DNA from: Streptomyces albogriseolus
Lineage (GTDB): Bacteria; Actinomycetota; Actinomycetes; Streptomycetales; Streptomycetaceae
Direction: 5' to 3'
NCBI GenBank assembly: GCA_014650475.1
Contig: BMVA01000028.1
Coordinates: forward strand, 1 to 64,000
Length of the DNA: 64,000 nt
Position 1 is the stretch's first letter. Each line of letters begins with the position of its first letter. The notes beneath the pieces are model-generated. The model worked only from the letters and a program-made list of their open reading frames with translations. It was not told the origin of the DNA and did not search any database. Shown here piece after piece: positions 1-64,000 of the stretch. The translations under genes were made by a program, and so were the position numbers.

Positions 1-1257
1 GCCGAGGGGGCGCGGGGCGCCGCGGCCCGCGCGGGGGCGGGCGGGTCCGGGGCGCCGGCGTACCCGGCCGGCGGCGGGAGCGGGGACGAGGACCTGCGGT
101 CGCGGCTGGCCCGCTGGACACTGGCGGAGGCCGAGATGCTCGGCGTCACCGGACGCGGCGCGCTCTCCTCGCACGGGCGGGCGCTGATCGGCGCGCCGCC
201 CGCGCCCCGCCACACGGCCGCGGACACCGAGCCGACGGGGCCGGGCGACAAGCTGCCCGTGCACCACCGGCAGGTGCCGCCGCCGCCCGCCCTCTCCCCC
301 GCCGAGCAGGCGACCGCCGCCGCGGCCGCCGCCCGGCTGCTCGAACCCCTGCTGCCCGAGCCGCTGGACCATGTGCTGCTCCAGGCCGACCTGACGGCGG
401 TCGCGCCCGGCCCGCTGGAGCGGCCGCTCGCCGACATGCTGGGCGTGCTGGCGGACGTGGAGTCGAAGGGCGGGGCGACCGTCTACCGGTTCACGCCCGG
501 CTCGGTACGGCGCGCCCTGGACGCCGGGCAGTCCGCCGCCGACCTGCACGCCTTCCTCGCCGCGCACTCCCGTACGCCGGTGCCGCAGCCCCTGACGTAC
601 CTGATCGACGACGTGGCCCGCCGGCACGGGCATCTGCGGGTGGGCGCCGCGTCGTCCTACGTGCGCTGCGACGACGACGCGGTGCTGAACGAGATCCTCG
701 CCGACAAGCGCGCCGCCGGGCTGGGCCTGCGCCGGCTCGCCCCGACGGTGCTGGCCGCGCGGACCGACCCCACGTCCCTGCTGGAGGGGCTGCGCGCGAT
801 GGGGTTCGCGCCGGCCGCCGAGTCCGCGGAGGGCGACGTGCTGATCGCCCGCGCGGACGCGTACCGCACGCCCCCGCGCACGCCCCCCGAGCCGGTGCCG
901 GACGGGCCGCCCGTCCCGGACGACACGCTGCTCGCGGCCGCGATCCGCGCCGTCCGCGCGGGCGACCTCGCCTCCACCGCACCCCGCAAGCCGGTCGGCG
1001 GCGAGGCGGCGGGCACGGCGCCGGGCGAACTGCCCCGCACCACCGCCGCCGACACCCTGGCCGCCCTCCAGGCCGCCGTCCTCACCAACGACACCCTGTG
1101 GATCGGCTACGTCAACGCCGAGGGCGCCGCCAGCCAGCGCGTCATCGACCCGATCCGGGTCGAGGGCGGGTTTGTGACGGCCTACGATCACACTGCCGAC
1201 GAGGTGCGGACGTATCCGCTGCATCGGATCACGGGGGTCGCGGAACTGGCGGACTGA
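1..1257 (+). CDS. XPB-associated helicase C-terminal/WYL-like protein (5' truncated by window)
   Basis: The reading frame is open from the first base, so the N-terminus lies outside the window; 418 codons remain before a TGA stop. The visible part carries the domain known from actinobacterial 'helicase C-terminal domain-containing' proteins (Helicase_C_3/Ssl2-like), which sit next to the XPB helicase and share its N-terminal accessory fold (compare RYPVP-HALLVDI in the helicase with RTPVP-QPLTYLIDD here). The last ~65 residues (DTLWIGYVNAEG ... TYPLHRITGV) look like a WYL-type module. No Walker motifs are visible in this part. It precedes the XPB gene by about 110 bp on the same strand and probably acts with it in DNA repair or transcription-linked processes. 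The family role is inferred. Confidence 0.8.
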   Translation, partial: AEGARGAAARAGAGGSGAPAYPAGGGSGDEDLRSRLARWTLAEAEMLGVTGRGALSSHGRALIGAPPAPRHTAADTEPTGPGDKLPVHHRQVPPPPALSPAEQATAAAAAARLLEPLLPEPLDHVLLQADLTAVAPGPLERPLADMLGVLADVESKGGATVYRFTPGSVRRALDAGQSAADLHAFLAAHSRTPVPQPLTYLIDDVARRHGHLRVGAASSYVRCDDDAVLNEILADKRAAGLGLRRLAPTVLAARTDPTSLLEGLRAMGFAPAAESAEGDVLIARADAYRTPPRTPPEPVPDGPPVPDDTLLAAAIRAVRAGDLASTAPRKPVGGEAAGTAPGELPRTTAADTLAALQAAVLTNDTLWIGYVNAEGAASQRVIDPIRVEGGFVTAYDHTADEVRTYPLHRITGVAELAD

Positions 1258-1365
1258 TCCGCCGGGTGCGTACGTGCGGGGAGACGGCGTGGAATGCGAT
1301 CAGGCAAACTGGACGTTTGGCCGTGCAGTGCCCGTGCCGAGCCCGTCGCAGAAAGGCAGCCGCGC

Positions 1366-3009
1366 GTGAATGGTCCGCTCATCGTCCAGTCCGACAAGAC
1401 CCTGCTCCTCGAGGTCGACCACGAGCAGGCCGACGACTGCCGTCGCGTCATCGCGCCGTTCGCCGAACTGGAGCGGGCACCCGAGCACATCCACACCTAC
1501 CGGGTGACCCCGCTCGGCCTGTGGAACGCGCGCGCCGCCGGGCACGACGCCGAGCAGGTCGTCGACGCGCTGGTGCAGTACAGCCGCTACCCGGTGCCGC
1601 ACGCGCTGCTCGTCGACATCGCCGAGACCATGGACCGCTACGGCCGGCTCAGCCTGGTCAAGCACCCGGCGCACGGCCTCGTCCTCACCACCACCGACCG
1701 CCCGGTCCTGGAGGAGGTGCTGCGCTCCAAGCGCGTCGCCCCCCTCGTCGGCGCCCGTATCGACCCGGACACGGTCCAGGTCCACCCCTCCGAACGCGGC
1801 CAGATCAAGCAGACCCTGCTGAAGCTGGGCTGGCCCGCCGAGGACCTCGCCGGGTACGTCGACGGCGAGGCGCACCCGATCGAGCTGGACGAGGACGGCT
1901 GGGCGCTGCGCCCGTACCAGAAGCAGGCCGTGGAGAACTTCTGGCACGGCGGCTCCGGCGTGGTCGTCCTCCCCTGCGGCGCCGGCAAGACGCTGGTCGG
2001 CGCGGGCGCGATGGCGCAGGCGAAGTCGACGACGCTGATCCTCGTCACCAACACCGTCTCGGCCCGCCAGTGGAAGCACGAGCTGGTGCGGCGGACGTCG
2101 CTCACCGAGGACGAGATCGGCGAGTACAGCGGCACGAAGAAGGAGATCCGCCCTGTCACCATCGCCACCTACCAGGTGCTGACGACGAAGCGGAAGGGCA
2201 TCTACCCCCACCTGGAGCTGTTCGACTCCCGCGACTGGGGCCTGATCCTCTACGACGAGGTGCACCTGCTGCCCGCGCCCGTCTTCAAGTTCACCGCCGA
2301 CCTCCAGGCCCGGCGCCGGCTCGGCCTGACGGCGACCCTGGTACGCGAGGACGGCCGTGAGTCGGACGTCTTCTCGCTCATCGGCCCGAAGCGGTTCGAC
2401 GCCCCGTGGAAGGAGATCGAGGCGCAGGGCTACATCGCGCCCGCCGACTGCGTCGAGGTCCGCGTCAACCTCACCGACTCCGAGCGGCTGGCGTACGCGA
2501 CGGCCGAGCAGGAGGAGAAGTACCGCTTCTGCTCGACGACCGCCACCAAGCAGCGGGTCACGGAGGCGATCGTCCGCCGCTTCGCGGGCCAGCAGATCCT
2601 CGTCATCGGCCAGTACATCGACCAGCTCGACGAGCTCGGCGAGCACCTGGACGCCCCGGTCATCAAGGGCGAGACGTCCAACGCCCAGCGGGAGAAGCTG
2701 TTCGAGGCGTTCCGGCAGGGCGAGCTGAGCGTGCTGGTGGTGTCGAAGGTCGCGAACTTCTCCATCGACCTGCCGGAGGCGACGGTCGCCATCCAGGTGT
2801 CCGGCACCTTCGGCTCCCGCCAGGAGGAGGCGCAGCGTCTGGGCCGTGTGCTGCGGCCGAAGGCGGACGGCCACCAGGCGCACTTCTACTCCGTGGTCGC
2901 CCGCGACACCATCGACCAGGACTTCGCGGCGCACCGCCAGCGGTTCCTGGCCGAGCAGGGCTACGCCTACCGGATCGTCGACGCGGACGAGCTGCTCGCG
3001 GGGAGCTGA
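1366..3009 (+). CDS. DNA repair helicase XPB (superfamily 2)
   Basis: 547-residue ATP-dependent 3'-5' DNA helicase of the archaeal/actinobacterial XPB family (nucleotide-excision-repair or transcription-coupled roles are proposed for the family). The N-terminal ~170 residues are the XPB damage-recognition-like region. The motor follows: RPYQ at ~182, Walker A PCGAGKT at 203-209, DEVH box at 297-300, TATLVRED at ~322-329 (the RED motif typical of XPB), and motif VI QEEAQRLGRVLRP near the C-terminus. I chose the GTG start at 1366 because a purine-rich AGAAAGG lies just upstream and the protein then begins at the conserved N-terminus; the frame stays open further 5'. It follows the paralogous accessory gene, suggesting co-expression. 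Confidence 0.93.
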   Translation: MNGPLIVQSDKTLLLEVDHEQADDCRRVIAPFAELERAPEHIHTYRVTPLGLWNARAAGHDAEQVVDALVQYSRYPVPHALLVDIAETMDRYGRLSLVKHPAHGLVLTTTDRPVLEEVLRSKRVAPLVGARIDPDTVQVHPSERGQIKQTLLKLGWPAEDLAGYVDGEAHPIELDEDGWALRPYQKQAVENFWHGGSGVVVLPCGAGKTLVGAGAMAQAKSTTLILVTNTVSARQWKHELVRRTSLTEDEIGEYSGTKKEIRPVTIATYQVLTTKRKGIYPHLELFDSRDWGLILYDEVHLLPAPVFKFTADLQARRRLGLTATLVREDGRESDVFSLIGPKRFDAPWKEIEAQGYIAPADCVEVRVNLTDSERLAYATAEQEEKYRFCSTTATKQRVTEAIVRRFAGQQILVIGQYIDQLDELGEHLDAPVIKGETSNAQREKLFEAFRQGELSVLVVSKVANFSIDLPEATVAIQVSGTFGSRQEEAQRLGRVLRPKADGHQAHFYSVVARDTIDQDFAAHRQRFLAEQGYAYRIVDADELLAGS

Positions 3010-3028
3010 GGGCCTTTCTGCGCGGTCG

Positions 3029-3388
3029 TCACCCTTCGGGCAGGTTGAACACCAGCGCGATCACGGCCAGCCAGGGCAGCAGCGACAGCCCCGCCAGCCA
3101 GACGCGCGGCACCGCCCAGCGACGGGTCCGGGGCAGCAGCCACGCGGCGGCACAGGCGGCCACCCCGAGCAGCCCGCCGAGGAACAGGGTGCCGTGGATG
3201 ACGTCCAGGGCGGTCGTCAGCGCCGGCGAGCAGTCGTCGGGGCCGCAGCTGTCCGTCGCCATGACGGACAGCGCCCCGAACAGCAGCGCGAGCGGGGCGA
3301 GCATCACGCCGAGCACGGTGGCGATCGCCGGCGCCACGTACGCGCGGGGGTCCCGCCCGGTCCGGGGCGGCGAGCTGTTCCGGTTCAT
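3029..3388 (-). CDS. small integral membrane protein
   Basis: 119-residue protein of unknown function. After a short polar N-terminus (MNRNSSPPRTGRDPR) come three to four hydrophobic helices (around residues 16-40, 55-80 and 95-115), with a Cys-containing loop (CGPDDC) between the first two, so an extracytoplasmic disulfide is possible. The start is the ATG at 3388, which gives a normal membrane-protein N-terminus; an in-frame start 12 codons upstream is possible. It is convergent with the XPB gene. I do not recognise the family. Confidence 0.7.
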   Translation of the reverse strand: MNRNSSPPRTGRDPRAYVAPAIATVLGVMLAPLALLFGALSVMATDSCGPDDCSPALTTALDVIHGTLFLGGLLGVAACAAAWLLPRTRRWAVPRVWLAGLSLLPWLAVIALVFNLPEG

Positions 3389-3460
3389 ACGGCCAGTGAA
3401 GCGGCCCCGGTGCGACGGGCGCACCGGGGCCGCTACTCACCTGGGCGGGTGTACGGATAC

Positions 3461-4255
3461 TCACTTCGGGTCGCGGGCGAACGAGGCCGTCGACCAGACG
3501 TAGCCGAGTACCACGAGCGCCACGCACCAGGCCACGGCCAGCCACCCGTTGTGCCCGATCCCGCTGCCGAGCAGCAGCCCGCGCAGGGTCTCGATGGCCG
3601 GCGTGAAGGGCTGGTACTCGGCGACGGGCCGGAACCACCCCGGCATCCCGTCCACCGGGACGAACGCGCTGGACAGCAGGGGCAGCAGGATCAGCGGGGT
3701 CGCGTTGTTGCTGGCGGCCTCCGCGTTGGGGGCGCCGAGCCCCATGCCGACCGCGATCCAGGTGAGCGCCGTGGCGAACAGCACCAGCAGGCCGAAGGCG
3801 GCCAGCCACTCCAGTGCCGTGGCGTCCGTCGAGCGGAAGCCGATCGCCACGGCGACCGCGCCCACGACGACCACGCTGAGGACGGCCTTCAGCACGCTGC
3901 CGACCACGTGTCCGACGAGCACCGAGCCGCGGTGGATGGCCATCGTGCGGAAGCGGGCCACGATCCCCTCGGTCATGTCCATCGACACGGACACGGCGGT
4001 GCCGATGGCGGTGGAGCCGACGGTCATCAGCAGCAGCCCGGGCACCAGGTAGGCGACGTAGGCGGACCGGCCGCCGCCGCCCAGCCCCGCGCTCATCACG
4101 TCGCCGAAGACGTACACGAAGAGCAGGAGCAGCATGACCGGCGTGAGCAGCAGGTTGAGGGTGAGGGACGGGTAGCGCCGGGCGTGCAGCAGGTTGCGGC
4201 GCACCATGGTGGACGAGTCGCGCAGGGCGAGGGAGAAGGTCTGCGGGGCACTCAT
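3461..4255 (-). CDS. ABC-2 type transporter permease (DrrB-like)
   Basis: 264-residue permease with six predicted membrane helices (for example LNLLLTPVMLLLLFVYVFG and LEWLAAFGLLVLFATALTWIAVG) and the conserved ABC-2/DrrB region (GMTEGIVARFRTMAI-like, seen here as DMTEGIVARFRTM). It forms the membrane half of an exporter with the ATPase encoded immediately upstream; start and stop overlap by 4 bp (ATGA, 4252-4255), so the two are translationally coupled. DrrAB-type systems export drugs, lipids or antibiotics; the substrate cannot be read from sequence. Confidence 0.92.
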   Translation of the reverse strand: MSAPQTFSLALRDSSTMVRRNLLHARRYPSLTLNLLLTPVMLLLLFVYVFGDVMSAGLGGGGRSAYVAYLVPGLLLMTVGSTAIGTAVSVSMDMTEGIVARFRTMAIHRGSVLVGHVVGSVLKAVLSVVVVGAVAVAIGFRSTDATALEWLAAFGLLVLFATALTWIAVGMGLGAPNAEAASNNATPLILLPLLSSAFVPVDGMPGWFRPVAEYQPFTPAIETLRGLLLGSGIGHNGWLAVAWCVALVVLGYVWSTASFARDPK

Positions 4256-5220
4256 CGGACGGTCTCCTTCGAGGGGGCGGTCGACGGGGCGGGGATGCCG
4301 GCGCCTTCGGTCAGGGCGAAGAAGACGTCGTCGAGGTCGGGGGTGTGCACGGTCAGCTCGTCCGCCTCCACACCGGCGGAGTCGAGCCGGTCCAGCACGG
4401 CGCGCAGTTCGCGCTGGCTGCCGCCGCTGGGGATGGACAGGGTCAGCGCCGCGTCGTCCGGGGCGGCCCCGCACAGGACGGCGGCGGCCGACCGGTAGCC
4501 GGCCGGGTCGGTGAAGCGGAGCCGTACATGCCCGCCGGGGACGATCCGCTTCAGCTCCTCCGCGGTGCCTTCGGCGGCGATCCGGCCGTCGTGCAGCACG
4601 GCGATGCGGTGCGCGAGCTGGTCGGCCTCCTCCAGGTACTGGGTGGTGAGGAAGACGGTCACCCCGCCGTCGACCAGCTCGCGGATGATGCCCCACATGG
4701 TGTGACGGGAGCGGGGGTCGAGCCCGGTGGTCGGCTCGTCCAGGAAGATGATCCGCGGACCTCCGACCAGGGTCATGGCGATGTCGAGCCGGCGCTTCAT
4801 GCCGCCCGAGTACGTGGACGCGGGCTTCTTCGCCGCGTCCGCGAGGTCGAACCGCTCCAGCAGCTCGGCGGCGACCCGCCGGCCCTCCTGGCGGGACAGG
4901 TGGTGCAGGTCCGCCATCAGCAGCATGTTCTCCTCGCCGGTGATCAGGCCGTCGACGGCGGAGAACTGGCCGGTGACGCCGATCGCGGCCCGCACGGCCT
5001 GCGGGTCGGCGGCGAGGTCGTGCCCGCCGACCCGCAGGTCGCCCGCGTCCGCGCCGACGAGCGTGGAGAGGATCTTGACGACCGTGGTCTTGCCCGCGCC
5101 GTTCGGCCCGAGCAGGGAGAAGATCGTGCCGTCCTCGACGGCGAGGTCGACGCCGTCGAGGACGGTCTTGTCGCCGTACGCCTTGCGCAGCCCGTTCGCC
5201 GCGATGGCCAAGCCGGTCAT
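4252..5220 (-). CDS. ABC transporter ATP-binding protein (DrrA-like)
   Basis: 322-residue ATPase of the daunorubicin-resistance (DrrA) type. Walker A GPNGAGKTT at ~40, Q-loop in GVTGQFSAVD, signature YSGGMKRRLDIA, Walker B IIFLDEPTTGLD, and an H-loop replaced by Gln (FLTTQYLEEAD), which is common in this subfamily (TTQYL). The C-terminal ~90 residues match the DUF4162 extension of DrrA-like proteins. ATG start at 5220 with GGAGACACCC upstream. It overlaps the permease by 4 bp and follows the DUF4097 gene with a 28-bp gap, so the three genes form one operon, probably controlled by the divergent MarR-like regulator. Confidence 0.95.
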   Translation of the reverse strand: MTGLAIAANGLRKAYGDKTVLDGVDLAVEDGTIFSLLGPNGAGKTTVVKILSTLVGADAGDLRVGGHDLAADPQAVRAAIGVTGQFSAVDGLITGEENMLLMADLHHLSRQEGRRVAAELLERFDLADAAKKPASTYSGGMKRRLDIAMTLVGGPRIIFLDEPTTGLDPRSRHTMWGIIRELVDGGVTVFLTTQYLEEADQLAHRIAVLHDGRIAAEGTAEELKRIVPGGHVRLRFTDPAGYRSAAAVLCGAAPDDAALTLSIPSGGSQRELRAVLDRLDSAGVEADELTVHTPDLDDVFFALTEGAGIPAPSTAPSKETVR

Positions 5221-5248
5221 GGGTGTCTCCTTCTGAGGCGGTGGGCGG

Positions 5249-5917
5249 TCACAGGCTGCGGGCGGTGATGTCGCCGTAGGCGGTGGTCGCGTGGACGGTG
5301 AGGCCGGCGGCGGCGCCGTCGGTGTTCCTGAGCGTGTTGTGGACCCGGCCGTATCCGGTGCCGGCGTCCAGGGAGGCGGAGACCCCGCGGGCGGCGCCGA
5401 CGGCGATGTCGCCGTGCTCGGTGCGCAGGGTGACCCTGCCGCGCAGGGCTTCGGTGACGCGGATGTCGCCCTTCTGGGTGCTGATCTCGGCGGGGCCGCC
5501 CAGGCGGCCGACCGAGACGTCGCCGGCGAGGACGGTGAGGCGGGCGCTCGCGGCCTCGTCGAGCTCGACCGTGCCCTGCGCGCCCTCGATGACGACGTCG
5601 CCGAGCCGGCCTTCGCCCCGCAGCTCCGCGCCGGCGGCCTTCGCCTCGACGCGGGAGCCGGCGGGCAGCCGGACGGTGATGTCGACGGATCCGGACGGGC
5701 CGAGAAGCTGGTTCTTCCCCTGCGGGCCGTCGATCCTGAGGACTCCACCGTCGTACGCGACCCGGGTCTGCTCCGCCGCCTTCGTGTCGCGGCTCTTCGC
5801 GGTGTCGGCGGGGAGGACCTCGACCACGGTGTCGGTCCGGTCCGCGGCGACGAACCGGATGCGGCCGGCGGCGACGTCGAGGGCGACGGAGATGGGGGCG
5901 GGGGTGTCGAAATGCAT
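5249..5917 (-). CDS. DUF4097 family beta-helix protein
   Basis: 222-residue protein made almost wholly of short repeated beta strands (VVIEGAQGTVELDEA, LTVLAGDVSVGRL, ISTQKGDIRVTEA, LRTEHGDIAVGAA), the pattern of the DUF4097/putative adhesin family. There is no signal peptide or membrane helix, so it is probably cytoplasmic. It is the first gene of the operon with the ABC ATPase and permease; ATG at 5917 preceded by AAGGAGCGC. DUF4097 genes often travel with regulators and ABC transporters; the molecular function is unknown. Confidence 0.88.
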   Translation of the reverse strand: MHFDTPAPISVALDVAAGRIRFVAADRTDTVVEVLPADTAKSRDTKAAEQTRVAYDGGVLRIDGPQGKNQLLGPSGSVDITVRLPAGSRVEAKAAGAELRGEGRLGDVVIEGAQGTVELDEAASARLTVLAGDVSVGRLGGPAEISTQKGDIRVTEALRGRVTLRTEHGDIAVGAARGVSASLDAGTGYGRVHNTLRNTDGAAAGLTVHATTAYGDITARSL

Positions 5918-5981
5918 CGTGCGCTCCTTCGGGGCCGTTGTTTCTGACACCGGAAACGCTACGTTGCGTTCACATCTCTGA

Positions 5982-6089
5982 CAACATACTTGTTGCACAT
6001 AGACGGTATCAGCGCAGCTCACAGCGCTTAAATCGTTGCAACGTTCTGCGATTTAACGCAACAGAGAGGTCTTGATTCGTTGCAACGAA
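5982..6089. promoter_or_regulatory. divergent operator region with several inverted repeats (MarR/GbsR-like regulator)
   Basis: The 224-bp gap between the divergent DUF4097 operon and regulator gene is AT-richer than its surroundings and holds a cluster of TTG-CAA dyads: CAACA-N4-TGTTG (5982-5995), TTAAATCG-N13-CGATTTAA (6028-6056) enclosing the perfect decamer CGTTGCAACG (6034-6043), and the perfect 14-bp palindrome TTCGTTGCAACGAA (6076-6089). The repeated CGTTGCAACG core in two places suggests the binding site of the neighbouring winged-helix regulator, controlling both directions. The dyads are seen; the factor is inferred. Confidence 0.7.
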
Positions 6090-6141
6090 AGGAAGGTGAA
6101 CGCTATGCTCGCCCCACCACGGACCACGAAGGAGACCCCCG

Positions 6142-6873
6142 TTGCCAGGAGGCAGGCTCACCCAGCAGGAGCGCCAGCAGATCGCGTCGGGGCTGGCCGA
6201 CGGGCTGGCGTACGCGGAGATCGCGCGGCGTCTGGACCGTCCCACCTCGACGGTCACGCGGGAGGTCATGCGCAACGGCGGCCCCACCGCCTACCGTCCC
6301 GAGCTGGCCCAGCGCGCGACCGAGCAGCGCGCCCACCGGCGCAGGCGAAGCGCGCGGCGGGCGAAGGCGGCGCCGGACGCGTACGGGCGTGACCCGGAGG
6401 CGGTACGGGAGTACGAGGAGACGCTCACGACGGTCTTCATCGCCTCGGGCACGCCCCGGATGATGGCCAGGGTCATGGCCTGTCTCACCCTCAGTGACTC
6501 CGGCAGCCTCACCGCCGCCGAACTGGCGGAGCGGCTCGAGGTCAGCCCGGCGTCGGTGTCGAAGGCGATCGCGTTCCTGGAGAGCCAGGACCTGGTGCGC
6601 CGGTTCCGCGAGGAGGGGGGCCGCCGGGAGCGCTACGGCTTCGACGAGGACATCTGGTACCAGTCGATGATGGCCAGCGCCCGGTCCACCGCGCAGGTCG
6701 CGGCGACCTCACGGGAGGGCGTGGACGTCATGGGGCCCGGCACGCCGGTCGCCACGCGGCTGGAGAACGCGGCGCGGTTCCTCGACTTCGTCTCCGAGAC
6801 CATGATCCGGGCGGCGGAGGAGGCACGGGACGTGCTGTTCGCGAAACCCGAGGAGAGCAAGGACGAGGGTTAG
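6142..6873 (+). CDS. GbsR/MarR-family transcriptional regulator with IS30-like N-terminal HTH
   Basis: 243 residues, TTG start with AAGGAG upstream. The N-terminus (LTQQERQQIASGLADGL, AEIARRLDRPTSTVTREV) is a helix-turn-helix of the kind found at the start of IS30-family transposases (HTH_38). It is followed by an Arg-rich linker and a MarR/GbsR winged helix (LTAAELAERLEVSPASVSKAIAFLESQDLVRR). Two DNA-binding modules in one regulator are unusual, but I have seen this architecture annotated in Streptomyces next to DUF4097/ABC cassettes. It is divergent from that operon across the CGTTGCAACG dyads, so it most likely represses it and itself. It has no transposase catalytic domain. Confidence 0.88.
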   Translation: MPGGRLTQQERQQIASGLADGLAYAEIARRLDRPTSTVTREVMRNGGPTAYRPELAQRATEQRAHRRRRSARRAKAAPDAYGRDPEAVREYEETLTTVFIASGTPRMMARVMACLTLSDSGSLTAAELAERLEVSPASVSKAIAFLESQDLVRRFREEGGRRERYGFDEDIWYQSMMASARSTAQVAATSREGVDVMGPGTPVATRLENAARFLDFVSETMIRAAEEARDVLFAKPEESKDEG

Positions 6874-7055
6874 CGGCGGCGGACGCCGGCCTCCGGGCCG
6901 TACTCGCCGAGGAGGATCACGTCGAAGGCCGCGCCGAGGAACACCTTCACGGCGCGCAGGGCGTCACCCACGCGATGCGGGTGACTGCCCTGGGCCGTGG
7001 TGGCGCCGCTCGGCCGGACCGGCGGACTGGTGGGGTGGACGGTGGCTGCGCTCAT
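6870..7055 (-). CDS. small hypothetical protein
   Basis: 61-residue product starting MSAATVHPTSPPV with a basic/amphipathic C-terminal half (DALRAVKVFLGAAFDVILLGEYGPEAGVRRR) that could sit in the membrane. Its TAA stop overlaps the TAG stop of the convergent regulator (TTAG, 6870-6873). The composition and hydrophobic segment look like a real small Streptomyces protein, but I cannot name a family, and an in-frame upstream start (7169) is also possible. Confidence 0.5.
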   Translation of the reverse strand: MSAATVHPTSPPVRPSGATTAQGSHPHRVGDALRAVKVFLGAAFDVILLGEYGPEAGVRRR

Positions 7056-7224
7056 GCGTCCATGGTTGCCCCGCGGCCCCGGTACGGGCATCGGCCCACA
7101 GGACGGGACCGCGGGGCCGCCGCGTACGCCTGCGGAACGAGCCGTCCCTCTCAGGCAGGACGGGGTCACCCCTAGGGATCATGGCGGGCGGCCCGGACTC
7201 CTCTTCTCTCCGGTCAGCTCGTCC

Positions 7225-8202
7225 CTATTTCATGTACCTGTCGAACCAGTCCAGCATCTGCGTCGGGTTCTGCTGGAAGTAGGTGTAGCCGTCCCAGCGT
7301 CGCGTCGTTCCCTCGATCCAGAACAGCTTCTTCTCGGCGACCGGGATGTTGTCGTACATGGCCTGGATGTCGTCGGGCCATGTGTACAGATCGTCGCGCA
7401 CCTGGTACAGGAACGTCGGCACATTCACGTTCTTCGCCCACGGCACCGGTGACAGTTCCGCCAGCCTGAAGCTGATGTGCAGCCTGATGAGCTCGTCCAG
7501 GTCGTCGATGTGGCGGGCGGGAATTCCGAGTCGCTCCAGCGCCCGTGACAGTGCGACGCCGGGGGACAGCGGCTGCGGAGAGACCATGCAGCGGACCCCT
7601 TCGAACGCCTCGGGACGCCTCGACATGGCGAACATGGTGGAGTTGCCCCCTACGCACCGGCTGAACAGACCGATCGTCATGTCCTTGGTGTCGGGGCGGC
7701 TGCGGACGTAGTTCAGTGAGCCGACGACGTCCCGGGACTCGAACCGCCCGACGGTGAAGACGCCACCGTTGGCCGCGCCGCTGTGACCGAAGTTGCGCAG
7801 ATCGTAGGCGAGCACGTGGTAACCGGCATCGTGCAGGATCTTGTAGTCCGGCACGAAGTTCACCTCGAAGTCGTTGCCGGTCGCGGCGCCGAGCGACTTC
7901 CAGGGCTCCAGGTGCGACGGAAGCCCGGCACGGCTGAACCAGCGCGGATGGTTCGCGATGATGATCCTGTCGGAGCCGGGGGCCGGAATGAACCAGCCTT
8001 CCAGCGGCACCCCGTCCTCGGACGGGAAGCTCACGTCCTCGTACTCCAAGCCCTGCTCGGCCGGCGTATGCAGGATCGGCGAGCGCAACGACTGGCGGAA
8101 CGAATCGGCGATGGTCCCCAGGGTCTTCGCGATCTGCTCGGGCTTCATGCCCTGAGGGACCTCGGCGGCCGCCTCCGTGGCTGTCTGCGGTGACTTCGAC
8201 AT
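7225..8202 (-). CDS. alpha/beta hydrolase-fold protein with Cys at the nucleophile position
   Basis: 325 residues, ATG at 8202 with AGGAGGAAAC upstream. The fold is clear: a lid-preceding strand (SEDGVPLEGWFIPAPG), the oxyanion region, the strand-turn LAYDLRNFGHSG, and the nucleophile elbow GLFSRCVGGNS at 179-188. In a canonical GxSxG the central residue is Ser; here Cys183 occupies it. The usual catalytic His after the last strand is not evident: the segment reads WIEGTTRRWDGY (296-305). It may use cysteine chemistry or be catalytically altered. The genes upstream suggest it once followed a short-chain dehydrogenase in an operon. Confidence 0.85.
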   Translation of the reverse strand: MSKSPQTATEAAAEVPQGMKPEQIAKTLGTIADSFRQSLRSPILHTPAEQGLEYEDVSFPSEDGVPLEGWFIPAPGSDRIIIANHPRWFSRAGLPSHLEPWKSLGAATGNDFEVNFVPDYKILHDAGYHVLAYDLRNFGHSGAANGGVFTVGRFESRDVVGSLNYVRSRPDTKDMTIGLFSRCVGGNSTMFAMSRRPEAFEGVRCMVSPQPLSPGVALSRALERLGIPARHIDDLDELIRLHISFRLAELSPVPWAKNVNVPTFLYQVRDDLYTWPDDIQAMYDNIPVAEKKLFWIEGTTRRWDGYTYFQQNPTQMLDWFDRYMK

Positions 8203-8234
8203 GTTTCCTCCTACAGGGGGGAGTTCTCGTGCTC

Positions 8235-8360
8235 TCAATTCCGTGCTCCGCCGTCGACACGCAGGACGGTGCCGGTCAGACAGGAGGAGCGGTCACTGAG
8301 GAGCCAGGCGGCGGCCTCGGCGATCTCCGGCGGGACGCTCGTACGGGAGACGTCGTGCAT
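8235..8360 (-). pseudogene. C-terminal remnant of a short-chain dehydrogenase/reductase (SDR)
   Basis: Read on the minus strand, these 41 codons encode the characteristic SDR C-terminus: PPEIAEAAAWLLSD followed by a Cys-Leu-Thr-Gly-Thr and VDGGARN, then TGA. In intact SDRs this is the PEE-IA-AV-FL-SD ... ITG--L-VDGG ending, normally preceded by ~200 residues carrying the Rossmann glycine motif and YxxxK. None of that is present: upstream sequence turns into the regulatory gap of the divergent regulator. The fragment ends 32 bp before the hydrolase start, as expected for the tail of a former operon partner. It is therefore a truncated gene left by deletion. Confidence 0.75.
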
Positions 8361-8397
8361 GCGTTGCCCATGGCACCCAGCGTGCGTCCGCCCCCAA

Positions 8398-8432
8398 AGC
8401 CCAGCCAGGCACCAGCGGTACCTGGCTGGGCT
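8398..8432. promoter_or_regulatory. 35-bp inverted repeat (operator candidate)
   Basis: Perfect 12-bp arms AGCCCAGCCAGG (8398-8409) and CCTGGCTGGGCT (8421-8432) with an 11-nt spacer; allowing one mismatch the arms extend to 16 bp around a 3-nt centre. It lies in the divergent gap between the SDR remnant/hydrolase and the MmyB-type regulator (start 8459), at a distance suited to autoregulation of that gene. It could also fold as a hairpin in RNA, but there is no U-tract. Confidence 0.6.
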
Positions 8433-8458
8433 CCCGCCACCGGCGGCACACTGGGAAT

Positions 8459-9355
8459 ATGGACCGACAGGAAATGGCGGCGTTCCTCCGCAGCAGGCGC
8501 GAGCGGATCTCTCCCGGCGATGCGGGGCTGCCGCGCGGACCGCGCCGCCGCACCCCGGGACTGCGCCGCGAGGAGGTCGCGCAGCTGGCGTTCATCTCGA
8601 CGGAGTACTACACACGGCTCGAGCAGGCCCGCGCCCCGCGCCCGTCGCACGAGGTGCTGGCCGGTCTGGCCCGTGCCCTGCGCCTCACGGACGCCGAACG
8701 CGACCATTTGCACCACCTCGCCGGCGCACCGCCGCTGCCCCCGGCCGGGCCCTCGCGCGAGGTACGGCAGAGCATCCGGGACCTGCTACGGCGACTGCCG
8801 CAGGCCGCGGCCACCGTGACGTCCGCGACGTCCGAAGTGATCGCGTGGAACGACCTGGCGGCGGCTCTGATGGAGGACTTCTCCGCGTTGCCGCGACACG
8901 ACCGCAACCTGGTGCGCCGCGTCTTCCTCGGACCGCACACGCACGGTCAGCGGCTGTACGGGGTGTCGGACGCGAACGAGTTCGCCGTCCAGGCCACTCA
9001 GCGGCTGCGCGCCGCTGCCGCCCGCTACCCCGACGACCCGGAGACAGCGGAGCTCGTGGGCGAACTCCTCGCGGGAAGCGAGGAGTTCGCCCGGCTGTGG
9101 GACTCCCACGACGTCTCGGCCGATTCCGCCCTCTCCAAAACCTTCCAGCACCCGGTGGTCGGTCCGGTCACCGTCAACTGCGACGTACTGGACATCACCG
9201 ACCGTGACCAGCAGGTCGTCATCTACACCGCGGAACCCGGCTCGCCCTCGGCGGAGGCACTCCAGCTGCTGTCGGTCATCGGCGCCCGGCACACGACAGG
9301 ACCCGCGCGTCCTGCCAGGCGGCCCTCACCATCGCCTCAATCCTGTTCGACCTAG
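8459..9355 (+). CDS. MmyB-like helix-turn-helix transcriptional regulator
   Basis: 298 residues. The N-terminal XRE-type HTH contains the hallmark TPGLRREEVAQLAFISTEYYTRLEQ; the C-terminal two thirds are the MmyB-type ligand-binding domain (NDLAAALMEDF, RLYGVSDANEFAVQ, FARLWDSHDVS, FQHPVVGPVTV), a PAS-like fold proposed to bind fatty acids or other hydrophobics. ATG at 8459, with CACACT 6 nt upstream, so a leaderless transcript is possible. The stop overlaps the convergent aldo/keto reductase stop by 4 bp (CTAG). The target is likely the neighbouring hydrolase/former SDR operon or itself. Confidence 0.92.
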   Translation: MDRQEMAAFLRSRRERISPGDAGLPRGPRRRTPGLRREEVAQLAFISTEYYTRLEQARAPRPSHEVLAGLARALRLTDAERDHLHHLAGAPPLPPAGPSREVRQSIRDLLRRLPQAAATVTSATSEVIAWNDLAAALMEDFSALPRHDRNLVRRVFLGPHTHGQRLYGVSDANEFAVQATQRLRAAAARYPDDPETAELVGELLAGSEEFARLWDSHDVSADSALSKTFQHPVVGPVTVNCDVLDITDRDQQVVIYTAEPGSPSAEALQLLSVIGARHTTGPARPARRPSPSPQSCST

Positions 9356-10254
9356 GGGGTGACGCCCGGGGTGGCGCCGATCGTGTCGAGGGCGGCCAGG
9401 TCCTCCTCGGTCAGGGTGAGGCCCGCACCGGCGACGTTCTCCCGCAGGTGCGCCACCGACGACGTGCCGGGGATCAGCAGGATGTTCGGCGAGCGGTGCA
9501 GCAGCCAGGCGAGGGCCACCGCCATCGGCCGCACGCCGTGCCGGTCCGCCACCGCCGACAGCGTGGCCGACTGCAGCGGCGTGAACCCGCCGAGCGGGAA
9601 GTACGGCACGTACGCGATGCCCTGGCCGGCGAGCCGGTCGACGAGGGCGTCGTCCTGGCGGTGGGCGAGGTTGTAGAGGTTCTGGACGCAGACGAACGGG
9701 GCGATGGTCTCCGCCTCGGCGATCTGCTCGGAGGTCGCGTTGCTGAGGCCGAGGTGCCGGATCAGGCCCTGCTGCTGGAGCTCGACGAGCGCCTCGTACG
9801 CCGCCGCCAGTGAGCCCGGCCGCGGTCCCGTGGCGTCCCCGAGGCGCAGGTTGACCAGGTCGAGGGTGTCGACGCCCAGGGTCTCCAGGTTGTCGTGCAC
9901 GGCGCGGCGCAGGTCGTCGGGTTCGCGGGCCGGGGGCCAGCCGCCGTCGGCGTCCCGGCGCGCGCCGACCTTCGTGACGATGTGCAGGGTGTCCGGGTAG
10001 GGGTGCAGGGCCTCGCGGATCAGCCGGTTGGTGACGTGCGGGCCGTAGGCGTCGGCGGTGTCGATGTGGGTGATGCCGAGGCGTACGGCCTCGCGCAGCA
10101 CGGCGAGGGCGCCCTCGCGGTCGGCCGGCGGGCCCATCACTCCGGGCCCCGCGAGCTGCATGGCGCCGTACCCGAAGCGGGTGACGGTCAGGTCGCCCAG
10201 CGTCCAGGTGCCGCCGGGGAGGGTGGGTGTGGTGGTCGTCCGAGGTGTGGTCAT
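9352..10254 (-). CDS. aldo/keto reductase
   Basis: 300-residue NAD(P)H-dependent oxidoreductase with the AKR barrel motifs: GYGAMQLAG near the start, the catalytic Asp/Tyr region GITHIDTADAYGPHVTNRLI (Asp-Tyr four apart), the Lys strand HIVTKVGA, the segment DLVNLRLG in place of the usual DLYQ-H, and C-terminal cofactor-binding IPGTSSVAHLRENV. Length and order fit the family. ATG at 10254. It is divergent from the MmyB-type regulator at 10357 (102-bp gap), the common Streptomyces pairing in which the regulator controls the reductase. Confidence 0.93.
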   Translation of the reverse strand: MTTPRTTTTPTLPGGTWTLGDLTVTRFGYGAMQLAGPGVMGPPADREGALAVLREAVRLGITHIDTADAYGPHVTNRLIREALHPYPDTLHIVTKVGARRDADGGWPPAREPDDLRRAVHDNLETLGVDTLDLVNLRLGDATGPRPGSLAAAYEALVELQQQGLIRHLGLSNATSEQIAEAETIAPFVCVQNLYNLAHRQDDALVDRLAGQGIAYVPYFPLGGFTPLQSATLSAVADRHGVRPMAVALAWLLHRSPNILLIPGTSSVAHLRENVAGAGLTLTEEDLAALDTIGATPGVTP

Positions 10255-10356
10255 GTGCCCACCGTCCGCCGTGGGCGGCGGTCCGCCCAGTTCCCCGCCG
10301 ATCCTGGGAGTGACAGGGCCAGGGACGGACGGCCCCGCCCGCTTACGCTGGAACGC

Positions 10357-11277
10357 ATGTCTGAGGAGAACCGGCTCGGCGACTACCTCCGCGCGCGCCG
10401 GGAGCTGGTGACGCCGGACGACCTGGGGCTGCCGTCCCACGGTGTGCGCCGGGTGCCCGGGCTGCGCCGCGAGGAGGTCGCGCTGCTCGCCGGCATCAGC
10501 TCCGACTACTACTTGCGGCTGGAGCAGGGCCGCGACCGCAATCCGTCGGCGCAGGTGCTCGACGCGCTCGCCCGGGTGCTGCTGCTCGACGACACCGCCA
10601 CGGCGTACCTCCACCAGCTCGCCGCGCCCCGGCCGCGCGCCCGCCGCCGGCCGTCGCGGCGGCCCGCCGTCCCGCCGGCCACGGCGCAGCTGCTGGAGTC
10701 GATCGGGCTGCCGGCGTTCGTGACGGACCGGGCCCTCGACGTGATCGCGGTGAACCCGCTGGCCGCGGCGCTGGTGCCGACCGTGCGGGTGGGCGAGAAC
10801 CGGCTGCGGTCGTTCTTCCTCGACCCCGCCGAGCGGGATCTGCACACGGACTGGTCCGCCACGGCCGCGCAGTGCGTCGCCGTGTTCCGGCGGCGGCTGG
10901 GCACCGATGTGGACGACCCGCGGGTCGTCCGGCTGGTGGGCGAACTGTCGCTGGCGAGCGCGGAGTTCCGGAAGGTGTGGGCCCGGCACGATGTGCGGCC
11001 GGTCGTGGACAAGCCGATCCGGATGAACCACCCGCAGGTCGGGGAGCTGAGCCTCACCCTGTCCAAGCTGGACGTCGACGGCCCGCACGGGCTGGCGCTC
11101 GCGGCGTACCACGCGGCGCCGGGCAGCGAGGACGCGGAGCGGCTGGCGCTGCTGGCGTCCCTGACGACGGGGCCGGCGCGGCGGGGGGCGGGGTCGGCAC
11201 GGCAGCGGACGTCCGGCGCGGACCGCCGTCCGGAGCGCGCGGAAAACCGTTTGGACCGCCCCCGCCCCACGGCCTAG
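10357..11277 (+). CDS. MmyB-like helix-turn-helix transcriptional regulator
   Basis: 306 residues, second MmyB-type regulator in 2 kb. HTH with VPGLRREEVALLAGISSDYYLRLEQG, then the MmyB ligand-binding domain (VIAVNPLAAALVPT, RSFFLDPAERDLH, FRKVWARHDVRP, KPIRMNHPQVGELSL) and a basic C-terminal tail. The ATG at 10357 lies 7 nt after TACGCT (10344-10349), which fits a leaderless mRNA. It is divergent from the aldo/keto reductase, its likely target. Its TAG stop (11275-11277) forms the first half of the -10 hexamer of the next gene. Confidence 0.92.
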   Translation: MSEENRLGDYLRARRELVTPDDLGLPSHGVRRVPGLRREEVALLAGISSDYYLRLEQGRDRNPSAQVLDALARVLLLDDTATAYLHQLAAPRPRARRRPSRRPAVPPATAQLLESIGLPAFVTDRALDVIAVNPLAAALVPTVRVGENRLRSFFLDPAERDLHTDWSATAAQCVAVFRRRLGTDVDDPRVVRLVGELSLASAEFRKVWARHDVRPVVDKPIRMNHPQVGELSLTLSKLDVDGPHGLALAAYHAAPGSEDAERLALLASLTTGPARRGAGSARQRTSGADRRPERAENRLDRPRPTA

Positions 11278-11280
11278 AAT
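11251..11280 (+). promoter_or_regulatory. promoter of helR
   Basis: TTGGAC (11251-11256) and TAGAAT (11275-11280) with an 18-bp spacer resemble a vegetative (HrdB) promoter; transcription would begin near 11287, leaving a ~100-nt leader. The -10 overlaps the TAG stop codon of the upstream regulator. I found no obvious copy of the palindromic rifamycin-associated element in the leader. Confidence 0.6.
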
Positions 11281-11387
11281 CTCCGCTCTCTTCCCGCCTC
11301 CCCCACGGAGCGCCGCCGTCCGGACGGAAACCGGCCGGCATTCCTTCCTCGCGGCACACCCGCAGCAGGTCCCTCGGAGGCACCCCC

Positions 11388-13478
11388 TTGTCCGCGTCCA
11401 CGCCCGTAGACGAGCCCGTGAACGATCCCGTGGACGGTCCCGCCGCCCCGGCCGGCGACCCCCTCGCCCGTGAACGCTCCCACCTCACCGCGTCCCGCGC
11501 CGCCCTGCGCGCCATGCGGGAGGACGTGGAGGCGCTCGACATCCGCGACGTCACGGCCAACTGGGTGAACGCGGAGGTGCTTCAGCACCAGATCGAGGAG
11601 CGGATCAAGGCGCTGGCCGACCTCAGCGACACCCCGCTGTTCTTCGGCCGCCTCGACTATCTGCACGCGCCGGGCGCGGAGCGGGCGGAGGGCGCGCAAG
11701 GAGAACGCTTCTACATCGGGCGCCGGCATGTGCACGACGCGGACGGCGACCCGATGGTGATCGACTGGCGTGCGCCGGTGTCGCAGCCGTTCTACCGGGC
11801 GTCCAAGAAGGACCCGATGGACGTCGGACTGCGCCGGCGCTTCGGCTACACCGGCGGCGACCTCACCGCGTACGAGGACGAGCACCTCTCCGACCCGGCC
11901 GAGGCGGCGACCACCAGCAAGCTGCTCCAGCAGGAGATCGAGCGCCCGCGCGTCGGCCCCATGCGCGACATCGTCGCGACGATCCAGCCCGAGCAGGACG
12001 AGATCGTACGGTCGGGGCTCTCGGGCAGCGTGTGCGTGCAGGGCGGCCCCGGCACCGGAAAGACGGCCGTCGGTCTGCACCGGGTCGCGTACCTCCTCTA
12101 CGCCCACCGTGAGCGCCTGGCCCGCACGGGCACCCTGGTCGTCGGGCCGAACCGCTCCTTCCTGCACTACATCGAGCAGGTGCTCCCGGCCCTGGGTGAA
12201 CTCGCCGTCGCCCAGGCCACGGTGGACGACCTGGTGGCGCACGTGGAGGTCCGCGGGACGGACGACGCGACGGCGGCGACGGTCAAGGGCGACGCGCGCA
12301 TGGCGGAGGTGCTGCGGCGGGCCCTGTACTCCCACGTGACCATGCCGACGGAACCGGTCGTGGTGGTGCGCGGCTCCCGCCGGTGGCGCGTCCCTGCGTA
12401 CGAACTCGAGGAGCTGGTAGAGCAGTTGCTCGACCGGGACATCCGCTACGGCGCCGCCCGCGAGGCGCTGCCGCAGCGCATCGCGCACGCGGTGCTGGTG
12501 CAGATGGAGCGGGCGGGCGAGGCGCCGGACGACCGGGTGCAGGACGCGGTGGCGCGCAACGCGGCGGTGAAGGCGGCCGTCAAGGCGGTGTGGCCGGCCG
12601 TGGACCCGGCGAAGCTGGTGCTGCGGCTGCTGAGCGACGCGGAGTTCCTGGCGGAACACGCGGAGGGGCTGCTCGACGAGCAGGAGCAGAAGGCGATCCT
12701 CTGGGCGAAGCCGGCCCGCTCGGTGAAGGCGGCGAAGTGGTCGGCGGCGGACACGGTGCTGATCGACGAGGCGGCGGACCTGATCCGGCGCACCCCGTCG
12801 CTCGGCCATGTCGTCCTCGACGAGGCGCAGGACCTCTCCCCCATGCAGTACCGGGCGGTGGGCCGCCGCTGCACGACCGGCTCGGCGACCGTCCTCGGCG
12901 ACCTGGCGCAGGGCACCACGCCGTGGGCGACGCGCAGTTGGGAGGAGGCCCTGTCCCACCTGGGCAAGCCGGACGCGGTGGTGGAGGAGCTGACGGCGGG
13001 ATTCCGTGTCCCCACGGACGTCATCACGTACGCCTCCCGCCTGCTCCCGCACATCGCCCCGGGCCTCACCCCGGTCGCGTCGATCCGCGAGAACCCGGGC
13101 TTCTTCGAGGTACGCCGCTCCTCCGGCCCGGCGGACGTGATCGCCGCGTGCCGCGAACTGCTCACCCGCGAAGGCTCGGTGGGCCTGATCGCGGCGGACC
13201 CCCGCATCCCGGAACTGACCGACGCCCTCGCCTCGGCGGGCCTCCCCCACGTGGCCCCCGGCGAGGAGACGACGGAGTCGACCCGCCTCACCCTGGTCCC
13301 GGCCTCCCTGGCGAAGGGCCTGGAATACGACTACGTCCTCCTGGACGAACCCCAGGCGGTCGTCGACGCCGAACCCGACGAACGCACAGGCCTCCGCCGC
13401 CTGTACGTCACGCTGACGCGAGCGGTGTCGGGCCTGATCATCACGCATGCGGCACCGCTGCCGTCGCAGTTGACGTAA
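11388..13478 (+). CDS. helR: RNA polymerase recycling motor ATPase HelR (HelD-like, UvrD-type fold)
   Basis: 696-residue superfamily-1-like ATPase. An N-terminal ~200-residue coiled/arm region (LTASRAALRAMREDV; EVLQHQIEERIKAL) precedes the motor: IQPEQDEIVR Q-motif at ~200-209, Walker A GGPGTGKTAVG at ~219-229, DEAQDLSPMQYRA, GFRVPTDVI, and a C-terminal KGLEYDYVLLDE. HelD/HelR proteins release stalled RNA polymerase; HelR in Streptomyces displaces rifamycins and gives basal resistance. Start taken as the TTG at 11388, with CGGAGG 8 nt upstream; Actinobacterial homologues also begin shortly before this arm. No partner genes are needed. Confidence 0.9.
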   Translation: MSASTPVDEPVNDPVDGPAAPAGDPLARERSHLTASRAALRAMREDVEALDIRDVTANWVNAEVLQHQIEERIKALADLSDTPLFFGRLDYLHAPGAERAEGAQGERFYIGRRHVHDADGDPMVIDWRAPVSQPFYRASKKDPMDVGLRRRFGYTGGDLTAYEDEHLSDPAEAATTSKLLQQEIERPRVGPMRDIVATIQPEQDEIVRSGLSGSVCVQGGPGTGKTAVGLHRVAYLLYAHRERLARTGTLVVGPNRSFLHYIEQVLPALGELAVAQATVDDLVAHVEVRGTDDATAATVKGDARMAEVLRRALYSHVTMPTEPVVVVRGSRRWRVPAYELEELVEQLLDRDIRYGAAREALPQRIAHAVLVQMERAGEAPDDRVQDAVARNAAVKAAVKAVWPAVDPAKLVLRLLSDAEFLAEHAEGLLDEQEQKAILWAKPARSVKAAKWSAADTVLIDEAADLIRRTPSLGHVVLDEAQDLSPMQYRAVGRRCTTGSATVLGDLAQGTTPWATRSWEEALSHLGKPDAVVEELTAGFRVPTDVITYASRLLPHIAPGLTPVASIRENPGFFEVRRSSGPADVIAACRELLTREGSVGLIAADPRIPELTDALASAGLPHVAPGEETTESTRLTLVPASLAKGLEYDYVLLDEPQAVVDAEPDERTGLRRLYVTLTRAVSGLIITHAAPLPSQLT

Positions 13479-13595
13479 CCGCCCGACTCCTGCATCCCGC
13501 GGGCAGGCGTGCCGCTGGGGCGATGGGGGAGGGTGGGCGCGGACGGCACCCCGCTGACGCCGGGCTGCGCAATCCCCGCCCGGCGTCAGAGGGCC

Positions 13596-14285
13596 TCACT
13601 CCCCCAGGACACCCCGCCACCGGGCCACAGCAGCCGCCGACACCGGACCGGCCCACCCGTCCGGGCGGGCCGCGCCGCCGATGTGGAAGGCGTCCACGCC
13701 CGCGTCCAGCAGGGCCGGCACATGCTCAAGGCGCAGGCCGCCGCCCACCAGCAACTGCTGGTCGTGCCCCGGCTCGCCCCGCCGCCCCGCCTCCGCGCAC
13801 AGCACCGGCAGGCCCGTGTCCACCCCCTCCGCCGCGCCCGCGGTCAGGTAGGTGTCCAGGCCGGGGACGTCCGCGAGCTGCTTGCGGAGGGCGTCGCGGT
13901 CCGCCGCGTGGTCGATCGCACGGTGGAACGTCCACCGGCAGCCCTCCAGCTCGGCCGCGACCCGCTCCACCGCCGCCAGGTCCACCTGGCCGTCCGCGTC
14001 GAGGAAGCCGAGGACGAACTCCTCCGCCCCCGCCTCGCGCATCTCGCGCGCCGCGGCGACCAGCCGTTCCACCGCGCCCGCCGCGAAGCCGTCCGCGAGC
14101 CGGAGCATGACCCGGACCGGGATGCCCACGGCCGCGCGGACCGCCGTCACCGTCGCCGCCGCGGGGGTCAGCCCGTCCGCCGCCATGTCGGTGACCAGTT
14201 CGAGGCGGTCCGCACCTCCCGCCTGGGCGGCGACGGCGTCCTCGACGTCGAGGGCGATCACCTCCAGGACTGCACGCTTGCTCAT
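13596..14285 (-). CDS. cutC: CutC family protein (copper homeostasis)
   Basis: 229-residue TIM-barrel of the CutC family: opening VLEVIALDVEDAVAAQAGGADRLELV (read in parts), the barrel strands PVRVMLRLADGF, EFVLGFLDADGQVDL, TFHRAIDHA (family HRAFD motif) and the C-terminal HIGGAARPDG. It is described as a Cu(I)-binding homeostasis protein, though the true reaction is uncertain. ATG at 14285. A DasR-like box lies 31 bp upstream, which would tie it to amino-sugar control rather than copper. The next gene upstream is transcribed the same way but with a >100-bp gap. Confidence 0.92.
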   Translation of the reverse strand: MSKRAVLEVIALDVEDAVAAQAGGADRLELVTDMAADGLTPAAATVTAVRAAVGIPVRVMLRLADGFAAGAVERLVAAAREMREAGAEEFVLGFLDADGQVDLAAVERVAAELEGCRWTFHRAIDHAADRDALRKQLADVPGLDTYLTAGAAEGVDTGLPVLCAEAGRRGEPGHDQQLLVGGGLRLEHVPALLDAGVDAFHIGGAARPDGWAGPVSAAAVARWRGVLGE

Positions 14286-14316
14286 GGGGCCCCATTCGTC
14301 GGCTCGGACGGCTCCT

Positions 14317-14332
14317 ACAGGTCTAGTCCAAT
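14317..14332. promoter_or_regulatory. DasR-responsive-element-like site upstream of cutC
   Basis: ACAGGTCTAGTCCAAT matches 13 of 16 positions of the DasR consensus ACTGGTCTAGACCACT that I recall, and its reverse complement ATTGGACTAGACCTGT matches the nagK box at 33907-33922 at 14 of 16 positions. It lies 31 bp upstream of the cutC start. No other gene begins nearby. Confidence 0.5.
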
Positions 14333-14391
14333 CCAGACTACGCCTGGCCCTCGGCCCGGACCTCTCCCACCCGCCGCTCAGCCGACGATGG

Positions 14392-15069
14392 TCAGCCGAA
14401 GATGTTCAGCTCCGCCGCCTCCACCCCGGCCAGCTCGTACGGCACCCCGTCCACCGGGCGACCCGCGTACAGCCGCATCAGCGTGGGCCCGTCGCCGATG
14501 AAGCGCGCCGGGGGCCGCTCCCCGGACGCGTCGCCCAGCCGTACCGGCTCGTCCGCGTCGTCCAGGTCGGCGTGCAGCGGCACATGCCCCCGCGCGCCGG
14601 TGACCTGCGCCAGCAGGGCGAGTGCGAACGGCAGGCCCGCGCCCGCGTACGCCCCTGGCTCCCCGAGCGCGTCGCGCACGTCCCCGGCGTGCACCCACTC
14701 GCCGAGCGCCACCCCGTCCAGCACCCCGCCCGCCTTCGCGATGACCGGCCCGGCCTCGGTCATGCCGTGGTCCAGTTCGTCGAGGATCCGCGCGGTGGTC
14801 CAGCCGGCCCGCTCGTCGATGTCCCGCTGGTTGCTCGCGGGCGAGAACACGTCCTTCTCGTACCGGCTCTCCACCACCCGCGACAGTGCCGCCGAGCAGT
14901 GCGCCAGCACGTCCCGCACCGTCCAGCCCGGACACGCCGTCACCGGCAGCGCGAAGTCGCCGTCGCCGCGCGCCCGCAGCAGCGGGAGCAGCGCGTCGCG
15001 CTCGACGCTCAGCAGCCGTCCCGGCAGCTCGGGGTCCCGTACCTCGTGCACATCCGCAGGAGTCGTCAT
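14392..15069 (-). CDS. maleylpyruvate isomerase-family mycothiol-dependent enzyme (DinB-like)
   Basis: 225 residues with the MDMPI/DinB four-helix domain: CPGWTVRDVLAHCSAAL carries the first conserved His, and the second metal His pair is seen in GEWVHAGDVRDALG. Such enzymes use mycothiol (the actinobacterial thiol) for conjugation or isomerisation; most paralogues have no known substrate. ATG at 15069. It is divergent from the virginiamycin B lyase gene. Confidence 0.85.
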   Translation of the reverse strand: MTTPADVHEVRDPELPGRLLSVERDALLPLLRARGDGDFALPVTACPGWTVRDVLAHCSAALSRVVESRYEKDVFSPASNQRDIDERAGWTTARILDELDHGMTEAGPVIAKAGGVLDGVALGEWVHAGDVRDALGEPGAYAGAGLPFALALLAQVTGARGHVPLHADLDDADEPVRLGDASGERPPARFIGDGPTLMRLYAGRPVDGVPYELAGVEAAELNIFG

Positions 15070-15182
15070 GGGGCCACGCTAGTGGCGGGGGAGGGGGCGG
15101 GGGCGCGTCGCGGGGGTACGAAGTTGCGCCGGGCGTCGCGTCCGGGGAAGGTGCCTGGGTGACCGCCCCTCAGGGAGTTGAT

Positions 15183-16085
15183 GTGCCCTCCCCCCACACC
15201 CCCTCCGTCACGGAGTTCCGCCTCACGGACGAGAAGGCCGGGCCGTACGGCATCACGGCCGGCCCCGACGGCGCGCTCTGGCTCACCCTGGTGCACCGCG
15301 GCAGCGTCGCCCGCCTCACCCTCGACGGCGCCTTCCAGGAGTACGCCCTGGACGCGCCCGACTGCCGTCCCACGGTCATCGCGGCCGGCCCGGACGGCGC
15401 ACTGTGGTTCACCCGCCTCCAGGACCACCGGATCGGCCGCGTCACCGTCGACGGCGAGGTGACGTCCTTCGCGCTGCCGTCCTCCGGCGGCGGGCCGTAC
15501 GGCATCACGGCGGGTCCGGACGGCGCGCTGTGGTTCACGGAGACGACCGGTGACCGCATCGGCCGCATCAGCGTCGACGGGGAGGTCACGGAGTTCGCCC
15601 TCCCGGTCGCGGGCGGCTTCCCCTCCGCGATCACGACGGGTCCCGACGGTGCGCTGTGGTTCACCCTGAACGGCGCGAACGCGATCGGCCGCCTCACCCC
15701 TGACGGTGACACCGCCGTGCACCCCCTGCCCACCGAGGCCGCGGGGCCGGTCGGCATCGCGGCGGACGGCAGGGCGCTGTGGTTCGCGGAGATCTCGGCG
15801 GGCCGGATCGGCAGGATCTCGGTGGACGGCCGGATCACGGAGTTCCCCCTCCCCGACCGCTCGGCAGGCCCGCACGCGGTGGTCGCCGCGGCCGACGGCG
15901 AGTGCTGGTTCACGCAGTGGGGCACGGGCCGCGTCGGCCGTGTCACGGAGGACGGCGAGATCACCGAGTACGCCCTTCCTGACCCCTCCTCCGAACCCCA
16001 CGGCATCACCGTGGGCCCGGACGGCGCGCTGTGGACGGCCCTGGAGACGGGCGGGGTGGCGCAGGTGGAGCGGTCATTGCCGTGA
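15183..16085 (+). CDS. vgb: virginiamycin B lyase (streptogramin B lyase)
   Basis: 300-residue seven-bladed beta-propeller; each blade repeats GPYGITAGPDGALWFTE and RIGRI--DGEVTEF (for example around 15490, 15630, 15750). Vgb enzymes linearise type B streptogramins by C-O bond elimination with Mg2+. The catalytic cluster known from the staphylococcal enzyme is visible: His in AGPHAVV, Glu and His in SSEPHGIT, and a Glu in ALETGGV. GTG at 15183 with GGGAG 5 nt upstream gives the family length; the GTG at 15159 (GGGGAAGG upstream) would add 8 residues. Chromosomal homologues are common in Streptomyces and may have other natural substrates. Confidence 0.88.
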   Translation: MPSPHTPSVTEFRLTDEKAGPYGITAGPDGALWLTLVHRGSVARLTLDGAFQEYALDAPDCRPTVIAAGPDGALWFTRLQDHRIGRVTVDGEVTSFALPSSGGGPYGITAGPDGALWFTETTGDRIGRISVDGEVTEFALPVAGGFPSAITTGPDGALWFTLNGANAIGRLTPDGDTAVHPLPTEAAGPVGIAADGRALWFAEISAGRIGRISVDGRITEFPLPDRSAGPHAVVAAADGECWFTQWGTGRVGRVTEDGEITEYALPDPSSEPHGITVGPDGALWTALETGGVAQVERSLP

Positions 16086-16155
16086 CGGGGTCCGTCGCGG
16101 AGCCGCCCCCGAAGGAGCGGCCCCGGGACCTGGTTGTGGTGACGTCGGTTGTCGG

Positions 16156-16359
16156 TCAGTGAGCGTGACGCGCGTGCGCGACGAAGGCGGACCAGGCGGC
16201 GGGGGGCACCGTGACGGTGCCCCGGCCGGTGTCCTTGGAGTCGCGGACGTGGACGGAGGTGAGGGAGGCGGCGACCTCCACGCAATCACCCCCGGCTCCG
16301 CCGCTGTAACGGGACTTGAACCAGGTCAGCGCCTGGTCTTCGGACTGCTCGGTCGTCAT
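16156..16359 (-). CDS. DUF397 domain-containing protein
   Basis: 67 residues with the DUF397 signature TWFKSRYSGGAGGDCVEVA, followed by VHVRDSKD and VPPAAWSAFVAHAR. These small proteins are encoded next to HTH-DUF5753 regulators (WhiJ/AbaA-type modules) and are thought to modulate them. Start ATG overlaps the regulator stop by 4 bp (ATGA, 16356-16359), so the pair is translationally coupled. Its 3' end is convergent with vgb. Confidence 0.93.
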   Translation of the reverse strand: MTTEQSEDQALTWFKSRYSGGAGGDCVEVAASLTSVHVRDSKDTGRGTVTVPPAAWSAFVAHARHAH

Positions 16360-17201
16360 GAGTCTCCTTGCAGCAGCTGCTCGATGCGGCGCAGGGACTC
16401 CGCCGGGGTCAGCGCCTGGGCCCGGATGATTCCATACCGCGCCGCGATGCCCCGGACGATTTCCCTGTCGGTGATCACCCGACCGCTTCCCTGGCTCTCC
16501 AAGTAGGCCACCGGCTCCCCTCCTTCCGGCACCATCAATGTGAACGGACCGTCCACACAGGCGTGGTCGGTCGCGTCGGTCGGCATCACCTGAATCTCTA
16601 CGTTCGGGTTCCGGCCGGTGCGGAGCAAGTGCTCGATTTGGCCGCGCAGCACGCCCGTTCCGCCGATGGGCCGTTGCAGCACCGCCTCCTCCAGGACGAA
16701 GCTCAGCACAGGCGCGGGCGCGCGGGTGAAGAGCTTGTGCCGTGCGAGCCGGGCGGACACCATCTGCTCGATCTCCGCCTCGGTCCGGCGAGGGCGCCAC
16801 ACTGTGAACATCGTCCGGGCATAGGCCTCGGTCTGCAGCATCCCGGGAACGATCAGCGGCGCGTACTGGTGGAACTCGATCGCCGTCTCCTCGATGCGCG
16901 CGGCGTCCCGGAAGAAGGCGGGATAGCGCGTGAGGGCCACGGCCTGCTTCATGGCGACCAGGACGCCGTCCGCCCGGAGCAGCGAGTCGAGCTTCTCGAT
17001 GGTGTCCGGCCGGGGAATGCGCCGGCCCTGCTCGATCGCGGCGATCTGCGCCTCGCTGTACCCGACGAGCGGGGCGAGGGCGGACTGGGTCAGTCCGGCG
17101 CGCTCACGGAAAAGCTTGATCTGTCTGCCGAAGCAGCGCAGTAGTTCGTCGGCGGAGTCCCGGCCGTTCGCCGCGACCGCCTGCTCCGGAAGCTGCACCA
17201 T
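16356..17201 (-). CDS. HTH transcriptional regulator with DUF5753 (WhiJ/Scr1-like)
   Basis: 281 residues: N-terminal XRE HTH (LFRERAGLTQSALAPLVGYSEAQIAAIEQGRR, read in parts) and C-terminal DUF5753 (YAPLIVPGMLQTEAYAR ... ARLARHKLF ... VEIQVMP ... GPFTLM). Such regulators pair with DUF397 proteins and with anti-sigma-like ATPases in whiJ-type clusters that influence development or antibiotic production. ATG at 17201 is chosen because AGAGGTGG precedes it; 10 extra codons are possible upstream. It is divergent from the ATP-binding protein at 17310. Confidence 0.93.
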   Translation of the reverse strand: MVQLPEQAVAANGRDSADELLRCFGRQIKLFRERAGLTQSALAPLVGYSEAQIAAIEQGRRIPRPDTIEKLDSLLRADGVLVAMKQAVALTRYPAFFRDAARIEETAIEFHQYAPLIVPGMLQTEAYARTMFTVWRPRRTEAEIEQMVSARLARHKLFTRAPAPVLSFVLEEAVLQRPIGGTGVLRGQIEHLLRTGRNPNVEIQVMPTDATDHACVDGPFTLMVPEGGEPVAYLESQGSGRVITDREIVRGIAARYGIIRAQALTPAESLRRIEQLLQGDS

Positions 17202-17309
17202 GAGCCACCTCTGTCCTGCCCCGACAGGCACGTCGTGCGCCCCTACAGCGGCGCTGTGTGGGGACGTTGTCGCTGGTCAACGTACGGGCGTCACACGAGG
17301 CTCACCCTC

Positions 17310-17777
17310 ATGACGACCGAGATTCCCCCCTTCGAGCGCACCGCCGACCGCACCCCCTCCGGCGAGGAGTCCTTCTCCCTCTGCTTCACCTCCACGCCCC
17401 GGGGCGCCCGCCGAGCCAGGCGTCTCGCCTCGCACCGGCTGGACGCCTGGGGCTTCCCCTACGCGTCCGAGGTGAACGACACCGTGACGCTCGTCGTGGC
17501 GGAGCTGGCCGCGAACGCGGTGACCCACGGCCGGGTGCCGGGCCGCGGCGTCCGGCTGGCCCTGGCGCTGAGCGCCGCCCGTGACCTCGTCCGCGTCGAG
17601 GTCACCGACACCCGGGAGGACCGGCCGCCCGTGGACGCGCCCCGCCTGCCCCTCGGCCCGGAGGCGGAGACCGGGCGCGGCCTGTGGCTGGTGTCGCAGC
17701 TCGCGAGCCGGGTGTGCGTCGTGCCGCGTACGGACGGCGGACCCGGGAAGACCGTGCGGGCGGAGCTGCGGCTGTGA
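17310..17777 (+). CDS. ATP-binding (anti-sigma-factor-like) protein, HATPase_c_2
   Basis: 155 residues with a GHKL-type ATP-binding domain: N box VAELAANAVTHG, a G1-like DTREDRPPVD and G2 box GRGLWLVSQLA. There is no histidine-kinase dimerisation domain, so it resembles SpoIIAB/RsbW-type serine kinases of Streptomyces. Together with the divergent DUF5753 regulator and DUF397 protein it completes the three-gene arrangement seen around abaA/whiJ. ATG at 17310, GAGG upstream. Confidence 0.85.
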   Translation: MTTEIPPFERTADRTPSGEESFSLCFTSTPRGARRARRLASHRLDAWGFPYASEVNDTVTLVVAELAANAVTHGRVPGRGVRLALALSAARDLVRVEVTDTREDRPPVDAPRLPLGPEAETGRGLWLVSQLASRVCVVPRTDGGPGKTVRAELRL

Positions 17778-17808
17778 CGTCGGGGTGCGCACCGGAAACA
17801 ATGGGCGC

Positions 17809-18471
17809 ATGGCCGACACCCAAGACCTCCGTGCCCGTTTCGTCCGCGCCCTCGAAGGGGTCCGGGGATCATCCGGGGGTCCGGATCCCGTGCCGTACGC
17901 GGAGAATCTGATCGCGCGCTGGCAGGAGCCGCAGCGGCACTATCACACGCTCACCCACCTCACGGCCGTCCTCGACCGCGTCGACGAGCTGGCGGAGCAC
18001 GCCGAGGACCCCGACGTCGTACGGCTCGCCGCGTGGTTCCACGACGCCGTGTACCTGCCGGACCGGTCGGAGAACGAGGAGCGGTCCGCCCGGCTCGCCG
18101 AGCGCGCGCTGCCGGAGGCCGGGGTGTCCGCGGCGAAGGCCGAGGAGGTCGCCCGCCTCGTGCGGCTCACCGTCACGCACGACCCCGCCGACGACGACCG
18201 GAACGGCCAGGTGCTGTGCGACGCCGACCTGGCGATCCTCGCCGCCGCGCCGTCGGTGTACGCCGCCTACACCGCCGCCGTCCGCGAGGAGTACCACTTC
18301 GTGCCGAACGACGCCTTCCGCGAGGGCCGCGCCGACGTCCTGCGCCAACTCCTCGGGCTGCGCCGCCTGTTCCGCACCCCGTACGGGCAGGAGCACTGGG
18401 AGGCCACCGCCCGCTACAACCTGCGCGGCGAGCTGGAAATGCTGTCGACCCCGCCCCCGCCCTCCGCCTAG
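17809..18471 (+). CDS. HD domain-containing metal-dependent phosphohydrolase
   Basis: 220 residues. The HD signature is visible: YHTLTH (first His), AAWFHDAVY (HD pair, ~78-80), VRLTVTHDP and DADLAILA for the other ligands. These proteins hydrolyse phosphate esters, often of nucleotides; the substrate is unknown. ATG at 17809 lies 6 nt after AACAAT, so it may be leaderless. Its TAG stop doubles as the start of the -10 of the next gene. Confidence 0.85.
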   Translation: MADTQDLRARFVRALEGVRGSSGGPDPVPYAENLIARWQEPQRHYHTLTHLTAVLDRVDELAEHAEDPDVVRLAAWFHDAVYLPDRSENEERSARLAERALPEAGVSAAKAEEVARLVRLTVTHDPADDDRNGQVLCDADLAILAAAPSVYAAYTAAVREEYHFVPNDAFREGRADVLRQLLGLRRLFRTPYGQEHWEATARYNLRGELEMLSTPPPPSA

Positions 18472-18480
18472 CCTCCCGTC

Positions 18481-19566
18481 ATGCACGCATCCGGAGCGGA
18501 ACAGGTGGAGGAGGCCGTCGCGCACAGCGTGGCGGCCCTGGGGGCGGTCACCGACCGCGACTGGACGGGGGTTCGGGCGGGGCGGCTGGAGTGGGACTGC
18601 CGCGAGACGGCGGCGCATGTCGCGAGTGATCTGATCGCGTACGCGGGGCAGCTCGCGGGACGGGCCCAGGGCGCGTACGTGCCCTTCGAGATCACGCTGG
18701 ACGGCAGCGACGACGGCCTGGACCCGGCCGACAACGCCGGCGTCCTCCACGTCATCACCACCACCGGCGCCCTCCTCGCCGCCGCCGTCCGCACCACCCC
18801 CCGCTCCGTGCGCGCCTTCCACCCGTACCCGTTCCGGCACGCGGGCCGCGAGGGGTTCGCCGCGATGGGCGTCGCCGAGGTGCTGCTGCACACGCACGAC
18901 ATGACCGAGGGGCTCGGCGTCGCGTACGAACCGCCCGCCGAGCTCTGCGAGTTCGTGCTGACGCGGATCTTCCCGCGCGTCAAACCGGGGCCGGCGCCCT
19001 GGCCGACGCTGCTGTGGGCGACCGGCCGCGGCGAGCTGCCGGGGCGGGAGCCGGTCACCGCCTGGCGCTGGTGCAACAACCCGGTGCTGCGCTCCGAGCG
19101 GCTCGACCTGGAGGGCGTCACCCCGGCGGCCGCCGCGAGCCTGTCCGTCGCGGGGGACGGCGGTTTCACCTGGGCGGGAGGCGCGCCCGCCGAGGGCACC
19201 CGCGTGGGCGCGGGGATCGGGGTCAAGCAGTACGAGGAGGGCGCGTTCGTCCCGGAGTGGGGCATGTACGTGCTGGTCCGCCGGGAGGACGACCGCGCGG
19301 TGGGCGCGATGGGCTTCCACGGCCCGCCCGGCGCCGACGGCCGGGTGGAGATCGGCTACGACCTCGTCGTGGAGGCCCGCGGGAACGGCTACGCGACCGA
19401 GGCGCTGCGCACCCTGTCGGCGTGGGCGCTCGGCCAGGACGCCGTGCACACCGTGGTGGCCGTCGTCGAGGAGACGAACGTGCCGTCGCAGAAGGTCGTG
19501 ACCCGCGCCGGCTTCACCGAGGTGTCCCGGCAGGAGGGCCACATCACCTACGAGCTGCGCGCCTGA
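18481..19566 (+). CDS. fused DinB/maleylpyruvate-isomerase-like and GNAT acetyltransferase protein
   Basis: 361 residues in two parts. Residues ~1-200 look like a DinB/MDMPI domain (LEWDCRETAAHVASDLIAYAGQ; VAEVLLHTHDMTEGLG with the paired His). Residues ~215-361 are a GNAT of the RimJ/RimL type (RVEIGYDLVVEARGNGYATEAL, the acetyl-CoA loop, then VVEETNVPSQKVVTRAGF). ATG at 18481 lies 6 nt after TAGCCT (18469-18474), whose TAG is the stop of the HD gene, suggesting an independent leaderless promoter. The substrate is unknown; the fusion may couple thiol chemistry with acylation. Confidence 0.85.
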   Translation: MHASGAEQVEEAVAHSVAALGAVTDRDWTGVRAGRLEWDCRETAAHVASDLIAYAGQLAGRAQGAYVPFEITLDGSDDGLDPADNAGVLHVITTTGALLAAAVRTTPRSVRAFHPYPFRHAGREGFAAMGVAEVLLHTHDMTEGLGVAYEPPAELCEFVLTRIFPRVKPGPAPWPTLLWATGRGELPGREPVTAWRWCNNPVLRSERLDLEGVTPAAAASLSVAGDGGFTWAGGAPAEGTRVGAGIGVKQYEEGAFVPEWGMYVLVRREDDRAVGAMGFHGPPGADGRVEIGYDLVVEARGNGYATEALRTLSAWALGQDAVHTVVAVVEETNVPSQKVVTRAGFTEVSRQEGHITYELRA

Positions 19567-19567
19567 C

Positions 19568-19849
19568 CTACACCTGACGGCCGGTCCGGCCGGCCCCCTT
19601 GCGCCGCCGCAGCCCCGCCGCGTGCAGCAGCCGCACCACCTCGCGGCTGCTGACCTCGACCGCGCCCGCGCGCACCGCGTCCGCGTACCGGTGCGCCGGG
19701 ATGTCGTAGTGGTCGCGTTCGAAGGCGCGGCGGGGCACGCCCAGGCCGGCGGCGAAGAGATGCAGCTCGGCATAGGAGACGTCGCTCACCAGGTGGGACC
19801 ACAGGCGGCCGTGACCCGGCCAGGTGGGCGGGTCGATGTACACGGTCAC
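19568..19849 (-). CDS. DUF4031 domain-containing protein
   Basis: 93 residues beginning MTVYIDPPTWPGHGRLWSHL and containing DVSYAELHLFAAGLGVPRRAF and HYDIPAHRYADA, the DUF4031 pattern. GTG at 19849 overlaps the stop of the preceding gene (GTGA, 19846-19849), so the two are translationally coupled. The function is unknown. Confidence 0.88.
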   Translation of the reverse strand: MTVYIDPPTWPGHGRLWSHLVSDVSYAELHLFAAGLGVPRRAFERDHYDIPAHRYADAVRAGAVEVSSREVVRLLHAAGLRRRKGAGRTGRQV

Positions 19850-20238
19850 GCCGAGTGGTCCGCTTCGCCCAGCGCGCCGACCGCCGCGACCTTCACGCCC
19901 GCCTTGTGGCACACCCAGTGCGGGTCGGGGCCCAGCTCCGGTTCGACCTCCAGCGCGTGCGGGTCGCCGCTGCCGCACACCGGGCACAGCGGCCAGCGTC
20001 CGTAGCGCTCCAGCAGGGCGTCCTGCACGTCCTGCGCGACCAGACCGGCCAGGAAGCCGGCGCCCTCCGGCCACTGCTCGACCCACCAGCGGCGGTGCGT
20101 GACGGAGTCCTCCACGAGGGACACCACGTCCGCCTCGGCGACCCCGCGCGTGACGAGGTCGGCCAGCACGAGGGCGCGCGCCGCGTGCAACGCTTGTTCC
20201 AGGGGCGGAGGGGGGCCGGGTTCACGCTGGGGGTCCAT
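19846..20238 (-). CDS. conserved hypothetical protein with CxxC motif
   Basis: 130 residues. An N-terminal helical region (LEQALHAARALVLADLVTRG) is followed by THRRWWVEQWPEGAGF and a zinc-knuckle-like segment LCPVCGSGDPHAL, with a further Cys-His in WVCHKAG. It may bind one zinc. ATG at 20238. It is cotranscribed with the DUF4031 gene and divergent from the RpiR regulator. I do not recognise a named family. Confidence 0.75.
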   Translation of the reverse strand: MDPQREPGPPPPLEQALHAARALVLADLVTRGVAEADVVSLVEDSVTHRRWWVEQWPEGAGFLAGLVAQDVQDALLERYGRWPLCPVCGSGDPHALEVEPELGPDPHWVCHKAGVKVAAVGALGEADHSA

Positions 20239-20275
20239 GTCCCCATTGTGCGCACTCTTGACCAGGAGCCCGGGA

Positions 20276-20322
20276 CGAAAATATCTTTCATTTCGTGACC
20301 CATGACGTGAAGGAAATTTTCG
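20276..20322. promoter_or_regulatory. operator overlapping the start of the RpiR-family regulator
   Basis: Two 15-bp arms, CGAAAATATCTTTCA (20276-20290) and TGAAGGAAATTTTCG (20308-20322), match as an inverted repeat at 13 of 15 positions with a 17-bp spacer. Each arm is itself a GAAA-N-TTTC-like half dyad. The GTG start of the regulator (20295) lies between them, so binding would block both initiation of transcription in the divergent gap and early elongation: classic autorepression. It probably also serves murQ. Confidence 0.7.
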
Positions 20323-21230
20323 GGAGCGGCGGCGCCTCACCCGCTCCGCCCGCGCCCGCCGCCCTCGCGGCCAAGGTGCGCACGCTGGCCCCGTCGATGA
20401 CGCGCTCCATGCAGCGCGTCGCCGAGGCCGTCGCCGCCGACCCGGCCGGCTGCGCGGCGCTCACGGTCACCGGCCTCGCCGAGCTGACCGGCACCAGCGA
20501 GGCCACCGTCGTCCGCACGGCCCGCCTGCTCGGCTACCCGGGCTACCGCGACCTGCGGCTCGCCCTGGCCGGCCTGGCCGCGCAGCAGCAGTCCGGGCGC
20601 GCCCCCGCGATCACCACCGACATCGCCGTGGACGACCCCATCGCCGACGTCGTCGCCAAGCTCGCCTACGACGAGCAGCAGACCCTCGCCGACACCGCCG
20701 CCGGGCTGGACACCGTCCAGCTCGCCGCCGCCGTGACCGCCCTCGCGGGCGCCCGCCGCACCGATGTGTACGGCGTCGGCGCGTCGGGGCTGGTCGCCCA
20801 GGATCTCACCCAGAAGCTGCTGCGCATAGGCCTGATGGCGCACGCCCACAGCGACCCGCACCTCGCCGTGACCAACGCCGTGCAGCTGCGCTCCGGGGAC
20901 GTGGCGATCGCCATCACCCACTCCGGCACCACCGGCGACGTCATCGAGCCGCTCCGGGTGGCCTTCGAGCACGGCGCCACGACGGTCGCGGTCACCGGCC
21001 GCCCCGACAGCCCCGTCACGCAGTACGCCGACCACGTCCTGACCACCTCCACGGCCCGCGAGAGCGAGCTGCGCCCGGCCGCGATGTCCTCCCGTACGGG
21101 TCAACTGCTGGTCGTGGACTGCCTGTTCGTGGGGGTCGCGCAGCGCACCTACGACGCCGCCGCGCCCGCCCTCTCGGCGTCGTACGAGGCGCTGGCGCAC
21201 CGGCACCGGGCGACCCGCAAGGGCCCGTAA
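20295..21230 (+). CDS. MurR/RpiR-family transcriptional regulator (HTH-SIS)
   Basis: 311 residues: N-terminal RpiR HTH (SMQRVAEAVAADPAG; LAELTGTSEATVVRTARLLGYPGY) and C-terminal SIS domain (VYGVGASGLVAQDL; AITHSGTTGDVIEPLRVA; VTGRPDSPVTQYADHVL), which binds a sugar phosphate. GTG at 20295. It is followed after 84 bp by murQ, so the likely ligand is MurNAc-6-phosphate or GlcNAc-6-phosphate, as for E. coli MurR. Confidence 0.93.
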   Translation: MTHDVKEIFGSGGASPAPPAPAALAAKVRTLAPSMTRSMQRVAEAVAADPAGCAALTVTGLAELTGTSEATVVRTARLLGYPGYRDLRLALAGLAAQQQSGRAPAITTDIAVDDPIADVVAKLAYDEQQTLADTAAGLDTVQLAAAVTALAGARRTDVYGVGASGLVAQDLTQKLLRIGLMAHAHSDPHLAVTNAVQLRSGDVAIAITHSGTTGDVIEPLRVAFEHGATTVAVTGRPDSPVTQYADHVLTTSTARESELRPAAMSSRTGQLLVVDCLFVGVAQRTYDAAAPALSASYEALAHRHRATRKGP

Positions 21231-21314
21231 GGGGGCCCTCCCGCGCCCTGGTCGCATGCGCGCCCCCGCCGTACCCCCTCCGAGCCGCCGGCCCCGACCG
21301 AAAGAACACCGCCC

Positions 21315-22250
21315 ATGACCTCCACCTCCCGCGACCGCGATCTGCGCTCCCAGCTCGAGACCCTGACCACCGAGGCGTTCCGGCCGGAACTGGCGGACGT
21401 CGACCGGCTGCCGACGGCGGAGATCGCGCGGCTGATGAACGCCGAGGACGCCACGGTCGCGGGCGCCGTGGCCGAGCAGGTGCCGGCGATCGCCGCCGCG
21501 GTCGACGCCGTGGCTGAGCGGATGGCGCGCGGCGGGCGGCTGGTCTACGCCGGCGCGGGCACGGCGGGGCGACTGGGCGTGCTGGACGCCTCCGAGTGCC
21601 CGCCCACCTTCAACACCGACCCGGCGCGGGTCGTCGGCCTGATCGCCGGCGGCCCGGACGCCATGGTCACCTCGGTCGAGGGCGCCGAGGACTCCCCCGA
21701 GCTCGCCGAGGCCGACCTGGAGGGGCTGGGCCTCACCCCCGACGACACGGTGGTCGGCGTCTCCGCCTCCGGCCGCACGCCGTACGCGGTCGGCGCGGTC
21801 ACGTACGCCCGGAAGCACGGGGCGCTCACCGTGGGACTGTCGTGCAACCGGGGCAGCGCGCTGGCGGCGGCGGCCGAGCACGGCATCGAGGTGGTCGTGG
21901 GCCCGGAGTTCCTCACCGGCTCCACCCGCCTCAAGGCCGGCACGGCGCAGAAGCTCGTGCTGAACATGCTGTCGACGATCACGATGATCCGGCTGGGCAA
22001 GACGTACGGGAACCTGATGGTCGACGTGCGCGCCTCCAACGAGAAGCTGCGCGCCCGCTCCCGCCGGATCGTCGCCCAGGTGACGGGCGCCGGCGACGAC
22101 GCCGTGGAGCGCGCCCTGGCCGCCACGGACGGCGAGGTCAAGCACGCGATCCTGGTACTGCTGGCCGGGGTGGACGGGCCGACGGCGGCCCGGCTGCTGG
22201 ACGAGGCCGACGGGCATCTGCGGGCGGCGCTGGCGGCCGCGGGGAGCTGA
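21315..22250 (+). CDS. murQ: N-acetylmuramic acid 6-phosphate etherase MurQ
   Basis: 311 residues. MurQ cleaves the D-lactyl ether of MurNAc-6-P to GlcNAc-6-P and lactate in cell-wall recycling. SIS-domain and family motifs are present: LTTEAFRPELADVDRLPT, GRLVYAGAGTAGRLGVLDASE (read in parts), PTFNTDP, GVSASGRTPYAVGA, EVVVGPEFLTGSTRLKAGTA (family signature) and NLMVDVRASNEKL. ATG at 21315. The product feeds NagA, encoded at 34916. Its adjacent regulator and operator suggest induction by muropeptide sugars. Confidence 0.97.
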   Translation: MTSTSRDRDLRSQLETLTTEAFRPELADVDRLPTAEIARLMNAEDATVAGAVAEQVPAIAAAVDAVAERMARGGRLVYAGAGTAGRLGVLDASECPPTFNTDPARVVGLIAGGPDAMVTSVEGAEDSPELAEADLEGLGLTPDDTVVGVSASGRTPYAVGAVTYARKHGALTVGLSCNRGSALAAAAEHGIEVVVGPEFLTGSTRLKAGTAQKLVLNMLSTITMIRLGKTYGNLMVDVRASNEKLRARSRRIVAQVTGAGDDAVERALAATDGEVKHAILVLLAGVDGPTAARLLDEADGHLRAALAAAGS

Positions 22251-22298
22251 CCGTCCGGGCTGGGATACTGGAGCGGTCCCCCACCCGGAGAATCCACC

Positions 22299-22868
22299 AT
22301 GAACCACGCACAGCTCACCGCCCTCGGCCGGGCGCTGCGTGTGCTCGGTGAGCACGGCGAGGCGCTCTCCGCCGACACCCCGGACGCCCGTCTGCACGAG
22401 GTGCGCAACGACCTGCGGCGGGCGCTGGACCTGCTGGAGGACACCGTGACCACGGCGCCGCCCAGCACCCGCTGCGCCGAGCATCCCACCGGACCGGTCG
22501 ACGAGAGCGCCCCGGACCTGTGCCTGCTCTGCGAGACCCGGCGCCGCGCCGCCCGCCGCGCCGAGTTCAACGGCCCGGCCCCGCAGGCCCGCCCCGCCGG
22601 TCCCGCCCCCTCCCGCTACGGGGTGCGCGGCGACCGCCCGCAGCCGCAGCAGCGCTGGCTGCCGGAGATGTGGAACGGCCAGGCGTGGCAGCTGTGCGGC
22701 ACCCCGCGCCGCGACCGCCGCGAGGCGGAACTGTTCGTCAAGGCCCAGCTGCGCTCCCCCCGCCCGGCGATGGCCTACCGCGTCGTCCACGAGTTCACCG
22801 ACTACGAGGTCCTGCGGGTGTGGGGCACCCCGGTCCGCGTGGACATCGAACCCATGGGCAACCTCTGA
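22299..22868 (+). CDS. conserved hypothetical protein
   Basis: 189 residues, ATG with CGGAGAA upstream. The N-terminal ~55 residues are helical (LTALGRALRVLGEHGEAL; LHEVRNDLRRALDLLED). A Cys/His cluster follows (TRCAEHP ... LCLLCETRR) that could hold zinc, then a Pro-rich linker and a C-terminal part (RWLPEMWNGQAWQLCGTP; AYRVVHEFTDYEVLRV). I know similar proteins only as Streptomyces hypotheticals. It follows murQ by 48 bp but may have its own promoter. Confidence 0.75.
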   Translation: MNHAQLTALGRALRVLGEHGEALSADTPDARLHEVRNDLRRALDLLEDTVTTAPPSTRCAEHPTGPVDESAPDLCLLCETRRRAARRAEFNGPAPQARPAGPAPSRYGVRGDRPQPQQRWLPEMWNGQAWQLCGTPRRDRREAELFVKAQLRSPRPAMAYRVVHEFTDYEVLRVWGTPVRVDIEPMGNL

Positions 22869-22892
22869 GACCCGCGAGCCTCCCGGCGGAAA

Positions 22893-22925
22893 GGCGCGGC
22901 GTCCCCGCCGGAGGGGCGCCGCGCC
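22893..22925. terminator. hairpin between convergent genes
   Basis: GGCGCGGCG (22893-22901) pairs with CGCCGCGCC (22917-22925), and an inner CCCC/GGGG extends the stem. It lies between the convergent hypothetical gene and the Old Yellow Enzyme gene, suitable as a bidirectional terminator; there is no U-tract, as usual in this genome. Confidence 0.6.
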
Positions 22926-22946
22926 AGGGCCCGGACCGGGCCGGAC

Positions 22947-24074
22947 TCAGCTCAGCGACGTCAGCGACGCCGCGTCGTACGACGTGAGGTCGCCGAAGCG
23001 GCCGGCCAGGACCTTGGCCGCCCACTCCGGGTCCTGGAGGACCGCGCGGCCCACCGCGACCATGTCGAACTCGTCGCGCTCCAGGCGGTCCAGAAGGTCG
23101 TCGATGCCCCGCAGCGCGGCGCCCTCGCCCAGGAAGGCGCGGCCGAACTCGCCGTCCAGGCCGACCGAGCCGACGGTGATCGCGGGGCGGCCGGTCAGCT
23201 TGCGGGCCCAGCCGGCCAGGTTGAGGTCGGAGCCGTCGAACTCGGGGAGCCAGTAGCGGCGCGTGGACGCGTGGAAGGCGTCGACGCCGGCCGTGGCGAG
23301 CGGGGTGAGGATCGCCTCCAGCTCCTGCGGGGTCTCGGCGAGCCGGGCGTCGTAGTGGTCGGCCTTCCACTGCGAGAAGCGGAACACGACCGGGAAGCCG
23401 GGCGACACGGCCGCGCGCACGGCCTGCACGATCTCCACGGCGAACCGGGTGCGGGCGACCGGGTCGCCGCCGTAGGCGTCGGTGCGGCGGTTGGTGCCCG
23501 CCCACAGGAACTGGTCGATGAGGTAGCCGTGGGCGCCGTGCAGTTCCACGCCGTCGAAGCCGATGCGCTCGGCGTCGGCCGCCCCCTTCGCGAACGCGGC
23601 CACGACGTCGTCGATGTCGGCCTGCGTCATGGCCCTGCCGCCCTCGGCGCCGTCCAGGCGCAGCCCCGACGGTCCGACCGCCGGCGCCTCCGGGAAGGGC
23701 GGCTTCCCCTGCTCGCGGACCATGCCGACGTGCCACAGCTGCGGCACGATGCGGCCCCCGGCGGCGTGCACCGCCTCCGCGACCTTCGCCCAGCCGGCCA
23801 GCTGCTCCTCCCCGTGGAACCGCGGGACGCGGTCGCTGATGCCGGCGGACGGGTGGTCGACGTACGTGCCCTCGGTGACGATCAGCCCGACCCCGGCGGC
23901 GGCCCGGCGGGCGTAGTACGACGCGACGTCCTCCCCCGGCACCCCGCCCGGCGAGAACTGGCGGGTCATGGGCGCCATGACGATGCGGTTGGGCACGGTC
24001 AGCCCGTTGAGGGCGACCGGCCGGGCCAGGATCTCGGCGGCACGTCCGGTGGTCGCGGAGGCGGCGACGGTCAT
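22947..24074 (-). CDS. NADH:flavin oxidoreductase (Old Yellow Enzyme family)
   Basis: 375-residue FMN-dependent ene-reductase. The barrel opens with PNRIVMAPMTRQFS; VPQLWHVG precedes the substrate site; FAKGAADAERIGFDGVELHGAHGYLIDQFLW (read in parts) gives the family GFDGVELHGAHGYL signature; the C-terminal phosphate-binding end is DMVAVGRAVLQDPEWAAKV. OYEs reduce activated C=C bonds of quinones or electrophiles. ATG at 24074, GGAGTCC upstream. A GTATG-N8-CATAC dyad (24103-24120) lies 29 bp upstream and could be the operator of an unlinked regulator. Confidence 0.95.
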   Translation of the reverse strand: MTVAASATTGRAAEILARPVALNGLTVPNRIVMAPMTRQFSPGGVPGEDVASYYARRAAAGVGLIVTEGTYVDHPSAGISDRVPRFHGEEQLAGWAKVAEAVHAAGGRIVPQLWHVGMVREQGKPPFPEAPAVGPSGLRLDGAEGGRAMTQADIDDVVAAFAKGAADAERIGFDGVELHGAHGYLIDQFLWAGTNRRTDAYGGDPVARTRFAVEIVQAVRAAVSPGFPVVFRFSQWKADHYDARLAETPQELEAILTPLATAGVDAFHASTRRYWLPEFDGSDLNLAGWARKLTGRPAITVGSVGLDGEFGRAFLGEGAALRGIDDLLDRLERDEFDMVAVGRAVLQDPEWAAKVLAGRFGDLTSYDAASLTSLS

Positions 24075-24219
24075 GAGGAGGACTCCTTGCGGATACTCGG
24101 CGGTATGTGTACGTGCATACAACGCACCCTTCGTCGAACCCGCGTGAGGCGGTGAGCATTCCCGCCTCACGCCCGTCCGCGTCCGTGACGCCGGTCACCC
24201 CCCGCGGCGCCCGGACACG

Positions 24220-24261
24220 CCGGAGGGCGGCACCCCCTGTGCGGGGAGTGCCGCCCTCCGG
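24220..24261. terminator. groEL2 transcription terminator
   Basis: A perfect 14-bp stem CCGGAGGGCGGCAC / GTGCCGCCCTCCGG (24220-24233 and 24248-24261) with a 14-nt loop lies 34 bp beyond the groEL2 stop on the minus strand, an intrinsic-type terminator. Confidence 0.85.
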
Positions 24262-24294
24262 ACCTCGGACGGGTCCGAACCTGACGGATCAGGC

Positions 24295-26567
<2,273 letters not shown>

Positions 26568-26922
26568 GCCTAACTCCCCTATTACTGGCCCTTGCACAGA
26601 TCCACACTTCGCGGACCCGGGTCAGACCTCACCCCCCAACGGTTGGGGGCGTGCGCCGGAACGCGTCGACCGCGGCTGAATGTATCTGTCCAACTGCCGT
26701 CTGCAACAGGTCAATCGGACGAGAAATCTGGACGCCACCGGTCCGGAATGTGGCAAGAATTCGCCAGAATTCAGGGCAAGTCGGGCCGGGCAAAGGAGAC
26801 AAAAGCCGCGAAAGGAGCCCGCACTTTGGCTACATCCAGTCGGGTCTGCGGCAGGAATTCAGGGTTCTCGATCAACAGATCGGGAGCGCGTTCCCCAACT
26901 CTACCGCGCTCAATCCCATGGA
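26568..26922. other. long AT-richer region upstream of the cold-shock gene
   Basis: About 350 bp without a credible gene, lower in G+C than the flanks. It probably contains the cold-shock promoter and a long structured leader, as is usual for csp mRNAs. Short frames here lack Streptomyces codon bias. I could not fix the promoter. Confidence 0.5.
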
Positions 26923-26957
26923 ATTGCCCCCTCCGCTTCTCTCACGGAGGGGGCAAT
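26923..26957. terminator. terminator of the thrC-like/sulfur-carrier operon
   Basis: A perfect 13-bp stem ATTGCCCCCTCCG / CGGAGGGGGCAAT with a 9-nt loop, 41 bp beyond the stop of the sulfur-carrier gene (minus strand). The flanking A/T bases give it a weak U-tract in that direction. Confidence 0.85.
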
Positions 26958-26997
26958 GGCATAAACGCTCGGTAACGGTCATTACCGAAGGTAATGA

Positions 26998-27273
26998 TCA
27001 GCCTCCGGCGACCGCCGGGATGATCGACACGCCGGCGCCCTCGGGGGTGGCCGTCTCCAGACCCTGCTCGAAGCGCACGTCGTCGTCGTTGACGTAGACG
27101 TTGACGAAGCGGCGCAGCTTGCCCTGGTCGTCCAGGACGCGGGCGGCGATGCCGGTGTGGTTCTTCTCCAGGTCCTGGATGACCTCGCCGAGGGTGGCGC
27201 CCTCGGCGAGGACCTCGGCCTTGCCGCCGGTGTAGGTGCGCAGGATGGTGGGGATGCGGACGGTGACGCTCAC
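26998..27273 (-). CDS. MoaD/ThiS-family sulfur carrier protein (CysO/MetO-like)
   Basis: 91 residues with a ubiquitin-like fold. It begins MSVTVRIPTILRTYTGGKAE and ends IIPAVAGG; the C-terminal Gly-Gly is the site of adenylation and thiocarboxylate formation. It closely resembles M. tuberculosis CysO as I remember it (NVTVSIPTILR start, VNDEDVRF core, VAGG end); here VNVYVNDDDVRF is the same core. GTG at 27273 with GGAGG upstream. It lies 64 bp after the thrC-like gene in the same SAM-controlled transcript, so it is probably the sulfur donor for that enzyme. Confidence 0.93.
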   Translation of the reverse strand: MSVTVRIPTILRTYTGGKAEVLAEGATLGEVIQDLEKNHTGIAARVLDDQGKLRRFVNVYVNDDDVRFEQGLETATPEGAGVSIIPAVAGG

Positions 27274-27337
27274 TTGAAACCTCCGGTCAGGATGAATAGC
27301 CAGGGGGCGCGGGGCTGTGGTCGGTGTGCGGCCGGCG

Positions 27338-28627
27338 CTAGACGAGCCCGGCCTCACGGAACGACTCCAGGCTGGGCCGGATGGTCGCCGTGAGCCCGGT
27401 CCCCGCCACCGCGTCCAGCGTCTTGAGCCCGTCCCCGGTGTTCAGCACGACCGTGGTGAGGGACGGATCGAGGACGCCGTCCTCGATCAGCTTCTTCGTC
27501 ACGCCGACCGTGACACCGCCCGCGGTCTCCGCGAAGATCCCCTCGGTGCGCGCCAGCAGCTTGATCGCGTCGACCACCTGCGCGTCGGTGACGTCCTCCA
27601 CCGCGCCGCCGGTGCGCCGGGCGATGTCCAGCACGTAGGGGCCGTCCGCCGGGTTGCCGATGGCCAGCGACTTGGCGATGGTGTCCGGCTTCTGCGGGCG
27701 GACCACGTCGTGCCCGGCCTTGAAGGCGGTGGACACCGGCGAGCACCCCTCGGCCTGGGCGCCGAAGATCTTGTACGGCCGGTCCTCGACGAGCCCGAGC
27801 CTGATCAGCTCCTGCAGCCCCTTGTCGATCTTCGTGAGCTGCGAGCCGGAGGCGATCGGGACGACCAGCTGGTCGGGCAGGCGCCAGCCGAGCTGCTCGC
27901 AGATCTCGTACGCGAGGGTCTTGGAGCCCTCGGCGTAGTACGGCCGCAGGTTGACGTTGACGAAGCCCCAGCCCTCGCCGGCCGGGTCGCCGATCAGCTC
28001 GGAGCAGAAGCGGTTCACGTCGTCGTAGTTGCCCTCGATGCCGACGAGCTCGCCGCCGTAGACGGCGGCCATGACGATCTTGCCCTGCTCCAGGTCGTGC
28101 GGGATGAACACGCAGGAGCGGAGGCCGGCCCGGGCCGCGGCGGCGCCGACCGCGCCGGCCAGGTTGCCGGTGGAGGAGCAGGACAGCGTGGTGAAGCCGA
28201 AGGCGCGCGCGGCCTCCAGGGCCTGGGCGACGACCCGGTCCTTGAAGGAGTGCGTGGGGTTGCCGGAGTCGTCCTTGACGTAGAGGCCGCCGGTGACGCC
28301 CAGTTCGCGGGCGAGGTTGTCGGCCTGGACGAGCTTGGTCCAGCCCGGGTTCAGGTTGGGCTTGGTCGCCACGTCCGCGGGGACGGGCAACAGCGGCGCG
28401 TAACGCCAGATGTTCGCGGGACCCGCCTCGATGCGCTTGCGGAGCTCTTCGGTGTCGTGACCGGAGAAGTCGTAGGCGATCTCCAGCGGGCCGAAACACT
28501 CCTCGCAGGCGAAGACCGGGCCGAGGGGCACACGGTGGCCGCACTCGCGGCAGGACAGCGCGGCGGCGGGACCCAGGTCGACGGAGTTCGCGGTGTCGGT
28601 GGTGCTTGCAACAGTCTGCACAGCCAT
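27338..28627 (-). CDS. thrC: threonine-synthase-family PLP enzyme under SAM riboswitch (annotated ThrC; probably O-phosphohomoserine-dependent homocysteine synthase)
   Basis: 429 residues, fold type II PLP enzyme. An N-terminal zinc ribbon (CREC at 26-29, CEEC at 41-44) precedes the PLP lysine in PTHSFKDR (Lys129), the phosphate-binding SSTGNLAGAVGAAAA and the C-terminal GDGLKTLDAV. By homology it is threonine synthase, acting on O-phosphohomoserine. Three context facts point instead to methionine synthesis: an S-box SAM riboswitch in the leader, a CysO-like sulfur carrier downstream, and no hom or thrB beside it. I recall a report naming such a Streptomyces pair MetM/MetO; this should be verified. 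ATG at 28627; in-frame codons upstream lie inside the riboswitch. Confidence 0.85.
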   Translation of the reverse strand: MAVQTVASTTDTANSVDLGPAAALSCRECGHRVPLGPVFACEECFGPLEIAYDFSGHDTEELRKRIEAGPANIWRYAPLLPVPADVATKPNLNPGWTKLVQADNLARELGVTGGLYVKDDSGNPTHSFKDRVVAQALEAARAFGFTTLSCSSTGNLAGAVGAAAARAGLRSCVFIPHDLEQGKIVMAAVYGGELVGIEGNYDDVNRFCSELIGDPAGEGWGFVNVNLRPYYAEGSKTLAYEICEQLGWRLPDQLVVPIASGSQLTKIDKGLQELIRLGLVEDRPYKIFGAQAEGCSPVSTAFKAGHDVVRPQKPDTIAKSLAIGNPADGPYVLDIARRTGGAVEDVTDAQVVDAIKLLARTEGIFAETAGGVTVGVTKKLIEDGVLDPSLTTVVLNTGDGLKTLDAVAGTGLTATIRPSLESFREAGLV

Positions 28628-28646
28628 GGAGGCGAGGCCCTTTCTC

Positions 28647-28790
28647 CTCATCTTCCTCACGACGCACTTCGCCGTGAGACGGATTTGGCACCTTCCCTAG
28701 CCGGGAGCCTCGCCACGTCCGCGTGACAGGAACCGACTGGAGGGTTGCCGGGGCTTCATCGGGCCGTGTCCCTCTGCCCCTCTGGATGAG
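28647..28790 (-). promoter_or_regulatory. SAM-I (S-box) riboswitch
   Basis: On the minus strand the ~144-nt aptamer shows P1 (CTCATC at 28790-28785 with GATGAG at 28652-28647), the kink-turn AGAGGGGCAGAGGGA, the invariant GCCCGATGAAGCCC and CGGCAACCC core, a P3 hairpin, the 3' core GGTGCCAAATCC (28692-28681) and a P4 stem CTCACG/CGTGAG (28678-28673 with 28661-28656). This order and the presence of P4 indicate class I rather than SAM-IV. The 3' strand of P1 runs into the ribosome-binding purines (AGGAGAAAGG) 19 nt before the ATG, so SAM binding probably closes translation. Confidence 0.93.
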
Positions 28791-28928
28791 CGGTGTTCAG
28801 TTGTGCGCCGCGCGACCCCGAGATGCAGGGCCCGTCGGCGTTGTTCAAGACTGTAACCGAAGGCCCGGACGGCGGAGAGCGCCGTCCGAACCCCGAGATG
28901 GATCACCGGCCAGTGAGGAGCCCGGACC

Positions 28929-29897
28929 GTGCTGGAAGAAGTCGAGCGCTGGCTGATCGAGCGCTCCTGGTCGGTGGCCGACCGTCCCCTGCACCGGATC
29001 CTGGCGGCGAAACGGGCCTCGGGGCAGACGGTGAGCGTGGTGCTGCCCGCGCTCGACGAGGAGGCCACCGTCGGGGAGATCGTCTCCGTCATCCGGCACG
29101 ACCTGGTGCTCCAGGTCCCGCTGGTCGACGAGGTGGTGGTGATCGACTCGGGCTCCACGGACCGCACCTCCGAGGTGGCCGCGGCGGCGGGCGCGACCGT
29201 GGTGCACCGGGACGCGATCCTGCCCCGCATACCGGCCGTGCCCGGCAAGGGCGAGGTGCTGTGGCGGTCGCTGCTGGTCACCCGCGGTGACATCGTGTGC
29301 TTCGTCGACGCCGATCTGAGGGACTTCTCCTCCGACTTCGTCACCGGCATCGTCGGCCCGCTGCTCACCGACCCCGGCCTCCAGCTCGTCAAGGCCATGT
29401 ACGACCGGCCGATGACCCTGGCCGACGGGAGCACCACCGGCGCGGGGGCCGGGCAGGGCGGCCGGGTCACGGAGCTGATGGCCCGCCCGCTGCTCAACAT
29501 GCACTGGCCGCAGCTCGCCGGGTTCGTGCAGCCGCTGGGCGGCGAGTACGCGGCCCGCCGGAGCCTCGTCGAACAGCTCCCGTTCCCCGTCGGGTACGGC
29601 GTCGAGCTGGGCATGCTGGTCGACGCCCTGCACCTGGTGGGCCTGGACGCGCTGGCCCAGGTGGACGTCGGCGTGCGCAAGCACCGGCACCAGGACGGGC
29701 AGGCGCTCGGCCGGATGGCCGCCGCGATCTACCGCACCGCGCAGCTGCGGCTGGCCCGCGCGCATCTGCTGCGGCCGTCGCTGACCCAGTTCGAGCGCAC
29801 CGGGGACGCCTTCGAGCCCCGCACGTACTCGGTGGACACCGAGGAGCGGCCGCCGATGACGGACATCGCGGAGTACCAGGCCCGCCGGGTGGCCTGA
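28929..29897 (+). CDS. gpgS: glucosyl-3-phosphoglycerate synthase
   Basis: 322-residue GT-A glycosyltransferase (GT81). It transfers glucose from a nucleotide donor to 3-phosphoglycerate, the first step to glucosylglycerate or methylglucose lipopolysaccharides. Visible: VSVVLPALDEEATVGEIV, VVVIDSGSTDRT, the metal-binding DXD as FVDADLRDF, and the acceptor region GGRVTELMARPLLNMHWPQL (read in parts) with GGEYAARR. GTG at 28929. It is 300 bp from the divergent SAM riboswitch and precedes the trehalose genes. Confidence 0.92.
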   Translation: MLEEVERWLIERSWSVADRPLHRILAAKRASGQTVSVVLPALDEEATVGEIVSVIRHDLVLQVPLVDEVVVIDSGSTDRTSEVAAAAGATVVHRDAILPRIPAVPGKGEVLWRSLLVTRGDIVCFVDADLRDFSSDFVTGIVGPLLTDPGLQLVKAMYDRPMTLADGSTTGAGAGQGGRVTELMARPLLNMHWPQLAGFVQPLGGEYAARRSLVEQLPFPVGYGVELGMLVDALHLVGLDALAQVDVGVRKHRHQDGQALGRMAAAIYRTAQLRLARAHLLRPSLTQFERTGDAFEPRTYSVDTEERPPMTDIAEYQARRVA

Positions 29898-29924
29898 CGC
29901 CGGCCGGTGTGACGCACCACCACG

Positions 29925-29952
29925 TTTGAGGCCCGGGGGGCCGGGCTAGGTT
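29925..29952 (+). promoter_or_regulatory. otsA promoter for a probable leaderless mRNA
   Basis: TTTGAG (29925-29930) and TAGGTT (29947-29952), 16-bp spacer. The ATG at 29960 begins 7 nt after the -10, the expected transcription start, and no good ribosome-binding site is present. Confidence 0.55.
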
Positions 29953-29959
29953 GAGGCGT

Positions 29960-31348
29960 ATGGCTTCAAGCTTCGGTGCAGCTCAGGTGCTGGTCGCCTC
30001 CAACCGGGGGCCGGTGTCGTACGCGGTGGCGGACGACGGTTCGCTGAGGAGCAAACGGGGCGGCGGGGGACTGGTCTCCGGCCTCTCGGCCATCGGCCCC
30101 GACTCGGGCGCCCTGTGGGTGTGCTCGGCGCTGTCCGACGGCGACCGCGAGGCCGTGCGGCGCGGCGTCGGCGAGGACGGCGTGCGGATGCTGGACATCC
30201 CGGCGGACGTGCACGCGGACGCGTACAACGGCGTCGCGAACTCGGTGCTGTGGTTCGTCCACCACATGCTGTACCAGACGCCGCTGGAGCCCGCCTTCGA
30301 CGCGGAGTTCCGCCACCAGTGGGCCTCCTACGAGACGTACAACCGCGCGTTCGCCCGGGCGCTGGCCGAGGAGGCGGCCGAGGGCGCGGCCGTCCTGGTG
30401 CAGGACTACCACCTGACCCTGGTCCCGGGCATGCTCCGCGAACTGCGCCCCGACCTGCGCATCGGGCACTTCTCGCACACGCCGTGGGCGCCGCCCGAGT
30501 ACTTCGCGATGCTGCCCGACGACATCGCGCGGCAGGTGCTGCGCGGGATGCTCGGCGCCGACCGGCTCGGCTTCCTCACCCACCGCTGGGCGGACGCGTT
30601 CACCGCGTGCTGCGAGCGGTTCGCCGGCGGGCTCGGCGGCACGCGGATCGGGGTGCACGGCCTGGGCGCCGACGCGGACTTCCTGCGCGCCCGCTCGCAC
30701 GAGGCGGACGTCGACGAGCGGATGGCCGCCCTGCGCGAGGAGATCGGCGAGGGCCGCAGGACCGTCGTCCGCGTCGACCGCACCGAGCTGTCCAAGAACA
30801 TCGTGCGCGGCCTGCTGGCGTACCGGCAGCTGCTGGAGGACCGGCCCGAGTGGCGCGAGCGCGTGGTGCACCTCGCCTTCGCCTACCCGTCCCGGCAGGA
30901 CCTCGCCGTCTACCGCGACTACACGGCCGAGGTGCAGCGGCTCGCCCAGGAGATCAACGAGCAGTACGGCACCCCGGGCTGGCGCCCGGTCGTCCTCCAT
31001 GTGAGGGACGACTTCGCCCGCTCGCTCGCCGCGTACCGGCTGGCCGACGTGGCCCTGGTCAACCCCATCCGCGACGGCATGAACCTGGTCGCCAAGGAGG
31101 TCCCGGTGGTCTCCGACGCGGGCTGCGCCCTGGTGCTGTCCCGCGAGGCGGGCGCCCACGAGGAACTGGGCGAGGACGCGATCACCGTCAACCCGTACGA
31201 CGTCGTCCAGACGGCGGAGGCGCTGCACGAGGCGCTGTCGATGCGCCCGGAGGACCGCACGGAACGCTGCAAGCGCCTGGCCGCGGCGGCGACGGCACTG
31301 CCGCCGGCACGGTGGTTCCTGGACCAGCTGGAGGCGCTGCGTGGATAG
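29960..31348 (+). CDS. otsA: trehalose-6-phosphate synthase
   Basis: 462-residue GT20 enzyme making trehalose-6-P from a nucleotide-glucose and glucose-6-P. Motifs in order: VLVASNRGPVSY, KRGGGGLVSGL, VQDYHLTLVPGMLR, IGHFSHTPWAPPEYF, GADRLGFLTHRWADAF, VRVDRTELSKNIVRGLLAY (read in parts) and LVNPIRDGMNLVAKE with the conserved Glu-Asp region at the C-terminus. ATG at 29960; a TTG three codons earlier is possible but would lie in the -10. The TAG stop is the start of the otsB -10 hexamer. The gene follows gpgS by 62 bp. Confidence 0.96.
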   Translation: MASSFGAAQVLVASNRGPVSYAVADDGSLRSKRGGGGLVSGLSAIGPDSGALWVCSALSDGDREAVRRGVGEDGVRMLDIPADVHADAYNGVANSVLWFVHHMLYQTPLEPAFDAEFRHQWASYETYNRAFARALAEEAAEGAAVLVQDYHLTLVPGMLRELRPDLRIGHFSHTPWAPPEYFAMLPDDIARQVLRGMLGADRLGFLTHRWADAFTACCERFAGGLGGTRIGVHGLGADADFLRARSHEADVDERMAALREEIGEGRRTVVRVDRTELSKNIVRGLLAYRQLLEDRPEWRERVVHLAFAYPSRQDLAVYRDYTAEVQRLAQEINEQYGTPGWRPVVLHVRDDFARSLAAYRLADVALVNPIRDGMNLVAKEVPVVSDAGCALVLSREAGAHEELGEDAITVNPYDVVQTAEALHEALSMRPEDRTERCKRLAAAATALPPARWFLDQLEALRG

Positions 31349-31358
31349 GTTGGGGCGC

Positions 31359-32219
31359 ATGGCCAGTCAGACGGACTCCACGGACCCCGGCGACCTGCCG
31401 ACGCCCGCCACGCAGGCCGGGCGGGACGGACTCGACGCGCTCCTGGCCCGCCCGGGCAAGGCGCTGATCGGGCTCGACTTCGACGGCACGCTCGCGCCGA
31501 TCGTGCCCGACCCGGAGCAGGCCCGCGCCCATCCGGACGCGGTGCCCGCGCTCGCCGCGCTCGCCCCGAAGGTCGCCGCGGTGGCCGTCGTCACCGGCCG
31601 GCCGCCCGGCGTCGCCGTGCGCCACGGCGGTTTCGCGGGCGTGCCCGGTCTTGAGCACCTGGTGGTGCTCGGCCACTACGGCGCCGAGCGGTGGGACGCG
31701 GTCACCGGTTCCGTCACCGCGCCCGCCCCGCACCCCGGCGTCGCCGCCGCCCGCGCGGAGCTGCCGGGGCTGCTGGACCGGGTGGGGGCGTGGCAGGGCA
31801 CATGGATCGAGGAGAAGGGGCGGGCGGTCGCCGTCCACACCCGCAGGGCGTCCGACCCGCAGGCCGCGTTCGAGGCGTTGCGCGAGCCGCTGGCGGACCT
31901 CGCGACACGGCACGGTCTTGTCGTGGAGCCGGGGCGGATGGTGCTGGAGCTGCGTCCGCCGGGGATGGACAAGGGGGTCGCGCTGCTGGAGTACGCGCGG
32001 GAGATCGGGGCGGGGTCGGTGCTGTACGCCGGGGACGACCTGGGCGATCTGGCGGCGTTCACGGCGGTGGACAAGCTGCGGGCTTCCGGGACGCCGGGGG
32101 TGCTGGTGTGCAGCGGCAGCGAGGAGGTCGCGGAACTCCGGGACCGAGCCGACCTTGTGGTCGACGGGCCGTCGGGGGTGGTGGCGCTCCTCCGAGCTCT
32201 GGCTGACCGGCTCGCCTGA
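31359..32219 (+). CDS. otsB: trehalose-6-phosphate phosphatase
   Basis: 286-residue HAD phosphatase. HAD motif I IGLDFDGTLAPI carries the nucleophile Asp; motif II VVTGRPP; motif III Lys in VLELRPPGMDKGVALLEY; motif IV YAGDDLGDLAAF with the Mg2+ aspartates. It dephosphorylates trehalose-6-P from OtsA. ATG at 31359, 7 nt after TAGGTT (31346-31351), suggesting a private leaderless promoter inside the end of otsA in addition to readthrough. Confidence 0.95.
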   Translation: MASQTDSTDPGDLPTPATQAGRDGLDALLARPGKALIGLDFDGTLAPIVPDPEQARAHPDAVPALAALAPKVAAVAVVTGRPPGVAVRHGGFAGVPGLEHLVVLGHYGAERWDAVTGSVTAPAPHPGVAAARAELPGLLDRVGAWQGTWIEEKGRAVAVHTRRASDPQAAFEALREPLADLATRHGLVVEPGRMVLELRPPGMDKGVALLEYAREIGAGSVLYAGDDLGDLAAFTAVDKLRASGTPGVLVCSGSEEVAELRDRADLVVDGPSGVVALLRALADRLA

Positions 32220-32257
32220 GAGGGTTTCGCCCCCGCCGCCCCTTCCCGTACCCGACC

Positions 32258-32310
32258 CCGGGGCTCCGCCCCGGACCCCGCTCCTCAAACGCCGGAGGGG
32301 CTACAAGTAG
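32258..32310. repeat. Streptomyces intergenic repeat with hairpin (otsB terminator)
   Basis: CCGGGGC-TCC-GCCCCGG (32258-32274) forms a short hairpin followed by CTCAAACGCCGGAGGGGCT, a phrase I know as one of the commonest interspersed intergenic repeats of Streptomyces. Its core AACGCCGGAGGGG (32288-32300) recurs inverted at 41891-41903 in this window. It separates convergent otsB and the DUF3263 gene. Confidence 0.6.
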
Positions 32311-32320
32311 CCCGGGACCG

Positions 32321-32557
32321 TCACCGCTCCCCGCGCCGCGCCTCCCGTACCCGCCGCAGGCGGTTCACCGTCACGGGATCGTGGGCCAACGCCCGCGGAT
32401 CATCAAGGAGGGCGTTGAGCAACTGGTAGTACCGCACCGGCACCAGCCCCAGCTCCTCCCGGATCACCCGCTCCTTCGCCCCCGGCGACACGACCCCCCG
32501 CCGCTCCAGCGCGAGCACCGCCCGCTCGAGCCGCCCCAGCTCCTCGCCCTCACCCAT
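32321..32557 (-). CDS. DUF3263 domain-containing protein
   Basis: 78 residues; LERAVLALERRGVVSPGAKERVIREELGL (read in parts) and VRYYQLLNALLDDPRALAHDPVTVNRLRR are the DUF3263 pattern, a small helix-rich protein found throughout actinobacteria, perhaps DNA-binding. ATG at 32557. It follows the sugar-binding lipoprotein gene by 9 bp on the same strand and is probably cotranscribed with it. Confidence 0.9.
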   Translation of the reverse strand: MGEGEELGRLERAVLALERRGVVSPGAKERVIREELGLVPVRYYQLLNALLDDPRALAHDPVTVNRLRRVREARRGER

Positions 32558-32566
32558 GCCGGCAGG

Positions 32567-33835
32567 CTACTCCGCGCTCTCCGCCCGCACGGCCGCGGCC
32601 TGCAGCTCGCCCAGCACGCCCGCGGGGCTGCCTCCCGGCTCCACGGCCCGGCCGATCTTCTGCTTGATCGCCGCGTTCACCGCGGCCCACGACGTCTTCC
32701 CCACCGGGTACAGCTCCGACAGCGGCAACTGGTCGAGGAAGGGCTTGAGTTCCTTGTCCTGGCCCGACGCCGCCATCGCCCGCGACGCGGAGTTGGTGAC
32801 CGGCAGCAGGTCGTACTCGCGGGAGAAGTCCAGCACGTTCTCCTCGCTGTAGACGAAGTCGAGGAAGTCCCCGATCTCGTCGCGGTGCCCGTTCTTCTCG
32901 AACGCCATCATCCAGTCGGCGACGCCGAGCGCGGACGGCGTCTCGCCCTCGGCGCCGGGGATCGGCACCATGCCGTACGTCACGCCCTTCTTCCGGGCCA
33001 TCTCCATCAGCGAGGGGTGCCCGTTGAGCATGCCGACGTCGCCCGCGGCGAACGCCTCGAACGCCTTCGCGCGGTCGAGCTCGCCGGGCGCGACGGGCCC
33101 GGTGAGTCCCTTGCCGACCAGCTCGTCCCGCAGCCAGCTGACCGTCTCGACGTTCTCCGTGGAGTCGATGCCGTAGGTGCCGCCGATGTCGGTGTAGCCG
33201 CCACCGCCGCTCAGCAGCCACTGGAGGGTCTCGGCCTGCGCCTCCTCCGGGCCGAGGGGCAGCGCGTACGGGAACTTCACCCCGTCCGCCTTGAGCGCCT
33301 CGGCGCACTCGACCAGTTCGTCCCAGGTCTCGGGCGGGGTGAGCCCGGCCTCGGCGAACAGCGCCTTGTTGTAGAACAGCAGCCGCGTGGAGGCGGCGAA
33401 GGGCATGCCGTACTGCACGCTGTTGACCTCGCCGGCGCCGGAGAGCTGCGAGAGGAAGTCCGCCTGGACGGGGATGGAGAGCAGGTCGCCGGCGCGGTAG
33501 AGCAGGCCCTGGGAGGCGTAGTCGGCGTACGCGCCGATCTGCGCCATGTCCGGCGGGTCGCCCGCGTCGACCATCTCCTTGACCTTGCGGTCGACGTCGT
33601 TCCAGGAGTACACGCTGACGTCGATGTGCACGTCGGGGTGGTCGGACTCGTACCGCTCCACCAGGTCGGCCCAGTACTTCTTGCTGCTGTCGGCCGCGCC
33701 GTTGCCGTAGTCGGCGGCGACCAGCGTGAGGGTCACGTCGGAGGATGCGCCGTCGGCCCCGCATCCGCTCAGGACCGCTGCCAGTCCCAGCGCGGACACC
33801 GCCGCGATCGCCCTTGTCCTGACCCGCCGTCGCAC
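32567..33835 (-). CDS. ABC transporter extracellular sugar-binding lipoprotein (orphan)
   Basis: 422 residues. Signal peptide with lipobox LSGC (lipidated Cys25), then a family 1 solute-binding fold: DPPDMAQIGAYADYASQGLL, VQYGMPFAASTRLLFYNKALFAEAGLTPPETWDEL (read in parts) and a C-terminal VNAAIKQKIG. GTG at 33835 with GGGGAG 5 nt upstream. No permeases are encoded nearby, so it must work with unlinked permeases and probably with the shared ATPase MsiK (51889). It is divergent from nagKA over two DasR boxes, so an amino-sugar or chito-oligosaccharide ligand is likely. Confidence 0.93.
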   Translation of the reverse strand: MRRRVRTRAIAAVSALGLAAVLSGCGADGASSDVTLTLVAADYGNGAADSSKKYWADLVERYESDHPDVHIDVSVYSWNDVDRKVKEMVDAGDPPDMAQIGAYADYASQGLLYRAGDLLSIPVQADFLSQLSGAGEVNSVQYGMPFAASTRLLFYNKALFAEAGLTPPETWDELVECAEALKADGVKFPYALPLGPEEAQAETLQWLLSGGGGYTDIGGTYGIDSTENVETVSWLRDELVGKGLTGPVAPGELDRAKAFEAFAAGDVGMLNGHPSLMEMARKKGVTYGMVPIPGAEGETPSALGVADWMMAFEKNGHRDEIGDFLDFVYSEENVLDFSREYDLLPVTNSASRAMAASGQDKELKPFLDQLPLSELYPVGKTSWAAVNAAIKQKIGRAVEPGGSPAGVLGELQAAAVRAESAE

Positions 33836-33889
33836 GTGCTCTCCCCTGATCCGGCGCCCTGCGCCATCCGTGGTTCCGATAATCGGATC

Positions 33890-33922
33890 AAGGTCTACAC
33901 CACGTGAGTGGACTAGACCTCT
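33890..33922. promoter_or_regulatory. two tandem DasR boxes (dre) between the lipoprotein gene and nagKA
   Basis: AGTGGACTAGACCTCT (33907-33922) matches 13 of 16 and AAGGTCTACACCACGT (33890-33905, best aligned one base to the left, 33889-33904) about 11 of 16 positions of the DasR consensus ACTGGTCTAGACCACT. Their centres are 17-18 bp apart, and they sit in the 115-bp divergent gap, 28 bp before the nagK start and 54 bp before the lipoprotein start. DasR, released by glucosamine-6-P, is known to repress nagKA in S. coelicolor. Confidence 0.85.
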
Positions 33923-33950
33923 TGCGGGTCCACGGGTCACACTGTTCCCC

Positions 33951-34916
33951 GTGAAACATGTCATCGCCCTCGACGTGGGCGGCACCGGGATGAAGGCCGC
34001 CCTGGTCGGGGCGGACGGCGAGCTGCTGCACCAGGCCCGCCGCCCCACCGGCCGCGAGCGCGGCCCGGACGCCGTGGTCGAGGGCATCCTCGGCTTCGCG
34101 GCCGAGCTCCACGCCCACGGCATCCGCGCCCACGGCGAACCGGCCTCGGCCGCCGGCGTCGCCGTCCCCGGCATCGTCGACGAGGCGGAGGGCGTCGCCG
34201 CCTACGCCGCCAACCTCGGCTGGCGGGACGTCCCGCTGCGCGCCCTGCTCGCCGAGCGGCTCGGCGGCGTCCCCGTGGCCCTCGGCCACGACGTGCGCAC
34301 CGGCGGTCTCGCCGAGGGCCGTCTCGGCGCCGGGCGCGGCGCCGACCGTTTCCTGTTCGTCCCCCTCGGCACCGGCATCGCGGGCGCCATCGGCATCGAC
34401 GGCAAGGTCGAGGCGGGCGCGCACGGCTTCGCGGGCGAGATCGGCCACATCGTCGTACGGCCCGGCGGCGCGGAGTGCCCGTGCGGTCAGCGCGGCTGTC
34501 TGGAGCGGTTCGCGTCCGCGTCGGCCGTGAGCCGGGCGTGGGCCGAGGCGAGCGGCGACCCGGACGCGGACGCGGCGGACTGCGCCCAGGCCGTTGCCTC
34601 GGGCGACGAGCGGGCCCTGCGGGTGTGGCAGGAGGCGGTGGACGCGCTCGCCGACGGGCTGGTCACCGCGCTCACCCTGCTGGACCCGCGCACGGTGATC
34701 ATCGGTGGCGGGCTCGCCGAGGCGGGGGAAACCTTGTTCACACCGCTGCGGGAGGCCGTCCGGCGGCGGGTCACCTTCCAGAAGCTGCCGTCCCTGGTCC
34801 CCGCGACCCTCGGGGACACCGCAGGGTGCCTGGGCGCGGGCCTTCTCGCCTGGGACCTGCTCAAGACCACCGACCCCTCGGTCGGGACCACTGACCCCTC
34901 GGAGGTAACCACCTGA
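33951..34916 (+). CDS. nagK: N-acetylglucosamine kinase (ROK family)
   Basis: 321 residues. The ROK phosphate-binding motif VIALDVGGTGMKAALV is at the N-terminus, the catalytic Asp in ALGHDVRTGGLAEGRLG, GEIGHIVV and the zinc motif CPCGQRGCLE follow. It phosphorylates GlcNAc for NagA. GTG at 33951 chosen because no other in-frame start fits the conserved N-terminus. The stop overlaps the nagA ATG (TGATG). An oddity is the C-terminal tail, an imperfect TTDPSVGTTDPSEVTT duplication. Controlled by the DasR boxes upstream. Confidence 0.93.
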   Translation: MKHVIALDVGGTGMKAALVGADGELLHQARRPTGRERGPDAVVEGILGFAAELHAHGIRAHGEPASAAGVAVPGIVDEAEGVAAYAANLGWRDVPLRALLAERLGGVPVALGHDVRTGGLAEGRLGAGRGADRFLFVPLGTGIAGAIGIDGKVEAGAHGFAGEIGHIVVRPGGAECPCGQRGCLERFASASAVSRAWAEASGDPDADAADCAQAVASGDERALRVWQEAVDALADGLVTALTLLDPRTVIIGGGLAEAGETLFTPLREAVRRRVTFQKLPSLVPATLGDTAGCLGAGLLAWDLLKTTDPSVGTTDPSEVTT

Positions 34917-36085
34917 TGGCCCCCACCAAGGTTCTCACCGGTGCCCGGGTGGTCCTGCCCACCGGGACCGTGGACGGCGGAAGCGTGACCGTCGAGGGCA
35001 CGCGCATCGCGTCCACGGCCCCCGGCGCGTCCCCGTCCCCTGTGGAGGGCGCGGCCCAGACGGTCGACCTGCGCGGCCACTGGCTGGTCCCCGGCTTCGT
35101 CGACATCCACAACCACGGCGGCGGCGGGGTGTCCTTCGCCGGCGGCACCGCCGAGGACGTCCTTCAGGGCGTCCACACCCATCTGCGCCACGGCACCACC
35201 ACCGTGGTGGCCTCCGCCGTCACCGGCGACCTGGACTTCCTCGCCCGGCACGCGGGGATGCTGGCGGAGCTGGCCCAGCAGGGCGACATCGCCGGCATCC
35301 ACTTCGAGGGGCCGTTCATCTCCCCGTGCCGCAAGGGCGCGCACGACGAGAGCCTGCTGCGCGACCCCGACCCGGCGGAGGTCCGCAAGCTGATCGACGC
35401 GGCCCACGGCCACGCCCGGATGATGACGCTGGCCACCGAACTCCCCGGCGGCCTGGACTCCGTACGGCTGCTCGTCGAGCACGGCGTGATCGCCGCCGTC
35501 GGCCACACGGACGCCACCTACGAGCAGACGGTGGCCGCCGTCGACGCGGGCGCGACCGTCGCCACCCACCTGTTCAACGCGATGCCGCCGCTCGGCCACC
35601 GCGCCCCCGGCCCGATCGCCGCGCTGCTGGAGGACGAGCGGGTCACCGTCGAGCTGATCAACGACGGCACGCATCTGCATCCGGCGGCGCTGCAGCTCGC
35701 GTTCCACCACGCGGGCCGTGACCGGGTCGCCTTCATCACCGACGCGATGGACGCGGCCGGCTTCGGCGACGGCCGCTACATGCTCGGCCCGATGGAGGTC
35801 GAGGTCGCGGACGGCGTGGCCCGGCTGGTGGAGGGCGGCTCGATCGCCGGCTCCACGCTCACCCTGGACCGCGCCTTCAAGCGGGCGGCGACGGTGGACG
35901 GGCTGCCCGTCGAGGACGTCGTCGCGGCGGTCTCCGCCAACCCGGCGCGGCTGCTCGGCCTGGACGACCGCGTCGGCTCGCTGGAGCCCGGCAAGGACGC
36001 CGACCTGGTCGTCCTGGACGACGCCTTCGAGCTGGTGGGCGTGATGCGCAAGGGGGAATGGGCGGTCGCTCCCCAACTGGCCTGA
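34916..36085 (+). CDS. nagA: N-acetylglucosamine-6-phosphate deacetylase
   Basis: 389 residues, amidohydrolase fold. GlcNAc-6-P to glucosamine-6-P and acetate. Metal and substrate motifs: FVDIHNHGGGG, IHFEGPFISPCRKGAH (the EGPF glutamate), VGHTDATYEQ, ATHLFNAMPPLGHR, and the catalytic Asp in FITDAMDAAG; the C-terminal GSLEPGKDADLVVLD closes the beta-sandwich. It overlaps nagK by 1 bp, so the two are translationally coupled. It takes GlcNAc-6-P from both NagK and MurQ. Confidence 0.97.
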   Translation: MAPTKVLTGARVVLPTGTVDGGSVTVEGTRIASTAPGASPSPVEGAAQTVDLRGHWLVPGFVDIHNHGGGGVSFAGGTAEDVLQGVHTHLRHGTTTVVASAVTGDLDFLARHAGMLAELAQQGDIAGIHFEGPFISPCRKGAHDESLLRDPDPAEVRKLIDAAHGHARMMTLATELPGGLDSVRLLVEHGVIAAVGHTDATYEQTVAAVDAGATVATHLFNAMPPLGHRAPGPIAALLEDERVTVELINDGTHLHPAALQLAFHHAGRDRVAFITDAMDAAGFGDGRYMLGPMEVEVADGVARLVEGGSIAGSTLTLDRAFKRAATVDGLPVEDVVAAVSANPARLLGLDDRVGSLEPGKDADLVVLDDAFELVGVMRKGEWAVAPQLA

Positions 36086-36090
36086 TCCGT

Positions 36091-36124
36091 CCCCGGGACC
36101 GGTTCACGGTGACCGGTCCCGGGG
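36091..36124. terminator. nagKA terminator
   Basis: Perfect 13-bp stem CCCCGGGACCGGT / ACCGGTCCCGGGG (36091-36103, 36112-36124) with an 8-nt loop, starting 6 bp after the nagA stop. It separates nagKA from the downstream kinase gene. Confidence 0.85.
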
Positions 36125-36202
36125 GTGGGCCGACCGCCTTCCTTTTGGCATGATCGTGACCCCGGGGCCACGGAAGGCAGGCAAGAGGGGGAGGTCGGCC
36201 CG

Positions 36203-37132
36203 GTGATTCTCACGGTCACGCTGAACACCGCTCTCGACATCACCTATCGCGTCCCGTCCCTGCGGGCGGGAGCCTCCCACCGGGTCTCCGAGGTGCTGGA
36301 GCGCCCCGGCGGCAAGGGCGTCAACGTGGCCCGCGTGCTGGCCGCGCTCGGCCACGAGGTGACCGTCACGGGCTTCTCGGGCGGTCCCACGGGACGCGTC
36401 CTGCGCGACCGCCTCACCGAAGTGCCGCGCCTCACCGACGCCTTGGTCCCGGTCTCCGGCGCCACCCGCCGCACGGTGACCCTCGTCGACGGCCGCACCG
36501 GCGCCACGACCCATCTGGGCGAGCCCGGCCCGGACATCACCCACGCCGAGTGGTCCGCCTTCCAGGAGGTCTACGAGGACCTGCTGGCGTCCGCCTCCGC
36601 GGTGGCCCTGTGCGGCAGCCTGCCCCCGGGCGTCCCGGTCGGCGCGTACGCGCATCTCGTCCGCACGGCGCGCGCGGCACAGGTCCCGGTGCTGCTCGAC
36701 ACGAGCGGGGCGGCGCTGCGCCGCGGTGTGGCGGGCCGGCCCGACTTCCTCAAGCCCAACGCCGAGGAGCTGGCCGAACTCACCGGCTCCCACGAGCCGT
36801 TGCGCGCCACCCAGGACGCCCGCCGCCGGGGCGCCGGCACGGTGATCGCGTCCCTCGGCGCGGACGGCCTGCTCGCCGTGACCCCGGAGGGCCGCTGGCG
36901 CGCCACCCCTCCGGCCGCTCTGGCCGGCAACCCCACGGGCGCGGGCGACGCGGCCGTCGCGGGCCTGCTGTCCGCCCTGGTGGAACACCGCCCCTGGCCG
37001 GAACGCCTGATCCGCGCCACGGCCCTCTCCGCGGCCACGGTCCTCTCCCCCACGGCCGGCGACTTCGACCGCGCGGCCTACGACCGCTTCCTGACGACGG
37101 TCACGGTCACGGGCGTGGCCACGGCGGCCTGA
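36203..37132 (+). CDS. PfkB-family hexose kinase (1-phosphofructokinase-like)
   Basis: 309 residues. Opens MILTVTLNTALDITYRV, a 1-phosphofructokinase-type N-terminus, with RPGGKGVNVARVLAALG for the sugar, and ends with the PfkB signature AGNPTGAGDAAVAGLL, whose GAGD supplies the catalytic Asp. FruK/LacC/AgaZ-like sugar-phosphate kinases share these, so fructose-1-P, tagatose-6-P or an amino-sugar phosphate are candidates. GTG at 36203 with GGGGGAGG upstream. It lies 117 bp behind the nagKA terminator. Confidence 0.9.
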   Translation: MILTVTLNTALDITYRVPSLRAGASHRVSEVLERPGGKGVNVARVLAALGHEVTVTGFSGGPTGRVLRDRLTEVPRLTDALVPVSGATRRTVTLVDGRTGATTHLGEPGPDITHAEWSAFQEVYEDLLASASAVALCGSLPPGVPVGAYAHLVRTARAAQVPVLLDTSGAALRRGVAGRPDFLKPNAEELAELTGSHEPLRATQDARRRGAGTVIASLGADGLLAVTPEGRWRATPPAALAGNPTGAGDAAVAGLLSALVEHRPWPERLIRATALSAATVLSPTAGDFDRAAYDRFLTTVTVTGVATAA

Positions 37133-37144
37133 GGGACCCCTCGG

Positions 37145-38065
37145 CTACTCCGGGTTGGCGAGCCAGAACTGGTCGAGGACGGCGTTGCACTTGTTGCCCT
37201 CGGCGCAGACCAGCTCGATGGTGTTGGTGCCGTCGTTGAGGTTCACGTTGGCCCAGGTCTCCTTCCAGCCCTTCTCCCAGTCGCCCTTGGGAGTGTTGCC
37301 GAAGTTCTGCATGTTCAGCGGACGGCTCTCGGGCTTGCCGTTGACCACGATGGTCGCGTCGGCGTCCTCTCCGGGGATGCCGTACTGCACGTAGAAGCGG
37401 TAGCTGCCGGCCTTGACCCCGTTGACGGTCCAGGTGACCTTCGAGCCGACCTGGTTGAAGCCGGTGACGTAGACGCCGCCGTCGGCCTTCGCGCCCTTGA
37501 ACTCCGACGCGAGGGTCGCGCCGCCGTCGAGGCGGAGCGCCTTCGCGTCCACGGTCGGCAGCTTCACCTCGTCCTTGTCCTTGTCCTCCTCCGAGGAGGA
37601 GGGGCTCGGCTCGCCGGTCTCCTGGGTGGCCGTCGGGGACGGACCCGCCTCGTTGCCGCCCTTGTCGTCGTCGTCACCGCTGATCATGGCGATGCCGATG
37701 CCGATCACGACCGCCGCGACCACGGCGATCGCGCCGATGAGCAGCCCCTTGGTGTTCGGGCCGCCGCCGCGGCCGCCGCGGGAGGGCTGGGGGGTGCGCG
37801 CGGTGGGCGCGCCGCCGGGCAGCGTCTCGGGGGCGGCGTAGTGCGCGCTGGGCTGGCCGAAGGCGCCCTGCTGGGGCGGCGCCTGGGGGGCGGGCCCCTG
37901 CTGGCCGTACTGGCGGGAACCGACCGGCCGCACCCGGTTCACCGAGTTCGGGTAGCCGTAACCCCCGGACGGCGGCTGGGCTCCGTTGGCCTGCCCGTCG
38001 GCGTACAGATAACCGAACGGGTCGTCGTCCTCGGGCGTGCTCGCGCCGTTGTTGCCGGGCGTCAT
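37145..38065 (-). CDS. membrane-anchored carbohydrate-binding (CBM35-like) protein
   Basis: 306 residues: a Pro/Gly/Gln-rich cytoplasmic part (1-106), one membrane helix (107-129), an acidic Ser/Thr-rich linker (130-165) and an extracytoplasmic beta-sandwich (~170-306; GVYVTGFNQVGSKVTWTV, YRFYVQYGIPGEDADATIVV, NTIELVC-EGNKC) like CBM6/35 modules. A disulfide may join the two C-terminal Cys. It is probably a cell-wall polysaccharide-binding protein. ATG at 38065 with AGGAG 9 nt upstream. It is convergent with the PfkB gene. Confidence 0.85.
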   Translation of the reverse strand: MTPGNNGASTPEDDDPFGYLYADGQANGAQPPSGGYGYPNSVNRVRPVGSRQYGQQGPAPQAPPQQGAFGQPSAHYAAPETLPGGAPTARTPQPSRGGRGGGPNTKGLLIGAIAVVAAVVIGIGIAMISGDDDDKGGNEAGPSPTATQETGEPSPSSSEEDKDKDEVKLPTVDAKALRLDGGATLASEFKGAKADGGVYVTGFNQVGSKVTWTVNGVKAGSYRFYVQYGIPGEDADATIVVNGKPESRPLNMQNFGNTPKGDWEKGWKETWANVNLNDGTNTIELVCAEGNKCNAVLDQFWLANPE

Positions 38066-38179
38066 CCCCTGTGCTCCTAGCTGCGGATCGGGTGCGTGCG
38101 TATGCGGAGAAGCCGAGCCTACCCGGTTCCTCTGACCCGAAAGGGTGACCTGGACCGCATCAACGCGCCGACCTGCGGA

Positions 38180-39868
38180 TCATCCTGCACGCCTGTGCTG
38201 TTTGGGACGAGATCGTTTCTCGACGTACATCCGCTCGTCAGCTGACTTCAGCACTTCGTCGGCCGTCATGCCGCAGTGGGCCCATCCGATGCCGAAGCTG
38301 GCGCCGACCCGCACGGCCCGCCCTTCGGCCCGGATGGGCTGGATGATCTCGTTGCGCAGCCGTACGGCGAGGTCCTGCGCGTCGGCCCGGCCGAGCCCGT
38401 CGGCGAGGATGACGAATTCGTCACCCCCGAGCCGGGCCACGGTGTCACCGTCCCGTACGCCGTTGCTGAGCCGCCGGGCGACCTCGATGAGGACCGCGTC
38501 GCCCGCGTTGTGCCCGAACCGGTCGTTGATCGACTTGAAACCGTCGAGGTCGCAGAAGAGCACCGCGAGCCCCTTGGTGCCGTCGTCGGCGCCCGCGGCG
38601 GGCGCGACGGTGTGCACATGGTGGTCGTAGCCGTCGTACGTGTCGCTGCCGGGCGGGAAGTCGAAGTCGTGGCCGCGGTCGAAGACGGGCGGGCCGAAGG
38701 CGGCGTCGTGGGAGTCGAAGGACTCGTAGGGCTCCATGGGGTCCACAGCCGTCGGCAGGGCGCTCTGCGGCTGCTGGCTGCACAGCCGGGCGGACAGCCG
38801 GGAGCGCAGCTCGGCGGAGTTCGGCAGGCCGGTGAGCGAGTCGTGGGAGGCGCGGTGGGCGAGCTGGAGCTCGCGGCGCTTGCGCTCCTCGATGTCCTCG
38901 ACGTGGGTGAGCAGGAAACGCGGCCCGTCGGCTGCGTCGGCGACCACCGAGTTGCGCAGGGAGACCCACACATAGGTGCCGTCGCGGCGGCACAGCCGCA
39001 GCTCCGCCCGGCCGCCCTCGGCGGAGGTGCGCAGCAGGGTGCCTATGTCCTCGGGGTGGACCAGGTCGGAGAAGGAGTAGCGGCGCATCGCGGAGGCGGG
39101 CCGGCCGAGCAGCCGGCACAGGGCGTCGTTGGTGCGCAGGATCCGGCCGTGCTGCTCGCCGCCCATCTCGGCGATGGCCATGCCGGAGGGGGCGTACTCG
39201 AAGGCCTGCCGGAAGCTCTCCTCGCTGGCCCGCAGGGCCTGCTGCTCGCGCTCCAGGCGGACGAGGGCGCGCTGCATGTTGGAGCGCAGCCGGGCGTTGC
39301 TGATCGCGATGGCGGCCTGGAAGGCGTACATCTGGAGGGCCTCGCGGCCCCAGGCGCCGGGCCGGCGGCCGTTGCGCGGGCGGTCGACGGAGAGCACGCC
39401 GACCAGTTCGCCGGAGGTGCCGCCGCCCTGCGGTCCGGGCGCGTACATGGGGGCGAAGAGCCGGTCGGAGGGGTGCCACTCGTCTTCGAAGCGGGGAGCG
39501 GGCCCGTCGGTGTACCACTGCGGGACGTCGTCGTCGTCGAGGACCCAGCCCTCGGTGTGCGGTATGAACACCAGGTCGCCCCAGCGCTCGCCCATGGCGA
39601 GCCGGCGGTCCCAGGACTCGCGGGAGCCGACCCGGCCGGTGATGAGGGCCTCCGCCGCCGCGTTCCCGGACAGGGCGGCGACCACGAGATCACCGTCGGG
39701 GCGTACGAGATTGACGCAGGCCAGCTCGTACCCGAGGGCGCCCACGACGCCGTCGGCGACCGTCTGCAACGTGTCCGCCAGACTGCGCGCCGTGTTCATG
39801 TCGGCCATGGCGCGGTGGAGTTGTCGCAGCGATGCCAGACGGACGTAGGGTTCCGACTCGGTCTCCAT
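38180..39868 (-). CDS. cdgB: diguanylate cyclase CdgB (GAF-PAS-GGDEF)
   Basis: 562 residues. N-terminal GAF (~35-200), PAS/PAC (~225-345, ending HVEDIEERKRRE) and a GGDEF domain with an intact GGDEF motif (481-485) and the c-di-GMP inhibitory RxxD site (RDGD, 472-475). The GGDEF domain carries a long Ser/Asp-rich insertion after GLPNSAELRSRL. CdgB makes c-di-GMP, the BldD co-repressor that controls sporulation timing. ATG at 39868 with GGGGGGAGGG upstream; an in-frame ATG further up (39910) is possible. Confidence 0.93.
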   Translation of the reverse strand: METESEPYVRLASLRQLHRAMADMNTARSLADTLQTVADGVVGALGYELACVNLVRPDGDLVVAALSGNAAAEALITGRVGSRESWDRRLAMGERWGDLVFIPHTEGWVLDDDDVPQWYTDGPAPRFEDEWHPSDRLFAPMYAPGPQGGGTSGELVGVLSVDRPRNGRRPGAWGREALQMYAFQAAIAISNARLRSNMQRALVRLEREQQALRASEESFRQAFEYAPSGMAIAEMGGEQHGRILRTNDALCRLLGRPASAMRRYSFSDLVHPEDIGTLLRTSAEGGRAELRLCRRDGTYVWVSLRNSVVADAADGPRFLLTHVEDIEERKRRELQLAHRASHDSLTGLPNSAELRSRLSARLCSQQPQSALPTAVDPMEPYESFDSHDAAFGPPVFDRGHDFDFPPGSDTYDGYDHHVHTVAPAAGADDGTKGLAVLFCDLDGFKSINDRFGHNAGDAVLIEVARRLSNGVRDGDTVARLGGDEFVILADGLGRADAQDLAVRLRNEIIQPIRAEGRAVRVGASFGIGWAHCGMTADEVLKSADERMYVEKRSRPKQHRRAG

Positions 39869-40184
39869 CCTCGCCCTCCCCCCGAGACCTCGCAGCACAT
39901 CAAGGGTCATCATCGGCGTATCGTCGCAGCAGCTTCCCCGCCACTGAATCACAGCGCGCTGCTCACCCGGTACACAGGGTCAACAATTCTTGCCCCTTGT
40001 GACTCAAGTCACAGCTAAACGTGAACAATTGCGTGGTCTGCGCACGGTATCCCGACCCATTTCCGCGACACGGATTGTGTGGCGCTTGTGCGTGAATTGC
40101 GCCCGGATCGGCCGCTGGTCCTAGGTCCCGGTTCGGGCCACGGCCCGATGCGGTGTCCGTGCGGCGGAGATTAGCGTTTCCGCT
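39869..40184. other. cdgB/flavin reductase divergent intergenic region
   Basis: About 315 bp, AT-richer, holding both promoters. The palindrome GTGACTCAAGTCAC (39999-40012; GTGAC-N4-GTCAC) is the clearest dyad and could be a BldD-type site, since cdgB is a known BldD target, but it does not fit the consensus exactly. TAGCGT (40172-40177) is the probable -10 for the flavin reductase gene. Confidence 0.5.
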
Positions 40185-40769
40185 GTGCTGAACACTCCCG
40201 CCGCCCCGGCCCCGATCACCGTTCCGCCCGCCGCCCTGCATGCTGAGGGGGTGAGCAACGACGAGTTCCGTGCCGCCATGTCCCGTCTGGCCGCCGGTGT
40301 GGTCCTGGTGACCGCCGTGGAGCCGCCGCTGGACCCGGACGACCCGGGGGCGCCGGCCGGCGAGGACGTCGGCATGACCGCGACCGCGTTCCTGTCCGTC
40401 TCCCTGGACCCGCCGCTGGTGCTGGTCAGCCTGCGCACCGGCTCCCGCATGGACGAGCTGCTGGAGGAGCAGCCGCTGTGGGCGGTGTCCGTGCTGTCCG
40501 AGAGCCAGCGCACCATCGCGGGCCGCTTCTCGATGAAGGGCCGGCTCAGCGACCGTTTGCTCTTCGCGGACATTGCCCACCGGCGCGGCGAGTACACCGG
40601 GGCCCCTTTGGTCGGCGGCGCGCTGGCGACCCTGGAATGCCGCACCGAACAACGCGTGACGGCCGGCGACCACACCCTGGTGATCGGCCGCGTGATGACG
40701 GCCGCCGTGCCGAGCACGGAAGGCGGCCCGCTCACCTATTTCCGGGGCCGTTACCGCCAGTTGGGCTGA
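40185..40769 (+). CDS. flavin reductase family (FMN-binding) protein
   Basis: 194 residues, split-barrel flavin reductase: FRAAMSRLAAGVVLVTAVE, GMTATAFLSVSLDPPLVLVSL (read in parts), and the C-terminal HTLVIGRVMTAA. Such proteins supply reduced FMN to monooxygenases or bind flavin. GTG at 40185, 7 nt after TAGCGT, is taken as a leaderless start; an internal GTG at 40251 after GAGGGG would remove 22 residues. No monooxygenase partner is adjacent. Confidence 0.9.
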   Translation: MLNTPAAPAPITVPPAALHAEGVSNDEFRAAMSRLAAGVVLVTAVEPPLDPDDPGAPAGEDVGMTATAFLSVSLDPPLVLVSLRTGSRMDELLEEQPLWAVSVLSESQRTIAGRFSMKGRLSDRLLFADIAHRRGEYTGAPLVGGALATLECRTEQRVTAGDHTLVIGRVMTAAVPSTEGGPLTYFRGRYRQLG

Positions 40770-40823
40770 GCACCCCCCGAAATTCCTTTTACCGCACTCG
40801 CATTGCCCGCCTACCCTCCCCGC

Positions 40824-41291
40824 ATGACGACCGCCAGGGCACCGCGCCTCGAAAAGATCACACCGGCGAACCTCGAGGCCGCCCTCGCCCTGCGGGTCCG
40901 GCCGGAACAGGAATACGCCGTCGACCCGGTGGCCCACTCCCTCGCGGAGGCGTACGTCCGCCCCGGCAAGGCGTGGCCCCGCGTGATCGTCGACGACGGC
41001 CGCGTGGTCGGCTTCGTGATGGCGTTCCTGGACATCGACTGGCGCGACGACGGCACCGACGTCCGCTCCGGCCTGTGGCGCCTCAACATCGCGGCGGACG
41101 AACAGGGCAAGGGCTACGGCCGCTTCGCGGTGAACGCGGTGGCGGAGGAACTACGCCGCCGCGGCACGAAGACCCTCCACGTCACCTGGCACCCCGGCGA
41201 GCACGGCCCGGAGGACTTCTACCTCACCCTGGGCTTCGAGAAGACGGACGAGAGGGTCAACGAGGAACACGTAGGAGCCCTGCGTCTGTAA
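40824..41291 (+). CDS. GNAT family N-acetyltransferase
   Basis: 155 residues. Acetyl-CoA binding motif A is NIAADEQGKGYGRFAVNAV and motif B GEHGPEDFYLTLGFEKT. The segment ITPANLEAALALRV is typical of the PaiA/spermidine-acetyltransferase-like branch, but the substrate is unknown. ATG at 40824 lies 6 nt after TACCCT (40812-40817), fitting a leaderless mRNA. Confidence 0.9.
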   Translation: MTTARAPRLEKITPANLEAALALRVRPEQEYAVDPVAHSLAEAYVRPGKAWPRVIVDDGRVVGFVMAFLDIDWRDDGTDVRSGLWRLNIAADEQGKGYGRFAVNAVAEELRRRGTKTLHVTWHPGEHGPEDFYLTLGFEKTDERVNEEHVGALRL

Positions 41292-41292
41292 G

Positions 41293-41340
41293 ACGCCGAA
41301 GGGGCGCGGGGAACTGCGCGAACAACCCCCCACTCACCCG
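41293..41340. repeat. Streptomyces interspersed intergenic repeat
   Basis: GAAGGGGCGCGGGGAACTGC followed by GCGAACAACCCCCCACTC is a phrase I recognise as a very common dispersed repeat near gene ends in Streptomyces. It lies between convergent GNAT and arfB genes and can fold (GGGG/CCCC), so it may help terminate both. Confidence 0.55.
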
Positions 41341-41374
41341 CAGGTGAAGAACAAGGGCGTGACCCACCCCCGTC

Positions 41375-41800
41375 TCACCAGTCCCGCGCGGAGCGCCCCC
41401 GCTTGGTCTCCGACCGCCGCTTCTTCTCCCTGAGCCGCCGCTCGTTGATCCCCCGAGGCACCCGGGTGGGCCGCCGCGGCTTGGGCGGAGGCGCCGTGGC
41501 CTCCGCGAGCACCGCCGCCAGCCGCACCGCCGCCGCCTCCCGGTTGCGCCACTGCGACCGGTGCTCGGACGCCCGCACCGTGATCACCCCGTCGGTCAGC
41601 CGCCCCGCGAGCCGCTCCAGCGCCCGCCTCTTCCACACCTCGGGCAGCGCCTCGGTCCTGGCGAGGTCGAACCGCAGCTCGACCTGGGTGTCGCTGGTGT
41701 TGACGTGCTGCCCGCCCGGCCCGGACGACCGCGAGAAACGCCACAGGAGCTCGGCCTCGGGCAGGGAGACGGAGCCGCGTACGACAAGGGGACCGGACAT
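41375..41800 (-). CDS. arfB: alternative ribosome-rescue factor ArfB (YaeJ/ICT1)
   Basis: 141-residue peptidyl-tRNA hydrolase that frees stalled ribosomes without a codon in the A site. The catalytic GGQ is in [10 protein letters not shown], the mRNA-channel-binding tail is basic ([21 protein letters not shown] read in parts). Length matches the family; it lacks the other release-factor domains. ATG at 41800. It is divergent from terD. Confidence 0.95.
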
Positions 41801-41890
41801 GACATACAGGTTCCCGCGCCCGCACCGGTCACGTCACCCGAATATCCGTACCCGGGTAAAGAAAGTAAAGAGACCCGGAACCTCGCGCAC

Positions 41891-41903
41891 CCCCTCCGGC
41901 GTT
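41891..41903 (-). repeat. second copy of the AACGCCGGAGGGG intergenic repeat core
   Basis: CCCCTCCGGCGTT is the exact reverse complement of the core at 32288-32300. It lies in the divergent arfB-terD gap, close to the terD promoter. Confidence 0.55.
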
Positions 41904-41960
41904 CAAGGTGGTAGCTGTAGCTTCATAGCCGTACGCAAACGAGGGAAGGGACTCCCAACA

Positions 41961-42536
41961 ATGGCTGTAAGCCTGTCCAAGGGTGGCAACGTCTCGCTCA
42001 CCAAGGAGGCTCCGGGCCTGACCGCCGTCACCGTGGGCCTCGGCTGGGACGTCCGCACCACCACGGGAACGGACTTCGACCTCGACGCGTCGGCGATCGC
42101 GGTCAACACGCAGGGCAAGGTCTACTCGGACGCCCACTTCGTGTTCTTCAACAACAAGCAGACCCCGGACAACACCATCGTCCACACCGGTGACAACCGC
42201 ACCGGTGAGGGCGAGGGCGACGACGAGGCGATCAACGTCAACCTGGCGGCCCTCCCGGCCGACATCGACAAGATCGTCTTCCCGGTCTCGATCTACGACG
42301 CCGAGAACCGCAGCCAGAACTTCGGCCAGGTGCGCAACGCGTACATCCGGATCGTCAACCAGGCCGGCGGCGCCGAGATCGCCCGTTACGACCTGTCGGA
42401 GGACGCCGCGACCGAGACCGCGATGGTCTTCGGCGAGCTGTACCGCAACGGCGCGGAGTGGAAGTTCCGCGCGGTCGGCCAGGGCTACGCCTCGGGCCTC
42501 GTGGGCATCGCCCAGGACTTCGGCGTGAACGTCTGA
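41961..42536 (+). CDS. terD: TerD family protein (tellurium resistance / stress)
   Basis: 191 residues. [20 protein letters not shown] is the family start; two calcium-binding loops are visible as [10 protein letters not shown] and [13 protein letters not shown]. TerD proteins act in Ca2+-linked stress, tellurite resistance and, in Streptomyces, development. ATG at 41961 with GAGGGAAGGG upstream. It stands alone without terB or terC nearby and is followed by a strong terminator. Confidence 0.96.
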
Positions 42537-42557
42537 CGGACGCACCGCCACCGGTCC

Positions 42558-42598
42558 GGCGGAGCCCCCGCCCGCGTTCGCCGGGCGGGGGCTCCGCC
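42558..42598. terminator. terD terminator
   Basis: A perfect 17-bp stem GGCGGAGCCCCCGCCCG / CGGGCGGGGGCTCCGCC with a 7-nt loop, 22 bp past the terD stop. Confidence 0.9.
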
Positions 42599-42633
42599 GC
42601 GCCCGGCCGACGGCCGCGCGCTACGTTACCCCC

Positions 42634-43164
42634 GTGTTCCTCGACCCGCTGCGTGTCTCCCCGGACGGCGACCTTCCCGGCCCCGTGCTGACCGAGGTCA
42701 CCGCCCTGTACGCCTCCAACCACGCCTTCCACGCCCTCAGCGGCGACTTCCCGGACCCGTACGACATCCGGCCCGAGCAGGTCGCGGCCGCGCTCGCCCG
42801 GGAACTGTCCGACCCGCACACGGAGGTCCTGCTGGCCCGCGGCGAGGGCCTTCTCGTCGGCATCGCCGTCACGCTCTCCGCGCACCCCGACCCCGCCGAC
42901 CCCGACCCGTGGATCGGCCTGCTGATGGTGGACGCGAGCCTGCACGGCCGGGGTCACGGCCGCCGTCTCGCCGGACTCGTCGAGGACCGCCTGCGCGCCG
43001 CCGGCCACACCGCCGTACGACTCGCCGTGCTGGAGGACAACGCCCAGGGCCTCGCCTTCTGGACCGCCCTCGGCTACACGGAGATCGACCGCCGCCGCGA
43101 CCGTGACCTCGGCCGCCCGTGCCGGGTCCTGCGCAAGTCCCTCACCGGCCCGGCCCCCGCCTAG
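42634..43164 (+). CDS. GNAT family N-acetyltransferase
   Basis: 176 residues with acetyl-CoA motif A (GLLMVDASLHGRGHGRRLAG) and motif B (LAVLEDNAQGLAFWTALGY). The N-terminal half (LTEVTALYASNHAFHALSG) is divergent and I cannot name a substrate. GTG at 42634 lies 6 nt after TACGTT (42622-42627), a leaderless arrangement. Its TAG stop overlaps the convergent peptidase stop (CTAG, 43161-43164). Confidence 0.9.
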   Translation: MFLDPLRVSPDGDLPGPVLTEVTALYASNHAFHALSGDFPDPYDIRPEQVAAALARELSDPHTEVLLARGEGLLVGIAVTLSAHPDPADPDPWIGLLMVDASLHGRGHGRRLAGLVEDRLRAAGHTAVRLAVLEDNAQGLAFWTALGYTEIDRRRDRDLGRPCRVLRKSLTGPAPA

Positions 43165-44573
43165 GAAGCCGTCGCCGGCCGCCCCTCCCCGTACAGCCAC
43201 TCCTCCCAGACGCCGGAGAAGTCCTTCCCCGGCACCGTCTTCTCGACGTACGCGGTGAAGTCGTCCGTGCTCGCGTTGGCGTGCCGGTACGTCGCCGCCC
43301 AGCCGCGCAGCAGCCGGCCGAAGGCCTCGTCGCCGGCCGTCCTGCGGACCATGTGGAGCACCATCGCGCCGCGCCAGTACACGGGCGTGGCGGAGATGTG
43401 CGCCGCGTCCGGCGGGTCGGCGGGCGGGAAGGACCAGAGCGCCGCGTTGGTCCCCGCGTCCGGGAAGTACGAGCCGGCGTACAGGCGGTCGAAGGTGTGC
43501 TGCGCGCTGCCGCCGCCGTGGTCCTCCTCCCACAGCCACTGCGCGTAGGTGGCGAACCCCTCGTTGAGCCACATGTCCCGCCAGGTCCGCGGGGTGACGG
43601 AGTCGCCGTACCACTGGTGGGCGATCTCGTGGACCAGCAGCGCCGTGTCGGGGGCGCCCGGGAAGACGGGGCGGTTCTGGGTCTCCAGGGCGTACCCGGC
43701 GTCCCCGGGGCGCTCGACGACCGCACCGGCGGAGGAGAAGGGGTACGGACCGAACCGCCGCTCCGCCCACTCCACGACCTCCGGGAGCAGCTTCACCGTC
43801 GCGCGGCTCGCTGCCGCCTGCTCCGGGTCGACGGCGGTGAACAGCGGCAGCCCGCCGGCCGTCTCCCCGCGGTGGACGTCGTAGCGGCCGATCGCGACCG
43901 TCACCAGGTAGCTCGCCATGGGCTCGGGGGTGTGCCAGCGGTACGTCGTGCGGCCGCCCCTGGTCTCCTCTCCGGCCGGTTCGCCGTTGGAGACCGCCCG
44001 CAGGCCCTCGGGCACGGTGACGGAGAGGGTGTAGGCGGCCTTGTCGGAGGGGTGGTGGTTGCCCGGGAACCAGGCCATGGAGCCGACCGGCTGGCCCAGG
44101 GCGAGCGCCCCGTCCGCGGTGCGCAGCCAGCCCTCCTGGGAGCCGTCGGGGTCGGTGACCGTCCGGGGGCGCCCCGAGTAGCGGACGACGACCCGGACGT
44201 GCGCGCCCCGGTCGAGGGCGCGGCGCGGCCGGACGGTCAGCTCCTGGCCCTCGCGGCCGAACCGGGCGCGGGCGCCGTCGACGGTGACGGCGTCCACGTC
44301 GAGACCCTGGAGGTCGAGGTTCAGCGCGGTGAGGTCCTCGGTGACGCGGGCGTCGATCGTCGCGGTGCCGGTGAGGCGCCGGCCGGCGGGGTCGTAGGCG
44401 AGGACGAGGTCGTAGTGGGCGACGTCGTAGCCGCCGTTGCCCGCCTTCGGGAAGTACGGGTCGCCCGCGCCGTCGTCACCGGCGCCCTCGGCGCCGGAGC
44501 CGGGCCCGCACGCGGCGAGCGCCACCGCGAGCAGGGCGGCGGCTCCGCGGCTCAGGGGGCGGGGGGTGCGCAC
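43161..44573 (-). CDS. M1-family zinc metallopeptidase, lipoprotein
   Basis: 470 residues. Signal peptide with lipobox LAAC (lipidated Cys22) places it on the outer face of the membrane. Gluzincin motifs: HEIAHQWYGD (HExxH zinc ligands and catalytic Glu) and, 18 residues on, NEGFATYAQWL with the third ligand Glu; the aminopeptidase exopeptidase motif appears as ALETQNRP rather than GAMEN. It likely trims extracellular peptides. GTG at 44573. Its 3' end overlaps the acetyltransferase by 4 bp. Confidence 0.93.
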   Translation of the reverse strand: MRTPRPLSRGAAALLAVALAACGPGSGAEGAGDDGAGDPYFPKAGNGGYDVAHYDLVLAYDPAGRRLTGTATIDARVTEDLTALNLDLQGLDVDAVTVDGARARFGREGQELTVRPRRALDRGAHVRVVVRYSGRPRTVTDPDGSQEGWLRTADGALALGQPVGSMAWFPGNHHPSDKAAYTLSVTVPEGLRAVSNGEPAGEETRGGRTTYRWHTPEPMASYLVTVAIGRYDVHRGETAGGLPLFTAVDPEQAAASRATVKLLPEVVEWAERRFGPYPFSSAGAVVERPGDAGYALETQNRPVFPGAPDTALLVHEIAHQWYGDSVTPRTWRDMWLNEGFATYAQWLWEEDHGGGSAQHTFDRLYAGSYFPDAGTNAALWSFPPADPPDAAHISATPVYWRGAMVLHMVRRTAGDEAFGRLLRGWAATYRHANASTDDFTAYVEKTVPGKDFSGVWEEWLYGEGRPATAS

Positions 44574-44623
44574 GCCGGGATCCTATGGCGGCGGGGGCGC
44601 CGGAGCGTGACACCATCACCCAC

Positions 44624-45124
44624 GTGCTCGACATCGGTTACGCCCTCTCCAACCGCTTCCCCGACCCCCCGCAGACCGACTACCGCCGCGCGGACGTCCA
44701 CGCCCTGCGGCACGACCTGTTCTGCGGCGACGTCTATCTCGCCGACACCCGGTCGGACCGCGAGATCTCCACGGCCTGGGGATGGGTGCCGGTGCTCGAC
44801 TTCGCGTGGGCGCTGTGCGACATCGCCGAGCGCGTCGACCGGGACCCGGCGGGCTCCCGGGCCTCCCGGCCCCAGCCCGCCGAGCTGGACTTCACCGAGT
44901 CCACCGACCGGCTGCTGTTCGAGCGGCGCTTCGGCTGGGTGGACATCGAGGCGGAGTGGCTGCCGGCCTCCGAGCCGCCGCTGACCTTCTCCCACGCCGA
45001 ACTGCGCCGCGAGGCCCGCGACTTCCTGCACGACCTGCTGGCCGACCTGATCGACCTGCACGACGACCTCGGCGAGAACCCGGCGATCTGGACCCTCCAG
45101 TCCCGCTTCCCCCGCGTGAGCTGA
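44624..45124 (+). CDS. conserved hypothetical protein
   Basis: 166 residues starting MLDIGYALSNRFPDPPQ. Recognisable blocks are DVHALRHDLFCGDVYLAD, WGWVPVLDFAWALCDIAERV, DFTESTDRLLFERR and a C-terminal helix REARDFLHDLLADLIDL; it looks soluble and acidic. The GTG at 44624 gives the natural start after CACCAT-N7; an in-frame ATG at 44585 would add 13 residues. I know such proteins only as Streptomyces hypotheticals. Divergent from the M1 peptidase. Confidence 0.75.
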   Translation: MLDIGYALSNRFPDPPQTDYRRADVHALRHDLFCGDVYLADTRSDREISTAWGWVPVLDFAWALCDIAERVDRDPAGSRASRPQPAELDFTESTDRLLFERRFGWVDIEAEWLPASEPPLTFSHAELRREARDFLHDLLADLIDLHDDLGENPAIWTLQSRFPRVS

Positions 45125-45162
45125 CGGCCCCTCACGACCCCTGCGCGGCCGGCCACCGGCGG

Positions 45163-45987
45163 TCAGGCGTCGAGGCGTCCGATCAGCTCCCGGGCCTCCG
45201 CGGTGCGTCGGTGGTCCGGGCCGAGGACGGCCAGACAGGCGTCGTGACCGGCCACCGCCCGCGCCCGCGCCTCGTCGCGACGGCCCAGCCCGAGCAGCGC
45301 GGTGGCCATGGCCAGATCGACGGCGCCCGTCTCCGGGCGCTGCTCCACGGCGGGCAGACCGCGGTGCAGCCGCTGGGCGCGCTCCGCCTCGGCGAGCGCC
45401 TCCTCGTGCCGGTCCTGACCACTGAGACTGCGGGCCAGATTGAGCCGCAGGACGAGGGAGAACCGCTCCGGCAGGTGGGGGGCGGCGAGTGCCTCACGGG
45501 CGAGCGCCTCGGCCTCCGGGTGGCGTCCCAGCGCGATGAGGGCGAAGACCTGTCCGTTGCGGGCGGCCGTCGCCACCTGTGCCGCCTCCGGCTCCGTACG
45601 GCGCGCCGCGGCCGGCACGACGGCCGCGCACTCCGCCTCGCACTCGGCGTGCCGGCCGAGCGAGGTCAGCACCTGGGCGCGGTCCGACCGCGCCTTCAGC
45701 GTCTGCGGATGCCCGTCCCCGAAGACCCTGGCGAACATCGGCAGCGCCTGGTCGTAGAGGGAGAGGGCCTCGGCGTGACGCCCCTGCGCGCTCACCGCGA
45801 CCGCGGCGATGTCGAGCGCCAGGGGCGCCCATGTGTCGTCACGTCGCCGGGCCCGGGACGCGGCCACGTCCCGGGCCTCCCTCTCCGCGTCGGCGTAGCG
45901 CCCGGCCCGGAACATGGCGACCGCCTGAGCCAGAGGGGATCGGACCGACGACACGTCGGGACGGCCACGCGGCCGGAAGATTCTCAT
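45163..45987 (-). CDS. tetratricopeptide-repeat protein
   Basis: 274 residues built of TPR-like helical pairs: AQAVAMFRAGRYADAEREAR, AVSAQGRHAEALSLYDQAL, VLTSLGRHAECEAECAAV, FALIALGRHPEAEALAREAL, LARSLSGQDRHEEALAEAE and ATALLGLGRRDEARARA. The 42-residue spacing and GRxxEA pattern fit the TPR_10/12 type. No signal peptide. It should be a protein-protein interaction scaffold; the partner is unknown. ATG at 45987. Confidence 0.88.
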   Translation of the reverse strand: MRIFRPRGRPDVSSVRSPLAQAVAMFRAGRYADAEREARDVAASRARRRDDTWAPLALDIAAVAVSAQGRHAEALSLYDQALPMFARVFGDGHPQTLKARSDRAQVLTSLGRHAECEAECAAVVPAAARRTEPEAAQVATAARNGQVFALIALGRHPEAEALAREALAAPHLPERFSLVLRLNLARSLSGQDRHEEALAEAERAQRLHRGLPAVEQRPETGAVDLAMATALLGLGRRDEARARAVAGHDACLAVLGPDHRRTAEARELIGRLDA

Positions 45988-46055
45988 GCGCGGAGCATAC
46001 GGACGACACGCACGCCTGTTCGACGATCGTCCGAACCGGGCGCCGCCCCGTGCGC

Positions 46056-46742
46056 TCACCCCTCCACGGTGATCCCCAGCTCCCCCGCCAGCGACGGCGC
46101 CAGATCCAGCAGCTGGGCCGTGCTGATCACCGCTCCGGACAGGCGGTCCACCCCGCGTGCGATCTCCAGCGAGGCCGCCTGCCGGAGGTCCACGTCCTTC
46201 AGCACGGCGCCGGACAGGTCCACACCCTTCACAGTGCAGTCGGTGAACTCCACGCGCTCCAGACGGGCCCCGGCGAAGTCCGGCTCCACCAGCACGCAGC
46301 CCTCGAAGACGACGTCCTTGAGCACGGCCGCGCGCAGATTCAGGAAGTCGATCTTCCCGCCCCGGACCCGCACCCGCTCCAGCGCCGCCCCGTGCAGCTG
46401 CGTCCCGCCGAGCCGGGCGTCGGTCAGCTCGACGTCCCGCAGGGTCGCGCCCGCCAGGTCCGTGCCCACGCCCCGCACCCCGTCGAGCACCGAGTCCAGC
46501 AGCCGCGCCCTGGGCAGCCGCGTCTCGTCCAGCGCGCACTCCCGCAGCGCGCAGTCCATGAAGCGCGCGCCCGCCCCGTCCTGCCCGGCGAGGTCCGCGC
46601 CGGAGAACTCCAGCCCGTCGTAGTCCCCGTCCGGCTCCAGACCACTCCCCTCGAACGCCTCCAGCGGGGGCAGCCGCAGCTCCGGCCGCCGCGCCGCCCG
46701 CACACCCGGTCTCCCTGCCGCTCCACGCACCATGACGCCCAT
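46056..46742 (-). CDS. pentapeptide-repeat protein
   Basis: About 228 residues dominated by A(D/N)LxX repeats: LEFSGADLAGQDGAGARF, CALRECALDETRLPRARLLD (read in parts), TDLAGATLRDVELTDARLGG, LHGAALERVRVRGGKI, VDLSGAVLKDVDLRQA. These form a right-handed quadrilateral beta helix; some members mimic DNA and protect gyrase (Qnr/MfpA), but this one is shorter on canonical repeats and its role is unknown. Start placed at the ATG at 46742; 46733 and 46763 are alternatives. Confidence 0.88.
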   Translation of the reverse strand: MGVMVRGAAGRPGVRAARRPELRLPPLEAFEGSGLEPDGDYDGLEFSGADLAGQDGAGARFMDCALRECALDETRLPRARLLDSVLDGVRGVGTDLAGATLRDVELTDARLGGTQLHGAALERVRVRGGKIDFLNLRAAVLKDVVFEGCVLVEPDFAGARLERVEFTDCTVKGVDLSGAVLKDVDLRQAASLEIARGVDRLSGAVISTAQLLDLAPSLAGELGITVEG

Positions 46743-46885
46743 GCTGCACCCCGCCTCTGACATCCCGTGCGGCCTGCGGAAACGCCCCGCATGTCACATT
46801 CCGGCGGCGCCCGACGTCCTGGTTGTGCACCGCCGGACAGCGTCTCCGGCGCCCGACCGAGCCCGACCGAGGGAGAAGCCCAGTC

Positions 46886-48043
46886 ATGCACCGCATCACC
46901 GTCGTCGGCGGCGGATTCGCCGGACTCACCGCGGCCGTCTCCGCCGCCGAGGCGGGCGCCAAGGTCACCCTGTACGAGGCCCACCACACCCTGGGCGGCC
47001 GCGCCCGCACCGCCGACGCCCCCTACCGCACCAACGAGGGCCCGCACGCCCTCTACAGCGGCGGACCGCACTGGACCTGGCTGCGCGAACGGGGCTTGCT
47101 CGGCCCGCTCGCCCCGCTGCCGCTGCGGGAGGCGGCCCGGCTGCGGCTGCGCCACCGGGGCGCCCTGCGCCGCACCCCGCCGCCCGCGATGCTGAAGCTG
47201 CTGCGCCCCGGCCTGCGGGCGCCCGTCGACGCCGACTTCCTCACCTGGGCCACCGGCGTCGCCGGCGCGGAGGGCGCGCGGGCCGCCGCGCACTACTCGG
47301 CGGTCGCGCTGTTCCACCACGACCCCGGCTCGCTGTCCGCCGCGTTCGTGCACGAGCGGCTGCGCCGGGCCACGAAGCTGCCGCCGGAGGCGCACTACCC
47401 GCGGGGCGGATGGGGCGCGCTGATCGACCGGATGGCCGCCCACGCCTGGAACCTGGGCGTGCGGGTCGAGACCCTGTCCCGCGTCGAGTCCCTGCCCACC
47501 GGCGCCCCGGTGGTCGTCGCCACCTCCCTGGAGTCCGCCCGCCGCCTGCTCGGCGACCCCTCGCTGACCTGGCCGAGCGGCCGGACCGTCCTGGTCGACC
47601 TGGCGCTGCGCACCCGGCGCGGCGACCCGTTCGTGGTGTCCGACCTCGACGCGCCCGGCTGGCTGGAGCGGTTCACCGCGCAGGACCGCACCCTCGCCCC
47701 GGCCGGCGAGCAGCTGATCCAGAGTCAGATCCCGGTCGCGCCGGGCGCGTCGAAGGCCGAGGGCGCCGCCCGCGCGGACGAGCTGCTGGACCTGGGCTTC
47801 CCCGGCTGGCGGGAGCGGCTCACCTGGCGGCGCGAGGCGCTGGCGGACGGCCGCACCGGCGCCGTCGACCCGCCCGGCGCCACCTGGCGCGACCGGCCCG
47901 CCGTGGACCGCGGGGACGGGGTCTACCTGGCCGGGGACCGGGTCGCCGCGCCGGGCGTGCTGTCGGAGGTGTCCTTCACCAGCGCCCTGACGGCCGTCTC
48001 CCTCGCCCTCGGCCGGGACGCACTTGACCTCAAGCGCGCTTGA
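46886..48043 (+). CDS. FAD-dependent oxidoreductase (phytoene desaturase/amine oxidase-like)
   Basis: 385 residues. N-terminal dinucleotide-binding motif VVGGGFAGLTAAVSAAEAGAKVTLYEA (read in parts), followed by the GGRARTAD motif of the amine-oxidase/phytoene-dehydrogenase group, and a C-terminal FAD-contact VYLAGDRVAAPGVLSE. Substrate unknown. ATG at 46886 with GGGAGAAG upstream. Its TGA stop lies inside the SoxR box of the next gene. Confidence 0.9.
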   Translation: MHRITVVGGGFAGLTAAVSAAEAGAKVTLYEAHHTLGGRARTADAPYRTNEGPHALYSGGPHWTWLRERGLLGPLAPLPLREAARLRLRHRGALRRTPPPAMLKLLRPGLRAPVDADFLTWATGVAGAEGARAAAHYSAVALFHHDPGSLSAAFVHERLRRATKLPPEAHYPRGGWGALIDRMAAHAWNLGVRVETLSRVESLPTGAPVVVATSLESARRLLGDPSLTWPSGRTVLVDLALRTRRGDPFVVSDLDAPGWLERFTAQDRTLAPAGEQLIQSQIPVAPGASKAEGAARADELLDLGFPGWRERLTWRREALADGRTGAVDPPGATWRDRPAVDRGDGVYLAGDRVAAPGVLSEVSFTSALTAVSLALGRDALDLKRA

Positions 48044-48047
48044 GGTC
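48026..48047. promoter_or_regulatory. SoxR box
   Basis: A perfect 22-bp palindrome GACCTCAAGCG/CGCTTGAGGTC contains CCTCAAGCGCGCTTGAGG, which matches the SoxR consensus CCTCAAG-N4-CTTGAGG. It overlaps TTGACC (48024-48029), a -35-like hexamer, and lies 55 bp before the quinone reductase ATG, as for MerR-family activators that sit between -35 and -10. In S. coelicolor SoxR senses redox-active compounds such as actinorhodin. Confidence 0.88.
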
Positions 48048-48102
48048 GCACGGTGGCTGCCGGGGCGCGCACGGCGCCCCCGACAGCCCCAGGGGGAGCG
48101 CC

Positions 48103-49077
48103 ATGCACGCCGTCCGACTGCACGCCTTCGGCCCCGCCGAGAACCTCGTGTACGAGCAGGTCGAGGACCCGGTGCCGGGCCCCGGCCAGGTCCGGGTCGC
48201 CGTCCGGGCGGCCGGGGTCCACCTCCTCGACACCGCCCTGCGCGAGGGTCTGCGCGGCCCCGCCCCGGCCGTCGCCGAGCTGCCGACGATCCCCGGCCGT
48301 GAGATCGCCGGGGTGGTCGAGGCGCTCGGCCCGGACACCCCCGCCGACTGGCTCGGCAAGCGGGTCGTCGCCCACCTCGGCTTCGCCCCCGGCGGCTACG
48401 CGGAACTGGCCGTCGCCGACGCCGGACGGCTGCACGAGATCCCGGACCGCCTCGACTTCGCCGAGGCGGTCGCCATGATCGGCACGGGCCGTACGGCGAT
48501 GGGGATCGTGCAGTTCGCCGAGCCCGGCCCCGGCGACGTGGTCGCCGTCCCGGCCGCGGCGGGCGGCATCGGCACCCTCCTCGTGCAGTACGCCCGGAAC
48601 GCGGGCGCGACCGTGATCGGGCTCGCCGGAGGCCCCGCGAAGACCGCCCTGGCCACACAGTCCGGCGCAGGCCTCGCCGTCGACTACACCGACCCCGGCT
48701 GGCCCCGGCGGCTGGAGGAGTACCGGGGCAAGCTCACCGTCGTGTACGACGGCGTGGGCGGGGACGTCGCCCGCACCCTGGCCGGCCTGCTCGCGCCGGG
48801 CGGGCGGCACGTGGTGTTCGGCTGGACGTCGCAGGGCATCGGCAGCGACCGCCCGTACCTCGTCGACGGCGTCTCGGTCAGCGTCCTCGGCCCCGAGATG
48901 CTCCGCCGGGCCGGCGGCGACGACCCGATGCGGACGCTGGAGCTGCGCTCCCTCGCCGAGGCCGCCGCGGGCCGGCTCACCCCCGCCGTGCGGCGCTTCC
49001 CCCTGTCCCGGGCCGCCGACGCCCACCGGGCCCTGGAGAACCGGGGCACGACCGGCAAGGTCGTCCTGGAGCCCTGA
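48103..49077 (+). CDS. NADPH:quinone oxidoreductase/zinc-binding dehydrogenase family, SoxR target
   Basis: 324 residues, MDR superfamily without structural zinc cysteines. MHAVRLHAFGPAENLVYEQV start, PTIPGREIAGVVEALG, catalytic domain then the Rossmann VPAAAGGIGTLLVQYARNAGATVIGLAG (read in parts), and HVVFGWTSQG at the C-terminal half. It reduces quinones or related redox-cycling molecules with NADPH. ATG at 48103, GGGGGAG upstream. The SoxR box makes it the orthologue of the S. coelicolor SoxR-regulated quinone reductase. Confidence 0.92.
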   Translation: MHAVRLHAFGPAENLVYEQVEDPVPGPGQVRVAVRAAGVHLLDTALREGLRGPAPAVAELPTIPGREIAGVVEALGPDTPADWLGKRVVAHLGFAPGGYAELAVADAGRLHEIPDRLDFAEAVAMIGTGRTAMGIVQFAEPGPGDVVAVPAAAGGIGTLLVQYARNAGATVIGLAGGPAKTALATQSGAGLAVDYTDPGWPRRLEEYRGKLTVVYDGVGGDVARTLAGLLAPGGRHVVFGWTSQGIGSDRPYLVDGVSVSVLGPEMLRRAGGDDPMRTLELRSLAEAAAGRLTPAVRRFPLSRAADAHRALENRGTTGKVVLEP

Positions 49078-49144
49078 CCACCCGTGCAGGGGCGCCCCGG
49101 AAATCGGGCGCGCCCCGCCCCCGTAGCCCACTACCGTGCGAGGC

Positions 49145-50032
49145 GTGATCGACATCCCCGCGGAACTCACCGAGGCCCAGATCAAGTTCAACAAGGAGGC
49201 CGGCCGGGCCTTCATCGCCGCCCTCCCGGACCTCGCCGCCGGCTTCCTGGACCGCTGGGAGCTGCGCCTCGCCGGGGCGCCCATGCACGGCGTCAGCGCC
49301 CTGGTCCTCCCGGTCGACCGGGCCGACGGCACCCCGGCGGTGCTCAAGCTCCAGCTCCGCGACCACGAGAGCGAGGGCGAGCCGGTCGCCCTGCGCCTGT
49401 GGAACGGCGACGGGGCGGTCCGCCTGCTCGACCACGACGAGCCGACCGGCACCATGCTGCTGGAGCGCCTGGACTCCTCCCGGATGCTCGCCCACCAGCC
49501 GGACGTCCACGAGGGCGTCCTGGTGATCGCGCGCCTCCTGGCCCACCTCCACGCCACCCCGGCTCCCCCGGGGATGCGCCGCCTCGGCGACATCGCCGCC
49601 TCCATGCTGGAGCGCACGCCCGCCACGCTGGAGCGCATCCCCGACCCCGAGGCCCGCCGTCTGGTCGCCGACTGCGCGGCCGCCGTGCGCGAGGTCGCGG
49701 ACGAGCCGGGCGACCGGCTGCTCCACTGGGACCTGCACGACGAGAACGTCCTCGCCGCGGACCGCGCGCCCTGGCTCGCCATCGACCCCAAGCCGCTCGC
49801 CGGCGACCCCGGCTTCGACCTGTGGCCCGCCCTCGCCAACAATTTCGACCCCGGCGACGTCCTGTGGCGCTTCGACGCGATGACCGAGGTGCTCGGCCTG
49901 GACCGGGCGCGGGCCCGGGCGTGGACGTACGGGCGGACGCTGCAGAACTGCCTGTGGGAGACCGAGGAAGGCCGACCGCTGGACGAGGCGGACCTGGAGA
50001 TCGCCCGCCGCCTGCGCGGCCGTACGGCGTGA
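49145..50032 (+). CDS. aminoglycoside phosphotransferase-like kinase (APH(6)/streptomycin kinase-like)
   Basis: 295 residues of protein-kinase-like fold. Lys in VLKLQL, the catalytic loop LLHWDLHDENVLA (HxDxxxxN) and the Mg2+ motif AIDPKPLAGDP resemble streptomycin 6-kinases and hydroxyurea phosphotransferases. The GTG at 49145 lies 7 nt after TACCGT (49132-49137), a leaderless arrangement; a GTG at 49136 would lie in the -10. Whether it confers resistance or phosphorylates a metabolite is unknown. Confidence 0.88.
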   Translation: MIDIPAELTEAQIKFNKEAGRAFIAALPDLAAGFLDRWELRLAGAPMHGVSALVLPVDRADGTPAVLKLQLRDHESEGEPVALRLWNGDGAVRLLDHDEPTGTMLLERLDSSRMLAHQPDVHEGVLVIARLLAHLHATPAPPGMRRLGDIAASMLERTPATLERIPDPEARRLVADCAAAVREVADEPGDRLLHWDLHDENVLAADRAPWLAIDPKPLAGDPGFDLWPALANNFDPGDVLWRFDAMTEVLGLDRARARAWTYGRTLQNCLWETEEGRPLDEADLEIARRLRGRTA

Positions 50033-50048
50033 CGGAGGGCATGAAGAA

Positions 50049-50075
50049 CCCGGGCCGGAGAGGGACCGGCCCGGG
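50049..50075. terminator. bidirectional terminator between the kinase and tRNA-Thr
   Basis: Perfect 10-bp stem CCCGGGCCGG / CCGGCCCGGG, 7-nt loop, 16 bp past the kinase stop and 9 bp past the tRNA 3' end, serving both. Confidence 0.85.
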
Positions 50076-50084
50076 CGTTGCCGG

Positions 50085-50158
50085 AGCCCCCTGTCGGATT
50101 CGAACCGACGACCTGCTGTTTACAAGACAGCTGCTCTGACCATCTGAGCTAAGGAGGC
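50085..50158 (-). tRNA. tRNA-Thr(TGT)
   Basis: 74-nt cloverleaf on the minus strand: acceptor GCCTCCT / AGGGGGC, D-arm AGCTCAGATGGTCAGAGCA, anticodon stem GCTGT / ACAGC with loop CTTGTAA giving anticodon TGT (reads ACA/ACG), and T-arm GTCGGTTCGAATCCGAC. CCA is not encoded. No integrase or duplicated tRNA end is seen beside it. Confidence 0.97.
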
Positions 50159-50228
50159 AGCGCGCGCGGCGCGCGCGAAGCGCGGTCCACTGTACACAGT
50201 GCCGGTTTCGCCGAGCCACGCACATGAT

Positions 50229-50645
50229 TCAGGCGCGCCCCGCCTCGTACGCGAAGGTGTACGGCACCTTCGACTCGCCGTGCCGGTAGGTGAAGCCGCC
50301 CGTGCCGCGCAGCCCGGCCAGCTCCCCGGTGCCCGAGCCCTCGACCACCTCGAACGTGCAGTGCACGGTGCCGTCGCTGTCGAAACGGCCGCGCTCCTCC
50401 AGCACGAAGGCGCCGGCGCGGCCGTCGACCCGGCCGGTGACGAGCTCCATCCCGGCGAAGGTGCCCGTGGCGGCGGTGTCGTAGGCGATGGCGTAGCCGC
50501 AGACGGTGGACTCGGCCTCGATGCCTCCGGAGAAGGCGTTGACGACGGTGGCGTGCGCGAGCCGGGGGAAGGCGTCCTCCGGCGACACGGGGCTCTCCTT
50601 CCAGTCGGCGAAGGTGAAGTGGCCGGCGGTCTCGGTGACGGGCAT
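50229..50645 (-). CDS. DUF3224 domain-containing protein
   Basis: 138 residues beta-rich, with the DUF3224 pattern: HFTFADWKESPVSPED, HATVVNAFSGGIEAESTVCGY (read in parts), FVLEERGRFDSDGTVHCTFEV and the C-terminal TYRHGESKVPYTFAYE. It resembles dirigent/allene-oxide-cyclase-like barrels; function unknown. ATG at 50645. It is divergent from the WYL regulator across a 31-bp palindrome and is its probable target. Confidence 0.92.
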   Translation of the reverse strand: MPVTETAGHFTFADWKESPVSPEDAFPRLAHATVVNAFSGGIEAESTVCGYAIAYDTAATGTFAGMELVTGRVDGRAGAFVLEERGRFDSDGTVHCTFEVVEGSGTGELAGLRGTGGFTYRHGESKVPYTFAYEAGRA

Positions 50646-50693
50646 GTCGGGTCCCTTCCAGGGTCGTCTGGCGCTGTGCCTCCCACCTTTCCG

Positions 50694-50724
50694 GCCGTAC
50701 CTGACACCTTCTGTCAGGTACGGC
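50694..50724. promoter_or_regulatory. 31-bp perfect inverted repeat between DUF3224 and WYL regulator
   Basis: Arms GCCGTACCTGACA (50694-50706) and TGTCAGGTACGGC (50712-50724) are perfect over 13 bp with a 5-bp centre (CCTTC). The site lies 48 bp before the DUF3224 start and 15-24 bp before the regulator start, so it should control both, most likely bound by the regulator itself. Confidence 0.85.
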
Positions 50725-50738
50725 GCCGCGGACCGAGA

Positions 50739-51752
50739 ATGGGCCGCATGCGCGCCGACCGGCTCCTCACCCTGCTCCTCCTGCTGCAGAACCGCGGCCG
50801 GATGACCGCGCCCCAACTCGCCGCCGAACTGGAGGTGTCGGTGCGCACCGTCTACCGGGACGTCGAGGCGCTCGGCGCCTCCGGGGTGCCGGTGCGCACC
50901 GAGCGCGGACCGCAGGGCGGCTTCCGTCTGGTGGAGGGCTACCGGACGCGGCTCACCGGGCTGACCGACGCGGAGGCCGGTTCGCTGGTGCTGGCGGGGC
51001 TGCCGGGGCCGGCCGGGGAGCTGGGCCTCGGGGCGGTCCTGGCGAGCGCCCAGCTCAAGGTGGAGGCGGCTCTGCCGGAGGGGCTGGCGGAGCAGGCGCG
51101 GCGGGTGCGCGAGCGGTTCCACCTGGACGCGCCGGCCTGGTTCCGGGACGCCGATCCGGTGCCGTACCTGACGGTGGTCGCGCGGGCGGTGTGGGAGCGG
51201 CGGGTGCTGCGGACCCGCTACGCGCGCTGGCGCGGCGAGGTGCGGCGGGAGGTGCGTCCGCTGGGGCTCGTGCTGAAGGGCGGCATCTGGTACCTGATCG
51301 GGCTCGCGGACGACGCGGTGCGCACCTACCGCGTCTCGCGGTTCCAGGAGGTGGAGGAGACCGGCGAGGACTTCGCCCGGCCCGCCGGGTTCGACCTGGC
51401 CGCCTACTGGACTCAGGCCTCGCGGCGGCTGGAGGCGGCGCTGCGGCAGGGCACGGCCCGGCTGCGGCTGTCGCCGCGCGGGCGGAAGCTGCTGCCGATG
51501 CAGTTCGGGGCGGCCGGCGCGCGGGCGCTGGCGGAGGCCGGGCCGCCGGACGCGGACGGCTGGGTGGAGGTGGAACTGCCGGTGGAATCGGAGGCGGTGG
51601 CCACCGGCGATCTGCTGCGCCTCGGGGTGGAGGCGGAGGTGCTGGGCCCGCCGGGACTGCGGCGGGCGGTCGCCGAGGCGGTGGCGGTCCTGGCCGACCG
51701 ATACGAACAGGATCGAAAGTTTCCGCGAAATTCACCGCCTGGAACCTGCTGA
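50739..51752 (+). CDS. YafY-family WYL-domain transcriptional regulator
   Basis: 337 residues from the ATG at 50739 (an ATG at 50748 is equally possible). N-terminal DeoR-type HTH: RLLTLLLLLQNRGRMTAPQLAAELEVSVRTVYRDVEALGASGVPV (read in parts). Central WYL domain with LRTRYARWRGEVRREVRPLGLVLKGGIWYLIG (the GxWYL motif) and RTYRVSRFQEVEETGE; a WCX C-terminal domain follows (EAVATGDLLRLGVEAEVLGP). WYL domains sense small ligands or nucleic acids. Divergent from DUF3224 over the 31-bp palindrome. Confidence 0.93.
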   Translation: MGRMRADRLLTLLLLLQNRGRMTAPQLAAELEVSVRTVYRDVEALGASGVPVRTERGPQGGFRLVEGYRTRLTGLTDAEAGSLVLAGLPGPAGELGLGAVLASAQLKVEAALPEGLAEQARRVRERFHLDAPAWFRDADPVPYLTVVARAVWERRVLRTRYARWRGEVRREVRPLGLVLKGGIWYLIGLADDAVRTYRVSRFQEVEETGEDFARPAGFDLAAYWTQASRRLEAALRQGTARLRLSPRGRKLLPMQFGAAGARALAEAGPPDADGWVEVELPVESEAVATGDLLRLGVEAEVLGPPGLRRAVAEAVAVLADRYEQDRKFPRNSPPGTC

Positions 51753-51795
51753 CAAGCAGGTGAACGCCAGGTACCGTCCTGAGCCAGTTCACTCG

Positions 51796-51811
51796 TGTGG
51801 ACCACACCACT
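51796..51811. promoter_or_regulatory. weak DasR-like site upstream of msiK
   Basis: TGTGGACCACACCACT matches 11 of 16 positions of the DasR consensus. It is 78 bp before the msiK start. The half TACCACAC-like symmetry could also belong to another sugar regulator; the match alone is not decisive. Confidence 0.3.
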
Positions 51812-51888
51812 ACGGAACACCCGTCGTGGCATCACCTTCCTACTCGGATCGTCCGGCACGTTCCTGCCGGTAGAAGGGGACCATTCAC

Positions 51889-52977
<1,089 letters not shown>

Positions 52978-52990
52978 GCGAGTTGACGCC

Positions 52991-53022
52991 GAGGGGCCCC
53001 GCAGCGCGCTGCGGGGCCCCTC
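52991..53022. terminator. msiK terminator
   Basis: A perfect 32-bp palindrome (16-bp arms beginning GAGGGGCCCCGCAGCG), 13 bp past the msiK stop; a very stable hairpin. Confidence 0.9.
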
Positions 53023-53160
53023 GCGTTGTCGACAAATACCCCGACAATCCAGGCAATTTACCCCAACTCGTCAACACGCGGCGCGGAAGTCGGCGTTCCT
53101 CGTCCCCCGTAACGGTGACGGAATGTTTCACCTCGGCTACCGGACGCTACCCTCACACGC

Positions 53161-53616
53161 GTGACGCACTCCATTCACCCTCAGACGCGACGCGGCCGGG
53201 GCCCCGCCCGCCGGATCGGCCGCTCCCTCGCCCTCGTCCTGCCCGTCGTCCTGGTGCTCTCCGGGACCCTCGCGGTCGCGCGGGTCAACTGGTCGGGGAA
53301 CCCGCAGAGTCCGGTGCTCACCGCCGCGGACACGTCCGCCGCCGGCGCCTCGTCGCGGGCCGCCGCCCGCGCTCCCCAGGACGTCCTGCGGGACCAGCTC
53401 CTGATGGAGCTCCAGAAGAAGGACCCGGGCGCCGCCCTGACCCAGCTCCAGCAGGCGGTGAACGACCGCCCGTCCCTCGCCGAGCACTGCGCCTCCATCG
53501 CCCGCTCCCTCGGCAAGGCCGCCGTCCGCGTCTACGGCCCCACCAAGGCCCAGTCCTACGCCCGCCCGGTCTGCGACACGTCGTTCGCGTCCGGAGTGGT
53601 GGCCGCGAACGGCTGA
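53161..53616 (+). CDS. secreted or membrane-anchored hypothetical protein
   Basis: 151 residues: basic N-terminus, one hydrophobic segment (SLALVLPVVLVLSGTLAVA, ~21-40) and an exported helical domain (VLRDQLLMELQKKDPGAALTQLQQAV) with two Cys (SLAEHCAS; ARPVCDTSF) that could pair. GTG at 53161 lies 7 nt after TACCCT (53148-53153), so it is probably leaderless. I know similar proteins only as Streptomyces hypotheticals. Confidence 0.8.
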   Translation: MTHSIHPQTRRGRGPARRIGRSLALVLPVVLVLSGTLAVARVNWSGNPQSPVLTAADTSAAGASSRAAARAPQDVLRDQLLMELQKKDPGAALTQLQQAVNDRPSLAEHCASIARSLGKAAVRVYGPTKAQSYARPVCDTSFASGVVAANG

Positions 53617-54275
53617 CGCGCCCGAGCAGTCCGGTCCGCGGCCGGCCCCTCACCCCGTTCCCCGGCCGCCCCCGGCCCCCGCGACCACACCGCGCCCCAG
53701 CCACCACCAACCCACGGCCGCCCGCACCCCACCCGGCCGCGAGGCCGCGAGGCCGCGAGGCCGCGAGGCCGCGAGGCCGCGAGGCCGCGGTAACGGCCCG
53801 ATACGCCCTGAGGGCACGCCGTTCGCGCACCGATGCCGCACTCCCTCGCCCCGCACCAGTCGGCACAGGTCCACGCCCCGGCGACCGTCCGGCCGAACGC
53901 AGACAACAGGCCCGCCGCCACACCCCGTGGCGGCGCGGCCCCTGCCCGGCACCACGCCCAGCGACCGCTGACCCTCACCGCTCGGGCGCGACGTAACGTC
54001 CCCTGCCCAGCCGCGGGGCCCCCTCGTGTCAGCGACAGACAGCGGCGCTCGCCCGGCCGTCGGCGCGACGGCCGAGCACCGCGGCCCCGCGCAGCAGCCG
54101 CACCCCTCCCACGCCACGTGACGGCCTGTCGTAGCCGGCGCGTGCGCCGACCCGGCCGACGGGTGACGGCCCGTCGGCACGACGCCCGGCTCGGACGCCG
54201 GGGCGAGCCCCGACAACACCGCCCCGCCCCGGGACCGCCCATGGCCCGCGGCCCCCGGCCGCGTAAAGTGCGGGC
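53617..54275. other. 660-bp intergenic region with low-complexity GC
   Basis: No reading frame here has homology I can recognise; the longer ones (for example 53650-54219, minus) translate to Arg/Pro/Gly-rich strings. It contains an 8-bp tandem repeat and, near 54110-54185, several GTGACGGCC/GGCCGTCAC-like fragments. The -10 TAAAGT (54264-54269) of the next gene ends it. Confidence 0.6.
53735..53790 (+). repeat. 8-bp tandem repeat (7 units)
   Basis: GGCCGCGA repeated six times in perfect tandem plus a seventh unit ending in G. It is non-coding here; copy number may vary between strains by replication slippage. Confidence 0.9.
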
Positions 54276-55007
54276 ATGACCGATCCGCGTGCCGTGTCCC
54301 GTCCCACGCAAGCCGTAGTCCTGGCCGGCGGCCAGGGCTCCCGGCTCCGTCCGTACACCGACGACCGGCCCAAGCCGATGGTCGAGATCCCCGGCACGGG
54401 AACCCCGATCATCGGCCACCAGCTGACCTGGCTCGCCGAGGAGGGCGTGACCGACGTCGTCGTCTCCTGCGGCCATCTCGCCGAGGTGCTGCAGAAGTGG
54501 CTGGAGAGCACCGACCTGCCCGTCTCCGTCACCACCGTCGTCGAGCCGGAACCCCTCGGCCGCGGCGGCGGACTGAAGTACGCCGCCGCCCGTCTGCCGC
54601 ACCCGGACCGGCCCTGGTTCGCCACCAACGGCGACATCTGGACCCGCTTCTCGCTGCGTGACATGGCCGACTTCCACACCGAGCGGGACGCCGTCGCCAC
54701 CGTCGCGCTGGCCCGCCCGCGCCTGCCGTGGGGCGCGGTCCGCACCGACGGGTTCGGTCTGATCACCGACTTCATCGAGGCCCCGCCGTCCACCTTCGAG
54801 ATCAACGCGGGCGTCTACGTCTTCTCCCCCGAGTTCGCCGGCCTGCTCCCGGAGCGCGGTGACCACGAGCGCACCACGTTCCCGCACCTCGCGCGCGAGC
54901 GCCGGCTCGCCGGGTTCACGATCCCTCAGGGCTCCTACTGGCGGGCCATCGACACCGCCAAGGACCTCACCGAGGCCGCCAAGGAGCTTGCCTCCCAGGG
55001 TCGTTGA
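54276..55007 (+). CDS. nucleotidyltransferase family protein (sugar-nucleotide synthesis)
   Basis: 243 residues, GT-A-like nucleotidyltransferase. VVLAGGQGSRLRPYTDDRPKPM is the NDP-sugar pyrophosphorylase signature with the phosphate loop and Lys; FATNGDIWTRF carries the metal Asp; the C-terminal half PQGSYWRAIDTAKDL follows the usual sugar-binding pattern. It activates a sugar-1-P with NTP; substrate unknown. ATG at 54276 lies 6 nt after TAAAGT (54264-54269), a leaderless arrangement. Confidence 0.9.
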   Translation: MTDPRAVSRPTQAVVLAGGQGSRLRPYTDDRPKPMVEIPGTGTPIIGHQLTWLAEEGVTDVVVSCGHLAEVLQKWLESTDLPVSVTTVVEPEPLGRGGGLKYAAARLPHPDRPWFATNGDIWTRFSLRDMADFHTERDAVATVALARPRLPWGAVRTDGFGLITDFIEAPPSTFEINAGVYVFSPEFAGLLPERGDHERTTFPHLARERRLAGFTIPQGSYWRAIDTAKDLTEAAKELASQGR

Positions 55008-55027
55008 GGCGCCACGGCCACAAAGGA

Positions 55028-55061
55028 CGGGGTCCCGTACGCGAGCGCGTACGGGACCCCG
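55028..55061. terminator. terminator after the nucleotidyltransferase
   Basis: 16-bp stem CGGGGTCCCGTACGCG / CGCGTACGGGACCCCG with a 2-nt loop centre, 20 bp past the stop and 22 bp before the convergent DoxX gene end; serves both genes. Confidence 0.9.
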
Positions 55062-55083
55062 CCGTCGTGTCCTCGGGCATCCG

Positions 55084-56745
55084 CTACCCCAGCAGGCCGC
55101 CCACCAGGCCGGGCCGGTCCGAGGAACCCCCGTCGTCGCCGCCGGGCGTGCCGCCCCCGCTGCCGCCGGAGCCGTCGCCGCCGCCCGAGGTCGGGCCCGC
55201 GGTGGTGCTCGGCGCCTGGCCCTCGGGGGAGGACTGCTGCGGCGGGGCCTGACCGGTGCTGCCCTGGGTCTGGGTGGGCGCCCCCGTGACGGCGCCCGCG
55301 CCCTGGGTGGCGCCGGGGGTGCTGCTGGTCCCGGCGGACGGGCCGGCCGATCCGGACGTGGCGCCCTGCGTGGGCGAGCCGGACGCGGACGGCGCCCCCT
55401 TCTCCCCCTTCTCCTTCCGCTCACCGGACTCCTCCGGCAGCGGGGACCCCGGCAGGTTGTTGCGCGGCGCCTCGCCGGGGCCGGGCACGACCACCCGGTC
55501 CGCGTCGCGGACGGCCCCGCCGAGCAGCGCGCCCACGAGCATGCTGGACCCGCACACCACGAACGTGACGAGCGCCCCGCGGCGCAGCACGTAGCGCCGC
55601 AGGTCCCAGATGTCGGCGCGCGGTCCGAGCCGCCGCCAGGCCCGGCCCGCGAGGCTGCCGTCGACGGAGTAGACGGGCGCGCCCGCGATGACCAGCGGCG
55701 ACCAGACGGCGAGGTAGATGATGTCGGGCGTCTCGTAGACGGGGGCGCTCTTCCAGCTCACGCTGACCAGCAGCGCCGCCGACATCATCGCCCCGATGCC
55801 CGCGGCCACGCGCTGCCAGCAGCCGAGGACGGTGAGGACACCGACGACGACCTGGGCGAAGGCGATGGCGAGCCCGGCGCCGACGGGGTGGGCCAGCGCG
55901 AACTGCCGCAGCGGCTCGGCGACGTCCCACGGGTGCAGGCTGTGCAGCCATGTGACCATGGATCCGCGCGGCCCGCCGTCGAGGTACAGCGGGTCGCACA
56001 GCTTGCTCATCCCGGCGTAGACGGAGATCCCGCCGAGGAAGACGCGCAGCGGGAGCAGCACCACGCCCAGGTTCATCCGGCGCCCGGGGTAGTACGCGTG
56101 GCGCGCCGGGTCGTCGCTGTGCCGCCGGGCGCGCCGGCCGCCGTCGAGTCGCTCCTCGATCTCGTACGCGGGCTCGTACGCGTCCTCGTCGAGGGACGTG
56201 TGGTCGTCCTCGTCGTACGCGCTGCCGACGGTGCGCATCGGGGGCAGCAGCGGCCCGTCGGAGTGGCCGCGCTGGGCGCCGACGAACGGGCTCTCCAGCG
56301 GCTGGGTGTCGTCGTCGTACCCGCCGTACCCGCCGCCCGGGTGCGGGACGACCCGGGTGTTCCCGGAGTCGGTGAGCGGCTCGTCGGCGTGGCGCAGGCC
56401 TCCGTGCCGTACGGCTTGGAGGAGGCGGTGGGCGCCGGTGTCGTCGGGGGCGGACCTGCCGCTCCACACGACGGGACGGCGGCGCGGGGCGGCCGGTCCC
56501 GCACCCACGGTGGTGACGACGGGGATCCGCGCGGTGTCCTCGGCGGCACTCGGATGCCGTGTGATCCGCGGCGACCGGACGCGTCGCGCCGGGCCGGCGA
56601 GCTGCACGCGGAAGCTGGCGTGGTTGACGATGACCTGGGCCGGATCGCTCGGCACCTTCACCATGCTCAGCGCGGGAGCGTCGTCGAGTCCCGACGAGCG
56701 GGCCCCCGTGGGTGTGCGGGGTGGTGTTCTGGTGTCCACACTCAT
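55084..56745 (-). CDS. DoxX family membrane protein
   Basis: 553 residues: a long disordered cytoplasmic N-terminus (1-223) rich in Asp/Arg, a DoxX-like four-helix membrane domain (~224-365; MNLGVVLLPLRVFLGGISVYAG and AIAFAQVVVGVLTVLGCW), one further helix (~391-412) and a Ser/Thr/Gly/Pro-rich, probably wall-spanning tail (413-553). DoxX proteins help detoxify reactive species or sit beside thiosulfate oxidation; no such partner is adjacent. ATG at 56745. Confidence 0.88.
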   Translation of the reverse strand: MSVDTRTPPRTPTGARSSGLDDAPALSMVKVPSDPAQVIVNHASFRVQLAGPARRVRSPRITRHPSAAEDTARIPVVTTVGAGPAAPRRRPVVWSGRSAPDDTGAHRLLQAVRHGGLRHADEPLTDSGNTRVVPHPGGGYGGYDDDTQPLESPFVGAQRGHSDGPLLPPMRTVGSAYDEDDHTSLDEDAYEPAYEIEERLDGGRRARRHSDDPARHAYYPGRRMNLGVVLLPLRVFLGGISVYAGMSKLCDPLYLDGGPRGSMVTWLHSLHPWDVAEPLRQFALAHPVGAGLAIAFAQVVVGVLTVLGCWQRVAAGIGAMMSAALLVSVSWKSAPVYETPDIIYLAVWSPLVIAGAPVYSVDGSLAGRAWRRLGPRADIWDLRRYVLRRGALVTFVVCGSSMLVGALLGGAVRDADRVVVPGPGEAPRNNLPGSPLPEESGERKEKGEKGAPSASGSPTQGATSGSAGPSAGTSSTPGATQGAGAVTGAPTQTQGSTGQAPPQQSSPEGQAPSTTAGPTSGGGDGSGGSGGGTPGGDDGGSSDRPGLVGGLLG

Positions 56746-56863
56746 CTAACCGAGTGACAAGGCGTTAGGACACTGCCTTGACCGGCCAGATGTGTCCGGA
56801 CCGCGTCAAGCCGGTCCGGACCGTCCGGAATCCACCGAGTGGGTGACGACGTCGCACACCCGT

Positions 56864-57802
56864 TCAGCTACGGCGGCGTGCCGCCTCGTACAGCACGATG
56901 CCCGCCGCCACACCGGCGTTGAGCGACTCGGCGCCGCCCGGCATGGGGATCCGCACCCGCACGTCGCAGGTCTCGCCGACCAGCCGGGACAGTCCCTTGC
57001 CCTCGCTGCCGACGACGATGGCGACCGGTCCGTCGAGCGCCTCGAGGTCGCCCAGCTCGGCCTCCCCGTCGGCGGCCAGGCCGACGACGATGACGCCGGC
57101 CTTCTTGTACGCCTCCAGCGCCCGGGTCAGGTTGGTGGCGCGGGCGACGGGCGTCCGCGCGGCGGTGCCCGCGGACGTCTTCCACGCGCCGGCGGTCATC
57201 CCGGCCGCCCGCCGCTCCGGCACGAGCACGCCGTGCCCGCCGAACGCGGAGACGGAGCGGACGACCGCGCCGAGGTTGCGCGGGTCGGTGACGCCGTCCA
57301 GGGCGACGATCAGCGGGTCCTGGCCCTCGTCGTGCGCGGCGGCGACCAGGTCCTCGGGGTGCGCGTACTCGTACGGCGGGACCTGGAGGACCAGGCCCTG
57401 GTGGTTGAGGCCGTTGGTCATGCGGTCCAGCTCGGGGCGGGGCGCCTCCATGAGGTTGATCCCGCCGCGCTCGGCCGCGAGCTGCAGCGCCTCGCGCACC
57501 CGCTCGTCGTTGTCGATGAACTGCTGGACGTACAGCGTGGAGGCGGGCACGCCCTCGCGCAGCGCCTCGACGACCGGGTTGCGGCCGACGACCAGCTCGG
57601 AGGCGGACCGGCCGCCGCGCCGCTGGGTGGTGCGGCCCTGGGCGCGCCGGGTCTTCGCCTGGGCGGCGCGCTGCTTGGCGTGCCCCTTGCGCATCTCGGC
57701 GGGCGGGGTCGGGCCCTTGCCTTCCAGGCCCCGGCGTCGCTGGCCGCCACTGCCGACCTGCGCGCCCTTCTTGCCGGACATGCGGCGGTTGTTCGCGGCC
57801 AT
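56864..57802 (-). CDS. rlmB: 23S rRNA (guanosine-2'-O-)-methyltransferase RlmB
   Basis: 312-residue SPOUT methyltransferase. N-terminal ~70 residues are basic and disordered, then the substrate domain ([23 protein letters not shown], read in parts) and the knot: [32 protein letters not shown] and [17 protein letters not shown]. It 2'-O-methylates G2251 (E. coli numbering). ATG at 57802; an ATG 7 codons in is possible. cysS lies 176 bp upstream on the same strand; Actinobacteria usually keep cysS-rlmB-ispDF together. Confidence 0.94.
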
Positions 57803-57978
57803 GAGGTATCCGTCTCCGTGAAGTCGTGGGGGGTTCGCCCACCTGGGTGGGCGCTCCCGTGTGCGTAGCTGTGCCTGTGCAGTGTGCCGCCCGGCGGCCC
57901 GGACGGCACACTCGATCTTGCGCGCGGCCGGGACCGGGAGGCCCCGGGCCGGGTCCGCGGCCGGTCCGCGGCGGTGCC

Positions 57979-59379
57979 TCAGCGGGGGCCGAGGCTCCAG
58001 CGCGGGCCCTGCGGGCTGTCCTCGATGACCAGCCCGGACTGGTTGAGCTGGTCGCGGATGGCGTCCGCGGTGGGCCAGTCCTTGCGGGCCCGGGCGGCCT
58101 CGCGCTGGTCGAGGACCATGCGGACCAGGGTGTCGACGACGCCGTGCAGGTCGTCCCCGCGGTCGCCGTCGCCGGCCCAGTGCGGGTCCAGCGGGTCGAG
58201 GCCGAGCACGCCGAGCATCGCGCGGACCTCGGCGAGACGGGCGACCGCCTCCTCCTTGTCGTCGGCGGCCAGCGCGCTGTTGCCCTGCCGGACGGCGGTG
58301 TGCACGACGGCGAGCGCCTGCGGGACGCCCAGGTCGTCGTCCATCGCCTCGGCGAACGCGGGCGGCACCTCGGCGGCGGGCTCGACGACGCCGCCGGCCT
58401 TCTCCACCACGCGCTGCACGAAGCCCTCGATCCGCGCGAACGCGGACTCGGCCTCGCGCAGGGCCTCCTCGCTGTACTCGATCATCGACCGGTAGTGCGG
58501 GGTGCCCAGGTAGTAGCGGAGCACGATGGGCCGCCAGTGCTTGACCATCTCGCTGACCAGCACCGAGTTGCCGAGCGACTTGGACATCTTCTCGCCGCTC
58601 ATGGTGACCCACGCGTTGTGCACCCAGTACCGGGCGAACTCGTCGCCGTAGGCCTTGGCCTGGGCGATCTCGTTCTCGTGGTGCGGGAAGATCAGGTCCA
58701 GGCCGCCGCCGTGGATGTCGAAGGCGGTGCCGAGGTACTTGTGCGCCATCGCCGAGCACTCCAGGTGCCAGCCCGGGCGCCCGCGGCCCCACGGCGTCTC
58801 CCAGCTCGGCTCGCCCGGCTTGGCCGCCTTCCACATCGCGAAGTCGCGCGGGTCCCGCTTGCCGGTCTCGCCGTCCCCGGACGGCTGGAGCAGGTTGTCC
58901 AGCTCCTGGTTGGACAGCTGCAGGTAGTCCGGGAACGAGGTGACGGCGAAGTACACGTTGCCCTCGGCCTCGTAGGCGTGCCCGCGCTCGATCAGGCCGC
59001 GCATCATCTCGACCATCTCGGTGATGTGGCCGGTGGCGCGCGGCTCGTAGGTCGGGGGCAGGCAGCCGAGGGCGCGGTAACCGTCGTCGAAGGCGCGCTC
59101 GTTCTCGTACCCGATGGACCACCAGGGGCGGCCCTGGTCGGCGGACTTGGCGATGATCTTGTCGTCGATGTCCGTGACGTTGCGGACGAACGTCACGTCC
59201 AGGCCGCGGTACTCGAACCAGCGGCGCATGATGTCGAAGTTCAGCCCCGAGCGGATGTGGCCGATGTGGGGTGCCGCCTGCACGGTGGCACCACACAGGT
59301 AGATCGAGACGCAACCCTGCCGGAGCGGGGAGAAGTCACGGATCTGCCGGGCGCTGGTGTCGTACAGGCGAATAGTCAC
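57979..59379 (-). CDS. cysS: cysteinyl-tRNA synthetase
   Basis: 466 residues, class I. Zinc-ligand Cys29 in [12 protein letters not shown] motif as [14 protein letters not shown] (38-41), WHLECSAM, and the KMSKS loop [14 protein letters not shown]; the C-terminal DALR-like region follows. The length and zinc ligands separate it from the short mycothiol ligase MshC. ATG at 59379. The isoprenoid genes ispFD lie 97 bp upstream on the same strand. Confidence 0.96.
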
Positions 59380-59476
59380 GACACCAGGGTAGTAGGCGCG
59401 GGGGTGTGCGGTGCGCCTCCGGCGGTTTCGCGGTCACATGTCACGTGCGGGCCCGGTGGGATCGCGCCCACGCGGC

Positions 59477-59971
59477 TCACCCTTGTCGGATCACCAGGGC
59501 CGTCGCCACCGCCATCAGGCCCTCGTCGCGGCCCGGGAAGCCCAGGCCGTCCGTGGTGGCGCCGGAGACCGAGACCGGGGCGCCCGCCGCCTCGGAGAGG
59601 ATCTTCTGGGCCTCCTCACGGCGTCTGCCGATCTTGGGGCGGGGGCCGACGACCTGGACGGCGATGTTGCCGATGCGGAAGCCGGCCTCGCGGACGATGC
59701 GCGCGGCCTCGGTGAGGAGGGTGACGCCGGAGGCGCCGGACCACTCGGGGCGGCCGGTGCCGAAGTGCTGCCCCAGGTCGCCGAGGCCGGCGGCGGAGAA
59801 CAGGGCGTTGCAGGCGGCGTGCGCGACGACGTCCGCGTCGGAGTGCCCGGCGAGCCCGGGGCCCTCCCCCTCCCACTTCAGGCCGGCGCACCACAGCTCG
59901 CGGCCGTCCTCGAAGGCGTGGATGTCGGTGCCGATGCCGACCTGCGGCAGGGGGTACGTCTCAGAAGCCAT
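59477..59971 (-). CDS. ispF: 2-C-methyl-D-erythritol 2,4-cyclodiphosphate synthase
   Basis: 164 residues, homotrimeric MEP-pathway enzyme. Metal ligands Asp and His in GIGTDIHAF and His in [17 protein letters not shown] (read as [10 protein letters not shown]), with [14 protein letters not shown] and a C-terminal [21 protein letters not shown] (read in parts). ATG at 59971. Its start overlaps the ispD stop by 11 bp, so both steps of the pathway are coupled. Confidence 0.96.
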
Positions 59972-60749
59972 CGTTGAGCCTCCTGCGCGCCAGGACCGCC
60001 TCGGCGAGGACCAGGTCGAGGGGGCGGGTGACCTTGAAGGCCTCCTCGTGCCCGGGGACGGTGACGACGGTGAGGCCGAGCTGCTCGACCATGCTCGCGT
60101 CGTCGGTGACGTCGTCGGTCACGGTCGCGTGGGCGCGGACCAGGGTGGCCCGGTCGAAGCCCTGCGGGGTCTGCACCGCGCGCAGCCTGGAGCGGTCGGG
60201 GGTGGCGACCACCGGCTCCGGCTCGCCGGGCGTGGCGGCCGGCTCGACCTGCTTGACGGTGTCGGCGAGCGGCAGCGCGGGGACGACGGCGGGCGCGCCG
60301 TCCCGTACGGCCTCGACGACCGCGTCGACGGTGTCCACCGGGACCAGCGGGCGGGCCGCGTCGTGCACCAGGACGATGTCGTAGCCCTCGGGCAGCGCGT
60401 CCAGGCCGAGTTTCACGGACTCCTGGCGGCTCTCGCCGCCGGGGACGACGAGGACGTCGGTGTTCCCCCAGCTGCCCCCGGGCAGCGCGTGCGTGTCGAG
60501 CAGCGACTTGACCTCGCCGGCGCCGTCGGGCGGCGCCACCACGACGACCAGCGAGACGGCGCGGGATTCGGCCATCGCGCGCACCGCGTGGACGAGCATG
60601 GGCGTGCCGCCGAGCGCGCGCAGCGCCTTGGGGGCGCCGGGGCCGAGCCGCACACCCCGGCCCGCGGCCGGGATGACGGCCGCTGTCCGGACCGCCGGAC
60701 GGCCGGGTGCGGGGGTCGGCGAGGACGGCGGGAGCGGATCGTCAGACAT
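59961..60749 (-). CDS. ispD: 2-C-methyl-D-erythritol 4-phosphate cytidylyltransferase
   Basis: 262 residues. CTP-binding [32 protein letters not shown] (metal Asp), and [10 protein letters not shown] define IspD. A Pro-rich N-terminal extension (~25 residues) precedes the fold; the ATG at 60749 fits but a shorter start is possible. It makes CDP-ME from MEP and CTP. Overlaps ispF by 11 bp. carD is encoded upstream on the same strand beyond a 353-bp gap. Confidence 0.96.
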
Positions 60750-61102
60750 CGGTTCCTGTCAGGTTTGTGGGCTCGGCCTACGTGGGTATGGCCTGGGCGT
60801 GCCCCCGCTCCGGAGCGGGGGAAGTGCCGGGCGTTCCGCCTTGACCAGCCCCTTCCGTGACTCTGGTCGAGCCGACCGCCCGGGCCCGGCACGCCAGGGG
60901 TGGGGACGTGAGTGATGACACATTCCCCGTCTCGGCGCAAGTGCAGCCTACGGATGGTGTCCGGGTACGAACATGCCGCAGCGCCCGGCGACGTCCAGGA
61001 CGTCATCGGGCACCGCGGCATTTCGATGTGCTGAGTGCTCTGAGTGCTGCTCCGACAGCCGGCGTGACGGCACGCGACGGGCGGAGCCACGACTCGGAGA
61101 AC
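60750..61102. other. carD-ispD intergenic region
   Basis: About 350 bp with no gene I can support. The 18-bp palindrome CCCCGCTCCGGAGCGGGG (60803-60820) can form a stable hairpin and may be the carD terminator or attenuate entry into ispDF. The rest, near 60900-61100, is ordinary high-GC sequence. Confidence 0.5.
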
Positions 61103-61585
61103 TCAGGAGGCGAGAACCTCGTCGAGCAGGGCCTCGGCCTTGTCCTCGTTGGTGTTCTCGGCGAGGGCCAGCTCGCTGACCAGGATCTGACGCGCCTTCG
61201 CGAGCATGCGCTTCTCACCGGCGGAGAGACCGCGCTCACGCTCCCGGCGCCACAGGTCACGCACGACTTCCGCGACCTTGATGACATCGCCCGAGGCGAG
61301 CTTCTCGAGATTTGCCTTGTACCGACGGGACCAGTTCGTGGGCTCCTCGGCGTACGGCGCGCGCAGCACCTCGAAGACCCGGTCCAGCCCGTCCTGACCG
61401 ACCACATCACGCACGCCGACGAACTCCGCATTGTCCGCTGGCACACGTACCGTCAGGTCACCCTGGGCGACCTTCAGCACCAAGTAGGTCTTGTCCACGC
61501 CTTTGATCTGGCGAGTTTCGATTGCCTCGATCAGCGCGGCCCCGTGATGGGGATAGACCACGGTGTCGCCAACCTTGAACGTCAT
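61103..61585 (-). CDS. carD: CarD family RNA polymerase-binding regulator
   Basis: 160 residues. N-terminal RNAP-interacting domain ([40 protein letters not shown] read in parts) and C-terminal DNA-binding helices ([48 protein letters not shown]). CarD stabilises open complexes at rRNA and other promoters. ATG at 61585, AAGGGG upstream. Transcribed toward ispDF, the usual actinobacterial neighbour. Confidence 0.97.
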
Positions 61586-61613
61586 GTGACAGGTACCCCT
61601 TCCGTGGCTATCC

Positions 61614-61642
61614 AGGGTAACACGGATACGGCGTCTTCTGAA
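61614..61642 (-). promoter_or_regulatory. probable carD promoter
   Basis: On the minus strand TTCAGA (61642-61637) and TACCCT (61619-61614) are spaced 17 bp; the -10 is good and the -35 weak. Transcription would start ~22-25 nt before the ATG, leaving room for the AAGGGG ribosome-binding site. Confidence 0.5.
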
Positions 61643-62262
61643 TGGCGTTTTCGCAGGTCAGGGCCATTCTCGGGGCTTGACAACAGCAACAGGAACGTGC
61701 TTCGGACGGCTAGCGGAAGCAGGTATTCGCAGGTCGGAGCGGCTCTCCGGGGCAGGCGAAACGCGCACGTCACACCCTTCCGGAACCTCACACGAGCGGT
61801 CGAACAGCCCCAAATGTCCGGTTCCAGATGCGCGACTTCCGCTACTCCGTTCGGTGAGCCGAGCCGGTTCCGGCCGAATCCGGAATTGATCACACGGTGT
61901 GAGGATCAGCAGCGGGTGATCAATTACCGGGATCCCCCCTCATTCCTTCACCGAAATGCGCGCCCGCGTGAATGAAGGGGCGCTCCGGGCAGAAGTGGCG
62001 GATGTTTACCCGCGAGTCACTTGTGGTCCGTGTGACCCCTGAGGCGAACGGCGGACAGGTCGTGGGACGACGCGGACCGGTCGCCGGGTGATCGGGTGAC
62101 ATCCTCCGTCCGGGCACGCCCCACGGCCACGACCCGGGTAGGCGTGGGGAGGGTCGGGTGCAGCAGCCCGCGGGAGGCTCGGTAACCTGAGGCCGCTGAC
62201 AGACACTTAGGGCGGCTTTACCCGGTCGCCACAAACGCTCAAGTCAAGGAGTTGCCGCCGCC
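61643..62262. other. carD/lipoprotein divergent intergenic region
   Basis: About 620 bp, lower in G+C than coding DNA, without a supported gene. It contains the dyad TCACAC-G-GTGTGA (61893-61905 approximately) flanked by GATC words, and the lipoprotein ribosome-binding site AAGGAG (62247-62252). Both promoters must lie here. I see no clear direct-repeat PHO box. Confidence 0.45.
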
Positions 62263-62958
62263 GTGAGCAGCAGCCTTCGACGCGGCGCCCTCGCCGCCGC
62301 CGCCATCGCGTTCTCGATCGCCGCGCTCTCCGCGTGCGCGGCCGGCAACAACGCCCAGACCCTGCAGATCCAGCCGGACAACGCGGCGACGACGGTCGGC
62401 GACATCCAGGTGCAGAACGCCACCGTCATCACGCAGCCCGACCTGGAGTCGACCGGCCCCGCCGTCATCTCCGCCACCCTGTTCAACTCGGGCGACAAGG
62501 ACCAGACCCTGGAGTCGGTCACCGTCCCCGGCACCGGCAAGACCGCCGAGCTGTCCCCCGCCGAGGGCGGCGACCTGGTCGTCCCGGCCGGCGGCAGCCT
62601 GATCCTCGGCGGCGAGGGCAACGCCTCCGCCGTGCTGCCCAGCAGCCGCGAGGCCGTCCAGGACGGCAACGCCCAGAAGATCACCTTCACCTTCAGCGAG
62701 ACCGGCGACGTGAGCCTGCGGGCCATCGTCTTCCCGGCCGAGCACTTCTTCGAGAGCTGGGGCCCGAGCGAGGCCCCCGCCGCGGGCGCCACCACGTCCC
62801 CGTCGGCGGACGCCTCCGGCAAGCCGGCCGACGAGGCCACCGGCGAGGGCGAGGGCGAGCCGTCGGGCGAGGAGACCTCCGGCGGCGAGTCCACCGGCGC
62901 CCCCTCGGGCACCCCGTCCGACGCGGCCTCCGCCAGCCAGGACGCGGCCGGCAGCTGA
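62263..62958 (+). CDS. putative lipoprotein (DUF461-like)
   Basis: 231 residues. Signal peptide with lipobox LSAC (lipidated Cys25). The exported beta-sandwich (~30-165; IQVQNATVITQPD, SATLFNSGDKDQTLESVTVPG) is like DUF461/PCu(A)C-type folds, without an evident metal HxxM-type site. The C-terminal ~65 residues are a flexible Gly/Ser/Glu-rich tail. GTG at 62263 with AAGGAG upstream. It is convergent with phoP; a link to phosphate stress is only inferred. Confidence 0.85.
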   Translation: MSSSLRRGALAAAAIAFSIAALSACAAGNNAQTLQIQPDNAATTVGDIQVQNATVITQPDLESTGPAVISATLFNSGDKDQTLESVTVPGTGKTAELSPAEGGDLVVPAGGSLILGGEGNASAVLPSSREAVQDGNAQKITFTFSETGDVSLRAIVFPAEHFFESWGPSEAPAAGATTSPSADASGKPADEATGEGEGEPSGEETSGGESTGAPSGTPSDAASASQDAAGS

Positions 62959-62981
62959 CCGGCCGTCCACGCACCGCACGC

Positions 62982-63016
62982 CGAAGGGCGGGACCCCACC
63001 GGGGTCCCGCCCTTCG
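62982..63016. terminator. bidirectional terminator between lipoprotein and phoP
   Basis: Perfect 16-bp stem CGAAGGGCGGGACCCC / GGGGTCCCGCCCTTCG with a 3-nt loop, 23 bp past the lipoprotein stop and 18 bp past the phoP stop. Confidence 0.93.
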
Positions 63017-63034
63017 CGTCGTCCGGCCCGCGGC

Positions 63035-63715
63035 CTACGGCTCGAACTTGTAGCCCAGCCCGCGCACGGTCACCAGATAGCGGGGCGCGCCCGGGTCCGG
63101 CTCGATCTTGGCGCGCAGGCGCTTCACGTGGACGTCGAGGGTCTTGGTGTCCCCCACGTAGTCCGCGCCCCACACCCGGTCGATGAGCTGCATCCGGGTC
63201 AGCACCCGGCCCGCGTTGCGCAGCAGCATCTCCAGCAGGTCGAACTCCTTCAGCGGCAGGTCGATCTTGGTGCCGCCGACGGTCACCACGTGCCGGTCGA
63301 CGTCCATCCGCACCGGGCCCGCCTCCAGGGCCGCCGGGGCGGTCTCCTCGGGCTCCCCGCGCCGGCGCAGCACCGCGCGGATCCGCGCCACCAGCTCACG
63401 GGAGGAGAACGGCTTGGTGACGTAGTCGTCGGCGCCTATCTCCAGACCGACCACCTTGTCGATCTCGCTGTCCTTGGCGGTCACCATGATCACGGGAACG
63501 TTGGAGCGGCCGCGCAGCTGACGGCACACTTCGGTGCCCGGCAGCCCGGGCAGCATCAGGTCGAGAAGGACGAGGTCGGCGCCGTTGCGCTCGAACTCGT
63601 CGAGTCCGTCGGGCCCGGTGGTCGCCACGGCGACCTCGAAGCCCTCCTTGCGGAGCATGTACGACAGGGCGTCGGAGAAGGACTCCTCGTCCTCGACGAC
63701 GAGCACTCGGGTCAC
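63035..63715 (-). CDS. phoP: phosphate response regulator PhoP
   Basis: 226-residue OmpR/PhoB-type regulator. Receiver: [11 protein letters not shown], phospho-acceptor Asp in [13 protein letters not shown], Thr/Lys switch MVTAKDS and [10 protein letters not shown]. Winged-helix C-terminus: [39 protein letters not shown]. It controls the phosphate-starvation regulon and antibiotic onset. GTG at 63715 overlaps the phoR stop (GTGA, 63712-63715), so the pair is translationally coupled. Confidence 0.97.
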
Positions 63716-64000
63716 GGAAGGACCTCCGGGGAGGGAAGCGTTGCGTACGCGGATGGATCGGACGAGTGGGGGGAGGGGTGGGACGTCTCTCCGGCCTCGC
63801 CGTCGAGGCCCTCGGAGTCTTCCCGCTCGGACGGCCGGCGACCGTGGGCCGGGCGGGCCTCGGGCAGCCGCAGGGTGAAGGTGGAGCCCTGGCCCTCGGC
63901 GCTCCACACCGTGACCTCCCCGCCGTGCGAGGCGGCCACGTGTTTCACGATCGCGAGGCCCAGCCCCGTGCCGCCGGTGGCACGGGAGCGGGCGGGGTCG
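63712..64000 (-). CDS. phoR: sensor histidine kinase PhoR, C-terminal fragment
   Basis: The last ~95 codons of the kinase; the rest lies beyond the window. The ATP-binding G2 box is seen at the cut edge ([19 protein letters not shown]), followed by [20 protein letters not shown] and a poorly conserved tail rich in Ser/Pro/Glu. It phosphorylates PhoP, with which it overlaps by 4 bp. The partner identity rests on the phoP neighbour and gene order. Confidence 0.93.

Follow-up and report, generated by a model that had tools for sequence, protein, structure and literature searches.

The metM-metO Locus

The window, meaning the whole stretch of DNA that was analysed, comprises 64,000 nucleotides of Streptomyces albogriseolus (assembly GCA_014650475.1, contig BMVA01000028.1, positions 1 to 64,000, forward strand). 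On its minus strand are arranged, in this order, a SAM-I aptamer, the gene metM, the gene metO, and a hairpin (Table 1). The initial annotation had recognized here an S-box aptamer, a threonine-synthase-family gene, and a ubiquitin-like carrier with a Gly-Gly end; all three were recovered by the Rfam and protein family models, and its coordinates and parts were right apart from the start codon and the details of the hairpin.

Table 1. Features of the metM-metO locus in the window
Feature	Position	Strand	Basis
SAM-I (S-box) riboswitch aptamer, full length	28645-28792	-	RF00162 78.6 bits, E 8.4e-17
P1 5' strand CUCAUC	28785-28790	-	CTCATCCAGAG in 80/80 named loci, motif search (best 80 of 590)
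P1 3' strand GAUGAG	28647-28652	-	AAGATGAG in 80/80 named loci, motif search (best 80 of 590)
Shine-Dalgarno-like purine tract UGAGGAGAAAGGG	28638-28650	-	duplex with 16S rRNA 3' tail
metM, ThrC-family PLP enzyme, 429 aa	27338-28627	-	TIGR00260 270.4 bits (cut-off 167.1); PF00291 224.7 bits
metO, ThiS/MoaD-like carrier, 91 aa, ends AVAGG	26998-27273	-	PF02597, NF041918, translation
Hairpin after metO, 14-pair stem, likely terminator	26923-26957	-	stem coordinates; 13 pairs Watson-Crick

For comparison, a set of named loci was drawn from 590 confirmed relatives, of which the best 80 were taken, all in Streptomycetaceae; among the rows listed, the nearest named MetM proteins belong to S. cellulosae JCM 4462 (99%) and S. 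griseoincarnatus (98%). The gene metM itself is real, and only its listed GTG start at 28660 was abandoned, as this position falls within the aptamer. The likelier start is the ATG at 28627, an ATG being present at the start of the match in 75 of the 80 named loci (best 80 of 590). Another ATG, located inside P1, was rejected because the reading frame from there to the ATG of metM is not conserved across the named loci (e.g., L058 and L062).

A gap of 64 nt separates metM from metO in the window; at 20 of 79 named loci (among the best 80 of 590 relatives), the carrier match starts within metM, 4 nt short of its end. In S. lividans, both genes are given as one affected unit in the table available from PMC8079986 (Table 3). 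One transcript ending in one terminator had been proposed, of which the hairpin after metO is evident, and the folding of 26900-27000 around it gave z = -6.48; the single transcript for metM and metO and the terminator role of the hairpin are what we infer, the latter because the hairpin carries no U-run and the terminator pattern scan gave no entry there. Downstream of metO on the same strand, a cold-shock-like ORF (26364-26597, -) and a GroEL-like ORF (24295-26289, -) were named from their translations. The Rfam scan also placed an msiK RNA (RF01747, 56.7 bits) at 51827-51885 (+) of the window.

The SAM-I Riboswitch Upstream of metM

The search with the SAM-I model that had been suggested was run, the Rfam scan covering the whole window, and it returned a full-length RF00162 match (model positions 1-108) scoring 78.6 bits, well over the gathering threshold of 44.4 bits; no further match to this model occurs in the genome (8.07 Mb, 66 contigs). 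The aptamer ends 17 nt before the metM ATG, and an aptamer lies upstream of metM in all 80 named loci (best 80 of 590). The 3' strand of P1 overlaps the Shine-Dalgarno-like tract, where UGAGGAG pairs most stably with the 3' tail of 16S rRNA (-9.4 kcal/mol); the metM ATG lies 16 nt beyond GAGGAG and 10 nt beyond AAAGGG. Judged by eye, P1 reads CCATC / GATGG in some other actinobacterial loci (e.g., L037, L039, and L052), and at L046, L049, and L053 the aptamer is followed by a hairpin with a U-run. A riboswitch of the terminator type was considered for the window and discarded, since no U-run follows the aptamer there, unlike at the latter three loci.

Translational control is the likelier mode in Streptomyces, a reading that draws on the overlap of P1 with the tract and on the riboswitch class, and to which the computed folding lends no support. 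The aptamer was absent from the free folding of 28590-28800 (z -0.36). Moreover, when P1 was blocked in the folding of the window leader, GAGG of the tract paired with CCUC, and the computed unliganded state was no more open there. According to the passages available from PMC4365011, streptomycetes carry no SAM riboswitch at metE, metH, and metK.

MetM and Threonine Synthase

MetM is claimed by the NCBIfam threonine synthase model TIGR00260 with a score above the cut-off (270.4 vs 167.1 bits), as would be expected if metM were a second ordinary threonine synthase that had come under SAM control by chance and the neighboring carrier served something else. Such a reading would also agree with the label of threonine biosynthesis attached to the S. 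lividans pair SLIV_16930-SLIV_16925 in the part of PMC8079986 available (Table 3), and with a cyanobacterial MetM homologue (51.6% identity to the Streptomyces sequence) that is reported to make threonine in passages of PMC12172450. A second thrC, the search for which had been proposed as a check and whose absence would have told against the initial reading, does exist: the genome holds two TIGR00260 matches over the cut-off, namely MetM and a separate canonical ThrC that sits in hom-thrC-thrB (hom and thrB named from translations).

The two proteins differ consistently in their residues. An alignment was built that combined 140 rows of MetM, 137 of them distinct, with 28 rows of ThrC from the same phylum, the latter being the strain's own ThrC and 27 of 30 fetched loci; of the other three, L172 yielded no ORF under the script's rule and was dropped, and L194 and L199, which are MetM, were counted with the MetM rows. 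Different near-fixed residues (one in >95% of MetM and another in >90% of ThrC) occupy 27 columns, the uniformity of the MetM rows being partly built in because they were chosen by similarity. Next to the PLP lysine motif, MetM has V132 and V133 in place of G and M of ThrC, and further columns (MetM/ThrC) are N226/S, R228/N, Y231/R, G370-G371/S-A, and T403/D, together with the loop 259-262, which reads A-S-G-S in MetM and G-N-A-G in ThrC. Tyr231 is found in 140/140 MetM rows, and Arg takes its place in 28/28 ThrC rows; Arg228 likewise faces Asn in 28/28, and G-N-A-G is equally complete (28/28), with Tyr231, Arg228, and A-S-G-S occurring in 138 to 140 of the 140 MetM rows per column. The corresponding segment is S-x-N-[PS]-x-R-x-E-G in five ThrC structures and N-x-R-P-x-Y-x-E-G in the MetM profile, so that, compared with bacterial ThrC rows and structures, MetM has neither the canonical segment S-x-N-x-x-R-x-E-G nor the G-N-A-G loop (the plant ThrC 1e5x stands outside the loop comparison). 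In ThrC, the substrate and cofactor phosphates are presumably bound by this Arg (R160 in the Thermus enzyme) and by the loop G-N-A-G, and K129 of MetM is, by its motif, taken to be the PLP lysine. Near its N-terminus, MetM also carries the cysteines C26-x2-C29 and C41-x2-C44 in the alignment.

Judged by this residue pattern, MetM is not a ThrC. Set against the separate ThrC in hom-thrC-thrB, the 27 near-fixed differences including the Arg-to-Tyr exchange, and the pairing of MetM with a carrier gene, often with a SAM riboswitch as well, a second ordinary threonine synthase is a highly improbable identity for metM. The near-fixed residues would, meanwhile, offer a simple way to correct the annotation of proteins claimed by TIGR00260.

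Distribution and Conservation

At E 1e-80 or better, MetM was detected in 108 of 296 genomes of a phylum draw and in 199/199 genomes of a genus draw, with one match in each of the latter save G455, which has two. RF00162, counted as presence per genome under stricter filters, was found in 197 of the 199 genus-draw genomes, two matches being read for G387, G392, and G397 and one in the others; of the two genomes without it, one is 79% complete and the other is split into 1140 contigs. Beyond the strain itself, 29 loci of the phylum draw were taken, best first, from 107 genomes with a match. The aptamer lies upstream in 22 and MetO downstream in 28 of these 29 (best 29 of 107), and no aptamer appeared at L038, L040, L041, L043, L044, L045, and L050 even at E 0.5. 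Among the named loci, MetO follows metM in 79/80 (best 80 of 590), and at the sole exception, L112, 76 nt of contig are left.

Retention of ThrC beside MetM was assessed in 60 of the 99 MetM-bearing genomes outside the genus (completeness >= 95%, G135 left out). At least two TIGR00260 matches at 1e-40 or better were obtained in 59 of the 60, the second being fragmentary or split between contigs in some (e.g., G017, G055, and G111), which supports a division of labor between MetM and ThrC with one possible exception, G274 (99% complete; L034 / L199), where MetM is the only ThrC-family match at 1e-40. This genome would be accommodated if MetM were bifunctional, acting as a homocysteine synthase with thiocarboxylated MetO and, in its absence, as a threonine synthase or deaminase. 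The second ThrC-family match kept in all the other genomes of the sample speaks against it, as does the Tyr that replaces, in every MetM row, the presumed phosphate-binding Arg of ThrC; even with the activities that the passages of PMC12172450 report for a Microcystis homologue on its side, bifunctionality of MetM is improbable.

Two mobile origins of metM were also rejected. For phages, 28 pattern matches in viral contigs included none confirmed as a relative, and the best of 11 phage records aligned over 92% of the query with 34% identity. For plasmids, identity above 60% was reached by a single record of the 135 from the plasmid collection, one that spans 11.85 Mb.

Other Predicted Routes to Homocysteine

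The strain also encodes MetX, which passes NF047917 (540.8 vs 475) and falls short of TIGR01392 (453 vs 500), MetY (NF005872, 804.5 vs 703), MetB (NF005871, 682.9 vs 513), and a cystathionine gamma-lyase (NF005758, 532.6 vs 440). MetY adjoins MetX, the two lying side by side at C1:586295-588708 of the genome. A second way to homocysteine is thus predicted, and the MetM route may be redundant in this strain; with MetX, MetY, and MetB present, a metM deletion mutant need not be a methionine auxotroph unless metX is also removed.

Across the genus draw, MetX was detected in 54/199 genomes at E 1e-60 (the match in G391 being partial), and the curated cut-off of TIGR01392 was passed by 0/199 genus genomes and 0/14 control genomes (6 of the 14 "ring"). 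The presence of MetM in 199/199 versus MetX in 54/199 fits a core homocysteine route for MetM. As read from the tables, MetX lies near a contig end and MetM centrally in several single-contig genomes, which does not hold for G304, G375, G383, and G396.

The Sulfur Carrier MetO

MetO passes the ThiS model PF02597 (62 bits vs 22.5) and, more narrowly, NF041918 (61 bits vs 60). Among PDB sequences, MetO comes closest to 3dwg chain C, which we take to be mycobacterial CysO, and 4n6e_B was matched as well. It is one of four PF02597 carriers in the genome, the others being CysO-like, ThiS-like, and MoaD-like (the last two labels given by reading), and the CysO-like carrier lies close to the single Prok-JAB match of the genome and a partial ThrC-family match.

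Dependence of MetM on its neighbor can be questioned at one locus, L035 (G204), which keeps aptamer and MetM and has no MetO in the 1.5 kb of flanking sequence retrieved at each end. G204 has three ThiS-family proteins, one of them 67% identical to the CysO and 52% to the MetO of the window strain and adjoining cysteine-synthase-like and JAB-like ORFs (named from translations). This arrangement would suit a MetM that uses free sulfide in the cell, with MetO dispensable or shared with CysM; as MetO accompanies MetM nearly throughout the phylum-draw and named loci (28/29 of the best 29 of 107, 79/80 of the best 80 of 590), we regard such independence as quite improbable.

The C-terminal tail of MetO varies. 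Of 78 readable ends in the named loci (best 80 of 590), 52 are Gly-Gly, 23 are Gly-Gly plus one Cys (L072, L084, L087, L090, L092-L094, and 16 other named loci), and 3 carry two or three other residues. All 134 readable ends, which combine the named and phylum-draw loci with 28 near loci of the genus, comprise 101 Gly-Gly, 25 with one Cys, and 8 others, the Cys share varying with the sample. At the DNA level, 21/23 of the Cys tails are GGCTGCTGA and 49/52 of the plain ends are GGCTGA (best 80 of 590). Because of this near-uniform tail DNA, a three-base duplication can explain the repeated origin of the Cys without selection, and the tail was therefore set aside as an adaptive trait. On a quick MetM tree of 107 rows, the Cys label requires 15 changes, at least 7 of them forced by starred branches, and it is also clustered (0/500 shuffles as low). 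Outside this tree stand L129, L035 and L112 (both without MetO), and the 28 loci L144-L171, whose metO genes all (28/28) end in plain Gly-Gly.

If MetO must end in Gly-Gly for thiocarboxylation, the carriers with an added Cys need trimming. It is conceivable, at rather low probability, that they are trimmed, most simply by the Mec-type protease that belongs to the cysteine route, or that the terminal Cys carries the sulfur as a persulfide; were Mec-type trimming true, cysteine and methionine synthesis would be coupled.

Proposed Function and Comparison with Known Systems

We are confident that this locus is the Streptomyces metM-metO operon, which would make homocysteine from O-phosphohomoserine with sulfur from MetO under SAM control through P1 and the overlapping tract. 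MetM, a PLP-dependent member of the threonine synthase family, would take O-phosphohomoserine from the threonine branch, and MetO thiocarboxylated on its C-terminal glycine would deliver the sulfide to yield homocysteine, which methionine synthase would then methylate. With the 3' strand of P1 running into the ribosome-binding tract, SAM at high levels would, by stabilizing this helix, reduce how much metM, and probably metO too, is translated. Thiocarboxylated MetO is reportedly the sulfur donor in the 2024 work of Hasebe and colleagues.

The operon matches the published arrangement, riboswitch included. Counted against it are the presence of MetX, MetY, and MetB, the lack of MetO at L035, the 7/29 phylum-draw loci without aptamer (best 29 of 107), G274, the folding result, and the threonine-making cyanobacterial homologue. 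MetM was identified as a homocysteine synthase in Streptomyces by Hasebe et al. (2024, Appl Environ Microbiol 90:e01247-24), as described in passages of a paper that cites it (PMC12172450); according to these, MetM turns O-phosphohomoserine into homocysteine, metO belongs to a sulfur carrier family, and a SAM riboswitch precedes metM of S. albulus. This is the report on a MetM/MetO pair to which the initial annotation had pointed, and the annotation's proposal of homocysteine formation from O-phosphohomoserine gains support from the same chemistry published there. The system is accordingly already known, having been described in this same genus, and the same activity is inferred for MetM of the window strain by analogy with S. 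albulus.

As described in those passages (PMC12172450), S. albulus shares with the window a ThrC-like enzyme, the carrier gene metO, and an upstream SAM riboswitch; the window strain has MetX and MetY besides. The S. lividans TK24 pair SLIV_16930-SLIV_16925, likened by its table description, has RF00162, found by Rfam search, upstream of a two-gene unit and is listed as RNA-seq validated (PMC8079986, Table 3). The passages available from PMC12452182 hold nothing on the metM/metO pair.

Three further systems invite comparison, and between the window locus and the MetM/MetO of S. albulus itself we know of no difference. The CysO/CysM/Mec route employs the same carrier family, and in this genome it forms a separate cluster (C8:324692-325941), where the CysO-like protein, 55% identical to MetO, lies beside a PLP-enzyme match; its CysO has two residues after Gly-Gly, whereas MetO of the window ends in Gly-Gly, and CysM acts on O-phosphoserine to give cysteine. 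In the HcyS-A/MetY route of Wolinella succinogenes, a protein thiocarboxylate is used to make homocysteine, as proposed for MetO, but MetY is of fold type I and acts on O-acetylhomoserine. Canonical ThrC, whose substrate is O-phosphohomoserine, belongs to the same family as MetM and shares the PLP lysine motif SFKDR; MetM is set apart from it by the near-fixed residue differences, the adjacent carrier gene, the SAM riboswitch, and a four-Cys N-terminal segment that is absent from the strain's own ThrC.
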